Shown piece by piece: positions 1-44,845 of a stretch of 44,845 bases of DNA (position 1 is its first letter; each line of letters opens with the position of its first letter). The position numbers and the translations under genes are program-made. The DNA lies in the NCBI GenBank assembly GCA_016926795.1, contig JAFGNW010000230.1, forward strand, positions 1 through 44,845, given 5' to 3'. The DNA comes from Candidatus Zixiibacteriota bacterium (GTDB lineage Bacteria > Zixibacteria > MSB-5A5 > GN15 > FEB-12). The notes beneath the pieces are model-generated. The model saw only the letters and a list, made by a program, of their open reading frames with translations, ran no database searches and was not told the DNA's origin.

Positions 1-2315
1 ACCTTGGCGTCCGGATAGCGCAAGCTCGTTGGCGGAGCCGCGAGCGCATCCTGAGGATACAGCCAGTGCAGAACGGAATCTATCACAACCTGCATGGTTT
101 CATCTTTCAAACTGAGCGGCGTGAAGCAGAAGTGAACCGTCTTATACAGACCGGTATTGTACCTATGGGCGACCGGGGCGCCGTCGAAGGAATAGTCGAA
201 ACCGAGCGGGTGGTCCAGCCCATAATAGGATTTGTACAGGTACATACCCTCGGTGCCGTACACGCGCGAGGACCAGTTGACCTCCGGCAGAGCGTGCAGT
301 TCCGCCGGTTTGAAGATTCTCGGGTTAACATAAGACATCGGCAGGGTATCATTATAGGAGAAACCCTTGATCACCGGGCCGTCGGGGAACCAGTAATAAC
401 GCCGGTTCAGCTGGTTGGTGTCAATCTCCAAATCCGGCCATTTGCCGGGATTCAAGCTGATCGCACCGACAAAGTCCTCGATTCGACGGTGGGGTCGTTT
501 AATCGGATTGGGAATCCACTCGCCGTTAACATAAATGGAATCCGCTTCGAGGTCAAAAGAATGGTAACCCCAGCCGGAATAAACCATACCGTAAACCGGG
601 TCAACCCCGAAATGTTCGGCGTAATCATCGTCCGGTATGACCAGGTTGGCGCCAACTCTCGGACTGTCGTTAAAGCTGCCTATAATCGGGGCTCGCATAG
701 TCAGCCAGACGTTCACCCCCGCTTCAAGGGCGATATAAACATTCCTGCCAATCGCAGTCGGCTGACCGCCGGGTCCGGTGGTAATACCGGATTGGTTGAC
801 ATCGTCACTGTACAAAATCAGTATCTTGTGCTGCAGCATCCGCCGTAAAGCCACTTTATCACCGGCCTTACTGGAATAGATGTAGTCAACATACTGACCC
901 TTCTGATTCGGATCCAAATCCGGATACATAGGCGTTATATCGAAATCGGTAACGATGCCTTCATTGATGCTCCAGTTCGTGATAACGGAATCCCAATAAT
1001 GAACAGCGGTATCAATTTCGTACATGCCGTCGACACTTTTATAAGGTGCGTTGATACGCCCCCTCCCTATCTTGGAGAAGTCGATGACCAGGATATCCCG
1101 TTCGTATTTCGGTTGGATGACGTTGATTGCCTTATAATCCGGCGTCAGGTCAACCACCTGGGCGGCGTCCCGAGCTTGCACCCAGAAAATGAATTTCATG
1201 CCCCGGGTCGTATCTGCTGCCGGGTCCGATACCGTTGGATAAACATCATAAAGGGTGTCCCGAACCGAAGTTATCCAGCCGTCGGAAGTCTGGCGAAGCT
1301 TGTTAAAATTCGTGTCGGCAATAAAATCCGGGTCGGTTACATCAAAGAGCGTGTCGAACTGGCCGTATATACCCCACTGGCCGATACTGTCGGGATGGGG
1401 GGTGAAATCGTCAATATATATGGTCTGGGAATCGATTTCCACATAACAGGTATCCTCGATGGTATCGCATACGTACGAGGAATCGACCAGGATAAAGAAA
1501 GTATCGATTCCGTAATAATACAATTCCGCAGTACGGGTGACGAAAACAACTTTAACGAAGGAATCGATCAAATCCTCGTAAGGTCCGCCAGCGACGGTGT
1601 CCGATTTATAGGGACCGAACAGCTTCCACTGGAACTGGAAGAGAGTATCCTCGAGGTCCGGGTCCTCCCCTTCCCATCTTACCGGGATACCGGTGTTGAC
1701 ACCACCGGCCGTAACGGCATTGATATATTCCCGGGCAAGGTCGATGCCGATAATCCGGGTATCGGGAGGGTAGTCGTTTCTCAAAATGAGTTTAAAGACA
1801 ACCTCCGAGGACAGACCTTCATCATCGAAAGCCTGAAGGAAGACATATTGGGGCACAAATTCCAGAACCGGATTGGTCAGGCTGGCCGACATGGATACGA
1901 TTTGCGAGGTTTGCGGATCGTCGATAGTAACCGGTAAAAAGGTCCAGTTCAGCGTATCGCCGTCAAGAACAAACGAGGAATCGTTCGGGGACATCGCCCG
2001 CAGGAAATCGGCGAAACTAGCCGCTGACTCACCGGCGGCAGTATCAATATAGGCGGCTTTGACAACCACATAGCGGAACAGGGTAACCTGACCGTCATAG
2101 TCGGTGCCGACCCAATGAATAACATCGTTGAAAGATTCTTTATAACCGTCCGGCGGAATATTCACGAAATAAACCTGAGGTGGTCGGTTGGCGTTTTTGG
2201 TGCCGCTGATGCGATCGGAACAACTGGAGATATACAGGGAGGAGAAAACCAGTACCGCCAATATAAAAACCGTCAGAACCGCCGTTCGGCCGTGATATTT
2301 AGTTTTAAAAGTCAT
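1..2315 (-). CDS. Large secreted lipoprotein, 3' end beyond window
   Basis: The frame is open from an ATG at 2315 to the left edge, at least 771 residues, so the stop lies outside the window. The N-terminus has a basic start, a hydrophobic stretch and a Cys in LYISSCSD near residue 32, which fits a lipoprotein signal peptide. GGAG lies about 9 bases before the start. The mature part is rich in Asp, Tyr and Thr with Ig-like beta segments (RPPQVYFVNIPPDGY, then PPDTRIIGID). Further in are the phrases KYERDILVIDFSK and ALEAGVNVWLTM, which look like alpha/beta strands. It is the last visible gene of an operon with the PorV-like gene (21-base gap) and the TonB-dependent receptor. I recognise no specific family. 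Similar lipoproteins are common beside PorV-like genes in FCB bacteria, so an outer-surface role is inferred. Confidence 0.8.
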   Translation of the reverse strand, partial: MTFKTKYHGRTAVLTVFILAVLVFSSLYISSCSDRISGTKNANRPPQVYFVNIPPDGYKESFNDVIHWVGTDYDGQVTLFRYVVVKAAYIDTAAGESAASFADFLRAMSPNDSSFVLDGDTLNWTFLPVTIDDPQTSQIVSMSASLTNPVLEFVPQYVFLQAFDDEGLSSEVVFKLILRNDYPPDTRIIGIDLAREYINAVTAGGVNTGIPVRWEGEDPDLEDTLFQFQWKLFGPYKSDTVAGGPYEDLIDSFVKVVFVTRTAELYYYGIDTFFILVDSSYVCDTIEDTCYVEIDSQTIYIDDFTPHPDSIGQWGIYGQFDTLFDVTDPDFIADTNFNKLRQTSDGWITSVRDTLYDVYPTVSDPAADTTRGMKFIFWVQARDAAQVVDLTPDYKAINVIQPKYERDILVIDFSKIGRGRINAPYKSVDGMYEIDTAVHYWDSVITNWSINEGIVTDFDITPMYPDLDPNQKGQYVDYIYSSKAGDKVALRRMLQHKILILYSDDVNQSGITTGPGGQPTAIGRNVYIALEAGVNVWLTMRAPIIGSFNDSPRVGANLVIPDDDYAEHFGVDPVYGMVYSGWGYHSFDLEADSIYVNGEWIPNPIKRPHRRIEDFVGAISLNPGKWPDLEIDTNQLNRRYYWFPDGPVIKGFSYNDTLPMSYVNPRIFKPAELHALPEVNWSSRVYGTEGMYLYKSYYGLDHPLGFDYSFDGAPVAHRYNTGLYKTVHFCFTPLSLKDETMQVVIDSVLHWLYPQDALAAPPTSLRYPDAK

Positions 2316-2336
2316 TTGTTATTACTCCATTCCTCA

Positions 2337-3326
2337 TTAAAACGCAATTAACATGCTAAAGCGATGAACCTCGGTGAGAATACCGAAATCCTGGAAGGCG
2401 TAATCGAAACGAAGCTCGCCGTCTTCCCCGAACGGAAATCTCAAACCGCCGCCGGCCGTAAAGCCGTCCTCATCATAGTGCATCCGGGTACCGCTGCGAA
2501 GAATGAAACGGTCCTTGAAAACATATTCGACACCCATATTGTACTTTTCCAGGTTGTCGGAAGGGTGTGAACCTTCGATTGAGAAAGTCACGAAATTATC
2601 GGTTCGCTCCAGAATGTTGATGCAACCGCCGAACTTGAAGTTAATCGGCAACGGGTAATCGTTTTGAACCATGTTCAAATCGGGTCCGAAATTAGTAATC
2701 ACCATGGCGATTTTGAAGCCGCGGAAGCCGGTATCGTAGGACGTACCGATGTCGGCAGCCCAGCCGCTGGCCGATTCATCGGCGTAATACTCACCGATAT
2801 ACTTCACGTTGAAACCGATAGAGAATCGGTCCGTGAGATAACGGCCGTATCCAACCGAAAAAGCGATATCGTTGGCCTGAAACATCCGACCGGTACCGTC
2901 CGGTCCATCGCCGTAAGTTCTCTCAATCATATCGCCAGTGCTCAGGCCGTAAACGCCGAAACCGAGCACACCGCCGATCGACTCCAGAGGAAAACCAACG
3001 GCACCGAAACCGTAATTGATATCAGCCGGCATCTTGATGTAGGTAAACATAGCCTCCCGACCCAGCAGGGACGTCAACCCGGCCGGGTTGTAATACACGG
3101 CCGAAATATCATCGGATACGGCCGTGAAAGCGTCAGCCATCCCCATGGCTCGAGCTGATACCCCCAGTTCGAGAAATTGAGCACCGGTCGTTCCGACCTT
3201 AGCCTGAGCGTTGACCCGGGCAGGCAACACGGCCAGAACCAGGAACGACAGGCACAGCAGGCATAACAAGCCGGCGCCGGTATATTTCTTTCTGCGCGAC
3301 ACTGGAAGTCTTCTTTTCATTATCAT
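2337..3326 (-). CDS. PorV/PorQ-like outer-membrane beta-barrel protein
   Basis: A 329-residue protein with a long basic N-terminus, a hydrophobic signal segment ending near PARVNAQA, and the hallmark opening GAQFLELGVSARAMGMADA followed by YYNPAGL. That pattern is typical of the PorV/PorQ (UPF0164-like) family of FadL-related barrels, which in type IX secretion systems shuttle or anchor cargo at the outer membrane. The remainder alternates aromatic and polar residues as in beta-strands, and it ends in a terminal aromatic (MLIAF) as barrel proteins do. The start at 3326 has GAGG 5 bases upstream; an in-frame ATG at 3320 is an alternative. It sits 46 bases after the TonB-dependent receptor and 21 bases before the lipoprotein gene, so it is probably co-transcribed with both. 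A paralog lies at 43297-44310. Confidence 0.85.
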   Translation of the reverse strand: MIMKRRLPVSRRKKYTGAGLLCLLCLSFLVLAVLPARVNAQAKVGTTGAQFLELGVSARAMGMADAFTAVSDDISAVYYNPAGLTSLLGREAMFTYIKMPADINYGFGAVGFPLESIGGVLGFGVYGLSTGDMIERTYGDGPDGTGRMFQANDIAFSVGYGRYLTDRFSIGFNVKYIGEYYADESASGWAADIGTSYDTGFRGFKIAMVITNFGPDLNMVQNDYPLPINFKFGGCINILERTDNFVTFSIEGSHPSDNLEKYNMGVEYVFKDRFILRSGTRMHYDEDGFTAGGGLRFPFGEDGELRFDYAFQDFGILTEVHRFSMLIAF

Positions 3327-3372
3327 CTCAACCTCATTTATTTACAAATCAACTTTTTTCCTAATTCAAGGC

Positions 3373-6300
3373 TTACAGGTTAACTTCCAAACCTAACCTG
3401 ATCTGCCGGCCGTAATCCCAGTTGTAGGGATTAAGGTCATACTCGGTTCCGCCGTAAATGACCTGGGTGATGTTCTGTCGGGTATCGGGGCGTCCGGTGG
3501 CGGTATAAATATAGGTCACGTTCCGGGCGTCGAAGATATTCTCAACCCAGCAAATGAAGCTGTAATCGAGTCCGAAGAGCGAGAAATCCTTGGTGAAGCG
3601 AACATCGAAAACCGCCGTGGCCGGATACCGCAGGGAGTTGCGCTCGATCGATTCGGCCGTTTCCTGCTGAATATTGGGATAGCTCTTGTCCGGCGTAAAC
3701 GGTTGACCGCTCTCGATGACGGATTCGATCGAGAGAGACCAGCCGTTGGGAATCGGCAGGCCGAACAGCCGCGGCTTCACCGTATTCGGCACATAAATCT
3801 GAACGGCTGCCTTCAGTGAGTGCCGGATATCGTTATCCAGTGGCGCTTCGGACAGCGGCTCCCGCGACAGGTAGAAGTCACTCAGGTAATCTTCGTTGGT
3901 CTGGGAGGCCTTACCGTAAGCGAAGGCATAAGTGTAACTGACCTGGCCGTTGACATAACCGCCGCCGCGTTTTTCCAGAGTAAACTCGAAACCGCGGCTC
4001 CGACCATAGTCGGAGTTCTGATACTGCTGACGGGTCAGGCCGCCCACCTTCACCTGTTTGCTGTTGATCTTGTCAAACTCGTCTTTGAAATAACCCGAGA
4101 TGTCAATCGAGTAATATTCGCTCATGGCATACTTTACGCCGAAAGAGTACTGGATGGTTTTCTGGTAATCCAGGTTGTAGTTGCCGACAACATCGTTCTG
4201 GTCCACGGATGAAGTGTTACGCGCGTACATGTATAGGTATTCCGGGAGCTGGTAGAAATGGCCGTAGTTGAAATGGACTTTGGCCTTGTCCGATATCGGG
4301 TAGGAAAAACCTATACGCGGTGAAATTTTATGACGGTCACCGTAAATGATACCGGAACCGAGGTCGTCGTTACGCGCCACCTCGATAAGACTGTCGGTAT
4401 CCTGGATGAAGAAGTCCCAGCGGACACCCAGCGAAGCAATCATCGAACCGTATTCAAGTTTATCGCGGAAATATCCGGTCCCGGCCATCGGGCTGTAGTT
4501 AAACACGTCGCGGAAGGCGCCGCGGTCCGGGTAAGGACCGCCGTCATCACGACCGGTATAAAGAATGTAAACTCTTTCGATATCTTCAAAAGTAAAGCTT
4601 TCATGACGGAAAGCGAAACCGGCTTTCAGTTCGTGCGGACCGAGCTGGCGGAATATTTTCAGCTCCCCGCGGACCCTCTCGATCTCGCGCTGCGTCCAGG
4701 AAATATCTTCGGTATAGTTCCTGGGATCCAGGAAGTTATAGCTGCCACCGTAATCATATTTACCGTTGCCGTTGAGGTCGTCATAAGGTTCGCCCGGGTC
4801 GTACTGGTAATTGCGGCCGTCGAATATACCGTTGCCGTTGCGGTCGAGGAAAGGAATCCCCGGTTCCCACTGGCAACCTTCCGAACCCAGTTCGCAAGGT
4901 CCGTCATAGCGGCCGTTGTGATTGAGGTCATGATTCTCAATGCCGGTGCTCCGGATAAAGACATCGATACCCCGGTCATACAGACCGTTACCGTTGACGT
5001 CGGTGAACGGCTCGCCCAGAATAGAGTCCCCGTCGATATAAGGTTCCGGGCTGCGGTTATTGATGTTGGACACCAGATTCTGGTCGAGAACACCGTTGCC
5101 GTTCTTGTCATAAAGAATATCACCGGAGTCCCAAACACCGTTGCCGTTGATGTCGATAAACGGCTCACCTTCGAGACTGTCCTGATAACCGTTATTGTTG
5201 AAGCGGAATCCGGACCAGTTTATCGAACCGTCCGGGTTTGTATATTCGGTACCGCCCTGTATGTTTTCATCGAAAAGATATTCCCCGAAGGTGTACGCCG
5301 GCCCGTTCACATCCGTCCCGTAAATAGCCGAATCCGGGAACAGGTTGATAATCGGTTCCGGGGCGTCATAGACACCGTTGTCGTTCAGGTCCTGGAAACT
5401 TTCCCATTCGGTATCGAGGTTGAATTCATCGGGGTTCAGACCCTTGCCGGGATTGTTAGGATCACCGGGCTTCTGGGTATATTTAAAGGTATAATAGGAA
5501 AGCACCAGCTCATAGTTCATATCTTTTGAAATCGCCTGGGAAACCTCCAGTGAAAGAGATTTCCAATCCTCCTCGTATATCGGTGCCGTCGAAGATGAAT
5601 AACGATAGTTCCAGTCAAAAACCGTACCGTGCCGTTGAGAATTCTTGTAAGACAGAATGAACTTCAAATTCTGTTTGGGCCGGAACTTCAGGTTGGCCAT
5701 CCAGTAATACCGGTTGCGCAGGCGTTCCGGAATCTGGATACCGAAGAAATTAAAGAAACCGTAATTGTTCCGGGTTTCCGGAGTGTCGTAAGAATCATAC
5801 TGGTAATAACCGTCGTCCTTATCAACTTCAGCGTAGAAGTAATAAGTGAATTCCTTATCCTCCAGGAAATTAAGTCCCAGCGCCGGGAGAATTTTATTCT
5901 TGAAAATCGGGTCCGGACCGGAAAGAGAGAACCTCGTGAAATCATAGTTACGCGAATATTCGTTCAGGTCGGCATTTCCCAGGTCATCGGTAATATACTG
6001 GAAATTGATGCGGGTGTTATCTTTGGACCCGGTCTGGGTGGAGATTTTTACGATACCGCTAAGAGCGTCACCGTATTCGGGGTCGAAACCGTCTTTAATA
6101 ATCTGAATTTCCTGAATGGACCCCGATACCAGCGAAAGGTTCGCCCCCGTCTGGCCCATACCGCCGAGGGGGTCGCCGATCGGGACACCGTCGAGAATGT
6201 AGGATACCTCACCGGCCCGGCCGCCGCGGATAAATACTTCACCGGTTGAAGTGGTTTGAACACCAGCCACCTGCTCCAGCAGAGCATCCACCGTCTGTAC

Positions 6301-6747
6301 CGGTTTGTGCTTGATCGTTTCAGAAGTAATGGTCAGCTTGTTCTCAGTTTCAAAACGGTCAATCACGTCGTGGGTACCAATAACCTTGATCGTTTTATCG
6401 AGGTCACTGACTTTCTTGGTCAGTTTCTGAGAAACCTCGGTAGTCAGGTCAGCGTTCACCACTACATCCGAAACTTCGACAGTGTTATATTCGATAGAAG
6501 AGATCCTAATGGTATAGGTTCCGGGATCCAGGCGAGGGATAATATACTTGCCATCGAGATCGGTGAAGTTACCCATAGTGGTCCCCACGATCAAGACCGA
6601 GGCATTTACAACAGCTTCCCCCGTTTCAGCGTCAGTGATTGTTCCCTTAATCTGACCGAAAGCCGCTGCGAAAGCGGCGGTAGGCATTATCAGTAGACCG
6701 ACAAGGAAAATCGCCAGTAGAGTACAGAACCTCTTTTTATCGAACAT
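3373..6747 (-). CDS. TonB-dependent receptor with regulatory-like N-domain and Asp-rich repeats
   Basis: A 1124-residue outer-membrane receptor. Residues 1-28 are a signal peptide ending AAFAAAF. Residues ~30-115 are a carboxypeptidase-regulatory-like domain (GTITDAETGEAVVNASVLI, then DGKYIIPRLDPGTYT). Residues ~130-250 are a plug with GGRAGEVSYILDGVPIGDPL. The rest is a 22-strand-type barrel ending in an aromatic/hydrophobic tail (RLGLEVNL). Between about residues 451 and 664 is an unusual insertion with seven or eight copies of a DxNGNGxxD loop resembling EF-hand or dockerin calcium loops. AAGGAGG stands 8 bases before the ATG. It is the first gene of the receptor, PorV-like and lipoprotein operon. 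The substrate cannot be told from sequence; peptides or polymers taken up with the help of the associated lipoprotein are a guess. Confidence 0.9.
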   Translation of the reverse strand: MFDKKRFCTLLAIFLVGLLIMPTAAFAAAFGQIKGTITDAETGEAVVNASVLIVGTTMGNFTDLDGKYIIPRLDPGTYTIRISSIEYNTVEVSDVVVNADLTTEVSQKLTKKVSDLDKTIKVIGTHDVIDRFETENKLTITSETIKHKPVQTVDALLEQVAGVQTTSTGEVFIRGGRAGEVSYILDGVPIGDPLGGMGQTGANLSLVSGSIQEIQIIKDGFDPEYGDALSGIVKISTQTGSKDNTRINFQYITDDLGNADLNEYSRNYDFTRFSLSGPDPIFKNKILPALGLNFLEDKEFTYYFYAEVDKDDGYYQYDSYDTPETRNNYGFFNFFGIQIPERLRNRYYWMANLKFRPKQNLKFILSYKNSQRHGTVFDWNYRYSSSTAPIYEEDWKSLSLEVSQAISKDMNYELVLSYYTFKYTQKPGDPNNPGKGLNPDEFNLDTEWESFQDLNDNGVYDAPEPIINLFPDSAIYGTDVNGPAYTFGEYLFDENIQGGTEYTNPDGSINWSGFRFNNNGYQDSLEGEPFIDINGNGVWDSGDILYDKNGNGVLDQNLVSNINNRSPEPYIDGDSILGEPFTDVNGNGLYDRGIDVFIRSTGIENHDLNHNGRYDGPCELGSEGCQWEPGIPFLDRNGNGIFDGRNYQYDPGEPYDDLNGNGKYDYGGSYNFLDPRNYTEDISWTQREIERVRGELKIFRQLGPHELKAGFAFRHESFTFEDIERVYILYTGRDDGGPYPDRGAFRDVFNYSPMAGTGYFRDKLEYGSMIASLGVRWDFFIQDTDSLIEVARNDDLGSGIIYGDRHKISPRIGFSYPISDKAKVHFNYGHFYQLPEYLYMYARNTSSVDQNDVVGNYNLDYQKTIQYSFGVKYAMSEYYSIDISGYFKDEFDKINSKQVKVGGLTRQQYQNSDYGRSRGFEFTLEKRGGGYVNGQVSYTYAFAYGKASQTNEDYLSDFYLSREPLSEAPLDNDIRHSLKAAVQIYVPNTVKPRLFGLPIPNGWSLSIESVIESGQPFTPDKSYPNIQQETAESIERNSLRYPATAVFDVRFTKDFSLFGLDYSFICWVENIFDARNVTYIYTATGRPDTRQNITQVIYGGTEYDLNPYNWDYGRQIRLGLEVNL

Positions 6748-6923
6748 TACAATTCCTCCTTGAGATATTAAAACAGTAACATTTATCTAACTTATTTTAA
6801 ATCTTGGATTTTTTTAAACAAAGCGGTGAGGGAACTTTGCTTTTTCCAACCCATCCTCATAAAAAATACGTCTATAACCCTATTAATAGTTGGAGCTTAT
6901 GTTTACACTCCTTTCAAGCTCAA

Positions 6924-6953
6924 AAGATAGGTCAAAAAAGTCACAAAAGTCAA
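6924..6953 (-). promoter_or_regulatory. Possible sigma70-type promoter of the TonB receptor operon
   Basis: On the minus strand TTGACT (6948-6953) is followed after 18 bases by TATCTT (6924-6929). It lies in the AT-rich 262-base gap before the receptor gene and would leave a leader of about 170 bases. The same stretch has a three-fold TTTTGAC-like repetition, so the exact boxes are uncertain. Confidence 0.35.
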
Positions 6954-7010
6954 GCGATTTTTTCCCCTTAAATAACCTAAGCTCCTATCATAAAAGACTA
7001 TTGAAGAGGC

Positions 7011-7808
7011 TTATTTGTTTAATATTCGCCTCTGAATAAGGTTGTTTTTTTTTAAAAAAATGCATCTTTTTTTTATTTTCTCAAGTTCCTCCGGAGAGTT
7101 ATCCACCGCCACCACATCGAATTTTAAAAAAGATGCCATCGCTTTACGAAAAATTTCAGCTATTTCATTAAATTCTTTATTCACAATCGTTTGTTTGTCG
7201 GATACCGGACAAAGCCAGCCATCATTTAGAGCCGGATGCGATACTAACCCGTTCAACTTGACAGAGCCGTGCTGCAAAAGAGACGTACCGAGCCGTTTCT
7301 GGGCGGATGCAATTATTTTTCGGTTTTCGGAAACCAGCTCATATTTGGCCCGGGAGGCGAAACAGGGAGCTTTGTGAAAAAAATCCGGCCGGGCGTTTTC
7401 ACGGGAGGATTGACGCACTAATTCGGCTTCGAATCCCAGCATATTCAAAAAAAGAGCCAGAGCGCCTGCGAGAGCGCGCGAAGTTGCCGAAAGCGAGCCG
7501 ACCAGCATATCGTTTTCCAGACCGGCGCTGTTGAGTGCGACCGCGTAAGTATATTCCGAGGGGTCGTGATAAATCGCCCGGCCGCCGGTAAGACGACGGA
7601 TAACGGGTGTGTCCCCCACCCGGGAAAAATCAAGAGCGGTCTCCTGCCGCTGATTGTAACCGAAGGTAATCGCTCCCGGTCGCCAACGGTAAAGGCGCAG
7701 GCAGACCAGACCCGGTTCGTTCAGGACCCGCGACAACAACCATTCGTCGAAAGCCATGTTAAAATACGGGTCAGCGGCATTGTGTACATAAAACAAGGCC
7801 GGTTTCAT
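7011..7808 (-). CDS. LipM-like octanoyltransferase / lipoate-protein ligase family
   Basis: A 265-residue member of the biotin/lipoate ligase (BPL_LplA_LipB) fold. It transfers octanoyl or lipoyl groups to lipoyl domains of E2 or GcvH proteins in the cytoplasm. Seen motifs are NMAFDEWLL near the start, RRLTGGRAIYHD (the RRxxGGGAVxHD signature) and APCFASRAKYEL followed by KIIASAQKR. The Cys in that segment aligns in position with the catalytic Cys of LipM-type octanoyltransferases, so I favour LipM over LplA. The frame is open to a TTG at 7844, but that start lies inside the terminator at 7821-7848, so the ATG at 7808 is chosen. No strong ribosome site is visible. No lipoyl-accepting protein is encoded in the window. 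Confidence 0.8.
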   Translation of the reverse strand: MKPALFYVHNAADPYFNMAFDEWLLSRVLNEPGLVCLRLYRWRPGAITFGYNQRQETALDFSRVGDTPVIRRLTGGRAIYHDPSEYTYAVALNSAGLENDMLVGSLSATSRALAGALALFLNMLGFEAELVRQSSRENARPDFFHKAPCFASRAKYELVSENRKIIASAQKRLGTSLLQHGSVKLNGLVSHPALNDGWLCPVSDKQTIVNKEFNEIAEIFRKAMASFLKFDVVAVDNSPEELEKIKKRCIFLKKNNLIQRRILNK

Positions 7809-7820
7809 GCCGGACAGTAT

Positions 7821-7848
7821 AAAAAAAAACACCCTGGAAGACAAGGTG
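7821..7848 (-). terminator. Rho-independent terminator after the sigma54 regulator gene
   Basis: On the minus strand CACCTTG, loop TCTTC and CAGGGTG form a 7-pair stem (one G-U) followed directly by nine T. It stands 26 bases after the regulator stop and just before the LipM-like start. Confidence 0.75.
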
Positions 7849-7874
7849 CCGAATAAAAAAACTTGTTAAAAAGA

Positions 7875-10808
7875 TTATTCGGAAAGGTCGAGATGATTTA
7901 AGTCGATATCGTATTGTTTGATTTTCAAACGCAGGGTCGATTCGGGAATGTTCAAGCTGGCGGCGGCATGTTTCTTGATACCCTTATGTTCCTTAAGAGC
8001 CTTGATGATAAATTGCTTTTCGTAAGAAGACAGGAAATCATAAAGAGAATATTGATCGTTGAAAACCACATCCTCGAGCGGTGTTGAGAAGCCGGGCTGG
8101 TCAACCGATTCCGACTGATAGGATGTGACAATCTTGCGGGAAACGATATCGGTTTCTATTTTGTTGTTGTCACCGGCCAGAAGGACGAGTTTTTTGATTT
8201 CATTTTCAAGTTCCCGGACGTTCCCCGGCCAGTCATAAGCCACCAGATACCTCATAACCGGCGGCGTGATTTCTTTACCGCTGCTTTCGAGGAAATGCTC
8301 GACCAGAAGCGGGATATCCTCTTTGCGTTCGCGAAGCGGCGGCAGGCGGAAGGTCAGCGCCGTCAACCGGTAGAAAAGATCCTGGCGGAAAGTGCCGTTC
8401 TTCATCTCTTCTTTCAAGTTCTTATTGGTGGCCGAGATAACCCGGACATCGACCTTGCGCGGCGTCGATTCGCCCAGCCGGACTAATTCTTTTTCCTCCA
8501 GGACCCGAAGAATCTTAGCCTGGATGGTCAAAGGCATATCGGCTATTTCATCCAGGAAAAACGTTCCGCCGTCGGCCTCCTCGAACAAGCCCGGCTTGTC
8601 GTTGTTGGCGCCGGTAAAAGCCCCTCGTTTGTAACCGAACAGCTCCGATTCCAGCAGGGTTTCGGGCAGGGCTGCACAGTTGACCGAGATAAAGCGCTTA
8701 TCCCGGCGGCAGGAGTTATAATGTATCGCCCGGGCCAGAACATCCTTGCCGCTGCCGGTCTCGCCCTCGATGGATATCGAGATATTGGAATCGATTACCT
8801 GGTTCACCTGGGCCAGGACTTCGAGCAACTGGCTGTTCTGGGTGATGATGTTCGGGAAAGCCGCTTTCTCCATCAACTGGGCCTTGAGGCGACGGTTATC
8901 CTCAATAAGTTTTTTCTTCTGCAGTTCGGCCGCCTTGAAAACGAGAATGTCGGAGAAACCGACCGCGAAATTAAGCTCGACCTGGCTGAAAGGATTCAGA
9001 GTATTGTTGACCGACTTCTTGTCGAGATAGAGGAAACAGCGGGAGTTGTTGCTCTGCATGGGAACCACGATAATCGAGGCGATTAAATCCGGTTCATCGG
9101 GGAAGAGGTCGTTGACATACGGGTCCCGCCGGCAGTCCAGAAGCAGGGTGGGCCGGGTAAGAGAAATTTCCTCTCCCAGCAATTGCTGTATATTTTCGGC
9201 GAATTTCTTTTCCTGGAAAGGTGACATGACGGTCGAAGATATGATAGGGTTGGTCTCGTAATCGGGATAATAAACGATTGCCCGCTGAGCGCCGGTCCGC
9301 TTGAGCAGGATGTTCATTATCTCTTCCATCTGCCCGGATTTCAAATCATCGACCTCGTCCTGGGTGATAAGGTTGCCGAAAATCTTAAATTCGTTTTCGT
9401 TGGAAATAGACAGGGCGATAGCCTGGTCGGCCATCGATTGCAGGAACTGGTTAACCGCCCGAGCCTTGCCCTTCTCACCGAGGCTTAAGAACGTTTTTTC
9501 GGCCCGGCTGAGTTTTTTGAAACCCCGCGAGAGATTGCCCTGCTGGCAGGCGAAGATACCGGCTTTGAAATCCGCTTCCGCCAACCAGAAATTAACTTTC
9601 AGTTTTTTGAAAATACGCCGGGTTTCATCATAGATTCCCTGAATTTTTTCATATTCATCGCTTTCAGCCTGCTGACGGATTTCCGCCGCAATTAAAAGCG
9701 TCTTGGCCAGTTCATAGGGGAATTCCACCGCGCGAAGGATTTCCACCGCCCGGTTGATATATTCGAGAGCCTCAGCATGTTCCGAACGCATAGCGTACAC
9801 GCGAGCGATAGCCCGATAAGCCATCCCCACCTCGGCTTTCTCACCGATTTTCTGAGCCACTTCGAGTGCCTTCTGACCATATTTCATGGCTTCATCTACA
9901 TAATCGAGCTCCAGTTCCACCTCGGCCAGCAAGCGGCAACTTTGAGATACCAGGGTATTTCCGGGGGAAAGCAACAACGCTTCCTTATAAGCTTCCGTAA
10001 GAAAATTCTTGGCCTGGTAAATATCACCCTTATCCAGTGCCAATTCACCGGAGAATTCGAAATATATGACTTTTTCTGATTTCAGGTTCAGCTTCTCGAT
10101 GATTTTCAAAGCCTTGTTGTAAAGCCGCGAGGTCGTACTATAATCGCGACGTTTGAAATTAAGATATCCGAGCGAAAGGAGGTTGATAACCTGAGCGACT
10201 TCCTGATTGTGTTCAGCGTTATAATTCAGGGCATCGGTAAGATTTTTTTCGGCTTCGTTCCACTGCCCGACGAGAATGCGGGTCATACCGGCGTTACCGG
10301 TAATCTGGGCCATCTTGCGGGGATTGTCGGCAGCTTTTTCAATCGCTTCATCAAGAAATTCCAGAGCGGCGGAGAAATTACCACGATAAAATGCGATACG
10401 GGCCAATTCGTTAAGAGAGTCAATCTGGCCGAGGGTGTCGGTTGCCCGACGGAATGCGGCCAGACCGTCGCGAGCCCGAATCTCCGCATTCTTCAGATCA
10501 CCAATCTGGGAATAGGCTTTGGCCAGCGTCAGTTGAACCCGACCGTAATGCCGGTTCAGGGGAAAGCCGGCCAGAATCTTGGCCGCTTTGAGACCCGCCT
10601 CGACGGTTTTTCGATATACACCTTCAAAGTACTTGACCTCGGCCTGCAACAGAAGATACAATCCCAGTTCATGTTCCGTACTTTCAAAATCCTGCTGGTT
10701 TAATAGGGCAAACTCCTTCTGAGCAACCTGGTACTGTCTCTGCCTCAGTAACTCTTCGACAGCCAGAAGGCGATCATCAAAAGTATATTTCTGTGAGGGA
10801 ACCTGCAT
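7875..10808 (-). CDS. Sigma54-dependent activator with N-terminal TPRs and GAF-like domain
   Basis: A 977-residue enhancer-binding protein. Residues ~10-460 are a long array of tetratricopeptide repeats (for example EYINRAVEILRAVEFPYELAK). Residues ~490-640 look like a GAF-type sensor. From ~660 comes a sigma54 AAA+ domain with Walker A GETGSGKD (about 685), the sigma54-contacting GAFTGA loop (about 728), Walker B GGTFFLDEIADMPL and the R-finger segment LPPLRERKEDIPLL. Residues ~930-975 form a Fis-type helix-turn-helix (KKHAAASLNIPESTLRLKIK). It needs RNA polymerase with RpoN to act. There is no receiver domain, so it is probably controlled by ligand or protein binding to the TPR/GAF part. 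The neighbouring genes show sigma70-like promoters and I found no convincing -24/-12 element, so its targets are unknown. Confidence 0.92.
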   Translation of the reverse strand: MQVPSQKYTFDDRLLAVEELLRQRQYQVAQKEFALLNQQDFESTEHELGLYLLLQAEVKYFEGVYRKTVEAGLKAAKILAGFPLNRHYGRVQLTLAKAYSQIGDLKNAEIRARDGLAAFRRATDTLGQIDSLNELARIAFYRGNFSAALEFLDEAIEKAADNPRKMAQITGNAGMTRILVGQWNEAEKNLTDALNYNAEHNQEVAQVINLLSLGYLNFKRRDYSTTSRLYNKALKIIEKLNLKSEKVIYFEFSGELALDKGDIYQAKNFLTEAYKEALLLSPGNTLVSQSCRLLAEVELELDYVDEAMKYGQKALEVAQKIGEKAEVGMAYRAIARVYAMRSEHAEALEYINRAVEILRAVEFPYELAKTLLIAAEIRQQAESDEYEKIQGIYDETRRIFKKLKVNFWLAEADFKAGIFACQQGNLSRGFKKLSRAEKTFLSLGEKGKARAVNQFLQSMADQAIALSISNENEFKIFGNLITQDEVDDLKSGQMEEIMNILLKRTGAQRAIVYYPDYETNPIISSTVMSPFQEKKFAENIQQLLGEEISLTRPTLLLDCRRDPYVNDLFPDEPDLIASIIVVPMQSNNSRCFLYLDKKSVNNTLNPFSQVELNFAVGFSDILVFKAAELQKKKLIEDNRRLKAQLMEKAAFPNIITQNSQLLEVLAQVNQVIDSNISISIEGETGSGKDVLARAIHYNSCRRDKRFISVNCAALPETLLESELFGYKRGAFTGANNDKPGLFEEADGGTFFLDEIADMPLTIQAKILRVLEEKELVRLGESTPRKVDVRVISATNKNLKEEMKNGTFRQDLFYRLTALTFRLPPLRERKEDIPLLVEHFLESSGKEITPPVMRYLVAYDWPGNVRELENEIKKLVLLAGDNNKIETDIVSRKIVTSYQSESVDQPGFSTPLEDVVFNDQYSLYDFLSSYEKQFIIKALKEHKGIKKHAAASLNIPESTLRLKIKQYDIDLNHLDLSE

Positions 10809-10845
10809 TATACTTTTACTTTGTTTAAATAATTATAAATATTAA

Positions 10846-11214
10846 TTACTTCGCCGTACTTTTTACTGCGGCTGCTTGCTCATTATTACTTCCTTCCGCC
10901 TCGGACATGATATAATAGGTATCCGGCTGATAATAATAAACAGAATTCATGATGAAGAATAAAATTTGAGATGCAATACCGTCGATTAAATCGGGAGAAT
11001 CGGGATTGACGACAAAACTACTGGACATAATCACCTGAGATGAGGTAGTGGTGTCCGGTTTGTCGTCATTGGGATCATCATGAGTACCCGTATCATCAGC
11101 ATCCCAGGGATACCCATCACTACTTCCGTTACCGGAAAATACAGGGGCAGCAATAAAGCAAGTTATCACAAATGCTAAAAGTATCATTAGCAGCATAAAT
11201 TTTTTAGCATGCAT
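10846..11214 (-). CDS. Small secreted protein of unknown function
   Basis: A 122-residue product. Residues 1-28 are a clear signal peptide (KKFMLLMILLAFVITCFIA, then APVFSG). The mature part starts with an Asp/Gly/Thr-rich low-complexity stretch (residues ~30-60) and continues with a hydrophobic, Tyr-rich segment (FFIMNSVYYYQPDTYYIM) and a polar tail. AGGAGG lies 7 bases before the ATG, and a sigma70 promoter stands 97 bases upstream, so this is very likely a real, separately transcribed gene. It lies directly upstream of the sigma54 activator (37-base gap) and may be co-transcribed with it. No family is recognised; base composition is lower in GC than the flanks. Confidence 0.65.
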   Translation of the reverse strand: MHAKKFMLLMILLAFVITCFIAAPVFSGNGSSDGYPWDADDTGTHDDPNDDKPDTTTSSQVIMSSSFVVNPDSPDLIDGIASQILFFIMNSVYYYQPDTYYIMSEAEGSNNEQAAAVKSTAK

Positions 11215-11310
11215 GACATTGCCTCCTATTAATAAATGTATTGTCTTCTATATCAACAAAAGCAACAAAAAAAGGTTTACTTTTTATACAACGCATATTT
11301 TGCCACTTAT

Positions 11311-11339
11311 AATTTAGAAAATAGCTATCGCTTTGTCAA
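11311..11339 (-). promoter_or_regulatory. Sigma70-type promoter upstream of the small secreted gene
   Basis: Minus strand: TTGACA at 11334-11339, 17 bases, TAAATT at 11311-11316. The spacing is ideal, the -35 box is perfect, and the site lies in an otherwise empty gap 97 bases before the start codon. Confidence 0.6.
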
Positions 11340-11390
11340 GCAATATTATAGAATTCGCAAATTTTGCGCCGCTTAACTTAATTGGATATT

Positions 11391-12533
11391 TTAGCGGATA
11401 AATTTCCGGGCCAGCCAGGATTTGTTAATAAATATAGCGTTTTCCGGACAAATTTCATGACAGCACCAGCAATTTATGCATAAATCTTTGTCCACTATTG
11501 GGATAGAGGTGTCGTCCGGCTGCCTCATGGCTTTGGTTGGGCAGGAATTCACACAATCGCCGCACTGCACACAGTCGGTTTCATCTACTTTTGGCCGCAT
11601 CCAGAGAAAAGGACCGATCATATCCATAAGAAATTTGGGTAAAAGTTCCAGGGCGCGGTTGGAGGTCAGTTCGAAATCATCTATTTTTACGGCATTAAGC
11701 TTCTCCCCGACAATTTCGATACCCTCCAGCCAGCCGATACCCAAACCGGCCTCAGCGGCATATTTAATAGTGTGCACTTTCTGGGGAGTCAGACCTATAA
11801 TGGAGGCGGCTACCGTGTCGAGAGCTACCGCGTCGGTAGAAGCTAAAAGCATTTTCCCCTCGCGCGCCGTTCCGGAAGCCGGGCCGTCCCCTTCCATGAC
11901 CAGGATAGCATCCATGATATTCAAACCGGGTTGGACAGCGGAAAAGATATCCACCACAATACGTGAAAAATGTCTCGGGTTGGGAGCTTCCTTATGATAC
12001 AATCCCTTCCTGAAGCCGGGTATCACCCCGAACATATTTTTCACCGCCCCGGTCATCAACGTCAGGATATGGGTTTTTAGTTTGGGGAGATTGATAATGA
12101 AATCGGCCTCGAGCACCGGCTTTGATATATAATAAGTGAACGGTCCTACCTTAACCGGACGGGTACCGGAGCGTTCAAATCCGACCAACTCCAGGTTGTC
12201 CCGGCGGGCAATCTCAGCCAGACCGGTACTGTCCCAGACCCGTTGTATGCCGGTTTTTGCCCCGGCCGGGGAATCACCGATTTTTACTTCCGCCCCGAGG
12301 TCGCGCGCCATCCCGGCCACCACCGCCACCAGTTCCGGGTGGGTGGTAATCGCTCGGCCGGGGGCTTTGGCCGACAACAGGTTCGGCTTGACCAGAACTT
12401 TCATGCCCGGCTTGATAAAGCATTCCAAGCCACCGATAAGGCCGAGTACCTCGTGTAACTTTTCCTCCAGAGAGCGGCGTTCATAGGAAGCGGCGCGGAC
12501 GATAGCTACTTTTGGAATGACATCTTTCAACAC
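11391..12533 (-). CDS. DUF362 protein with C-terminal 2x[4Fe-4S] ferredoxin domain
   Basis: About 381 residues. Residues ~1-290 match the DUF362 family (PKVAIVRAASY at the start, KPNLLSAKAPGRAITTHPEL, INLPKLKTHILTLMTGAVKN, then DAILVMEGDGP). The C-terminus holds two ferredoxin clusters, CVQCGDCVNSCPTKA and CINCWCCHEICPENA, so the protein is a cytoplasmic iron-sulfur protein. DUF362 proteins have no generally agreed function. The frame is open to a TTG at 12647, but family members start just before the VAIVR strand, so the GTG at 12533 (or TTG at 12530) is preferred. Neither start has a good ribosome site and a TATAAT is present just upstream of 12533. It follows corC by 181 bases on the same strand and may be a separate unit. 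Confidence 0.8.
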   Translation of the reverse strand: MLKDVIPKVAIVRAASYERRSLEEKLHEVLGLIGGLECFIKPGMKVLVKPNLLSAKAPGRAITTHPELVAVVAGMARDLGAEVKIGDSPAGAKTGIQRVWDSTGLAEIARRDNLELVGFERSGTRPVKVGPFTYYISKPVLEADFIINLPKLKTHILTLMTGAVKNMFGVIPGFRKGLYHKEAPNPRHFSRIVVDIFSAVQPGLNIMDAILVMEGDGPASGTAREGKMLLASTDAVALDTVAASIIGLTPQKVHTIKYAAEAGLGIGWLEGIEIVGEKLNAVKIDDFELTSNRALELLPKFLMDMIGPFLWMRPKVDETDCVQCGDCVNSCPTKAMRQPDDTSIPIVDKDLCINCWCCHEICPENAIFINKSWLARKFIR

Positions 12534-12714
12534 AGTATTATATACGCAATCAAAAGCTGGATAATAGCCGGCATTTTCTTTCAAACTAAACACAATGAAG
12601 AGCTTGAAAACCCTGAAAAGGATAAACCAGCTCGATATCAAGAGCAAGATTTTTTTAATTACTATTTTATGAAAGAAGTGAAAACCGATAAGCGATACAT
12701 CCGGGGTTACGGGA

Positions 12715-13977
12715 TCATTTTTTATGGACTTTGACTTTCATAATCCGCTGCCCCTCAACTTTTTCCACGTCAAAAACAAGGTTGTGCCAGCGAATTTTAT
12801 GACCTTCCCGGGGAACCGAGCCGACCAGGTCATAGATTAACCCCCCGACCGTATCATAATCCTCCTGAGGATAGTCGGTATCGAGATAGTCCTGTAGCTC
12901 CTCGACGAGTAACCCGGCGTCAACCAGATAAGTATTGGCGGCTATTTTTTTAAATTCAGCTTCTTCCGAGTCATGTTCATCCTGGATTTCACCGAAAATT
13001 TCCTCGAGAATATCCTCCAATGTGACCAGGCCGGCCACGCCGCCGTACTCGTCGACCGCAACGGCGATATGAAATTTTTTAAGTTGAAACTCCCGCAGCA
13101 ACTGGCCGATTACTTTCGATTCGGGGACATAGTAGGGTTTGCGCAGGTAGTTTTTGATGACAAACTCTTCCCCCCGCTCCGGCATCCGGTTAAAGAGGTC
13201 CTTGACATAGACAATACCCAGAATCCGGTCGATGCTCTCGTCGTAAACCGGGTATCGCGAATAACCGTGTTGCAATACCAGTTTCTGGATATCGACGAAA
13301 CTCATCGATTTTTCGATACCCACAATATCTATCCGGGGGACCATAATTTCCCGCACCACCGTTTCGTCGAGGAGGAAAATCTGGCCGATCATTTCCTTTT
13401 CGTCTTCTTCCACGATGGCTTCGCTGATCCCGGCCTGTTCTGCCAGGGTCTCGATTGCCCGCTCGACAATATCTTCCTTATCCTTTTCCGAAACCTGTTC
13501 TTCCTTGTTGATACGCGAAAGAGCCTTGCGGTAGGCGCTCACCACCGGGAAAAAGATAAAATATATCAGCGTTATCAGCCACAGGTGGCGGGGCATACTG
13601 CTTTTATAAGCCCTACGGGCCGCCCGCCGGGCGAAATATTCCACCCAGAAAATCTGCGAAAACCAGACCAGGACCAAACCGACCGGATAGACATAAAGAA
13701 AACTGAGGTCGTACCGACGGGTTACCGACTGAAGGATATAGGTCGTCAGGACAGTAATCACTATCAGGGCGAAAGATTTGTATACGGTCGCGATTTGCAT
13801 GAACGCCCGGGGATCGTCGGCCAGCTTCTTTAAGGCCTCCCGGTTCTTCCGGGAAATACCAGGAAAGAGGGTGACGATATCATCAGGGTCGATATATACC
13901 GCCAGGGAATAGAATGATACTATATATGCCGACAGGAAAAAGCCGATAATCAGAAATAAAAACAACCATTCCAGCAC
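12715..13977 (-). CDS. CNNM/CorC-HlyC family transporter or regulator
   Basis: A 420-residue membrane protein. Residues ~1-135 hold a hydrophobic start and further membrane segments of the CNNM (DUF21) type. Residues ~200-330 contain a CBS pair (MVPRIDIVGIEKSMSF, GYSRYPVYDESIDRILG, then AVDEYGGVAGLVTLEDILEE). Residues ~345-420 are the small CorC_HlyC domain. The family is linked to magnesium or cobalt efflux, with the CBS pair binding adenosine nucleotides; membership is clear, the substrate is not. The start is a GTG with GGAGGTGA 7-8 bases upstream, and it begins 8 bases after the ybeY stop. It is the last gene of the aspS-phoH-pgpH-ybeY-corC operon, an order seen in many bacteria. Confidence 0.88.
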   Translation of the reverse strand: MLEWLFLFLIIGFFLSAYIVSFYSLAVYIDPDDIVTLFPGISRKNREALKKLADDPRAFMQIATVYKSFALIVITVLTTYILQSVTRRYDLSFLYVYPVGLVLVWFSQIFWVEYFARRAARRAYKSSMPRHLWLITLIYFIFFPVVSAYRKALSRINKEEQVSEKDKEDIVERAIETLAEQAGISEAIVEEDEKEMIGQIFLLDETVVREIMVPRIDIVGIEKSMSFVDIQKLVLQHGYSRYPVYDESIDRILGIVYVKDLFNRMPERGEEFVIKNYLRKPYYVPESKVIGQLLREFQLKKFHIAVAVDEYGGVAGLVTLEDILEEIFGEIQDEHDSEEAEFKKIAANTYLVDAGLLVEELQDYLDTDYPQEDYDTVGGLIYDLVGSVPREGHKIRWHNLVFDVEKVEGQRIMKVKVHKK

Positions 13978-13985
13978 CGCTTAAA

Positions 13986-14414
13986 TCACCTCCCCACCGC
14001 TTTAAGGTACCGTTCTTCACGGGCTTTCATTATTCTCTCATCGTTTTTTTTCATATGGTCAAAACCGAACAGATGCAGAAGACCGTGGCAGAAAAGGCGC
14101 AGGTATTCTTCGTTCAACACGGTTTCGTATTCGGTTGTCTGACGCCGGGCGGTTTCGGCCGAAATATAAATTTCTCCGAACACGCCATCGTCGTCATCCG
14201 GGTCGTCCAGGTTGAACGAGAGGACATCAGTCGCCCTGTCCTTCCGTCGATAATCCCGGTTAAGGCGGCGGATATTCTTATCGTCGGTGATGACCAGGTT
14301 AACCGTTCCCCGGGTCAACCGGTCGGTCTCGGAGGTGCTTATTTCATCGAACAGCCGGTTAATCCGGGCGACGGGCAGCCGGGCGGGTATTTCCTTGAAT
14401 ATCCGCAACTTCAT
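13986..14414 (-). CDS. ybeY: Endoribonuclease YbeY (rRNA maturation factor)
   Basis: 142 residues when started at the ATG at 14414, which lies one base after the pgpH stop and has GGAG in the end of that gene. The frame is open further upstream, but those residues overlap pgpH and add nothing family-like. The zinc-binding signature HGLLHLFGFDH is near the C-terminus and the typical RLNRDYRRKDRATDVLSF segment is present in the middle. YbeY is a metal-dependent endoribonuclease needed for 16S rRNA 3' end processing and ribosome quality control. Its place between pgpH/phoH and corC is the classic one. Confidence 0.94.
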   Translation of the reverse strand: MKLRIFKEIPARLPVARINRLFDEISTSETDRLTRGTVNLVITDDKNIRRLNRDYRRKDRATDVLSFNLDDPDDDDGVFGEIYISAETARRQTTEYETVLNEEYLRLFCHGLLHLFGFDHMKKNDERIMKAREERYLKAVGR

Positions 14415-14415
14415 C

Positions 14416-16662
14416 TTACTCCTCGTCATCCTTCTTGGGATAGACAACGCGGTGATGGAAGGCGGCAATAAGCACCTGGGCGAAAGCCTCCTTGATAAGA
14501 GCCAGGTCGCGCAGGGTCAGGGGGCACTCTTCCAGTTCGCCCGATTGGAACCGGTCGCTGATTATCCGCTGGATGAGATTATTAATTCGGGCTGGTTTGG
14601 GGTCTTCCAGCGTTCGACTGGCCGCCTCAACGGCGTCAGCCAGCATAACAATACCCGTTTCCCTGGTTTGCGGTTTGGGACCGGGGTATCGGAATTTGTC
14701 GATCGTCGACGGATCGGCACCCTGCTCCATGGCTCGGTTATAAAAATAACTCATCACCATAGTCCCGTGATGTTCCTCGATAAAATTCAACACGTCGTCG
14801 GGAATATCCGCTTCCTCTCCCAGCACCCGCCCCTTCTTGACATGGGAGGAAAGAATCAGAGAGGACATGGTCGGGGTCAAAGATTCGTGTTTTGAGGTCA
14901 CCCCGAGCTGGTTTTCGACGAAGTATTCGGGTATTTCCATTTTCCCGATATCGTGATAATACGAACCGACCCGGGCCAGAAGGGAATTGGCGTTGATAGC
15001 CTTGGCGGCCGCCTCGGCCAGGTTGCCGATGATAATCGAATGATGATACGTTCCCGGCGCTTCAATAGCCAGCCGTTTCAGGAGGGGATGGTTCAAATCG
15101 GACAGCTCCAGCAGGGTGGAATCGGTGGTGAAACCGAACAGGGACTCAAAAAACGGCAGCAGGAAGAATATAATCGGAATGGTGATAATACCATTCACGA
15201 CGCCGTAAACCACATCCTCGAGAATTTCCGGGTTGGGGGCGAATTTGAGACTCTCGACCAGGATAATCAGAAGCAGATAACTCAGAACAATCGAAAGCAT
15301 TATCCGGTAAAAATGTGAGCGCTTGCGCACCGAGCGCGAGGTGAAGCAGGCTACCAGCCCGACAATCATCGTCATCAGGGTGATACTGAAATTGAAACGA
15401 TGCATGATGCCGAACAAAAGAGCCAGGATGATAGTGGAAAGTATCCCCACCTCGGCGTCGAAAAGAATCGTCACCATAATCGGCAGCACCGCCACCGGGT
15501 AGAGGTAAATGGAGACGCCGCCGAAGAAATCCACCATGTAAACCAGAAACAGCTGCAGGGCGAAAACCAGAAACAACGCCAGCAGCTTGGGGTTGGAATG
15601 AAAGATAACCTTGCGGAAATAAAACAGGAAAAGATACAGGGCGGTAAAAATCGCCAGGACCAGGACGATACGGGCCAGAACCGGCAGAAACGCCTTGAAC
15701 CAGCCTTCCTTGGCGGCCTGAAGGTGCTGGAGGCGGGCCATCTCGATTAGAATTTCCTCGACCGGTTCGGTGACTTTCTGGCCCTCACGGACGATGATAT
15801 CCGAAGTTTTGACCAGCCTGCGAACGTTGGATATCTGTGCCAGTTGTTCGTCCACCCGGTGTTCGTACTCTTCCATATTGACCCATAAATTGGGCTGAAT
15901 GAAATTTTTCCCCACCAGGTAATAATAATCGACATCGATGGAATCGGTGGCGCCCAGGCGGTTGAGAGCGCTCACCAGCTGGGCGTACACCATAGCTATA
16001 TCCTTGAGCTGGTCCCGCTGGTGAATGGTTTCCCGACCGCCGCGCCGGATGACCACCATCTTGTTGCGGCTCGGGGGTATGTCATTCAGGTTTCTCAAGA
16101 CTCCGACTTTATAGACTTCCTCGCTGTAAATCTTTTCCAATTGAATGAGGAGTTTGCTCAGTCTGACCGAGGTGTCCAGTGAGCGCTCGATGGCGGTCCG
16201 GCTGAGTAAGGGATATTTTTGAGAAACATACCGAACATATTCAGCGTGCCGGACGGAATCCGAAGAATCGTTTTTCTGTCTCAGGGAATCCACCACCCGG
16301 ACAAAACGGCGCAGGCCGTTAAAAGCGCTGTTGCTCAGAGAGGTATCATAATCGATCAGGTAGGGAATCGAAAAACGAATCTGCTCTTCTTCGTCTTTTA
16401 TTTCCCGGTCGGATTTATAGACGGTGATATCGAAGGGGGCCAGGATATCCTGCTGGGCGGTTTCTCCCTTGTGGGGGATGTCCAGTGGCTGGTAAATTTC
16501 CTCGCCGGGATAGAAGACGGCGATCAGCACCGAAAACACCACCAGGAACAGAGACTTGATGGTTTTTGAGCGCACCGTCAGGGCGCGTTTCTGGCGGCTT
16601 TCCGTCTGGACTTTTAAAAGCCTTTTAATCCGTCGCTTTAATTTTAACAATAATGAAAACAA
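14416..16662 (-). CDS. pgpH: PgpH-type 7TM-HD cyclic-di-AMP phosphodiesterase family protein
   Basis: A 748-residue inner-membrane protein. One N-terminal membrane helix (residues ~30-48) is followed by an extracytoplasmic 7TMR-HDED-type domain (~60-330), a block of seven helices (~340-520) and a cytoplasmic HD domain (~535-720) with the metal-binding motifs TYHHSIIIGNLAEAA and YYHDIGK. Family members hydrolyse c-di-AMP (PgpH). Whether this organism makes c-di-AMP cannot be seen here. The start is a TTG with AGGAGA 7 bases upstream. The gene lies 21 bases after phoH and one base before the ybeY start, so translation is probably coupled. Confidence 0.9.
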   Translation of the reverse strand: MFSLLLKLKRRIKRLLKVQTESRQKRALTVRSKTIKSLFLVVFSVLIAVFYPGEEIYQPLDIPHKGETAQQDILAPFDITVYKSDREIKDEEEQIRFSIPYLIDYDTSLSNSAFNGLRRFVRVVDSLRQKNDSSDSVRHAEYVRYVSQKYPLLSRTAIERSLDTSVRLSKLLIQLEKIYSEEVYKVGVLRNLNDIPPSRNKMVVIRRGGRETIHQRDQLKDIAMVYAQLVSALNRLGATDSIDVDYYYLVGKNFIQPNLWVNMEEYEHRVDEQLAQISNVRRLVKTSDIIVREGQKVTEPVEEILIEMARLQHLQAAKEGWFKAFLPVLARIVLVLAIFTALYLFLFYFRKVIFHSNPKLLALFLVFALQLFLVYMVDFFGGVSIYLYPVAVLPIMVTILFDAEVGILSTIILALLFGIMHRFNFSITLMTMIVGLVACFTSRSVRKRSHFYRIMLSIVLSYLLLIILVESLKFAPNPEILEDVVYGVVNGIITIPIIFFLLPFFESLFGFTTDSTLLELSDLNHPLLKRLAIEAPGTYHHSIIIGNLAEAAAKAINANSLLARVGSYYHDIGKMEIPEYFVENQLGVTSKHESLTPTMSSLILSSHVKKGRVLGEEADIPDDVLNFIEEHHGTMVMSYFYNRAMEQGADPSTIDKFRYPGPKPQTRETGIVMLADAVEAASRTLEDPKPARINNLIQRIISDRFQSGELEECPLTLRDLALIKEAFAQVLIAAFHHRVVYPKKDDEE

Positions 16663-16683
16663 ACGGCGAATCTCCTTTTCGCC

Positions 16684-17661
16684 TTAAGATTTTTTCTTCG
16701 ACTTCTCGTATTTCTCATACGCCTTGATGATATTCTGAACCAGGTGATGGCGGATGACATCCTTTTCCGTAAGATAGACGAACTCTATGCCTCGAATATT
16801 TTTCAAAACGGTCTGAACTTTCACCAGTCCCGAACTGTGGCGGTCGTCGAGGTCAATCTGGGTGATATCGCCGGTGATGACGGCTTTCGATTTTTCTCCG
16901 ATTCGGGTCAGGAACATTTTCATCTGGGCGTTGGTGGTATTCTGGGCCTCATCGAGCACCACAAACGCCTCGTTGAGAGTGCGGCCGCGCATGAAGGCCA
17001 GAGGGGCGATTTCGATAACGCCCATTTCTAAAAGCTTCTGGATTTTATCGGGCTGCAGCATATCGTAGAGGGCGTCATAAACGGGGCGAAGATACGGGTC
17101 CACCTTGGCCCGGATATCGCCGGGCAGGAACCCCAGCGATTCCCCGGCTTCCACTGCCGGACGGGTGAACACTATCCGGTTGACGCGGTTGGCCTTGAGT
17201 TCCGCGACGGCCATCGCCACCGCCAGGTAAGTTTTACCGGTACCGGCGGGGCCGATGGAAAAAACTATATCGTTCCTGTCAACCGCCTCGACATACTTTG
17301 ACTGGCCGACGGTTTTGGGTTTAATGGCTTTTTTCAGGGCGCTGGTCAGAAGAGCCGCGGTGGAGATTTCCTGCGCCGGACCCCGGCCGTTTTCCTGTAC
17401 CATGGCGATAGCGTAATTGATATACTGTTCGGTGATGATATCGCCCAGCTTGACACGGGTTACCAGGTCCCCGAGCAGCCGCAAGACCCGCTCGACATCT
17501 TCCGGCGGACCCTCGACCATGACCTTGTCGCCGCGGGCGATGATTTTACATAAAAAACGGGACTCGATTAACCGCAGGTAAACGTCATTCTGCCCGAACA
17601 GCAGTCTCTGGTCGATACTGCCGATATCATAGGTGCGCGTCTTTTTTATCTCGGTATCCAT
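16684..17661 (-). CDS. phoH: PhoH-family ATPase
   Basis: 325 residues. The first ~100 form a KH-like RNA-binding region (SRFLCKIIARGDKVMVEG). The rest is the PhoH P-loop domain with Walker A GPAGTGKTYLA, Walker B FVVLDEAQNTT and the sensor region RIGEKSKAVITGDITQIDL. PhoH proteins are cytoplasmic ATPases implicated in RNA metabolism alongside YbeY. The ATG at 17661 is 5 bases after the aspS stop, so the two genes are almost certainly one transcript. The C-terminus is a short Lys/Ser tail, usual for the family. Confidence 0.93.
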   Translation of the reverse strand: MDTEIKKTRTYDIGSIDQRLLFGQNDVYLRLIESRFLCKIIARGDKVMVEGPPEDVERVLRLLGDLVTRVKLGDIITEQYINYAIAMVQENGRGPAQEISTAALLTSALKKAIKPKTVGQSKYVEAVDRNDIVFSIGPAGTGKTYLAVAMAVAELKANRVNRIVFTRPAVEAGESLGFLPGDIRAKVDPYLRPVYDALYDMLQPDKIQKLLEMGVIEIAPLAFMRGRTLNEAFVVLDEAQNTTNAQMKMFLTRIGEKSKAVITGDITQIDLDDRHSSGLVKVQTVLKNIRGIEFVYLTEKDVIRHHLVQNIIKAYEKYEKSKKKS

Positions 17662-17666
17662 ATTTA

Positions 17667-19496
17667 TCAGGCTTTCCGGTCTTCTTTGACGACAATCCCC
17701 AGTTCCTCGAGCTGGGCCGGTTCGATGGCGGTCGGGGCGCCGTCCATGAGCGACAGGGCGTTGGTCGTTTTCGGAAAAGCGATAACATCGCGGATGGAGT
17801 CGCTGCCGACCATGAGAGCGACAATCCGGTCCAGACCGGGGGCGATACCGGCATGAGGCGGGGCGCCGTATTCCAGGGCTCGCAGCAGAAAGCCGAACAT
17901 CCGTTCCGCCCGTTCTTTATCAATACCCAGGATAGCCAGGATTTTCTCCTGCAGCTCGCGACGGTTTATCCGCTGCCCCCCCGAGGCGATTTCCACCCCG
18001 TTGACGACCAGGTCGTACTGCAGGGCTTTAGCCCGCCGCCAGGGATGATTTAAATCGGTGCCGGGCAGGTTGCTGGTGAAACCTTCGTCGATAAGCGGCA
18101 GGTCCTCCTCGTGGGGGTGCGAAACGATATTGTGCATTGCCTCGAAACGGTTCATTTCCTCGTTATATTCGAACAGCGGAAAATCCGTTACCCATAAAAA
18201 TCTGTATTGACCGGTTTTTATCAAACCGTGCTCGCGGCCCAGACTCAGGCGCAACTGCCCCAGGATAGACTCCGTTTTAAGTTTCCTGTCGGAGATGATA
18301 AAAAGAGCGTCGCCAACCTCAGCCCCGGCTTTCCGACACAGGTTGTCTTTGACCTCTTCGCCGATAAATTTCAATATCGGCGATTTGTCCCCGGTTTCGG
18401 CGCGAAGGATATAAGCCAGTCCCCCGGCGCCGAGTTCTTTGGCCAGGTCGGTCAGGGTATCGATTTGTTTTCGCGAATATGAACCGCCCCCTTTGAGCAG
18501 GATGCCCTTGACCACCCCACCGGCTTTAACGTTGTCAGCGAAGACCTTGAAAGCGCAGTCCCTGACGGAATCGCTCAAATCTGTGATTTCCATGTCGAAA
18601 CGAAGGTCCGGTTTATCGATACCCCAGCGGGACATGACTTCGTCGAAGGAAAAGCGCGGGAAGGGCGTTTCGATTTCTAGATCGAGAACCTTTTTGAATA
18701 AATCAGCCATCATTCCTTCGGCCACCTCGAATACATCGTCCGGCGTAACATAAGACATCTCCATATCGATCTGAGTATGTTCCGGCTGGCGGTCGGAGCG
18801 CAGGTCTTCATCGCGCAGACAGCGCGCCAGTTGAAAATATTTATCGAACCCGGCCACCATGAGGATTTGTTTTAAAAGCTGGGGCGATTGCGGCAGAGCG
18901 TAAAACTTCCCTTTCTGGACCCGGCTGGGTACGACATAGTCCCGGGCGCCCTCGGGGGTGGAGCGAATCAAAAGCGGTGTTTCGATTTCATAAAAACCGC
19001 GGTTGTCCAAATAGTTTCTTATCGCCATGGTGGTCTCATGACGAATACGCATATTCTCCTGCAGGGGTTTGCGGCGAAGGTCCAGATAGCGATATTCCAG
19101 CCGTAATAAATCGCCGGCATTGGTTTCGTCCTCAATTTCAAAGGGCGGGGTTTTAGCTTCAGCCAGAATATGAAACGCCTCGGCGTTGACTTCGATTTCA
19201 CCGGTAGCCAGTTTCGGGTTAATCGTTCCCTCCGGACGCTTTTGCACTTTCCCGACCGCGGCCACGACAAACTCATGGCGGGTACGTTCGGCCTCGGCCA
19301 GCATCGCGGGATCGAAAATCTGAGGGTTGATAACCACCTGGGTCAGACCATAGCGGTCTCTCAGGTCGATAAACAGCAGACCGCCCAGGTTACGGTAGCC
19401 GTCCACCCAGCCGTTCAAACGGACTTTGGCGCCGTTATCGGCTGACCGGAGCTGGCCGCAGGTATGAGTTCTTTTAAGTTCTGAAAAAAGCGGCAA
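17667..19496 (-). CDS. aspS: Aspartyl-tRNA synthetase
   Basis: A 609-residue bacterial-type class II synthetase that charges tRNA-Asp (or tRNA-Asp and tRNA-Asn if non-discriminating; not decidable by eye). Residues ~1-110 are the OB-fold anticodon-binding domain (VRLNGWVDGYRNLGGLLFID). Motif 2 is FQLARCLRDEDLRSDRQPEH, followed by TQIDMEMSYV. A GAD insertion lies at ~310-420. Motif 3 is GIAPGLDRIVALM near residue 555. Length is normal (about 590-610). The start is a TTG with GAGGA 5-6 bases upstream; no ATG lies near. It heads the operon with phoH, pgpH, ybeY and corC. Confidence 0.96.
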   Translation of the reverse strand: MPLFSELKRTHTCGQLRSADNGAKVRLNGWVDGYRNLGGLLFIDLRDRYGLTQVVINPQIFDPAMLAEAERTRHEFVVAAVGKVQKRPEGTINPKLATGEIEVNAEAFHILAEAKTPPFEIEDETNAGDLLRLEYRYLDLRRKPLQENMRIRHETTMAIRNYLDNRGFYEIETPLLIRSTPEGARDYVVPSRVQKGKFYALPQSPQLLKQILMVAGFDKYFQLARCLRDEDLRSDRQPEHTQIDMEMSYVTPDDVFEVAEGMMADLFKKVLDLEIETPFPRFSFDEVMSRWGIDKPDLRFDMEITDLSDSVRDCAFKVFADNVKAGGVVKGILLKGGGSYSRKQIDTLTDLAKELGAGGLAYILRAETGDKSPILKFIGEEVKDNLCRKAGAEVGDALFIISDRKLKTESILGQLRLSLGREHGLIKTGQYRFLWVTDFPLFEYNEEMNRFEAMHNIVSHPHEEDLPLIDEGFTSNLPGTDLNHPWRRAKALQYDLVVNGVEIASGGQRINRRELQEKILAILGIDKERAERMFGFLLRALEYGAPPHAGIAPGLDRIVALMVGSDSIRDVIAFPKTTNALSLMDGAPTAIEPAQLEELGIVVKEDRKA

Positions 19497-19845
19497 ATAA
19501 TCCTCGTTAACTATTTGTAATCTATATAATTATCGGCATTTCCGCCTTTTTTTTAAAGGCGCCGAATAAGGGTTTTTCCTGCCGGAAAGTACGCTTTTTC
19601 GGCACATAAGTCAATAGTCCTTATTTTCCTGAAAAACAGCCGAATTAAAATAAGGGGAAAAAAACAGGATTTTTTATCCTTGGAAAAAACGAAAATTTTA
19701 TTTAAAATTGGAATTCTAACAACCTGAGAGCCGTGCCTTCGGAACCGGCGGCGATTTAATGTTGTTAAAGTAAAGACAACCGGTCGCACGGTTAGTATGT
19801 GACCGTCCATAAGCGTTCGTTAACCCTTCGGGCGCACGTAACCCC
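19497..19845. other. Divergent intergenic region with inverted repeats, no gene
   Basis: AT-rich next to aspS and more GC-rich next to the PTS gene. It holds two visible inverted repeats: CGCCTTT/AAAGGCG around 19541-19560, and CCTTATTTT/AAAATAAGG with a 19-base loop at 19619-19655. A third, imperfect stem (CGGTC...GACCG) lies around 19780-19805. No open frame here has a ribosome site or a family-like product. It must contain the aspS promoter on the minus strand; a GATAAT-like box sits about 35 bases before the TTG but I cannot fix its -35 box. Confidence 0.4.
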
Positions 19846-19875
19846 TTGACAAATGAGGCTATTTTAACCTATAAT
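19846..19875 (+). promoter_or_regulatory. Sigma70 promoter of the PTS IIA-like gene
   Basis: TTGACA (19846-19851), 18 bases, TATAAT (19870-19875). Both boxes match the consensus exactly. Transcription would start near 19882, which places the ATG at 19918 about 36 bases into the message and rules out the in-frame TTG at 19846 as a start codon. Confidence 0.85.
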
Positions 19876-19917
19876 GGCTCAATTTTTAAGGAAATTACGC
19901 CGATAAAGATTAATATT

Positions 19918-20418
19918 ATGAGAATTTCGCGATTTTTAAATGAAGAACACATCAAGCTCGAAATGGACACCGTCATCGAGCCGCTCGAGGAGGGTGCATC
20001 GTTCGAGAAGTGGCGGTTGGACGCCAAGGAAAAGATTCTGTCCGAGTTGATAGACCTGCTGGAGAAGAACGGCCGGGTCGGCAACCGCACCAAATTCCTG
20101 CTTGATTTTGTCAACCGCGAAAAAAAAGCCACCACGGCCATCGGCGACGGTATCGCTATCCCCCACATCCGTTCCCTGCAGGCAAAAGAATTCATGATTG
20201 CTTTCGCCCGTTCCTCAACCGGTTATGACTTCGAGTCGCTCGACAGCAAACCCACTCATCTTTTCTTCGTCATGGCGGCGCCGCCTTATGATGATTCACT
20301 TTATCTGAAAGTGTTCAAAACCCTGGCGGAAATGCTCCGTTTTGAATCGTTTCGCAAGGAATTAATGTCTATAAATTCCCCCGGCGAAGTCATCCGCGCC
20401 ATCCGCGCTATGGAATAA
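19918..20418 (+). CDS. PTS EIIA-2 (fructose/nitrogen type) domain protein
   Basis: 166 residues with the PTS EIIA type-2 fold. The phosphorylatable His is His83 in GDGIAIPHIRS, the signature of PtsN/fructose EIIA domains. The N-terminal ~35 residues (MRISRFLNEEHIKLEMDTVI) match the start of PtsN-like proteins. No PTS permease, HPr or EI gene lies in the window, so a regulatory role like that of PtsN is more likely than sugar uptake. This is inference. It has a perfect promoter just upstream and stands alone: divergent from aspS and separated by 186 bases from the first dockerin gene, which has its own promoter. Confidence 0.85.
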   Translation: MRISRFLNEEHIKLEMDTVIEPLEEGASFEKWRLDAKEKILSELIDLLEKNGRVGNRTKFLLDFVNREKKATTAIGDGIAIPHIRSLQAKEFMIAFARSSTGYDFESLDSKPTHLFFVMAAPPYDDSLYLKVFKTLAEMLRFESFRKELMSINSPGEVIRAIRAME

Positions 20419-20476
20419 CCATCCTTTTATTTCTATATTACACGTTCCATCAATTTCAGAAACATGGATTGAATCC

Positions 20477-20505
20477 TTGACAATTTATGACAATATAGAT
20501 ATATT
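20477..20505 (+). promoter_or_regulatory. Sigma70 promoter of the first dockerin-type gene
   Basis: TTGACA (20477-20482), 17 bases, TATATT (20500-20505), about 100 bases before the start codon. It has the same -35 box, spacing and -10 box as the site at 22101-22129. Confidence 0.75.
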
Positions 20506-20604
20506 GAGTCAGATTTGCATTTCCTGTATGGTCAGCCTCGATGATACAAGCATCGAATTTCGCTAATTGAAAAATTTAATCATATATCCCAAGGAGGTCT
20601 TTCC

Positions 20605-22035
20605 ATGAAAAAGACTGTACTCCTCACTACAGCTTTTATCCTGGGTATCTTTCTGATTCTGACTCAGGCCGATGAAATATCCCCGACTTCGGTGTCCCCT
20701 AATGAAATAACTCCGGACGCTTTCAAACAGGTTGAAAAAACGAGTCTCGGGGAGCAGGCTGGTTTTTCCTGCCCGTATAATGCCACCGTTTACGGTCAAC
20801 CGGCTCACGGCCCCGGCGACAGCTGGAGTATCGGTATTTCGGACAAGTTCGCATCGTACCTTATCTATGATGATTTTTCGGGGGCCGGTGTCATAACCGG
20901 TCTTCACTTCTGGGGCGCCACAGCAACCGTAAGCGGCGGTCCCTGGAGTCCCTGCTCTGAAAACCCGGTCTATTTCGGATTCGTTTTTAAGGATGACAAC
21001 GCCGGTTATCCGGACGCGGTGGTGGCGAATCGCTATGCTATTGTCGAGGGTACCCCGACCGGTCAGTTTTATTCCGGCTTTGAACTTTACAGTTACGAAG
21101 TCAGGTTCGAGGAGCCGGTAGAACTGGACAACGGCTGGCTTTGCATATACGGCACAGGCGGTGCCGAGGACTGCTGGTTTGGCTGGGTTAGCGGTACCGG
21201 CGGCGACGGTCAGTGCTGGCATTATGACGGCCTGACTCCTAACATCCGTTATTATGACCAGGCATTCTGCCTGTTAAGCGAAGGTTGCCCGGAATGGGTT
21301 ACGGATTTCGGGCAGGCTCCGATATTACCCTCATCTTCAAATTTCCGCTCTTCCGATGACGGCTCGCCTGAAAACTATTGTGTGTATGATAATTTCTCGG
21401 GTGTCAGCCAGGTTGCCAGCCTTCATTTCTGGGGGATAACGGGTCAATATTCCGCGGGATGGTATCCATGTGCGGAGAACCCGGTGACTTTTTACATAAA
21501 ATTTTATTATGACAACAGTGGGACACCCGGCTCCGTCGCGGCGTCGATGACCAAAACCATCATGGGCAGCCCCACCGGCCTGTTATATATCGGCGGCGAC
21601 TACGAAATGTATGAATACGTCGCTTATTTCCCGCCGGTAGTTCTCACCGACGGCTGGGTATCCATTCAGGGCACCGGGGGTGCGACCGATTGCTGGTTTT
21701 TATGGGCGTCTTCCCGGGACGTCACGGACAATCACTGTTATCAATGGAATGGCTCGACACTCACCGACCAGTCATTTGACATGGCCATGTGTCTTTTTGA
21801 GGATACCGTCTGCTGCGCCGGCGACAGGGGCAACGTCAACTGTTCGCTGGTCGAGGTCCCGGACATCTCCGACATCACCCGGCTTATAGACTATCTTTAC
21901 CTGAGCCATACCGCTCTGTGCTGTCCGGAGGAGGCCGATGTCAACGGTTCCGGCGGCGAACCAGACATTTCCGATATAACCCGGCTGATTGACTTTTTAT
22001 ATCTGAGCCATGCCCCGCTTCCGGGGTGCTATTAA
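20605..22035 (+). CDS. Secreted protein: two homologous modules plus dockerin-like pair
   Basis: 476 residues. Residues 1-22 are a signal peptide (KKTVLLTTAFILGIFLILTQ). Two modules of about 140 residues follow (~85-215 and ~250-395). Each starts with a D[DN]FSG motif, then GLHFWG or SLHFWG, a PCxENPVxF strand, a PTGxxY turn, DGWxxIxGTGG and DCWFxW. The C-terminal ~70 residues are two dockerin-like repeats (CCAGDRGNVNCS, PDISDITRLIDYLYLSH, then LCCPEEADVNGSGG and PDISDITRLIDFLYLSH). The dockerin fold binds calcium and normally docks to cohesin domains; the docking partner here is unknown. The module has no family I recognise. AAGGAGG lies 7 bases before the ATG. A one-module relative lies at 25688-26421. 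Confidence 0.88.
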   Translation: MKKTVLLTTAFILGIFLILTQADEISPTSVSPNEITPDAFKQVEKTSLGEQAGFSCPYNATVYGQPAHGPGDSWSIGISDKFASYLIYDDFSGAGVITGLHFWGATATVSGGPWSPCSENPVYFGFVFKDDNAGYPDAVVANRYAIVEGTPTGQFYSGFELYSYEVRFEEPVELDNGWLCIYGTGGAEDCWFGWVSGTGGDGQCWHYDGLTPNIRYYDQAFCLLSEGCPEWVTDFGQAPILPSSSNFRSSDDGSPENYCVYDNFSGVSQVASLHFWGITGQYSAGWYPCAENPVTFYIKFYYDNSGTPGSVAASMTKTIMGSPTGLLYIGGDYEMYEYVAYFPPVVLTDGWVSIQGTGGATDCWFLWASSRDVTDNHCYQWNGSTLTDQSFDMAMCLFEDTVCCAGDRGNVNCSLVEVPDISDITRLIDYLYLSHTALCCPEEADVNGSGGEPDISDITRLIDFLYLSHAPLPGCY

Positions 22036-22063
22036 GCTTTAAGGGTCTTTCAGAACGAACCTT

Positions 22064-22088
22064 CCGCCCCGTTTTAAAAACGGGGCGG
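22064..22088 (+). terminator. Hairpin terminator after the first dockerin gene
   Basis: CCGCCCCGTTTT and AAAACGGGGCGG flank a single A, a perfect 12-pair palindrome. No strong T run follows, so its efficiency as an intrinsic terminator is uncertain. It lies 29 bases after the stop. Confidence 0.55.
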
Positions 22089-22100
22089 TTACGGTATTGG

Positions 22101-22129
22101 TTGACAAGTTTAAATCTTCGTTCTATATT
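22101..22129 (+). promoter_or_regulatory. Sigma70 promoter of the second dockerin-type gene
   Basis: TTGACA (22101-22106), 17 bases, TATATT (22124-22129). It sits between the hairpin at 22064 and the start at 22183, giving a leader of about 45-50 bases. Confidence 0.75.
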
Positions 22130-22182
22130 GATTTCGAATTAGAAATCCGATTTTAGACTTGTATATAATCCGCGGAGTAACC

Positions 22183-23199
22183 ATGAAAAAAAACGATTGT
22201 CTGTTCCTAATAATTTTCCTGGCTGTTCTGTTTGTTGCCATCGGCAGCGTAAATGCGCAACCCATCATCGCCGGTCATCAGGCAGCGGCCGAATTCCCGC
22301 TCATCCCTCATCCTTATATAGAACAGGTGAAAAACACCTACAAGATATTTTACGGCCATACCTCGCACGGCAGCCAGATTGTCACCGGCATGGTCATCCT
22401 GAGGGACAGCACCAGCCTTTACGACTTCAACAACGGAACGGGCACGCTGTCTTTGAGCGAGTACGGCAGCGACCTCGGCCATTTGGGCGACACCAGCTGG
22501 GTGCCGATAACCCGCCAGGTCCTCGACCAGTCCGGCAGCGATATTAATATGGTAATGTGGTCATGGTGCGGGGGCTGCTCGGACAATACCGAAGAGGGCA
22601 TTAATATATACCTGAACGCTCTGAACGGTCTCGAGGCGGATTATCCCGACGTCACTTTTATCTATATGACCGGTCATCTGGACGGTTCCGGCATCGACGG
22701 CGACCTGTACCGAAACAATAATCAGATCCGGGTTTATTGCCAGACCAACGGCAAAATTCTTTTCGACTTCGCTGACATCGAAAGTTATGACCCCGCCGGT
22801 ACGTACTACCCCGACGAAACCGATGCCTGCAACTGGTGTTATGACTGGTGCAGTACATATCCCGGCTGCTGCAGCAATAGTTGCGCCCATTCTCACTGCT
22901 TTAACTGTTACCTGAAAGGCCGGGCATTCTGGTGGATGATGGCCCGAATCGCCGGCTGGACCGAAAATCCCGATTGTTGTGAGGGTTTTACCGGTAATGT
23001 TGATTGCTCGGATATCGAGAACCCGGATATTTCCGATATCACGCGCCTGATTGATTATCTTTATCTCAGTCACAATCCCCTGTGCTGTCCGGAAGAAGCC
23101 GATGCGGATGTCAGCGGCGGACAACCTGACATCTCGGATATCACCCGGCTGATCGACTTTTTGTATCTTTCACATCAGCCTCTGGCGGGGTGTCCCTGA
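22183..23199 (+). CDS. Secreted Cys-rich protein, possibly SGNH-like, with dockerin-like pair
   Basis: 338 residues from the ATG at 22183 (GGAG 6 bases upstream); the TTG at 22159 is not needed. Residues 1-26 are a signal peptide ending SVNAQ. The body (~30-260) has YGHTSHGSQI, MWSWCGGCSDN, VTFIYMTGHLDG and GKILFDFADIESYDP, a strand order that suggests an alpha/beta hydrolase-like or SGNH-like fold, but I cannot name catalytic residues with confidence. A cluster of about ten Cys lies at ~215-250 (CNWCYDWCSTYPGCC and CAHSHCFNC), pointing to disulfides or a metal site. The last ~70 residues are the dockerin-like pair (GNVDCSDIENPDISDITRL and a second copy). It is the second of five dockerin-type genes and has its own promoter. 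Confidence 0.85.
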   Translation: MKKNDCLFLIIFLAVLFVAIGSVNAQPIIAGHQAAAEFPLIPHPYIEQVKNTYKIFYGHTSHGSQIVTGMVILRDSTSLYDFNNGTGTLSLSEYGSDLGHLGDTSWVPITRQVLDQSGSDINMVMWSWCGGCSDNTEEGINIYLNALNGLEADYPDVTFIYMTGHLDGSGIDGDLYRNNNQIRVYCQTNGKILFDFADIESYDPAGTYYPDETDACNWCYDWCSTYPGCCSNSCAHSHCFNCYLKGRAFWWMMARIAGWTENPDCCEGFTGNVDCSDIENPDISDITRLIDYLYLSHNPLCCPEEADADVSGGQPDISDITRLIDFLYLSHQPLAGCP

Positions 23200-23645
23200 A
23201 CAAAGATATTGAGTCATAAGAAACGTATGTATAACAGTAAATTGTTTTGAACAATTCAGCGATAAGGACGTCAATAATTAAATTCTCTTGAGATTTTATG
23301 TAAGGATTTTAAGGCTGAACAACCTTAATCATGGACAGGAACAAGGTCGAGGATAAAATCGTACATTAATCGGTATCGAGTTTCGGCCTTGTTCGCCTTA
23401 AAAATGGCCATATACCATGGCCTCTTCGCCTTGGGTAATACTTGCTTATATTACCTTAGAGCGCTTATGTTACCAGGCCATCTTTGCCGACGGCAAAGGT
23501 GGCTTAATTATTTATCATTAATCACGCTGTATTAATTATCATAAAAAATAATTATTAAAATGTAAGATATTACGTTTCACGGAACTATTTATATAGAAGT
23601 ATCCTCACACTCAAATTAAATATGGTTCAAATAAGGGAAGAGGAA
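23200..23645 (+). other. 446-base non-coding gap with several small hairpins
   Basis: AT-rich, with no supported gene. The part from 23310 to 23510 holds a chain of inverted repeats: AAGG...CCTT near 23325, GGCCAT/ATGGCC near 23406-23422, GGTAATA/TATTACC near 23434-23456, and GCCATCTTTGCC/GGCAAAGGTGGC at 23477-23503 (12 pairs with one G-U, loop GAC). The last hairpin is followed by a T/A-rich stretch. The region probably includes the end of the upstream transcript and the promoter and leader of the protease gene. I found no match by eye to a known riboswitch, and no clear TTGACA promoter. Confidence 0.45.
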
Positions 23646-25481
23646 ATGTCTCTCAGTGCGAAACTCATATTCAGCGCAGCTTTCTGCGGTATTTTCTTTT
23701 ATCAGTTCCTGACAACTTCGGCGGCTTTCGCCCAGTTATCCGTAGACGATATCGACGAACTCCGTGAACGGGGTTGCCGCGAAGGTTGGACCTTCAGTGT
23801 GGGTGAAACTCCGGCTACCCGGCGACCTCTTCCGAAATCCCAAGCTCTTATCATGCCGGAATTTCATTCTCCCCGGGTCGTCTTCACTGCCCGCACGGCA
23901 GTCTCGGAACTTCCCGAAGCCTTCGATTGGCGGGCTCTGGACGGCTGTACGCCGGTCAAGGACCAGGGGACCTGCGGCAGTTGCTGGGCTTTCGGAACCG
24001 TCGGTGCCTTCGAAAGCGCTATCAAAATTCACGACACCCAGACGGTGGACCTTTCCGAACAGTACCTGGTCAGTTGTAACACCGACGATTACGATTGCAT
24101 CCGGGGCGGCTGGTTTTCTTTCGATTATTTTCAATGGAAACCGGACCATTGTGGCGGTGTGGGTGCCGTTCTCGAATTATATTTCCCCTATACCGCCGCT
24201 GATTTCTTCTGCGACTGTCCTTTTCCCCACCGTTACCTTCTCGAATCCTGGGGTTATGTAGGCGGCTCAGGGCTGGATACATTTTACATTCCGGATGTCG
24301 AAGCCATCAAACAGGCTATTTACGATTATGGACCGGTGGCGGTCGGGGTATATGTCAACAGACCCTTCGCCGCCTATACCGGGGGGGTGTTTAATGCCTG
24401 TGAGAACAAAATCCCCAATCATATTGTCGTTCTGGTCGGTTGGGACGATACCCTGGGCGAGGAGGGCGTCTGGATTCTGAAAAACTCCTGGAACATTGAC
24501 TGGGGCGAGGACGGCTATATGTATATTGAGTACGGTTGCTGCGAGGTCGGGTTATCGGCTTGCTTTGTCAATTATACCGGATATTCTTTCTTTGCCGATA
24601 CAACCGTCGGCTGGCCCCCCCTCGAAGTCAATTTCACCGGCTGGGACAACTATCGGTGTGAAAGTTGGTGGTGGGCGTTCGGTGACGGCGACAGCGCCTT
24701 TACTAAAACACCCGGCCATGTTTATACGACCGCCGGGCGCTATGACGTTTCATTCAGGGCAGCCAACCCGATTGATACCCACACTATAACGAGAGAGAAC
24801 CATATTATTGTTCTGGCCGATTCTTTAATCGTCGGTGATTACGCCGGCGAAATAGATTCTCTGATCGAGGTGCCGGTCGCGGCGGTTAATAATATTCCCC
24901 TGTACAGTCTGATTGTCCCCGTTGAATACGCCGGGCCTCTCGACCTGGAATATGTCGGCTACACCACTGCCGGTTGCCGAACGGACAGCACGGCCAAAAT
25001 TGAGTATCGTAATATCGATGCCAACCAAAAACGGTTCGCTCTTGATATCAATTATTACGGTCGTACCCACCGGCTCGAGCCTGGAAGCGGACCGATTATA
25101 ATACTTATTTTTAAAATCAAAAGCGGCGAAAACGAGGCAAGCAATCCGCTTCTTCTTGACGGTTACAACTTGCTGCTGCCGCACTTCATCGGCGAACTGG
25201 CCGATTACGCGCCGGTTCTATCCGAGGGTTCCGTTACTTATATCGAAATTTCCTGTTGTTCCGGCTTAACCGGGAATACCGATTGTTCGGAAAACGAGAC
25301 CCCCGACATCTCCGACATTACCTGTTTAATTGATTATCTTTACGGCACTCATGAACCGCTGTGCTGTCCGGAAGAAGCGGACGTCGATATCAGCGGCGGG
25401 GAGCCGGATATTTCCGACATTACGAAGTTGATTGACCATTTATATCTGAGTCATTCTTCCCTGCCGGAATGTCCCTTGTAA
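23646..25481 (+). CDS. Secreted papain-family (C1) protease with PKD, cohesin-like and dockerin-like domains
   Basis: 611 residues from the ATG at 23646, which has GGGAAGAGGA just upstream; another ATG at 23622 adds eight residues before the signal peptide. The signal peptide ends near SAAFAQ and a short pro-region follows. The C1A peptidase domain spans ~85-315: oxyanion Gln and catalytic Cys113 in DQGTCGSCWAFG, His259 in IPNHIVVLVGW, Asn280 in LKNSWNIDWGEDGY. All catalytic residues are present. A PKD-like domain lies at ~325-395 (PPLEVNFTGW, WWWAFGDGDSAF, YTTAGRYDVSF). A cohesin-like beta-sandwich lies at ~400-535 (VGDYAGEIDSLIEVPVAAVN, PLYSLIVPVEY). Two dockerin-like repeats end the protein. 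Cohesin-like and dockerin-like domains in one chain would allow self-assembly (inference). Confidence 0.9.
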   Translation: MSLSAKLIFSAAFCGIFFYQFLTTSAAFAQLSVDDIDELRERGCREGWTFSVGETPATRRPLPKSQALIMPEFHSPRVVFTARTAVSELPEAFDWRALDGCTPVKDQGTCGSCWAFGTVGAFESAIKIHDTQTVDLSEQYLVSCNTDDYDCIRGGWFSFDYFQWKPDHCGGVGAVLELYFPYTAADFFCDCPFPHRYLLESWGYVGGSGLDTFYIPDVEAIKQAIYDYGPVAVGVYVNRPFAAYTGGVFNACENKIPNHIVVLVGWDDTLGEEGVWILKNSWNIDWGEDGYMYIEYGCCEVGLSACFVNYTGYSFFADTTVGWPPLEVNFTGWDNYRCESWWWAFGDGDSAFTKTPGHVYTTAGRYDVSFRAANPIDTHTITRENHIIVLADSLIVGDYAGEIDSLIEVPVAAVNNIPLYSLIVPVEYAGPLDLEYVGYTTAGCRTDSTAKIEYRNIDANQKRFALDINYYGRTHRLEPGSGPIIILIFKIKSGENEASNPLLLDGYNLLLPHFIGELADYAPVLSEGSVTYIEISCCSGLTGNTDCSENETPDISDITCLIDYLYGTHEPLCCPEEADVDISGGEPDISDITKLIDHLYLSHSSLPECPL

Positions 25482-25506
25482 AAATCACCCCTCCTGTGCT
25501 TCTACA

Positions 25507-25546
25507 AAACAGGCCGTCCACGCCCTCCGTGACGGCCTGTTTCCTT
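25507..25546 (+). terminator. Rho-independent terminator after the protease gene
   Basis: AAACAGGCCGTC and GACGGCCTGTTT form a perfect 12-pair stem around a 12-base loop, followed by a T-rich tail (TTCCTTTT). It lies 25 bases after the stop. Confidence 0.85.
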
Positions 25547-25687
25547 TTCTAAGCCCCGGCAGCGCCAGTATTTCCTTGGCTAAATCGCATAAGTTATTAT
25601 ATTATAACAGATTTCAGCGGTGTACGATTCATTTGAACCCTGGACATCGTTAGTCTACATATAAAATAAACACCTAACGGAGGGATT

Positions 25688-26421
25688 ATGAATGCAAACC
25701 GCACTCCCGGTTCAATCATTATTTACGTTTTCTGATATTCCTTTTAGTCGGCTCCATTTTCGCTGAATATGATTGTCCCGGAGGTACGATATTCGGTCAG
25801 CCGCCGCATTATCCCGAAGATATATCCGCCGACCAAACTTCCGACAACGGTCCCGATGAAGCCAAGCTGATTTGCGATAATTTCACCGGGGTCGCCCAAA
25901 TAGACGGAATCCATTTCTGGGGCATGCATGCTTATTCCGATTACGGCTGGTTCCCCTGTTCGGAAGACCCGATGACTTTTGAGATTATTTTTTATATCGA
26001 CAGCCTTTCGAGGCCCGGCCGCCAGGTCGCTTCACGTACCGTTATACTCGACGCGGTCGCCACCGGCGTTTATTATTATGATAACACTTTTGAACTGATG
26101 GAGTACACGGCCTCGTTTCCGACCGTATCATTAACGGAAGGCTGGCTGTCGATCCAGGGTAAGGGCAATCCTTCCTGCTGGTTCATGTGGCTTTCGTCCC
26201 GTACGAGCCTGGACAGCATAAGCATCCAGTACGGCGGCGGCACCAACTATATGCCCTGGGATTTCGCCTTTTGCCTGACGGGCACGACCTCCTGCTGTAG
26301 CGGCTTTACCGGTAACGTCGATTGTTCGACCGAGGAGGCGCCGGATATCTCCGATATTACCCGGCTTATCGATTATCTCTATTTATCGCATAACGCTCTG
26401 CCGGTTTGCCCAGAAAAGTAG
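25688..26421 (+). pseudogene. Dockerin-type secreted protein with a frameshift in the signal peptide
   Basis: The ATG at 25688 has GGAGGG 4-5 bases upstream and begins a signal peptide, but its frame stops at a TGA at 25733. The -1 frame takes over at 25732, completes a hydrophobic signal segment (LIFLLVGSIFAEYDCPGG) and runs to 26421. That frame has a stop at 25675-25677 and no usable start after it, so the gene needs a one-base correction near GTTTTCTGATATTCC. The body (~220 residues) is one module of the kind duplicated in the first dockerin gene: LICDNFTG, GIHFWG, WFPCSEDPMTF, EGWLSIQGKG, CWFMWLSS. It ends with one dockerin-like repeat (GFTGNVDCSTEEAPDISDI) instead of two, then closes with LPVCPEK. 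It could be a true mutation, an assembly error or programmed frameshifting. Confidence 0.75.
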
Positions 26422-26759
26422 GCCGAAAATCAGCATGCGATCTGCTTTTTTCTTTATTCGAAAACAAAATACTTGACATAACAAACCTTATTTCATATAC
26501 TATTATAGAGCTTATTATCTTAGTTGAGAGGGGAATATTTCAAATTTTTTCGGGAGGAGGTGGTAAAAAAATAACATTTTTTTCTTTTTACGTTTCTATT
26601 TACAGTAACATTCATTACTCGTTATCGAAAATCAATCTAAAGTAGAAGCAAGTACGTTTTCTTTAGTTCGTCAGCAATGGCGGTCAACTATTCGAACTCT
26701 GGAAGCAACCGTTTATTCAAATATATAAAATTAAACGCGTAAAACATGGAGGTGGTTTT
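26422..26759 (+). other. Promoter and long leader of the thrombospondin-repeat gene
   Basis: AT-rich, with no supported gene. After the promoter at 26473-26501 there are about 250 bases before the ATG at 26760, including a purine-rich block (GGGAGGAGGTGG near 26551) and long T and A runs. A short frame at 26406-26645 overlaps the previous gene's end, has no start signal and no family-like product. Confidence 0.4.
26473..26501 (+). promoter_or_regulatory. Sigma70 promoter of the thrombospondin-repeat gene
   Basis: TTGACA (26473-26478), 17 bases, TATACT (26496-26501). It matches the promoters at 20477 and 22101 in -35 box and spacing but would leave an unusually long leader of about 250 bases. 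Confidence 0.7.
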
Positions 26760-28976
26760 ATGAAATTTAAAGCTTTCCTCGCCCTCATATGTTTTTTCAC
26801 GTTGGCCTGGACACCGGTTCTGGCCGATGAGGGCGGCGCTAAAGACACCGTGGACATGGTTATTACCGTGATGCCCGATTCCGCCCTGGGACAACTCAAC
26901 GTCCAGCTGGAGTTGTGGGTTTTTGACGATGACGACACCCTGAACGGTGCTTCGATGGGTTTCGGCTGGGACAACCCCAAGATGCAGATGACCGGCGCTG
27001 TCGCCGGCCCCGGGGTCAGCGGTTTTATAGCCCCTGTCTTTTTTGACAACAATGACATCGACTGGGCCAACGCTAATCAGGTGTTCTGCTTTGTGGGGTT
27101 ACGCCTGTTCACGCCTGGTGTTTGGCCTAACCCGACCAGACAACTCTGGGCGACTTATAACGCCACCGTTACAGCTGACTGGAATACATCGGATGTCATT
27201 CACATCGACACCTTCGCGTATAGTTCCGGGACCAAGTATAAATTCGTCAGCTCCACCCGGGACGATTACTATCCCTACTGGACCGGCGCAGTCGATGTTT
27301 ATAATTACATGGACAGCGACAATGACGGTCTCCCGGATTACGAGGACAATTGCCCGCATAACTATAATCCCGGTCAGGAAGACGGAGATGGCGACGGGGT
27401 GGGCAACCTCTGCGATAACTGCCCCGGAACGCCCAACGAGGAACAGGTCAATTCCGACGGTGATAGTTACGGCGATGCCTGTGATAACTGCCCGGCCGTC
27501 ACCAACGAGAATCAGGCCAACAACGACGGGGACAATTATGGTAACGTTTGCGATAACTGTCCGGACGACTCCAACAACGACCAGGCCGATTCGGACGGCG
27601 ACGGGGTGGGCGATGCTTGCGATTTGTGTCCCGGTTACGACGACAACCTTGACGCCGACAACGACAACATTCCCGACGATTGCGATAACTGTCCGGCCAA
27701 TTACAACCCCACCCAGGCCAACAACGATGGAGATGAGTTCGGCGATGCCTGCGATAACTGCGATTATGTCACCAATCCCGGCCAGGAGGACGGCGACGGC
27801 GATGGGGTGGGCGATGTCTGCGATAACTGTCTGACCATACCCAACACCAACCAGCAGAACTCGGACGGGGACAATTACGGTAACGCTTGCGATAACTGCC
27901 CGTACGACGCCAACAACGACCAGACCGATTCGGACGGCGACGGGGTAGGTGACGCCTGCGATTTGTGTCCCGGCTACGACGACAACCTTGACGCCGACAA
28001 CGACAACATCCCCGACGATTGCGATAACTGCCCGGCCAATTACAACCCCACCCAGGTTAACAATGACGGGGATGAGTTCGGCGACGCCTGCGATAACTGC
28101 GATTATGTCACTAATCCCGGTCAGGAAGATGTCGACGGCGACGGAGTGGGTAACGTTTGTGACAACTGCCTCGACGTACCGAACACCAACCAGCAGAACT
28201 CGGACGGCGACAGCTACGGCAACGCCTGTGACAATTGCCCCTCCACCACCAATGAGGACCAGCTTAATTCCGACGCCGATAGCTATGGCAACGCCTGTGA
28301 TAACTGCCCCAACGAGGACAATGAGGACCAGCTCAATTCCGACAGCGATACCTACGGTAACGCCTGCGACAACTGCCCGACCGTCACCAATCAGAGTCAG
28401 ACCGACGGCGACGGTGACGGGGTGGGCGATGCGTGCGATATCTGCCCCGGTTATGACGACAACGTCGATACCGATGCCGACAGCCATCCCGACGGCTGCG
28501 ATAATTGTCCCGACGACTACAATCCCGACCAGGTTAATTTCGACGGCGATTCGATGGGTGACGTCTGCGACCCGGATGACGACAATGACGACATCCTTGA
28601 CGATGGCGACCTGAGCGGCACCATCGGCGACAATTACTGCACGGGTGGAGAATTCGAGAACTGCGATGACAACTGCCAGTTTGAGCAAAATCCCGACCAG
28701 GCCGACAAGGATAACGACAGCATCGGGGATGCCTGCGACGGCTGCTGTATCGGGGTTACCGGTAATGCCGATTGTGACGGGAACCAGATAGTGGATATCG
28801 TGGATATCACTTATTTAATCAGGTATCTTTATGTGGAACCAGGGCAATTTGAATTATGCTGCGACGAAGAAGCTGATGTTAACGCTGACGGCAAACCCAA
28901 ACCCAATATTTCCGATATTGTGAGATTAATTGATTACCTCTATATTAGTCACGCTCCTTTGCCCGATTGTCCGTAA
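26760..28976 (+). CDS. Secreted thrombospondin type 3 repeat protein with dockerin-like pair
   Basis: 738 residues. Residues 1-22 are a signal peptide (FKAFLALICFFTLAWTPVLA). Residues ~25-185 are a beta-rich domain, possibly cohesin-like (KDTVDMVITVMPDSALGQL, GASMGFGWDNPKM). Residues ~187-660 hold about 18-19 thrombospondin type 3 calcium-binding repeats with the pattern DNCPxxxNxxQxDxDGDxxGDxCDNCP, very rich in Asp and Cys. The last ~80 residues are dockerin-like (CCIGVTGNADCDG, VDIVDITYLIRYLY, then PNISDIVRLIDYLYISH). The first dockerin repeat is more diverged than in the other genes. GGAGGTGG lies about 4 bases before the ATG. It is likely a calcium-stabilised, extended extracellular stalk or matrix protein (inference from TSP3 proteins generally). 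Confidence 0.9.
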   Translation: MKFKAFLALICFFTLAWTPVLADEGGAKDTVDMVITVMPDSALGQLNVQLELWVFDDDDTLNGASMGFGWDNPKMQMTGAVAGPGVSGFIAPVFFDNNDIDWANANQVFCFVGLRLFTPGVWPNPTRQLWATYNATVTADWNTSDVIHIDTFAYSSGTKYKFVSSTRDDYYPYWTGAVDVYNYMDSDNDGLPDYEDNCPHNYNPGQEDGDGDGVGNLCDNCPGTPNEEQVNSDGDSYGDACDNCPAVTNENQANNDGDNYGNVCDNCPDDSNNDQADSDGDGVGDACDLCPGYDDNLDADNDNIPDDCDNCPANYNPTQANNDGDEFGDACDNCDYVTNPGQEDGDGDGVGDVCDNCLTIPNTNQQNSDGDNYGNACDNCPYDANNDQTDSDGDGVGDACDLCPGYDDNLDADNDNIPDDCDNCPANYNPTQVNNDGDEFGDACDNCDYVTNPGQEDVDGDGVGNVCDNCLDVPNTNQQNSDGDSYGNACDNCPSTTNEDQLNSDADSYGNACDNCPNEDNEDQLNSDSDTYGNACDNCPTVTNQSQTDGDGDGVGDACDICPGYDDNVDTDADSHPDGCDNCPDDYNPDQVNFDGDSMGDVCDPDDDNDDILDDGDLSGTIGDNYCTGGEFENCDDNCQFEQNPDQADKDNDSIGDACDGCCIGVTGNADCDGNQIVDIVDITYLIRYLYVEPGQFELCCDEEADVNADGKPKPNISDIVRLIDYLYISHAPLPDCP
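27591..28268 (+). repeat. 339-base tandem duplication within the thrombospondin repeats
   Basis: Two adjacent copies of a 339-base (113-codon) block, 27591-27929 and 27930-28268. Each codes the same order of four to five TSP3 units (GVGDACDLCPGYDDNLDADN, CPANYNPTQ, CDNCDYVTNPGQED, NTNQQNSDGD). The copies differ mostly at single bases, so the duplication is younger than the basic repeat array around it. Confidence 0.8.
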
Positions 28977-29002
28977 ATAACTGACAACCCCCTAAAAATA
29001 AG

Positions 29003-29038
29003 GCCGTTTTGTAATCCTGTACAAAACGGCTTTTTTTT
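29003..29038 (+). terminator. Rho-independent terminator after the thrombospondin-repeat gene
   Basis: GCCGTTTTGT and ACAAAACGGC form a perfect 10-pair stem with an 8-base loop and eight T after it. It stands between convergent genes. Confidence 0.9.
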
Positions 29039-29055
29039 ATTATAAAATTCAGAGC

Positions 29056-29478
29056 TCAGAATAAATATAACACCCGGTGACTATCTTTATTGAACCGAAC
29101 CGGTCTTATTTTCACATAGGCGTTGTCCCTCCAGGCTTGATTGGTATCCGCCGTCCGGTTGTTACCGCCGCTGGCGCCAATCTGAAATAATTCGTCGAGG
29201 CAGATCACCACGTGAGAAGCACGGCCGGTCTTATTAAGAGTAAAAAGCAGAGCGCCTTCACACGGCTTATCAACTACACAAGAACTGAATTTATGCATGA
29301 GGCTATCGGCCGTGTAATCATCGTTTTCGTCCAGGTAGCCGCCCGATTTCAGACATTCGACAACAAAACCGCTGCAGTCAAACCCGGACGGGTCGTCGCC
29401 TCCCCAGACATACGGCGTTCCCAGGTAGGAAAGAGCCGTATATACAAACCATTTTCGAGCCCGGTATTTTTTATCCAT
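29056..29478 (-). CDS. NlpC/P60-family cysteine peptidase domain protein
   Basis: 140 residues, essentially one NlpC/P60 domain. The catalytic Cys is in DPSGFDCSGFVVECL and the His in GRASHVVICL, preceded by the usual YLGTPYVWGGDD. This family cleaves peptide bonds in peptidoglycan stem peptides. There is no visible signal peptide or membrane segment, which is odd for a wall hydrolase, so it could act in the cytoplasm, be exported by another route, or process another substrate. The ATG at 29478 has no strong ribosome site. It is convergent with the thrombospondin-repeat gene and divergent from the HMA gene. Confidence 0.85.
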   Translation of the reverse strand: MDKKYRARKWFVYTALSYLGTPYVWGGDDPSGFDCSGFVVECLKSGGYLDENDDYTADSLMHKFSSCVVDKPCEGALLFTLNKTGRASHVVICLDELFQIGASGGNNRTADTNQAWRDNAYVKIRPVRFNKDSHRVLYLF

Positions 29479-29579
29479 AACAGGGTGTACTTTTTGGTAA
29501 TCACCACAACTTAACCGTTTTTTGGGGGGAACTTTGCCGCCTTATTTTCATTTTAATCATAGGAAAAGGAGTCTTAGCT

Positions 29580-29801
29580 ATGGATAATAACAAGATTAAA
29601 CTGAGTATTACCGGTATGACCTGCGGCGGTTGTGCCGCTGCGGTCAAGCAAGCCCTGTTAACTGTTCCCCGGGTCAGCGCGGTGGAGGTGGACCTCCCGA
29701 CCAAAACCGCAACAATAACCTTTTCCGGCGCCGCTCCGACTTCTAAAGAATTGATTGATACCGTCCAACAGGTGGGTTACGCTGCTTCTTTATCTGACTG
29801 A
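29580..29801 (+). CDS. CopZ-like heavy-metal-associated (HMA) domain protein
   Basis: 73 residues forming a single ferredoxin-like HMA domain with the metal-binding motif GMTCGGCAAAVKQAL near the start. Such proteins are small cytoplasmic copper (or other soft metal) chaperones that hand the ion to a P-type ATPase. No such ATPase or copper regulator is nearby, so the partner must lie elsewhere. AAAAGGAG stands about 8 bases before the ATG. Its last 12 bases overlap the stop region of the EamA gene on the opposite strand. Confidence 0.88.
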   Translation: MDNNKIKLSITGMTCGGCAAAVKQALLTVPRVSAVEVDLPTKTATITFSGAAPTSKELIDTVQQVGYAASLSD

Positions 29802-30677
29802 CCTGGACTTCGCCGGTTTACGTTCCGAGTACCACACCCCGGTCAGAACTAAAAGCCCGCCCAGGGCGGTGAACAGACCGAAGGATTCGTGTAAATACGG
29901 CACCGCCAGAGCGGTGGTAGCGACCGGCATCAGGTACAGAAAAATCCCGGCCCTGGCCGCGCCTATGCGTTTCACGCCCTCCTGCCAGAACCAGTGTCCT
30001 ACCGCCAGCCCCAGCACGCCCAGGAATATCAGGGCTAACATCGGCTCCAATGGCAGCAGGAATAGTTTCGACCAGCTCGAACCGCAGCACATATAACCGA
30101 ACATTACAACTGCTGACGGCAACAGCACCGCGAAAGTTACCACCAGCGGGTCCTTCCGGCGCACAACATCGCGCACGGCAATTGTATAAAGAGCCCAGGT
30201 GTGCGAGGTCGCCAGAACCAGCCAGTCCCCCACACTGGTCAGCCAGTCGAGATTGAGCAGATTGCCCCTTGACATCAGAAACACAATCCCCGTCGTGGAA
30301 ATCGTAATACCGAAAACCCCTCGCCACCCGAGTTTTTCCCTGAGAATCAGGTACGACATGAGGGCCATCACCAGCGGCGTTACTCCCACAATCCAGCCGG
30401 TGTTGGTGGCGGAAGTGTATTTCAGTCCGAGTATCTGCAAAAACAGGTGAGCGGTCATAATCAGGCCGCCGATTATGAGCTGGTTTTTCTCTTTCCGTGT
30501 GAAATCGAAACGAAGTTTTTTAACCCGGATGATTATAAACAATACCGGCAGCGCCAGAAGCAACCGCAGGCCGAAAATCTCGAAAATGTTTAAATACTCG
30601 AGAACAATTTTGGTGGCTACGAAAGTCCATCCCCAGAAGACGACGCACAACAGCAGAAAAACCCGCGCAGCCGTCAT
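29790..30677 (-). CDS. EamA-family (DMT) transporter, second of a tandem pair
   Basis: 295 residues with about ten predicted membrane helices in two EamA repeats (FWGWTFVATKIVLEYLNIFE at the start, ATSHTWALYTIAVRD in the middle, GGLLVLTGVWYSER at the end). EamA proteins are inner-membrane drug/metabolite exporters or importers; the substrate cannot be told. Its ATG overlaps the stop of the preceding EamA gene by four bases (ATGA), so the two are translationally coupled and may form a hetero-oligomer. Confidence 0.85.
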   Translation of the reverse strand: MTAARVFLLLCVVFWGWTFVATKIVLEYLNIFEIFGLRLLLALPVLFIIIRVKKLRFDFTRKEKNQLIIGGLIMTAHLFLQILGLKYTSATNTGWIVGVTPLVMALMSYLILREKLGWRGVFGITISTTGIVFLMSRGNLLNLDWLTSVGDWLVLATSHTWALYTIAVRDVVRRKDPLVVTFAVLLPSAVVMFGYMCCGSSWSKLFLLPLEPMLALIFLGVLGLAVGHWFWQEGVKRIGAARAGIFLYLMPVATTALAVPYLHESFGLFTALGGLLVLTGVWYSERKPAKSRSVR

Positions 30678-31567
30678 GAGGTCTGTCCGATGGGTTTGAT
30701 TTTACTGAATTTTTCCGAGAGATAAACGCCGAGACTGATTAACACCGCCCCGAGCAACAGCCAGACGGTAATCCTTTCACTGAGCAACCACCAGCCGGCG
30801 AACATGGCCACCAGCGGCTCGACATACAGAAAAACGCTTACCTCGGCGGCTTTGCTCCGTTTCAGACCTTCCGACCACAGCCAGAAAGCAATAGCCAGGC
30901 AGAACACGCCCAGGAAAACCAGGCTCAGGTAGGTTTTACCCTGTAGGGTCAGGAATTTTTCAAAGCCGGTGGTAAAAAGAGTATAGGGTACGAATACCAG
31001 CCCGGCGATAGTGACCATCCAGAAAGTCGCGACCAACGGGTGAACCTCGCGGGTGATGTCGCGAGTGCCGACAGTGTACAACGCCCAGGTGCCACAGGAA
31101 GCCAGGAGCAGCAAATCCCCGCGGGAGTCGAGCCAGCCGAGATTAGCCGGGTCGCCGTTGTAGGTCAGGATAAATACGCCCGCAAAAGCCAGCATCAGCC
31201 CGCCCCACTGGGAAAAGCGCAGGGTTTCCTTTAAATAGTAATTGGCCAGAAGCGCCACAAAAATCGGCGCCGCGGCCAAAATCCAGGCGGCACTGGAGGC
31301 GGCGGTTTCTTTCATCCCCACCGCCATTATCCAGAAATGCAGGAAGACAATAAACGCAGCCAGGAGCAGCTTGAAGCGTTTGTGGGGGGTTTTAAACGGC
31401 AGGCCCTTGGCTTTGATGATTATAAAAAGCGTCACCGACGCCAGCAGAAAGCGCACCGCGATCATCTCCACCGGGCTGACCTCGTACAGAGCGACTTTTA
31501 TAGCCACAAACGAAAAACCCCAGAAGAGAATCGATATAAGTAAAAAAAGTGAATTCCTGTTCAACAT
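30674..31567 (-). CDS. EamA-family (DMT) transporter, first of a tandem pair
   Basis: 297 residues from the ATG at 31567. The frame is open to 31633, but the extra residues precede the first helix and are not family-like. About ten membrane helices in two EamA repeats (LFWGFSFVAIKVALYEVSP, LASCGTWALYTVGTRDITRE, GAVLISLGVYLSEKF). It is clearly homologous to the downstream gene, which suggests tandem duplication. There is a weak purine-rich ribosome site. It is divergent from the small lipoprotein gene. Confidence 0.85.
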   Translation of the reverse strand: MLNRNSLFLLISILFWGFSFVAIKVALYEVSPVEMIAVRFLLASVTLFIIIKAKGLPFKTPHKRFKLLLAAFIVFLHFWIMAVGMKETAASSAAWILAAAPIFVALLANYYLKETLRFSQWGGLMLAFAGVFILTYNGDPANLGWLDSRGDLLLLASCGTWALYTVGTRDITREVHPLVATFWMVTIAGLVFVPYTLFTTGFEKFLTLQGKTYLSLVFLGVFCLAIAFWLWSEGLKRSKAAEVSVFLYVEPLVAMFAGWWLLSERITVWLLLGAVLISLGVYLSEKFSKIKPIGQTS

Positions 31568-31678
31568 CAGACCGCCTAAACCTAAAGTGGAACACAAGAT
31601 ACTATTTGTCAGGAAGAATACAACAGAAAACAACGGGAAAAGTTTCCGGGGGATTTTTAGCGACCATCCACATTATCG

Positions 31679-31708
31679 TTGACAAATCCCGACTTTTTGA
31701 TTTATCAA
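31679..31708 (+). promoter_or_regulatory. Probable sigma70 promoter of the small lipoprotein gene
   Basis: TTGACA (31679-31684) followed after 18 bases by TATCAA (31703-31708). It lies in the gap between the divergent EamA and lipoprotein genes, about 45 bases before the start. Confidence 0.5.
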
Positions 31709-31753
31709 TATCAGGAATAACAGTAAATTCAATTTTATAGGCAGGGAAATATA

Positions 31754-32341
31754 ATGAGAAAAATAATTGCGTTATTACTGGCGGGGCTTTTGATAATTCC
31801 GTTTGGCTGCAGCGATGATGATGATGACGATACCAGCATCAAAGTAATCATGCCCCTCGCAGTCGGCAACCAGTGGTCCTATCGCAGCTTTGTTCAGGAC
31901 AGCCTGGGTGTCCAGAGGGACACCACTTTGTTGGATTTGACTATTTACAATGACACTGTTATTAACGACATCCACTGGTACATCACGACGGATGAGTACC
32001 CCTATAAAGTAAGCTCGCTGATCGCTCACCGGGACGATGGCCTGTGGGCTTACGGCCCGCCGCCTTATTTGATTATCAAGTACCCGGCTGAAATTTTCGA
32101 TACCTGGACTACCCCCGGCGGGGCGTATGAATACAAGCTGACCGCCAAAGGGGTGATACTAACCGTGCCGGCAGGGACTTTCTCCTGTTACAAGTACATA
32201 AGCCATGCCTCCGGCAGCGAAGATTCGACCCTGAATTATTATGCCCCCGGTTACGGCCTGATAAAAAGCCGCTTCTGGCTGGACGACGGCACCAAAGAAG
32301 AGCGCATCACCGAGCTTTACGACATGATATTGATACGGTAG
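31754..32341 (+). CDS. Small lipoprotein of unknown function
   Basis: 195 residues with a lipoprotein signal peptide: RKIIALLLAGLLIIPFGC, the acylated Cys at 19, followed by a run of six Asp after Ser20. An acidic stretch right after the Cys is compatible with retention or surface display, depending on the sorting rules of the organism. The body is beta-rich (PLAVGNQWSYRSF, YNDTVINDIHWYITTDE, VPAGTFSCYKYI) and ends YAPGYGLIKSRFW. Small lipoproteins of this pattern are common in FCB genomes, but I know no function. It stands alone with its own promoter and is divergent from the EamA pair. Confidence 0.8.
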   Translation: MRKIIALLLAGLLIIPFGCSDDDDDDTSIKVIMPLAVGNQWSYRSFVQDSLGVQRDTTLLDLTIYNDTVINDIHWYITTDEYPYKVSSLIAHRDDGLWAYGPPPYLIIKYPAEIFDTWTTPGGAYEYKLTAKGVILTVPAGTFSCYKYISHASGSEDSTLNYYAPGYGLIKSRFWLDDGTKEERITELYDMILIR

Positions 32342-32360
32342 ATTAATAAATAGTTTGCAG

Positions 32361-32383
32361 GTCGATACCCTTGCGGTTTCGAC
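32361..32383. repeat. REP-like hairpin, outlying copy
   Basis: GTCGATACC, loop CTTGC, GGTTTCGAC. It is the same hairpin family as the cluster at 33401-33563, with one T in place of A in the left arm. Confidence 0.6.
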
Positions 32384-32396
32384 AGTCGCAGTTTCA

Positions 32397-32512
32397 TAGA
32401 TTGGGTTCTGAGTCCGCAACAGCGGACGAAAAACCCGACAAGCTCATTTCATCTTAAAAAGCCTGATGTCGGGTTTCTCATTTCGCTGCGCTCAATCCGG
32501 AACCCCAATCTA
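32397..32512. mobile_element. MITE-like nested palindrome of 116 bases
   Basis: Outer ends TAGATTGGGTTC and GAACCCCAATCTA form an inverted repeat with one extra base. Inside are a perfect hairpin (GTCCGC, AACA, GCGGAC at 32412-32427) and a perfect 10-base inverted repeat (AAACCCGACA at 32431-32440, TGTCGGGTTT at 32467-32476). No coding capacity. The right end supplies the last codons and stop of the HEPN-like remnant, which suggests insertion into that gene. Only one copy is in the window, so mobility is inferred from structure alone. Confidence 0.5.
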
Positions 32513-33014
32513 ATTTACTTATCCGATAAAAAAGGCTTGGCAAGTCATCATCTATTTTAGATATATAAATATCAATTTCTTCATAGAATAAATCCCAAAA
32601 CGCATTATTATCTATATTATAATGAGCTAATTTAATAAATTCTAAATGGGTATTCGGAATATTATTATTCTCATTTATTATAAATTTAGAAAATCTATTT
32701 TTATCATCAGATAAAATCTTCAACGCAAACAGTTGAATCAAAATCAATCTTCTGACATATTCTCTCATTTGAGAATAACTAAGATTTCGTTTACCTGGCC
32801 AACGACTTATATTATCGAAAATAGTAGGTGATTCTTTTTTCCCGTGTGCTATAGTACATCTAATATCGTAAATATTATCTGCAAGGTTTTTTATATAATC
32901 CTGCTCTTCATTATTATTCGAGAGAAATTTAGATAATCGATTACAAAATTTTTGTGAAAGGCAGATGTCCTCATCTGCCCAATAAAAAGCCCCTTTGTAA
33001 AAAGGGGCTTTCAT
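32478..33014 (-). pseudogene. AT-rich remnant of a HEPN-like protein gene
   Basis: The frame codes about 178 residues from the ATG at 33014, but its first codons are the SRP RNA terminator (32982-33011), and its last codons and stop lie in the palindromic element ending at 32512. The authentic part seems to be ~32512-32960. It reads as a helical C-terminal domain with RCTIAHG, an R-x4-H motif as in HEPN ribonucleases, preceded by LADNIYDI; a similar YDIR...HG pattern occurs in ApeA-like HEPN defence proteins. Base composition is far more AT-rich than the surroundings, which points to transfer. There is no ribosome site. I judge it a truncated remnant, not a working gene, and the family call is tentative. 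Confidence 0.5.
32982..33011 (-). terminator. Rho-independent terminator of the SRP RNA
   Basis: On the minus strand AAAGCCCCTTT, loop TTAC, AAAGGGGCTTT form an 11-pair stem and continue into a T-rich tail (TTATT). It begins about 10 bases after the end of the SRP RNA. A second perfect hairpin (GGCAGATG, AGGA, CATCTGCC) follows immediately downstream. Confidence 0.85.
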
Positions 33015-33020
33015 TTTGTG

Positions 33021-33278
33021 CACCCACCTCCGAGCCGCGCTCAACCGGCGCTCCGGACAGCCGGCTCAGGCCGGGCTGACCCGCAACACACATCAGGAAC
33101 TCCTTACCGCTGCTACCTTCCGGTCCTGACGGGATTCGGAGGCTGATGTTGTACGGGACCCAACCCTCAACACCGCTTATCCGTCGCCACCGGACGGCTA
33201 CCGCACCCTCGGGTGGGAATTCGACCCCGGTATAGCGGATTCCGGGTTACAGGGCACCGCTAGCTCCCCGTCTAGCAC
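33021..33278 (-). ncRNA. ffs: Signal recognition particle RNA, large bacterial type
   Basis: The minus strand carries the conserved apical loop of SRP RNA, GTCAGGACCGGAAGGTAGCA (asymmetric bulge and GGAA-type tetraloop that bind Ffh). Flanking arms (ACAACATCAG and CTGATGTGTGTTG) form the long central helix. The 5' part, from GTGCTAGACGGGGAGCTAGC to GGGGTCGAATTCCC, matches the Alu-domain block of large-type bacterial SRP RNAs. The 5' GTGC and 3' GTGCAC mark the approximate ends, giving about 258 bases. SRP RNA with Ffh targets membrane and secreted proteins to the translocon. It lies 33 bases after tRNA-Ala and ends at a strong terminator, so both are probably one transcript. Ends are good to about 10 bases. 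Confidence 0.88.
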
Positions 33279-33311
33279 TCAAACCTTGACGGTTTGTACC
33301 TAAATTTATAA

Positions 33312-33384
33312 TGGAGCAGATCGGGATCGAACCGACGACCTCCACGTTGCGAACGTGGCGCTCTCCCAACTGAGCTACTGCCCC
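33312..33384 (-). tRNA. tRNA-Ala (anticodon CGC)
   Basis: 73 bases on the minus strand. Acceptor GGGGCAG pairs with CTGCTCC, followed by discriminator A; D arm GCTC/GAGC; anticodon stem CCACG/CGTGG with loop TTCGCAA, anticodon CGC; T arm with TTCGATC. All stems pair (one G-U in the T stem). CCA is not encoded. It reads GCG codons. Confidence 0.95.
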
Positions 33385-33400
33385 AAACTTTAATTTACCT

Positions 33401-33563
33401 GTAGGTCGAAACCCTTGCGGTTTCGATGTTTTAACAACTGTCGAAACTCTACGAGATTTCGACCTACAAATATTTAACTTGTCGAAACCATAAAGGTTTC
33501 GACCTACAAAAATTAAAACCTACAAAAATTAAAACCGTCAAAAGCACATGGCTTTTGACCTAC
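33401..33563. repeat. Cluster of four REP-like hairpins
   Basis: Four hairpins at about 33401-33426, 33440-33467, 33481-33507 and 33537-33563. The common form is GTCGAAACC, a 5-base loop, GGTTTCGAC, then CTAC. Copy four reads GTCAAAAGC/GCTTTTGAC: both arms changed together, so pairing is kept. Between copies are short AATTAAAACCTACAAA direct repeats. A fifth copy is at 32361. They lie in the 249-base gap between tRNA-Ala and the small barrel gene; no gene is present. Confidence 0.75.
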
Positions 33564-33633
33564 TAAAATCAAGCTACAGGTTTATAGGATAATAAATAAT
33601 TTCCCGAAGGCAACTGATTTTTAAGACAGGCTC

Positions 33634-34212
33634 TTAATTCAAAAACATGATCCCCACCCGGACCTGCAGGAACGGGCCCAAAGTGATGTCGTATTCTTCG
33701 TTAAAGCACTTCGGCGCCCCCCAGATTGCCGCCTCCCCGAAAAAAATATATTTGCTCTCGGTAAAAAAGACCATCTCGAACGAGCCTTTCAAAGTCAGAT
33801 ACTGCGTCCGTTTCAAATCGCCGATATGCCCCAGGTCAGCCAGGCCTATGGCTATCCCGGGCTTATAGGCAATTTTTGCCCTTTTCCGATAATAAACCGG
33901 TTTCAAACCCAGGCTCAGGTTGACCATCGCCTCCCGTTCCTCGAAAAACTGGATATCCTGGAAATCAATCATGACCCCCCAGAAGAGATAGTCGCTGACG
34001 ACAAAATCAAAATAGAAGCCGCCGGAAATCCCCACCCGGGTCTCGTATTTCTCCCCGTTCACCCGGGCTGAACCCAGATTGTTTATACCCAGCTTCATGC
34101 CGAAATGGGTCTGGTGCCATTGAAATTTCTTTTTGACCAGGTTGCCCGAGGCGTTGGCAGCCAGGGGTAAAAACAGGATAATAACGATTATCCATTTAAA
34201 TCGATTGTTCAT
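33634..34212 (-). CDS. Small outer-membrane beta-barrel protein, unknown function
   Basis: 192 residues from the ATG at 34212, with GGGAG about 4-5 bases upstream; the TTG at 34230 is not needed. A signal peptide (FKWIIVIILFLPLAANAS) is followed by alternating aromatic/polar strands (THFGMKLGINNLGSARV, GGFYFDFVVSDYLFWGVMID) and ends LQVRVGIMFLN, as outer-membrane barrels do. About eight strands are likely, in the size range of OmpA/OmpW-like small barrels, but no family motif is visible. It is divergent from dnaX. Confidence 0.7.
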   Translation of the reverse strand: MNNRFKWIIVIILFLPLAANASGNLVKKKFQWHQTHFGMKLGINNLGSARVNGEKYETRVGISGGFYFDFVVSDYLFWGVMIDFQDIQFFEEREAMVNLSLGLKPVYYRKRAKIAYKPGIAIGLADLGHIGDLKRTQYLTLKGSFEMVFFTESKYIFFGEAAIWGAPKCFNEEYDITLGPFLQVRVGIMFLN

Positions 34213-34298
34213 TAACTCCCGTTCTTTCAATAAAACCGAGCGCAGTTTAAATATAAGCCGGATGTCGAAAAATAACGCATAAAAAAACCTCTATAATA

Positions 34299-34328
34299 TT
34301 GACGCAGGCGAAGCGTAAGTGTGATAAT
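34299..34328 (+). promoter_or_regulatory. Possible sigma70 promoter of the dnaX operon
   Basis: TTGACG (34299-34304), 18 bases, GATAAT (34323-34328), about 64 bases before the dnaX start and in the only gap available for the operon promoter. Confidence 0.5.
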
Positions 34329-34391
34329 AAAAAAACAAAAAGTCGGAAAATATGATTCACAATCGTCGGTCGATTGCTTATATTGGCGTTT

Positions 34392-36077
34392 ATGAGTTAC
34401 CTGGTTTTTGCCCGGAAATACCGTCCGCAGCTATTCGAAGATGTTGTGGCGCAGGAACATGTCACCAGAACCCTGCGCAACGCCATCAGGAACAACCGGA
34501 CCGGTTCGGGTTATCTGTTCTGCGGCCCCCGGGGCACCGGCAAAACGACCGTGGCGCGACTTTTCGCCAAGGCTCTAAACTGTGTCAACGGCCCCACCGA
34601 AACGCCCTGCAACGTTTGCCCGGCCTGTCTGGAGATAACCGCCGGAACCTCGCTCGATGTCCTTGAAATCGACGCTGCCTCCAACACCGGGGTGGACGAT
34701 ATCCGGACCCTTCGGGAAAACGTCCGCTATATGCCAACCGGGGGCAAGAAGCGGATTTATATCATCGACGAGGTTCACCGGCTGTCCGGCTCGGCTTTTG
34801 ACGCTCTTTTGAAAACGCTCGAGGAACCGCCTTCCCATGTTATTTTTATTTTCGCCACCACCGAGCCGCTGAAAGTGCCCGACACCATATTATCGCGCAC
34901 CCAGCGGTTTGATTTCCGGCGGGTGTCGGTCGATGACCTGGCCGGTCATCTAAGGCACATCGCCGAAAATGAAGGGCTGACGGTTGATGACGCCGCTTTG
35001 ATTTTACTGGCCCGCAAAGCCGACGGTTCGGTACGCGACTCGCTGTCGCTGCTGGACCAGATTACCGCTTTCGCCGATGACAAAATCACCGTGGTCGAGG
35101 TCGTCAACGCTCTCGGGCTGGTGGACCGGCAATTTTTATTCGATTACGTAGCCGCGGTCGCCGGCTCCGACCGCCAGAAAGTGCTGAAAATGACCAAGAG
35201 CCTGTTCGACAGCGGTATCGATATCGGCGACTTTGTCGAGGAACTGCTGGAACATTTCCGGATACTGCTCATTTTAAGCTCCGGCTCGGATACCTCGGAC
35301 CTGTTGAACCTGGGCGCGGCGGAAATCGAGGAATACCGAACCCAGGAGGACTTTTTCAAGGCCGGGGACCTTCTGCGTCTGATGAAAATCACCGCCGATA
35401 TCATCGGCGATTTAAAAAGCGGCCTCGACGAACGGCTGGTGCTGGAAATCGCCGGCGTTAAAATGGCCGAGATGGAATCCACCGTCAAGCTGGCCGAGAT
35501 TTTAAAGCTGCTGCAGCAGGGTGTCTATCCAACGGCTCAACCCGCTCCCTCGGAGGAGTCCAAAACATCCGGTCCGCCGAGTTTTTTTAACAATGTTGAT
35601 AAGAATACGGCACCAACCCCGTCTGAAAAAGAAACCGCCCCGGCGGAACCCGAACCGCTTTACACCCGCTCGGTCAACCAGCCTCAGTTCGAGAAAGACT
35701 GGGATAACTTCATTGCCAAACTGCGGCGGCAGAGCCCCATGCTCGCCTCGCAACTGGGCATGGCGGAGTTGAAATCGGTCCGGGATAACGAAGTCAATCT
35801 GGTATTTTTCGCCTCGGGTGAGGCCTCGCTGCAACTGGTCAGAAAGCCGGACAATTTAAACTTGATATTGAAAATTTTAAAAGAACATTATAAAGCCAAT
35901 TTAAGTATAAATTTTACACTCGACCCGAAAAAAGAAAATCCGAAACTGGAGCAGGACGAGAGTAAAAAAAATTATAACCATATCGATAAAAAAAAACTGA
36001 TTGAGAACTCGCCGCGTTTGAGGAAATTACTGGATAAAGTCGATGGTGAGATTATCGGTGTAAAAAAAGCGAAATAA
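34392..36077 (+). CDS. dnaX: DNA polymerase III subunit gamma/tau
   Basis: 561 residues from the ATG at 34392 (MSYLVFARKYRP is the family start; the TTG at 34374 is rejected). AAA+ clamp-loader ATPase: Walker A GPRGTGKTTVARLF near residue 45, a four-Cys zinc site (C in LNCVNG, then CNVCPAC), Walker B IIDEVHRLSGSAFDALLKTL, sensor FATTEPLKVPDTILSRTQRF. Residues ~370-450 are a Pro/Glu linker and the C-terminal ~110 residues are the short tau-type region. Two A runs near the 3' end (A8 at 35964, A9 at 35988) are candidates for slippage. The ribosome site is weak. It is the first gene of the dnaX-ybaB-recR operon. Confidence 0.95.
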   Translation: MSYLVFARKYRPQLFEDVVAQEHVTRTLRNAIRNNRTGSGYLFCGPRGTGKTTVARLFAKALNCVNGPTETPCNVCPACLEITAGTSLDVLEIDAASNTGVDDIRTLRENVRYMPTGGKKRIYIIDEVHRLSGSAFDALLKTLEEPPSHVIFIFATTEPLKVPDTILSRTQRFDFRRVSVDDLAGHLRHIAENEGLTVDDAALILLARKADGSVRDSLSLLDQITAFADDKITVVEVVNALGLVDRQFLFDYVAAVAGSDRQKVLKMTKSLFDSGIDIGDFVEELLEHFRILLILSSGSDTSDLLNLGAAEIEEYRTQEDFFKAGDLLRLMKITADIIGDLKSGLDERLVLEIAGVKMAEMESTVKLAEILKLLQQGVYPTAQPAPSEESKTSGPPSFFNNVDKNTAPTPSEKETAPAEPEPLYTRSVNQPQFEKDWDNFIAKLRRQSPMLASQLGMAELKSVRDNEVNLVFFASGEASLQLVRKPDNLNLILKILKEHYKANLSINFTLDPKKENPKLEQDESKKNYNHIDKKKLIENSPRLRKLLDKVDGEIIGVKKAK

Positions 36078-36096
36078 TTATTTTAAGGAGTCTTAT

Positions 36097-36423
36097 ATGA
36101 GTAAAGGCGGCTTAGGCGATATGATGAAACAGGTCCAGAAGATGCAGGCCAAGATGGAAGAAATGCAGGCTGAACTGGAGAAACAGACGGTCGAAGCCTC
36201 CGCCGGCGGCGGCATGGTGAAAGTAGTGGCCAACGGCAAGAGCGATATCATATCGATAACCATCGACCCCGAAGTCGTGGACAAGGACGATATCGAGATG
36301 CTCCAGGATTTGATCGTGGCCGCGGTCAACCAGGCGCGGGAGAAAGCTCAGGAGCTGCAGTCTGAACAGATTTCCGGCCTGACCGGAGGGCTTAAAATTC
36401 CGGGATTGAATTTACCTTTCTAA
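36097..36423 (+). CDS. ybaB: YbaB/EbfC nucleoid-associated protein
   Basis: 108 residues: an N-terminal helix rich in Met, Lys and Gln (MKQVQKMQAKMEEMQAELEK) and the conserved VKVVANGKSDIISITIDPE strand pair. YbaB proteins are dimers that bind DNA with little sequence preference. It lies between dnaX and recR, the standard arrangement, with AAGGAG 8 bases before the ATG. The C-terminus ends in a Gly/Leu-rich tail (GGLKIPGLNLPF), typical of the family. Confidence 0.93.
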   Translation: MSKGGLGDMMKQVQKMQAKMEEMQAELEKQTVEASAGGGMVKVVANGKSDIISITIDPEVVDKDDIEMLQDLIVAAVNQAREKAQELQSEQISGLTGGLKIPGLNLPF

Positions 36424-36447
36424 GCTGATTTATTCGAAGGATAGTTT

Positions 36448-37044
36448 ATGTTCAATTCTGCCGGTTCGGTGGAAAGACTTATCAATCAGCTGGCCCGGCT
36501 GCCCGGTATCGGCCGCAAAACAGCCGCCCGGCTGGCGTTTCATATTCTCAAATCGACCCGCGAGGAAGCTTTCGAGTTGGCCGAGACCATCCGCGAGGTC
36601 AAGGAGAAAGTGGGTTTTTGCTCGGTGTGTTTCAATATCTCCGAGGAAGACCCCTGCCGGATTTGTACCGACCCCAAGCGGGACCGGAACACTATCTGCA
36701 TTGTCGAGGATGCCTCCGACGCCGCCGCGTTCGATAAAGTTGAGGGGTTCAACGTTCTCTACCATGTTTTAGGCGGGCGGCTCTCGCCGCTCGATGGTAT
36801 CGGGCCCGATGATTTGAAAATCAGGGAACTGCTGGGGCGCCTGGACGACAACGTCAAGGAAATAATCATCGCCACCAATCCCAATGTCGAGGGGGAAGCC
36901 ACCGCCACTTACATCTCCCGCCTGCTCAAACCGATGGGTATTCGGGTCACCCGCATCGCCCGGGGGTTGCCGGTCGGCTCCGACCTGGAGTACGCCGATT
37001 CGGTCACCCTGTCGAAATCGCTCGAAGGAAGACAGGATATTTGA
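36448..37044 (+). CDS. recR: Recombination protein RecR
   Basis: 198 residues, normal length. A helix-hairpin-helix (LPGIGRKTAARLAFHIL), a four-Cys zinc finger (CSVCFNISEEDPCRIC) and a Toprim domain (ICIVEDASDAAAF, then GRLSPLDGIGPDDL, and TNPNVEGEATATYI) appear in the family order. RecR acts with RecO and RecF to load RecA at gaps. A ribosome site (GAAGGA) stands about 7 bases upstream. The stop is followed one base later by the start of the next gene. Confidence 0.96.
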   Translation: MFNSAGSVERLINQLARLPGIGRKTAARLAFHILKSTREEAFELAETIREVKEKVGFCSVCFNISEEDPCRICTDPKRDRNTICIVEDASDAAAFDKVEGFNVLYHVLGGRLSPLDGIGPDDLKIRELLGRLDDNVKEIIIATNPNVEGEATATYISRLLKPMGIRVTRIARGLPVGSDLEYADSVTLSKSLEGRQDI

Positions 37045-37045
37045 G

Positions 37046-39100
37046 ATGACCGGGGAAAACAAACCGAATAACTTCACTTTTTATTTCCTGCTTTTTATCA
37101 TTGCTCTTTTTATCCTTGGGCGGTTTTTGGGCGGCACCCTTTTCGACAACCACTGGTCATTCAACCACTGGTCGTTCCAGCCGACATGGTACGCGATATT
37201 ATGGTTCGTCCTGCTGGCGGCGATATCTTTCCTCTTCTTAAAATACTCAGAGAAAATAGAGCGGTTTTTCGAAAACAGACGGACGATTACAATCGGTCTG
37301 CTGGCGCTTTTCATCCTGACCGTAATTTTGCATTTCGATTCTTTTCTGTACGGCGGCGGGAATGTACGCATTGCCCAAATCGGCCAGGCGGGAAAAATAC
37401 TGTACCCCTGGTACGAGTTCGGGACCATCGCCACAGTTTCGCTACTGTTCCATTTCTTCAACCTTTTCCCTTTTGACAGTATCCCGACCGCCCAGGCCAA
37501 TATCGCAGCGGTTATGGCCTGGCGAATGCTGGCTTATATTGCCACCGCTTTATCAATATTAGGGGCCGTCAAACTGGTCAAAGAAATCGCACCCAAAACC
37601 GCCGACCGATTTTACCTGTTTTTGATTTTATTTTTTGGCGGCCAGAGCCTGTTGTATTTCGGTTATATCGGCCCGGAGCCGGTTATTGTCGCCGCCTCTG
37701 TCTGGTTCGGCTGGGCGGCGGTTAAGCTCTCCCGGGATTTCACGTTCGGGAAACTGCTTCTACTCTGGTTGATTACCGCTCTCGCCGTGGTCGTGCACAT
37801 TACCTCGCTTTATATGCTGCCGGCTCTTTTATACCTGACGTTCTCGACTCCCTTTAAAAAAGGGATCAAAATCTACCTGCCGGTGACGATAGCTCTCATA
37901 AGTTTGTTCTTTCTTGTATTTATCGTTTATGACAAGATGGGTGATTCGCTCAGGTTTTCACAATACCTGCTTTTTCTTAAAGGACATCTGCCCTATTCCG
38001 ATTACGGCCTTTTTTCCGGCCGTCATCTCGGGGATATTTTGCAGCTTCTCTTTCTGGCGGTTCCTCTGGCAGCGGTTATGAAGGTCACCGCTTTTCTTCA
38101 GAAAGGCTGGCTCAGGAACAATCCCCCGGCCATGGCATTCTGGCTCATGGGTTTCGCCGGAGTGATTCTGGTGTTTATAGCCAATCCGACCAACAGCATC
38201 GTGCTCGATTTCCCCCGTTTCACAGCCTACCTGACGGCTTATTCGTTTCTCTTCGTGTTGCTACTGGTGAAGATGCATTATAAAGCTGCTCTATCGCGCC
38301 GCTTTACGGCGGTGCTGGCGGCGGCGGCACTGATGCTGCCCTTTTCCTATTTGCCGTCATATATTAAACTCGAGCAGGCCAAGCATTACCTGAATGATTA
38401 CATGGAGCGCCACGAGAATTTCTACCGGATGGGACTTATCGCTATCCGCGATGCCCATTTCTATCGGAAGGAATTCCGCAGCGCCGACTACTGGGAATGG
38501 CAGCTGCCGGTCAAATCCCTGGAATATTTGAATCTCAAAGGCACCCGCGACTTAATCCATGCCGGCCGCAACGACGAGGCTCTGAAGGTACTGTATCAGG
38601 CTGTTTCCCGCAATCCTTACTGGACCGAACCCCGTGAGATGATCGCCATCGTTCAGATGAATCTCGGCCGTTTGGAGCTGGCCAAACCCCAGATTGACAC
38701 CTGCCTTATGCTCGAGCCGAATAAAAAAGAATACCTGTCGAATCTTTACCGGTATTTCCGCGATTCCGGCAATCTCGTCCGGGCCAAAGAAACGGTTGAC
38801 CGGATGCTCAGCTTTTTTCCCGATGATCCGGAAGTTAAAACCGATTTAATGATTATCAGTTATCGCCTGGGCCGGATGAAAACAGCCGATTCGCTGGCCG
38901 ACCAACTCATGGAGTATGACCCCAACCTGCCTTTTCCTTATCTTATCAAGGGCTTCATCAGGGAAAAAAGCGATGACCTCAAAGCAACCGTGAGATTTTA
39001 TCAGAAGTTCATCGAGCTGGGTCCGATGGAAGTCGAGAAGCCGATGATAGAACAGAAGCTGGACAGCCTGCAGGCTGTAATCAAAGAAAAACAACTTTAA
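37046..39100 (+). CDS. Multi-pass membrane protein with C-terminal TPRs
   Basis: 684 residues from the ATG at 37046, one base after the recR stop; the frame is open further back, but that part overlaps recR. About 11-12 membrane helices lie in the first ~480 residues (FYFLLFIIALFILGRFLGG, LLLLWLITALAVVVHI and others), an architecture like GT-C glycosyltransferases or O-antigen ligases; I see no clear catalytic motif. Residues ~510-684 are soluble TPR-like repeats (AGRNDEALKVLYQAVSRNP, LGRLELAKPQIDTCLMLEP). Tight spacing suggests transcription with dnaX-ybaB-recR, but the function is unknown. It ends in a 4-base overlap with the convergent sthA gene. Confidence 0.8.
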   Translation: MTGENKPNNFTFYFLLFIIALFILGRFLGGTLFDNHWSFNHWSFQPTWYAILWFVLLAAISFLFLKYSEKIERFFENRRTITIGLLALFILTVILHFDSFLYGGGNVRIAQIGQAGKILYPWYEFGTIATVSLLFHFFNLFPFDSIPTAQANIAAVMAWRMLAYIATALSILGAVKLVKEIAPKTADRFYLFLILFFGGQSLLYFGYIGPEPVIVAASVWFGWAAVKLSRDFTFGKLLLLWLITALAVVVHITSLYMLPALLYLTFSTPFKKGIKIYLPVTIALISLFFLVFIVYDKMGDSLRFSQYLLFLKGHLPYSDYGLFSGRHLGDILQLLFLAVPLAAVMKVTAFLQKGWLRNNPPAMAFWLMGFAGVILVFIANPTNSIVLDFPRFTAYLTAYSFLFVLLLVKMHYKAALSRRFTAVLAAAALMLPFSYLPSYIKLEQAKHYLNDYMERHENFYRMGLIAIRDAHFYRKEFRSADYWEWQLPVKSLEYLNLKGTRDLIHAGRNDEALKVLYQAVSRNPYWTEPREMIAIVQMNLGRLELAKPQIDTCLMLEPNKKEYLSNLYRYFRDSGNLVRAKETVDRMLSFFPDDPEVKTDLMIISYRLGRMKTADSLADQLMEYDPNLPFPYLIKGFIREKSDDLKATVRFYQKFIELGPMEVEKPMIEQKLDSLQAVIKEKQL

Positions 39101-40497
39101 CGCCGGTACTCCAGGCGTGTCAGACCGTCGAGAGCAGCTACTTTGTATGCCTCCCCCAGAGTCGGGTAATTGAACACTGTATCGATGAAATAATCCAGCG
39201 TCCCGCCGAGCGTCATCACCGTCTGACCGATATGGATAAGCTCGGTGGCTCTCTCCCCGATAATATGGACGCCCTGGATGCGCTTGGATTTGGGGTCAAA
39301 GATGATTTTCAGCAGGCCGTCATGGTCGTTCATAATCTGCCCGCGCGCCGTCTCGAAATAGCGGGCGATACCGATTTCATACTCGATTCCGGCCGCGGCC
39401 AGCGATTCCTCGGTCTCGCCGACAATCGAAACCTCCGGAATAGTATAAATGCCGAACGGCAGAAGAGTATTCAGACAGGAGATATCGTCTTTTTTGAAAG
39501 CATGGATAGCGGCAATCCTGCCCTGGTCCATAGACACCGAAGCCAGCGAGGGGAACCCGATAACATCACCGACAGCATAGATATTGGGAACTTTCGTGCG
39601 GTACATATCATCGACTTTTATGAGGCCCCGGTTATCGGTCTCGATGCCCAGTTTGTTAAGTCCGAGATTTTCGGTGTTACCGCAGCGCCCGGCGGCGTAA
39701 AGCATACGGTCACCGATGACTTTCCGTCCGCTCCGGGTTTCCGTGGCAACCTGGTTGTCCTTGAGCCGGACCTCTTCCACGGCGTCCCCCAGAATCAAAG
39801 TCACCCCGTATTTGCGCATCAGGTAGGTCAGGGCGTCGGCAATTTCATGGTCCAGAAACGACAGTAACTTTTTGCGGTGGTCGATAATAGTCACCCGGAT
39901 ACCCAGGTGGGAGAAAATCGAGGCGTACTCGCAGCCGATAACACCACCGCCCACGATAGTCAGCGTCCGCGGGATAATATCCAGATCCAGAATCGTCTCG
40001 GCGTCGTAGATAAATTTATTGTCGAACTCGATATGGTCGGGATGGTAGGAGCGGGTACCGGTGGAAATGATGATAACTTTCCCCTTAAGGCTCAGTTCAC
40101 TGCCGTCGCTCTGTTTGACTTTGACGGTATGGCCATCCGCCAGGCGTCCGAAACCCTGCACGACCTCAATCCGGTAGCGAGCCATATTCTGCTGGATGAC
40201 ATCGAGCTCCTGCTGGATGACCTGTCCCTTGCGATACATCAACTCCCGAACGGTCAGGTCAGCCTTGACGCCGCCCATCAGACCGTACACCGAACGCTGG
40301 CGCAGCCCGGAGATAAACATGACCGTCTCGCGAAGGGTTTTGGAGGGAATTGTCCCGGTATGTATGCACACCCCGCCCTGGACCGAATGCCGTTCTATGA
40401 TAGCTGTGGTTTTGTGCAGTTTCGAAGCTTCAATCGCGGCCTTCTCGCCCGCCGGCCCGGAGCCGATTACGATTAAATCATATTCCTTGTAAGCCAA
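39097..40497 (-). CDS. sthA: Soluble NAD(P)+ transhydrogenase (SthA-like flavoprotein)
   Basis: 466 residues of the FAD pyridine nucleotide-disulfide oxidoreductase family. FAD motif YDLIVIGSGPAGEKAAIEAS at the start; NAD(P) motif LTIVGGGVIGCEYASIFSHL near 175; FAD-binding NIYAVGDVIGFPSLAS near 305; C-terminal dimerisation domain to the end. The position of the redox disulfide reads GGVCIHTGTIPSK: only one Cys, as in SthA (CTHWGT) and unlike lipoamide dehydrogenase, so it should be a transhydrogenase moving hydride between NADH and NADP. The start is TTG with GGGGG upstream. It is the last gene of the operon with rmuC and the gluzincin-like gene. Confidence 0.88.
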   Translation of the reverse strand: MAYKEYDLIVIGSGPAGEKAAIEASKLHKTTAIIERHSVQGGVCIHTGTIPSKTLRETVMFISGLRQRSVYGLMGGVKADLTVRELMYRKGQVIQQELDVIQQNMARYRIEVVQGFGRLADGHTVKVKQSDGSELSLKGKVIIISTGTRSYHPDHIEFDNKFIYDAETILDLDIIPRTLTIVGGGVIGCEYASIFSHLGIRVTIIDHRKKLLSFLDHEIADALTYLMRKYGVTLILGDAVEEVRLKDNQVATETRSGRKVIGDRMLYAAGRCGNTENLGLNKLGIETDNRGLIKVDDMYRTKVPNIYAVGDVIGFPSLASVSMDQGRIAAIHAFKKDDISCLNTLLPFGIYTIPEVSIVGETEESLAAAGIEYEIGIARYFETARGQIMNDHDGLLKIIFDPKSKRIQGVHIIGERATELIHIGQTVMTLGGTLDYFIDTVFNYPTLGEAYKVAALDGLTRLEYRR

Positions 40498-40523
40498 TTT
40501 ACCCCCGTAAAAAATAAGTCCTT

Positions 40524-41576
40524 TTATTCGCCGGCAACTTTTTCCTCGTCCGCGACCGGACGGCGCAGTTTTTCCAGTTTGTATTCCAGGTTGCCCGTTT
40601 CACTTTTAGCTTTATCGAAACTCAACGACAGCGCCCTCAGGGAGCTCTCCATTCTTTCGTGCAGTCGCTTGAGGTTTGTCAGGATATCGGCCAGTTCGTT
40701 CAGCCCCGTCGCCAGAAGCCGCCCGCCGTCGGCCAGCCCGGCCCGGCTCAGATTAAGCGCCGCGTAAACCGAGGATACCGACGCCAGAAATCCGTACAGG
40801 TGGCCGGGGGAGCTGGGAATAACTTTTTTCGACAGGGCGTAATCGAAACCGCTGGTTTCGTCTTGCGAAACGAACTGATAATACACGGCCTCGGAGGGAA
40901 TGAACATTATCGCAAAATCGGTGGTGTTTTCATCCGGTTTCAGGTACTTACCGCAGATATCGTCGATATGCTTGCGGAAGGTCTGGGTGAACTCTTTCCG
41001 GGCGGTTTTGTCCTCGGGCGCGGCCAGTATTTTTTCATAAGATTCCAGAGGAAACTTGGCGTCCACCGGCAGGAGCTTATCGCCCAGTTTTATAACAGCG
41101 TCAACCCGCTGGCCACCGGCGAAGCGGTACTGGGTAGCGTAAAGCGCCCGGGGTAAAATCTGAGCCAGCAGGTTGTCAAGGAGAACCTCGCCAATGCTGC
41201 CGCGAATTTTGGGCGGCCGGAGAAGCTGCGACAGGGATTGAATATTTTTACCGATGGTCTCGATATTTTTGGTCTGCACTTCAAGCTGACCCAGCTTGTT
41301 CTCGATTTCCCCCACGAAGGCCATGCGTTCATCGAGAGTCCGGTTGCCCTCGGCCAGACGTTCGTTCAAAAGCCGATTGGCGTTGTCAATGGAGTCCCGC
41401 AGCGACAGGATGGATTCCGCCTGTCCGGTAATCAGCTCCGACTTGATAAGTTTCAGGACGGTTTCAAAATCGGGCGCGATCCCCTGCCGGCGGGACCGAT
41501 AGCCATTAATGAGCAGCCAGGTTAGCGCGACCAGGCAAGCCGCCAGGAGAATTATTATAACCGTCGTTCCGTTCAT
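40524..41576 (-). CDS. rmuC: DNA recombination protein RmuC
   Basis: 350 residues. An N-terminal membrane helix (TVIIILLAACLVALTWLLI) is followed by a coiled coil (~45-110) and the RmuC domain (LRPPKIRGSIGEVLLDNLLA, QYRFAGGQRVDAVIKLGDKL, LPVDAKFPLESY, FIPSEAVYYQFV). RmuC proteins limit DNA inversions and have a nuclease-like core; D and K of LPVDAKFPLE are the PD-(D/E)XK-like residues. It begins 12 bases after the gluzincin-like gene and ends 26 bases before sthA. Confidence 0.92.
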   Translation of the reverse strand: MNGTTVIIILLAACLVALTWLLINGYRSRRQGIAPDFETVLKLIKSELITGQAESILSLRDSIDNANRLLNERLAEGNRTLDERMAFVGEIENKLGQLEVQTKNIETIGKNIQSLSQLLRPPKIRGSIGEVLLDNLLAQILPRALYATQYRFAGGQRVDAVIKLGDKLLPVDAKFPLESYEKILAAPEDKTARKEFTQTFRKHIDDICGKYLKPDENTTDFAIMFIPSEAVYYQFVSQDETSGFDYALSKKVIPSSPGHLYGFLASVSSVYAALNLSRAGLADGGRLLATGLNELADILTNLKRLHERMESSLRALSLSFDKAKSETGNLEYKLEKLRRPVADEEKVAGE

Positions 41577-41588
41577 ACCCGCTCAATT

Positions 41589-43178
41589 CTATAAGGGAAG
41601 GAATTTATAATCTTCGAAATCCGGCAATTTATCGCCGAGAGCTTCAGTTCTGAACTTTATGTTGATGCAATTGGCGATAGCGTCGTAATAACCTTCCAGG
41701 GGAGTAATACCCCAGATGAACTTGGCGACCAGTTCGTTGGTGCCGTAATCATAAAGGCCGGCCTCGTTGCGGTCAAACCGCACCGCATACCGGTAACCGT
41801 CGAACGGCTGACTGCCCTGGAACTGTTCTTCGAACAGCGGTGAGTTTTCCCCCTCGAGCCGCTTATCGCGTCCGAAAAACAGACTGCCCTGAAACAGGGT
41901 GTCTCCCCCTTGACCGGGGAACTCGAAAGCCAGCCATTGCTTATTTCTACTGATTTTAAAATTATCAACGGAAAGTACGATTTTGCCGTCATCGAGCCGA
42001 CCCGGCGCGGCCGCCTTGACAGCCTCGATTTTTTCATCAAGGTAATTTTCGAACTCTGTTTTCAAGGTTTGCCAGTCGACCAGACCGGTGAACTCGACGA
42101 TTTTATTTTGTATCTTGACCGGGGTCAAAGCCGCCAGATCCCGGTATTTCCCCGACAGGGCCAGATAAAGCTTGAAGTAATTGTCCTGACCCAGTTTATC
42201 CATAAGGTAGGAGGTAAAAACAGCCGCCACGGGGTAAGAGATATCGGCCCCGGAATTATTGCGGAAGCCCCTGAAAGTAAGGATGGAATCGATTTCGACG
42301 AACTTCTCGCGATAAATAAAGATACCCAGGTCGAAAAGGGCCGAAGGTTTCTTGCCCCAGCGGCCGCCGTAATAGACAGCCACGCCTTCCTGTACGACCG
42401 GCAGGGTGAAAAGAGGCAGGTTGCGCAGTTTGTAATTGACCAGAAAATGGGTCAGTTCGTGAAAATGGGGAAAGTTGGCTGAAATGATATCGTTGGAAGC
42501 CACGTCGAAAAGACCTTTGGTTTTCTGGGACGTAATTTCAGTAACGGTGCTGTCGTTGTCGCAATAAAAGAACTCAATCTTTTTCTCGGCAATTTTTTTG
42601 ACATCGTCCCTGGAAATATTCAATACTTTCGCCATCTCTTCTATGAAACCGTCGGCGGCTTCGAACAGCACCGGATTCAGGAATTTCTCGATATCGGGAT
42701 GATAGTGCACCCGGAAATATTTGGTTTCGGTAATCGGCCAGGTTTCGGCGCAATAATCCTGGGGATAAATCAGCCAGTAATAATCGCCCTGCTTCTTGAC
42801 GTAATAAAGATGCTGGACGGATTCTCCTCCTACTACCTGGGAGTATTCCAATTTGGCAAAAGCGCCGTGGTCGAGCAGTTCATATTTCTTGACCGGCTGG
42901 TACATGTAATCGCGGAAGAGTTGCAAATCCTGAACGACCGGTGAGGCGCAGTCCACCCTCACGGGGATATCCCGGTATTCGATGCCGAACCGGTCGGCTC
43001 GTTCCTGTGCATCCGGCAGCCACATCATAGCGGCGGTTTCGAAATTCCCGGACTCCAGCATATCGAAATATTCGGTTATGACCGGGACGGGGTCATCGGC
43101 CCGGGCAGTTAAAGACGACACCGAAATAAAAATCAGCACCAGCGTTGAGATTATATTTTTAGATTTCATATACAGCAC
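41589..43178 (-). CDS. Secreted gluzincin-like zinc metallopeptidase, unknown family
   Basis: 529 residues. The start used is a GTG with AAGGAG about 10 bases upstream; an ATG three codons on (43169) is possible. A signal peptide ends near SLTARADD. Residues ~20-130 resemble a small NTF2/lumazine-like accessory domain (VITEYFDMLESGNFETAAMM). Residues ~140-390 are a peptidase of the MA(E) type: HFHELTHFL (zinc His240 and His244, catalytic Glu241) and, about 20 residues later, VVQEGVAVYYGG, whose Glu is the usual third ligand. The C-terminal ~110 residues are beta-rich and unknown. Periplasmic or outer-surface location is inferred. It heads the operon with rmuC and sthA. Confidence 0.8.
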   Translation of the reverse strand: MLYMKSKNIISTLVLIFISVSSLTARADDPVPVITEYFDMLESGNFETAAMMWLPDAQERADRFGIEYRDIPVRVDCASPVVQDLQLFRDYMYQPVKKYELLDHGAFAKLEYSQVVGGESVQHLYYVKKQGDYYWLIYPQDYCAETWPITETKYFRVHYHPDIEKFLNPVLFEAADGFIEEMAKVLNISRDDVKKIAEKKIEFFYCDNDSTVTEITSQKTKGLFDVASNDIISANFPHFHELTHFLVNYKLRNLPLFTLPVVQEGVAVYYGGRWGKKPSALFDLGIFIYREKFVEIDSILTFRGFRNNSGADISYPVAAVFTSYLMDKLGQDNYFKLYLALSGKYRDLAALTPVKIQNKIVEFTGLVDWQTLKTEFENYLDEKIEAVKAAAPGRLDDGKIVLSVDNFKISRNKQWLAFEFPGQGGDTLFQGSLFFGRDKRLEGENSPLFEEQFQGSQPFDGYRYAVRFDRNEAGLYDYGTNELVAKFIWGITPLEGYYDAIANCINIKFRTEALGDKLPDFEDYKFLPL

Positions 43179-43251
43179 GACGGTCTTACTCCTTTTTATA
43201 ATGGTAATGTTATAAGGTACATAATTTTACCATTCTTGTCCAGAACCGACC

Positions 43252-43282
43252 AAAAAAAAACCCCGAAACCGGGGTTTTTTTT
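43252..43282 (-). terminator. Rho-independent terminator after the PorV-like gene
   Basis: AACCCCG, a 4-base loop and CGGGGTT, with A runs on the left and T runs on the right, so it can act in both directions. On the minus strand it lies 14 bases after the PorV-like stop. Confidence 0.85.
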
Positions 43283-43296
43283 GTTTTGCTCAAGCG

Positions 43297-44310
43297 TTAA
43301 AAAGTAAATCCGACCGAAAACTTGTGGGTCTGTTCCAGGCGGCCGAAATCCTGCCAGGCGTAATCGATGAACAGCCGGGTGTCGCTGGAAATCGGTGTGA
43401 TCAGGCCACCGCCCAGAGACAGGGTTTCCTCGTCATAGTTCAACTTGTACCCGCCCCGGAGGAAAAACTTCTCGTCGTAAGCATATTGAGCACCCAGGTT
43501 GCCCTGCTGGATATTGTCGTTGGGATGTCTCAAATCGGCACAAACCGTAATCAGCGACTTAGGTCCGAAGGCGAAGTCATAGGCAATCCCGACTTTGAAA
43601 ACCATCGGCAAATCATAAGGCGTGGTTTTCAACTGAGAGCTGACCAGATTGTTGTTACCGACCCCGGTCGAGATTTCGTCTTCCGTCGGGTCATAGCGGA
43701 CGTCCAGGTCGGTCCCGGTGAATTTCATTTCCGGTCCCATGTTGCTTATGCTCATGCCCAGCCGCAGCGACCGGAAACCGGTATAGAGCAGGGTCCCGAA
43801 ATCGAAAGCGTAACCCCGGGCTCGTTCGTTATGGATTCTTTCCTCGACATACTTGACCGTGGCGCCGAACGCGAACCGGTCGGTCAGCTGACGGGCGTAG
43901 GTGACCCCGACAGCGTAAGAGGCCGCCGAGTAATAACTGCCGGTTCCATCCTCTTCAGTGAAAGTGGTAATTTCCTGGTCATCCATAGAGAGGATAGCGG
44001 CCGAGATACCGAAGACGCCGACGTCTTCGAAATACTTGGCCGCGGCGACATAGTTAAGGTCGATATCCAGGAGCCAGTTGACGTTGGTGAAGCCCACCGC
44101 CATGTTTTCCACCTCGACCAGACCGGCCGGATTCCAGTACATGGCATATACATCGTTGACGGAAGCCACCGAGGCTTCCCCCATGCCCTGGTATTTTGAC
44201 CCGACACCTATTTTGAGAAACTGGGCGCCTGCCGAACCCGTTTTGGACAATTCGGCGGAGGCGGTACCAGCCAGGCTCAGGACGAGCAAAAGTACAAAAA
44301 ACTTTTTCAC
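43297..44310 (-). CDS. PorV/PorQ-like outer-membrane beta-barrel protein (second copy)
   Basis: 337 residues. Signal peptide KKFFVLLLVLSLAGTASAEL; then the family opening GSAGAQFLKIGVGSKYQGMG and YWNPAGLVEVE; a repeated barrel pattern; and the closing segment IDYAWQDFGRLEQTHKFSVGF, almost the same as FDYAFQDFGILTEVHRFSML in the copy at 2337. Both belong to the PorV/PorQ (UPF0164) type, FadL-like barrels that in type IX secretion take part in delivering cargo. It is 12 bases downstream of a gene whose product ends in a FlgD-like sorting domain, and it is followed by a strong terminator, so it closes its operon. Confidence 0.88.
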   Translation of the reverse strand: MKKFFVLLLVLSLAGTASAELSKTGSAGAQFLKIGVGSKYQGMGEASVASVNDVYAMYWNPAGLVEVENMAVGFTNVNWLLDIDLNYVAAAKYFEDVGVFGISAAILSMDDQEITTFTEEDGTGSYYSAASYAVGVTYARQLTDRFAFGATVKYVEERIHNERARGYAFDFGTLLYTGFRSLRLGMSISNMGPEMKFTGTDLDVRYDPTEDEISTGVGNNNLVSSQLKTTPYDLPMVFKVGIAYDFAFGPKSLITVCADLRHPNDNIQQGNLGAQYAYDEKFFLRGGYKLNYDEETLSLGGGLITPISSDTRLFIDYAWQDFGRLEQTHKFSVGFTF

Positions 44311-44322
44311 GATTCGCCTCCT

Positions 44323-44845
44323 TTACTTAATGATGGCAAAGCGCCCGAGTCGCTCGCCATACGGGGAATCAACATGATATATATAAATTCCGGAAGCGAC
44401 CTGCTGAGCATTGCCGCTCAAAGCGTCCCAGCGGACCACTCCGGTACCATCGTCATGATTTATCGTTTTGACCAGATCACCGGCCAGAGTGTAGATACGG
44501 ACCGTGCACCGGTCGGGCACATTACGGAATTCCAGCACCGTCATCCCTTCGGCTGTTTCCGTCCGGGGGTCGTTGGTGGCGAAATAGGGGTCCGGCACCA
44601 CTTTGATATTCTTCAAATCCCGTGAGGCATCAGCGGCACTAACGCCGTCCACCCGGAAATCAAAGACATCATCGGGGCCGTTCATCGGCGCCCCTTCAAT
44701 AGTAAAGACGTCGTTAACGGCCGGATTATAGACCTCTTCATCGAAACCGAACAGCCAGCAGTAATAGTACGGGAAAGCCAGCGAGGTCAAATCCTGCCCC
44801 GGGTCGTATGCGTAATCGACAATCGAAAGCAGGTCGTAAGGGTCC
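44323..44845 (-). CDS. C-terminal part of a large secreted protein with FlgD-like sorting domain
   Basis: The frame is open through the right edge, giving at least 174 residues, so the start is outside the window. The last ~90 residues are the FlgD/type IX-like C-terminal domain: IKVVPDPYFATNDPR, VLEFRNVPDRCTVRIYTLAG, DLVKTINHDDGTG, ASGIYIYHVDSPYG, GRFAIIK. In FCB bacteria such domains carry proteins through type IX-like export to the surface. The upstream part (DPYDLLSIVDYAYDPGQD, then VYNPAVNDVFTIEGAPM) is a beta-rich region with no recognised family. It is co-transcribed with the PorV-like gene 12 bases on. Confidence 0.8.
   Translation of the reverse strand, partial: DPYDLLSIVDYAYDPGQDLTSLAFPYYYCWLFGFDEEVYNPAVNDVFTIEGAPMNGPDDVFDFRVDGVSAADASRDLKNIKVVPDPYFATNDPRTETAEGMTVLEFRNVPDRCTVRIYTLAGDLVKTINHDDGTGVVRWDALSGNAQQVASGIYIYHVDSPYGERLGRFAIIK

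Follow-up and report, generated by a model that had tools for sequence, protein, structure and literature searches.

We found an AT-rich piece of a gene, with a repeat at each cut end, between a lipoprotein-like gene and the SRP RNA gene of a Candidatus Zixiibacteriota bacterium (contig JAFGNW010000230.1; the window, meaning the whole stretch of DNA that was analysed, is 44,845 nucleotides long). The piece is probably what remains of a horizontally acquired gene, dead, truncated at the N-terminus and trapped among repeats, and the product of that gene was probably of the HEPN type. No match to it was found in the relatives searched, and the same interval holds different DNA in a sister species. 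The features of the locus are collected in Table 1; other neighbours in the window, read by eye from the list of open reading frames, include dnaX and recR.

Table 1. Features of the locus, in window coordinates (G000, this genome; G001, sister species; P0001, the frame's protein)
Feature	Position	Strand	Basis or remark
Lipoprotein-like gene, left-hand conserved neighbour	31754..32341	+	ORF; G001 protein 76% identical
Dispersed palindromic element, 116 nt, TAGATTGGGTTC...GGAACCCCAATCTA	32397..32512	+	G000/G001 matches, three-copy alignment, fold
Open frame, 188 aa from TTG	32478-33044	-	Listed open reading frame
Stop codon of the frame, within the palindromic element	32478-32480	-	ORF list, copy alignment
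AT-rich gene fragment, HEPN-like C-terminal part, ~147 codons	32513-32953	-	Sequence, ORF, profile match
R-x4-H motif, RCTIAH	32844-32861	-	Residues 40-45 of P0001
REP-like element GTGAAAGGCAGATGTCCTCATCTGCC, 5' edge of the fragment	32954..32979	+	Hairpin copies and GTG side
Terminator-like hairpin behind the SRP RNA	32990..33006	-	Encodes part of the frame's N-terminus
Bacterial large SRP RNA	33016..33280	-	Rfam RF01854, 181.4 bits
tRNA-Ala (CGC)	33311..33385	-	ARAGORN; Rfam RF00005 at 33312-33384

Results

A gene fragment bounded by dispersed elements

The first-pass annotation had described the frame at 32478-33014 on the minus strand, which is the listed frame counted from its first ATG (33014), as far more AT-rich than its neighbours. 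We found that 32513-32953 has a GC content of 25.6%, where the window as a whole averages 50.4%, and that the lowest-GC 441-base stretch of the whole window (step 10 bases) falls here, the lowest non-overlapping stretch having 31.3%; the claim is thus confirmed. There are 148 open codons in 32514-32959, a segment that takes in six bases of the REP-like element, and the longest run among 5000 dinucleotide shuffles of this segment, in any of the six frames, was 123. The remaining five frames of the AT-rich part have 7 to 28 stops, and its GC content by codon position is 32%, 26% and 19% for positions 1, 2 and 3. We take the AT-rich middle as coding sequence, former or present. The frame contains no internal stop or frameshift, which counts against a long-dead gene, and the fragment may be recent.

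The frame begins and ends in DNA of another kind. Ahead of the motif, its only in-frame ATG, GTG or TTG codons are ATG 33014, GTG 33023 and TTG 33044, all in the SRP RNA/terminator region, and its last codons and stop are provided by the 116-nt palindrome. A REP-like element, absent from the first-pass annotation, separates the fragment from the SRP RNA terminator. Since the flanks of the frame are dispersed elements on both sides, the DNA of the old gene within it is limited to 441 bp. These results bear out the earlier description of a remnant whose two ends are unrelated DNA, with the SRP terminator and the REP-like element at the 5' side and the dispersed palindrome, holding the stop codon, at the 3' side.

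Matches to the palindrome occur at three other places in this genome and at six in the sister, mostly as partial copies. In a three-copy alignment the arms and the centre are common, and the common part includes the frame's stop codon. The DNA fold of 32385-32525 gave z = -4.88. Both outer arms of the window copy depart from the common form in matching ways, GTAGGTCGGG having become ATAGATTGGG in one and the mirror of this in the other, apart from one extra base, so that the pairing of the palindrome is kept. Around the tRNA and lipoprotein genes, at 33400-33572 and 32356-32383, there are more palindromic repeats, which have the form GTCGAAACC...GGTTTCGAC.

A GTG-tagged REP-like family

The element at the 5' edge has the consensus GTGNNNGGCAGATGTCCWCATCTGCC. 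Its hairpin, GGCAGATGNNNNCATCTGCC, occurs in 30 copies in this genome and in 4 in the sister, and a reversed control pattern gave 0. In all 33 distinct copies (all 30 of this genome and three of the sister's four, its remaining copy being dropped because the immediate context duplicated another) there is a GTG at a distance of three bases on one side of the hairpin and never on both; the element is thus asymmetric in the manner of a REP. Most copies have TCCA or TCCT as the loop, with few exceptions. Of 61 genomes searched, 26, this one included, contain the pattern with a TCCN loop (reversed control, 0 hits); its occurrence is patchy and extends to all four sampled families of the order.

According to the portions of one study that treat REPs and their partners, Y1 transposases are the type that accompanies REPs, and two REP super-families are tagged GTAG or CGTC, with GTGG mentioned for one family (PMC3733652). 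The element resembles that system in that it is a short hairpin, dispersed in the genome and tagged on one side by unpaired bases, and in that the genome has Y1 genes, but differs from what those portions describe in its tag, GTGNNN, which is neither GTAG nor CGTC (PMC3733652). We found 7 Y1 transposase matches in this genome and 6 in the sister. Of the seven, two have a REP-like copy within 600 bp (expected 0.011 per gene; binomial P 0.0024); the coordinates were already known when this limit was picked, which makes the P value flattering, and the other five lie beyond it. One Y1 (PF01797) gene, G000:C187:70-557, has a copy 127 bp away, and another, G000:C30:2588-4635, has copies 544 and 1153 bp away. 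The Y1 genes on C30 and C187 and their nearby copies are possible REPtron units.

Evidence for a probable HEPN kinship

The frame had been proposed to be of the HEPN type on account of an R-x4-H motif, and we found the motif, RCTIAH, in the AT-rich part. The evidence beyond it comes mainly from PADLOC. DzbB (PDLC03836), presumably, to judge by its name, a protein of the Dazbog defence system, matched residues 11-59 of P0001 (E 5.7e-6, 24 bits) and was the sole PADLOC profile matched; the longer frame gave E 6.9e-6. Dazbog includes a DUF262 protein, as the relevant part of its description states (PMC10952713). The match takes in profile positions 271-316 of 341, that is 46, over the R-x4-H stretch. 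It differs from a full-length match in that the profile has 25 positions past its end and the fragment about 100 residues, and in that the fragment is without the N-terminal part of the profile. Given that the match begins at DzbB position 271, a full-length relative would have about 260 residues before this point.

Nine controls (eight shuffles and one reversal) gave one PADLOC match, CARF_HEPN at E 0.0012. PADLOC E-values are thus somewhat optimistic at this composition, and the real DzbB match beats the best control by a factor of about 200. Neither Pfam nor NCBIfam profiles matched the frame, with 0 families of any kind. The earlier HEPN proposal, and the profile search that it looked to, therefore stand in part: the motif and a partial PADLOC match are there, and the Pfam and NCBIfam matches are not.

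Sections of the survey of the HEPN superfamily place R-x4-6-H at the end of helix 3, describe a polar N, D or H after the Arg as usual, typical rather than obligatory, and report that many families have an acidic residue in helix 2 (Ex3[KR]) (PMC3710099). The fragment is like these proteins in that its R-x4-H ends a predicted helix, after which come a loop and a long helix (PMC3710099, in the part on the fold). It differs from them in several respects: Cys takes the place of N, D or H after the motif Arg; the first helix appears to be absent; there is no Pfam match; and the helix-2 acidic residue is missing. The remaining helix-2 stretch, SQKFCNRLSKFLSNNN, contains no acidic residue, and the DED that precedes it is encoded by the REP-like element. 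The gene is cut at helix 2, so the parent may have had an acidic residue there.

Two AlphaFold models of the fragment are all-helical, with low confidence (mean pLDDT 47.4 and 57.2). At that confidence, the predicted helices 23-45, with the motif at 40-45, and 68-90 would fit HEPN helices 3 and 4. Foldseek searches with both models gave no hit that reached E 0.001, the best being E 3.1 and 3.6. In VIA-align the top four rows were HEPN/HepT toxins, whose Z scores of 4.0-4.3 fall short of the level that is meaningful for helical bundles. In the best row, model residues 24-156 span residues 4-127 of the toxin chain, going by end points only, which would apparently put the motif near the toxin start and far from toxin residue 102. 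The range is apparently out of register with the motif and the Z is low, so we gave this match no weight.

Scans for the pattern Y-x-I-R-x4-HG returned 0, 3 and 3 loci. Four of the six have frames of 307-320 codons with the motif Arg near residue 256-267, and two of these four were scanned for MauJ (PF17419), one lying over the cut-off and another under it. The full-length parent of the fragment probably had some 250 more N-terminal residues. The MauJ protein of one locus (L070) and the fragment have YDIRxxIAHGK in common, but the fragment itself does not match PF17419. The L070 protein likewise matches DzbB at the motif (E 0.00051), which indicates that the fragment's DzbB match leans on the motif; our confidence in the overall reading was lowered very slightly for this reason. 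The other two loci, L071 and L072, have 52-codon frames that look like chance. BLAST similarity between P0001 and the six pattern-derived frames is confined to 17-24 residues, and none of the six was accepted as a relative beyond the motif. We regard HEPN kinship as likely, though not proven.

Relatives and the corresponding interval in a sister species

The gene had been suggested for a search of related genomes, where conservation of the whole frame would have spoken against a remnant. Among 132 genomes of the phylum, including its own, the fragment matched 0 of the other 131 at E 0.001, and no conserved frame was found, which leaves the remnant reading in place. At E 0.01, among 98 genomes, there were two matches besides the window, L003 (E 0.003), inside a lon-like gene, and L004 (E 0.009), with two stops; both were judged chance. 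Profile searches over the phylum gave no intact gene: DzbB matched 1 of 129, the window itself, and MauJ 1 of 128, G065, weakly and under the cut-off. The assembly (88.5% complete) yielded no second copy, only the window itself, at E <=10.

Searches of other collections were likewise without a relative. These were tblastn against plasmids and against phages, PDB sequences, IMG/VR (queries P0001 and alignment A1) and a collection of 84,980 species genomes (query P0001); the last two scans depend on exact identity over a short peptide and pick up only close relatives. PHROGs gave no accepted match (best 0.054).

The sister species (G001, contig C131, locus L047) keeps the tRNA-Ala/SRP pair and the lipoprotein gene, and the DNA between them differs. 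The lipoprotein side (31807-32341) aligns at 80% identity and the SRP/tRNA side (32984-33472) at 88%, whereas the intervals, 642 bp here and 1434 bp in the sister (2260-3693), do not align. Where the window has ATG 33014, the sister has ATA. The sister interval contains a 283-aa frame of 36% GC directly behind the lipoprotein gene (L047:2265-3116), which has no Pfam match, and it carries other palindromes.

We also searched the downstream side of the SRP RNA at the loci of 29 relatives, drawn from the 51 other genomes that gave an SRP match; the stretches were 299 to 1501 bp long (one just 299 bp) and contained no relative of P0001 (best E 2.1). AT-rich stretches also occur there in genomes that are themselves AT-rich near the locus (for example L030, L013 and L009). 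Composition alone says little between genomes; within the window that of the fragment is exceptional.

The SRP RNA/tRNA locus as a proposed landing site

The first-pass annotation had placed the fragment at a landing site for transferred genes beside the SRP RNA and tRNA. This gained no support: the fragment sits on the downstream side of the SRP terminator, its junctions are repeats, and a repeat search (at least 14 bases) of 31600-34300 found no second copy of the tRNA or SRP RNA 3' end. Integration with either gene as attachment site was rejected on that search. The tRNA and SRP RNA are intact and syntenic, the tRNA-Ala lying inside the fetched stretch at 26 of the 29 relatives' loci. A 19-nt pair (84%; 32256-32274 and 32977-32995) brackets the fragment, with one side inside the lipoprotein gene. 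We take it as chance; the tRNA and SRP RNA genes are not part of the pair.

Discussion

On the reading that we favour, a gene of foreign composition would have arrived in the genome and lost its ends where palindromic elements insert and recombine, the flanks having presumably been removed by insertion of repeats or by recombination at them. With the flanks would have gone the larger N-terminal part and, we infer, the first HEPN helix. The product would likely have been a metal-independent RNase with its R-x4-H active site near the C-terminus. What may be left of the gene lies in the variable interval from the lipoprotein gene to the SRP RNA, with the REP-like element on its 5' side and the 116-nt palindrome on its 3' side. 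As seen from one genome, the REP-like element may have cut the gene, or it may have landed at an old break. Neither a donor gene and its architecture nor a HEPN subfamily was identified by the sequence searches run here.

It is possible, but rather unlikely, that the fragment is what remains of a non-HEPN protein, helical and AT-rich, whose R-x4-H is accidental. The empty Pfam and NCBIfam results would suit such a protein, as would Foldseek's lack of a hit at its threshold and the HEPN-labelled profile drawn by one of the nine controls; the margin of the DzbB match over that control argues against it, as does the position of the motif at a predicted helix end, before a loop and a long helix, as in HEPN helices 3 and 4 in the pages of the survey on that fold (PMC3710099). 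That the locus instead holds a living short HEPN-type protein, translated from ATG 33014 through read-through of the SRP RNA terminator, seems very improbable. The frame is intact from this codon, and GGAGG stands 12 nt ahead of it, inside the SRP RNA end. However, the start lies at the terminator and is ATA in the sister, promoter-like sites across 32340-33420 were not above chance (2 found, 2.4 expected), the putative first helix and the acidic helix-2 position are missing, repeats make up both ends, and no relative was found to show conservation. A minimal HEPN-type protein that fuses the SRP RNA end and terminator, the REP-like element and a HEPN tail, and is made only on terminator read-through, has a smaller chance still; if true, it would be a new chimeric gene being born.

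We think it equally improbable as a living short protein that the fragment is cargo of a mobile element integrating at the tRNA-Ala/SRP locus. The two RNA genes do adjoin it, and the content of the interval differs between two species of the genus, but the lack of a 3'-end duplicate among repeats of at least 14 bases, the intact and syntenic RNA genes and the empty search downstream of the SRP RNA in the 29 loci all speak against such an origin.

A decayed, horizontally acquired gene thus remains the reading that we consider probable. The frame, its composition, the two repeats, the empty search of the relatives covered and the different content of the sister interval are direct observations; we infer the HEPN identity of the gene, its horizontal origin, its loss of function and the loss of its flanks through repeats. 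The fragment is real, most likely dead and fairly ordinary, and most likely has no present function. The GTG-tagged REP-like family is the more useful by-product of the analysis. The locus itself, where a single piece of a gene has a repeat at either cut end and the interval around it varies from one sister species to the other, would be a clean example of a foreign, probably defence-type gene decaying in a palindrome-rich genome.
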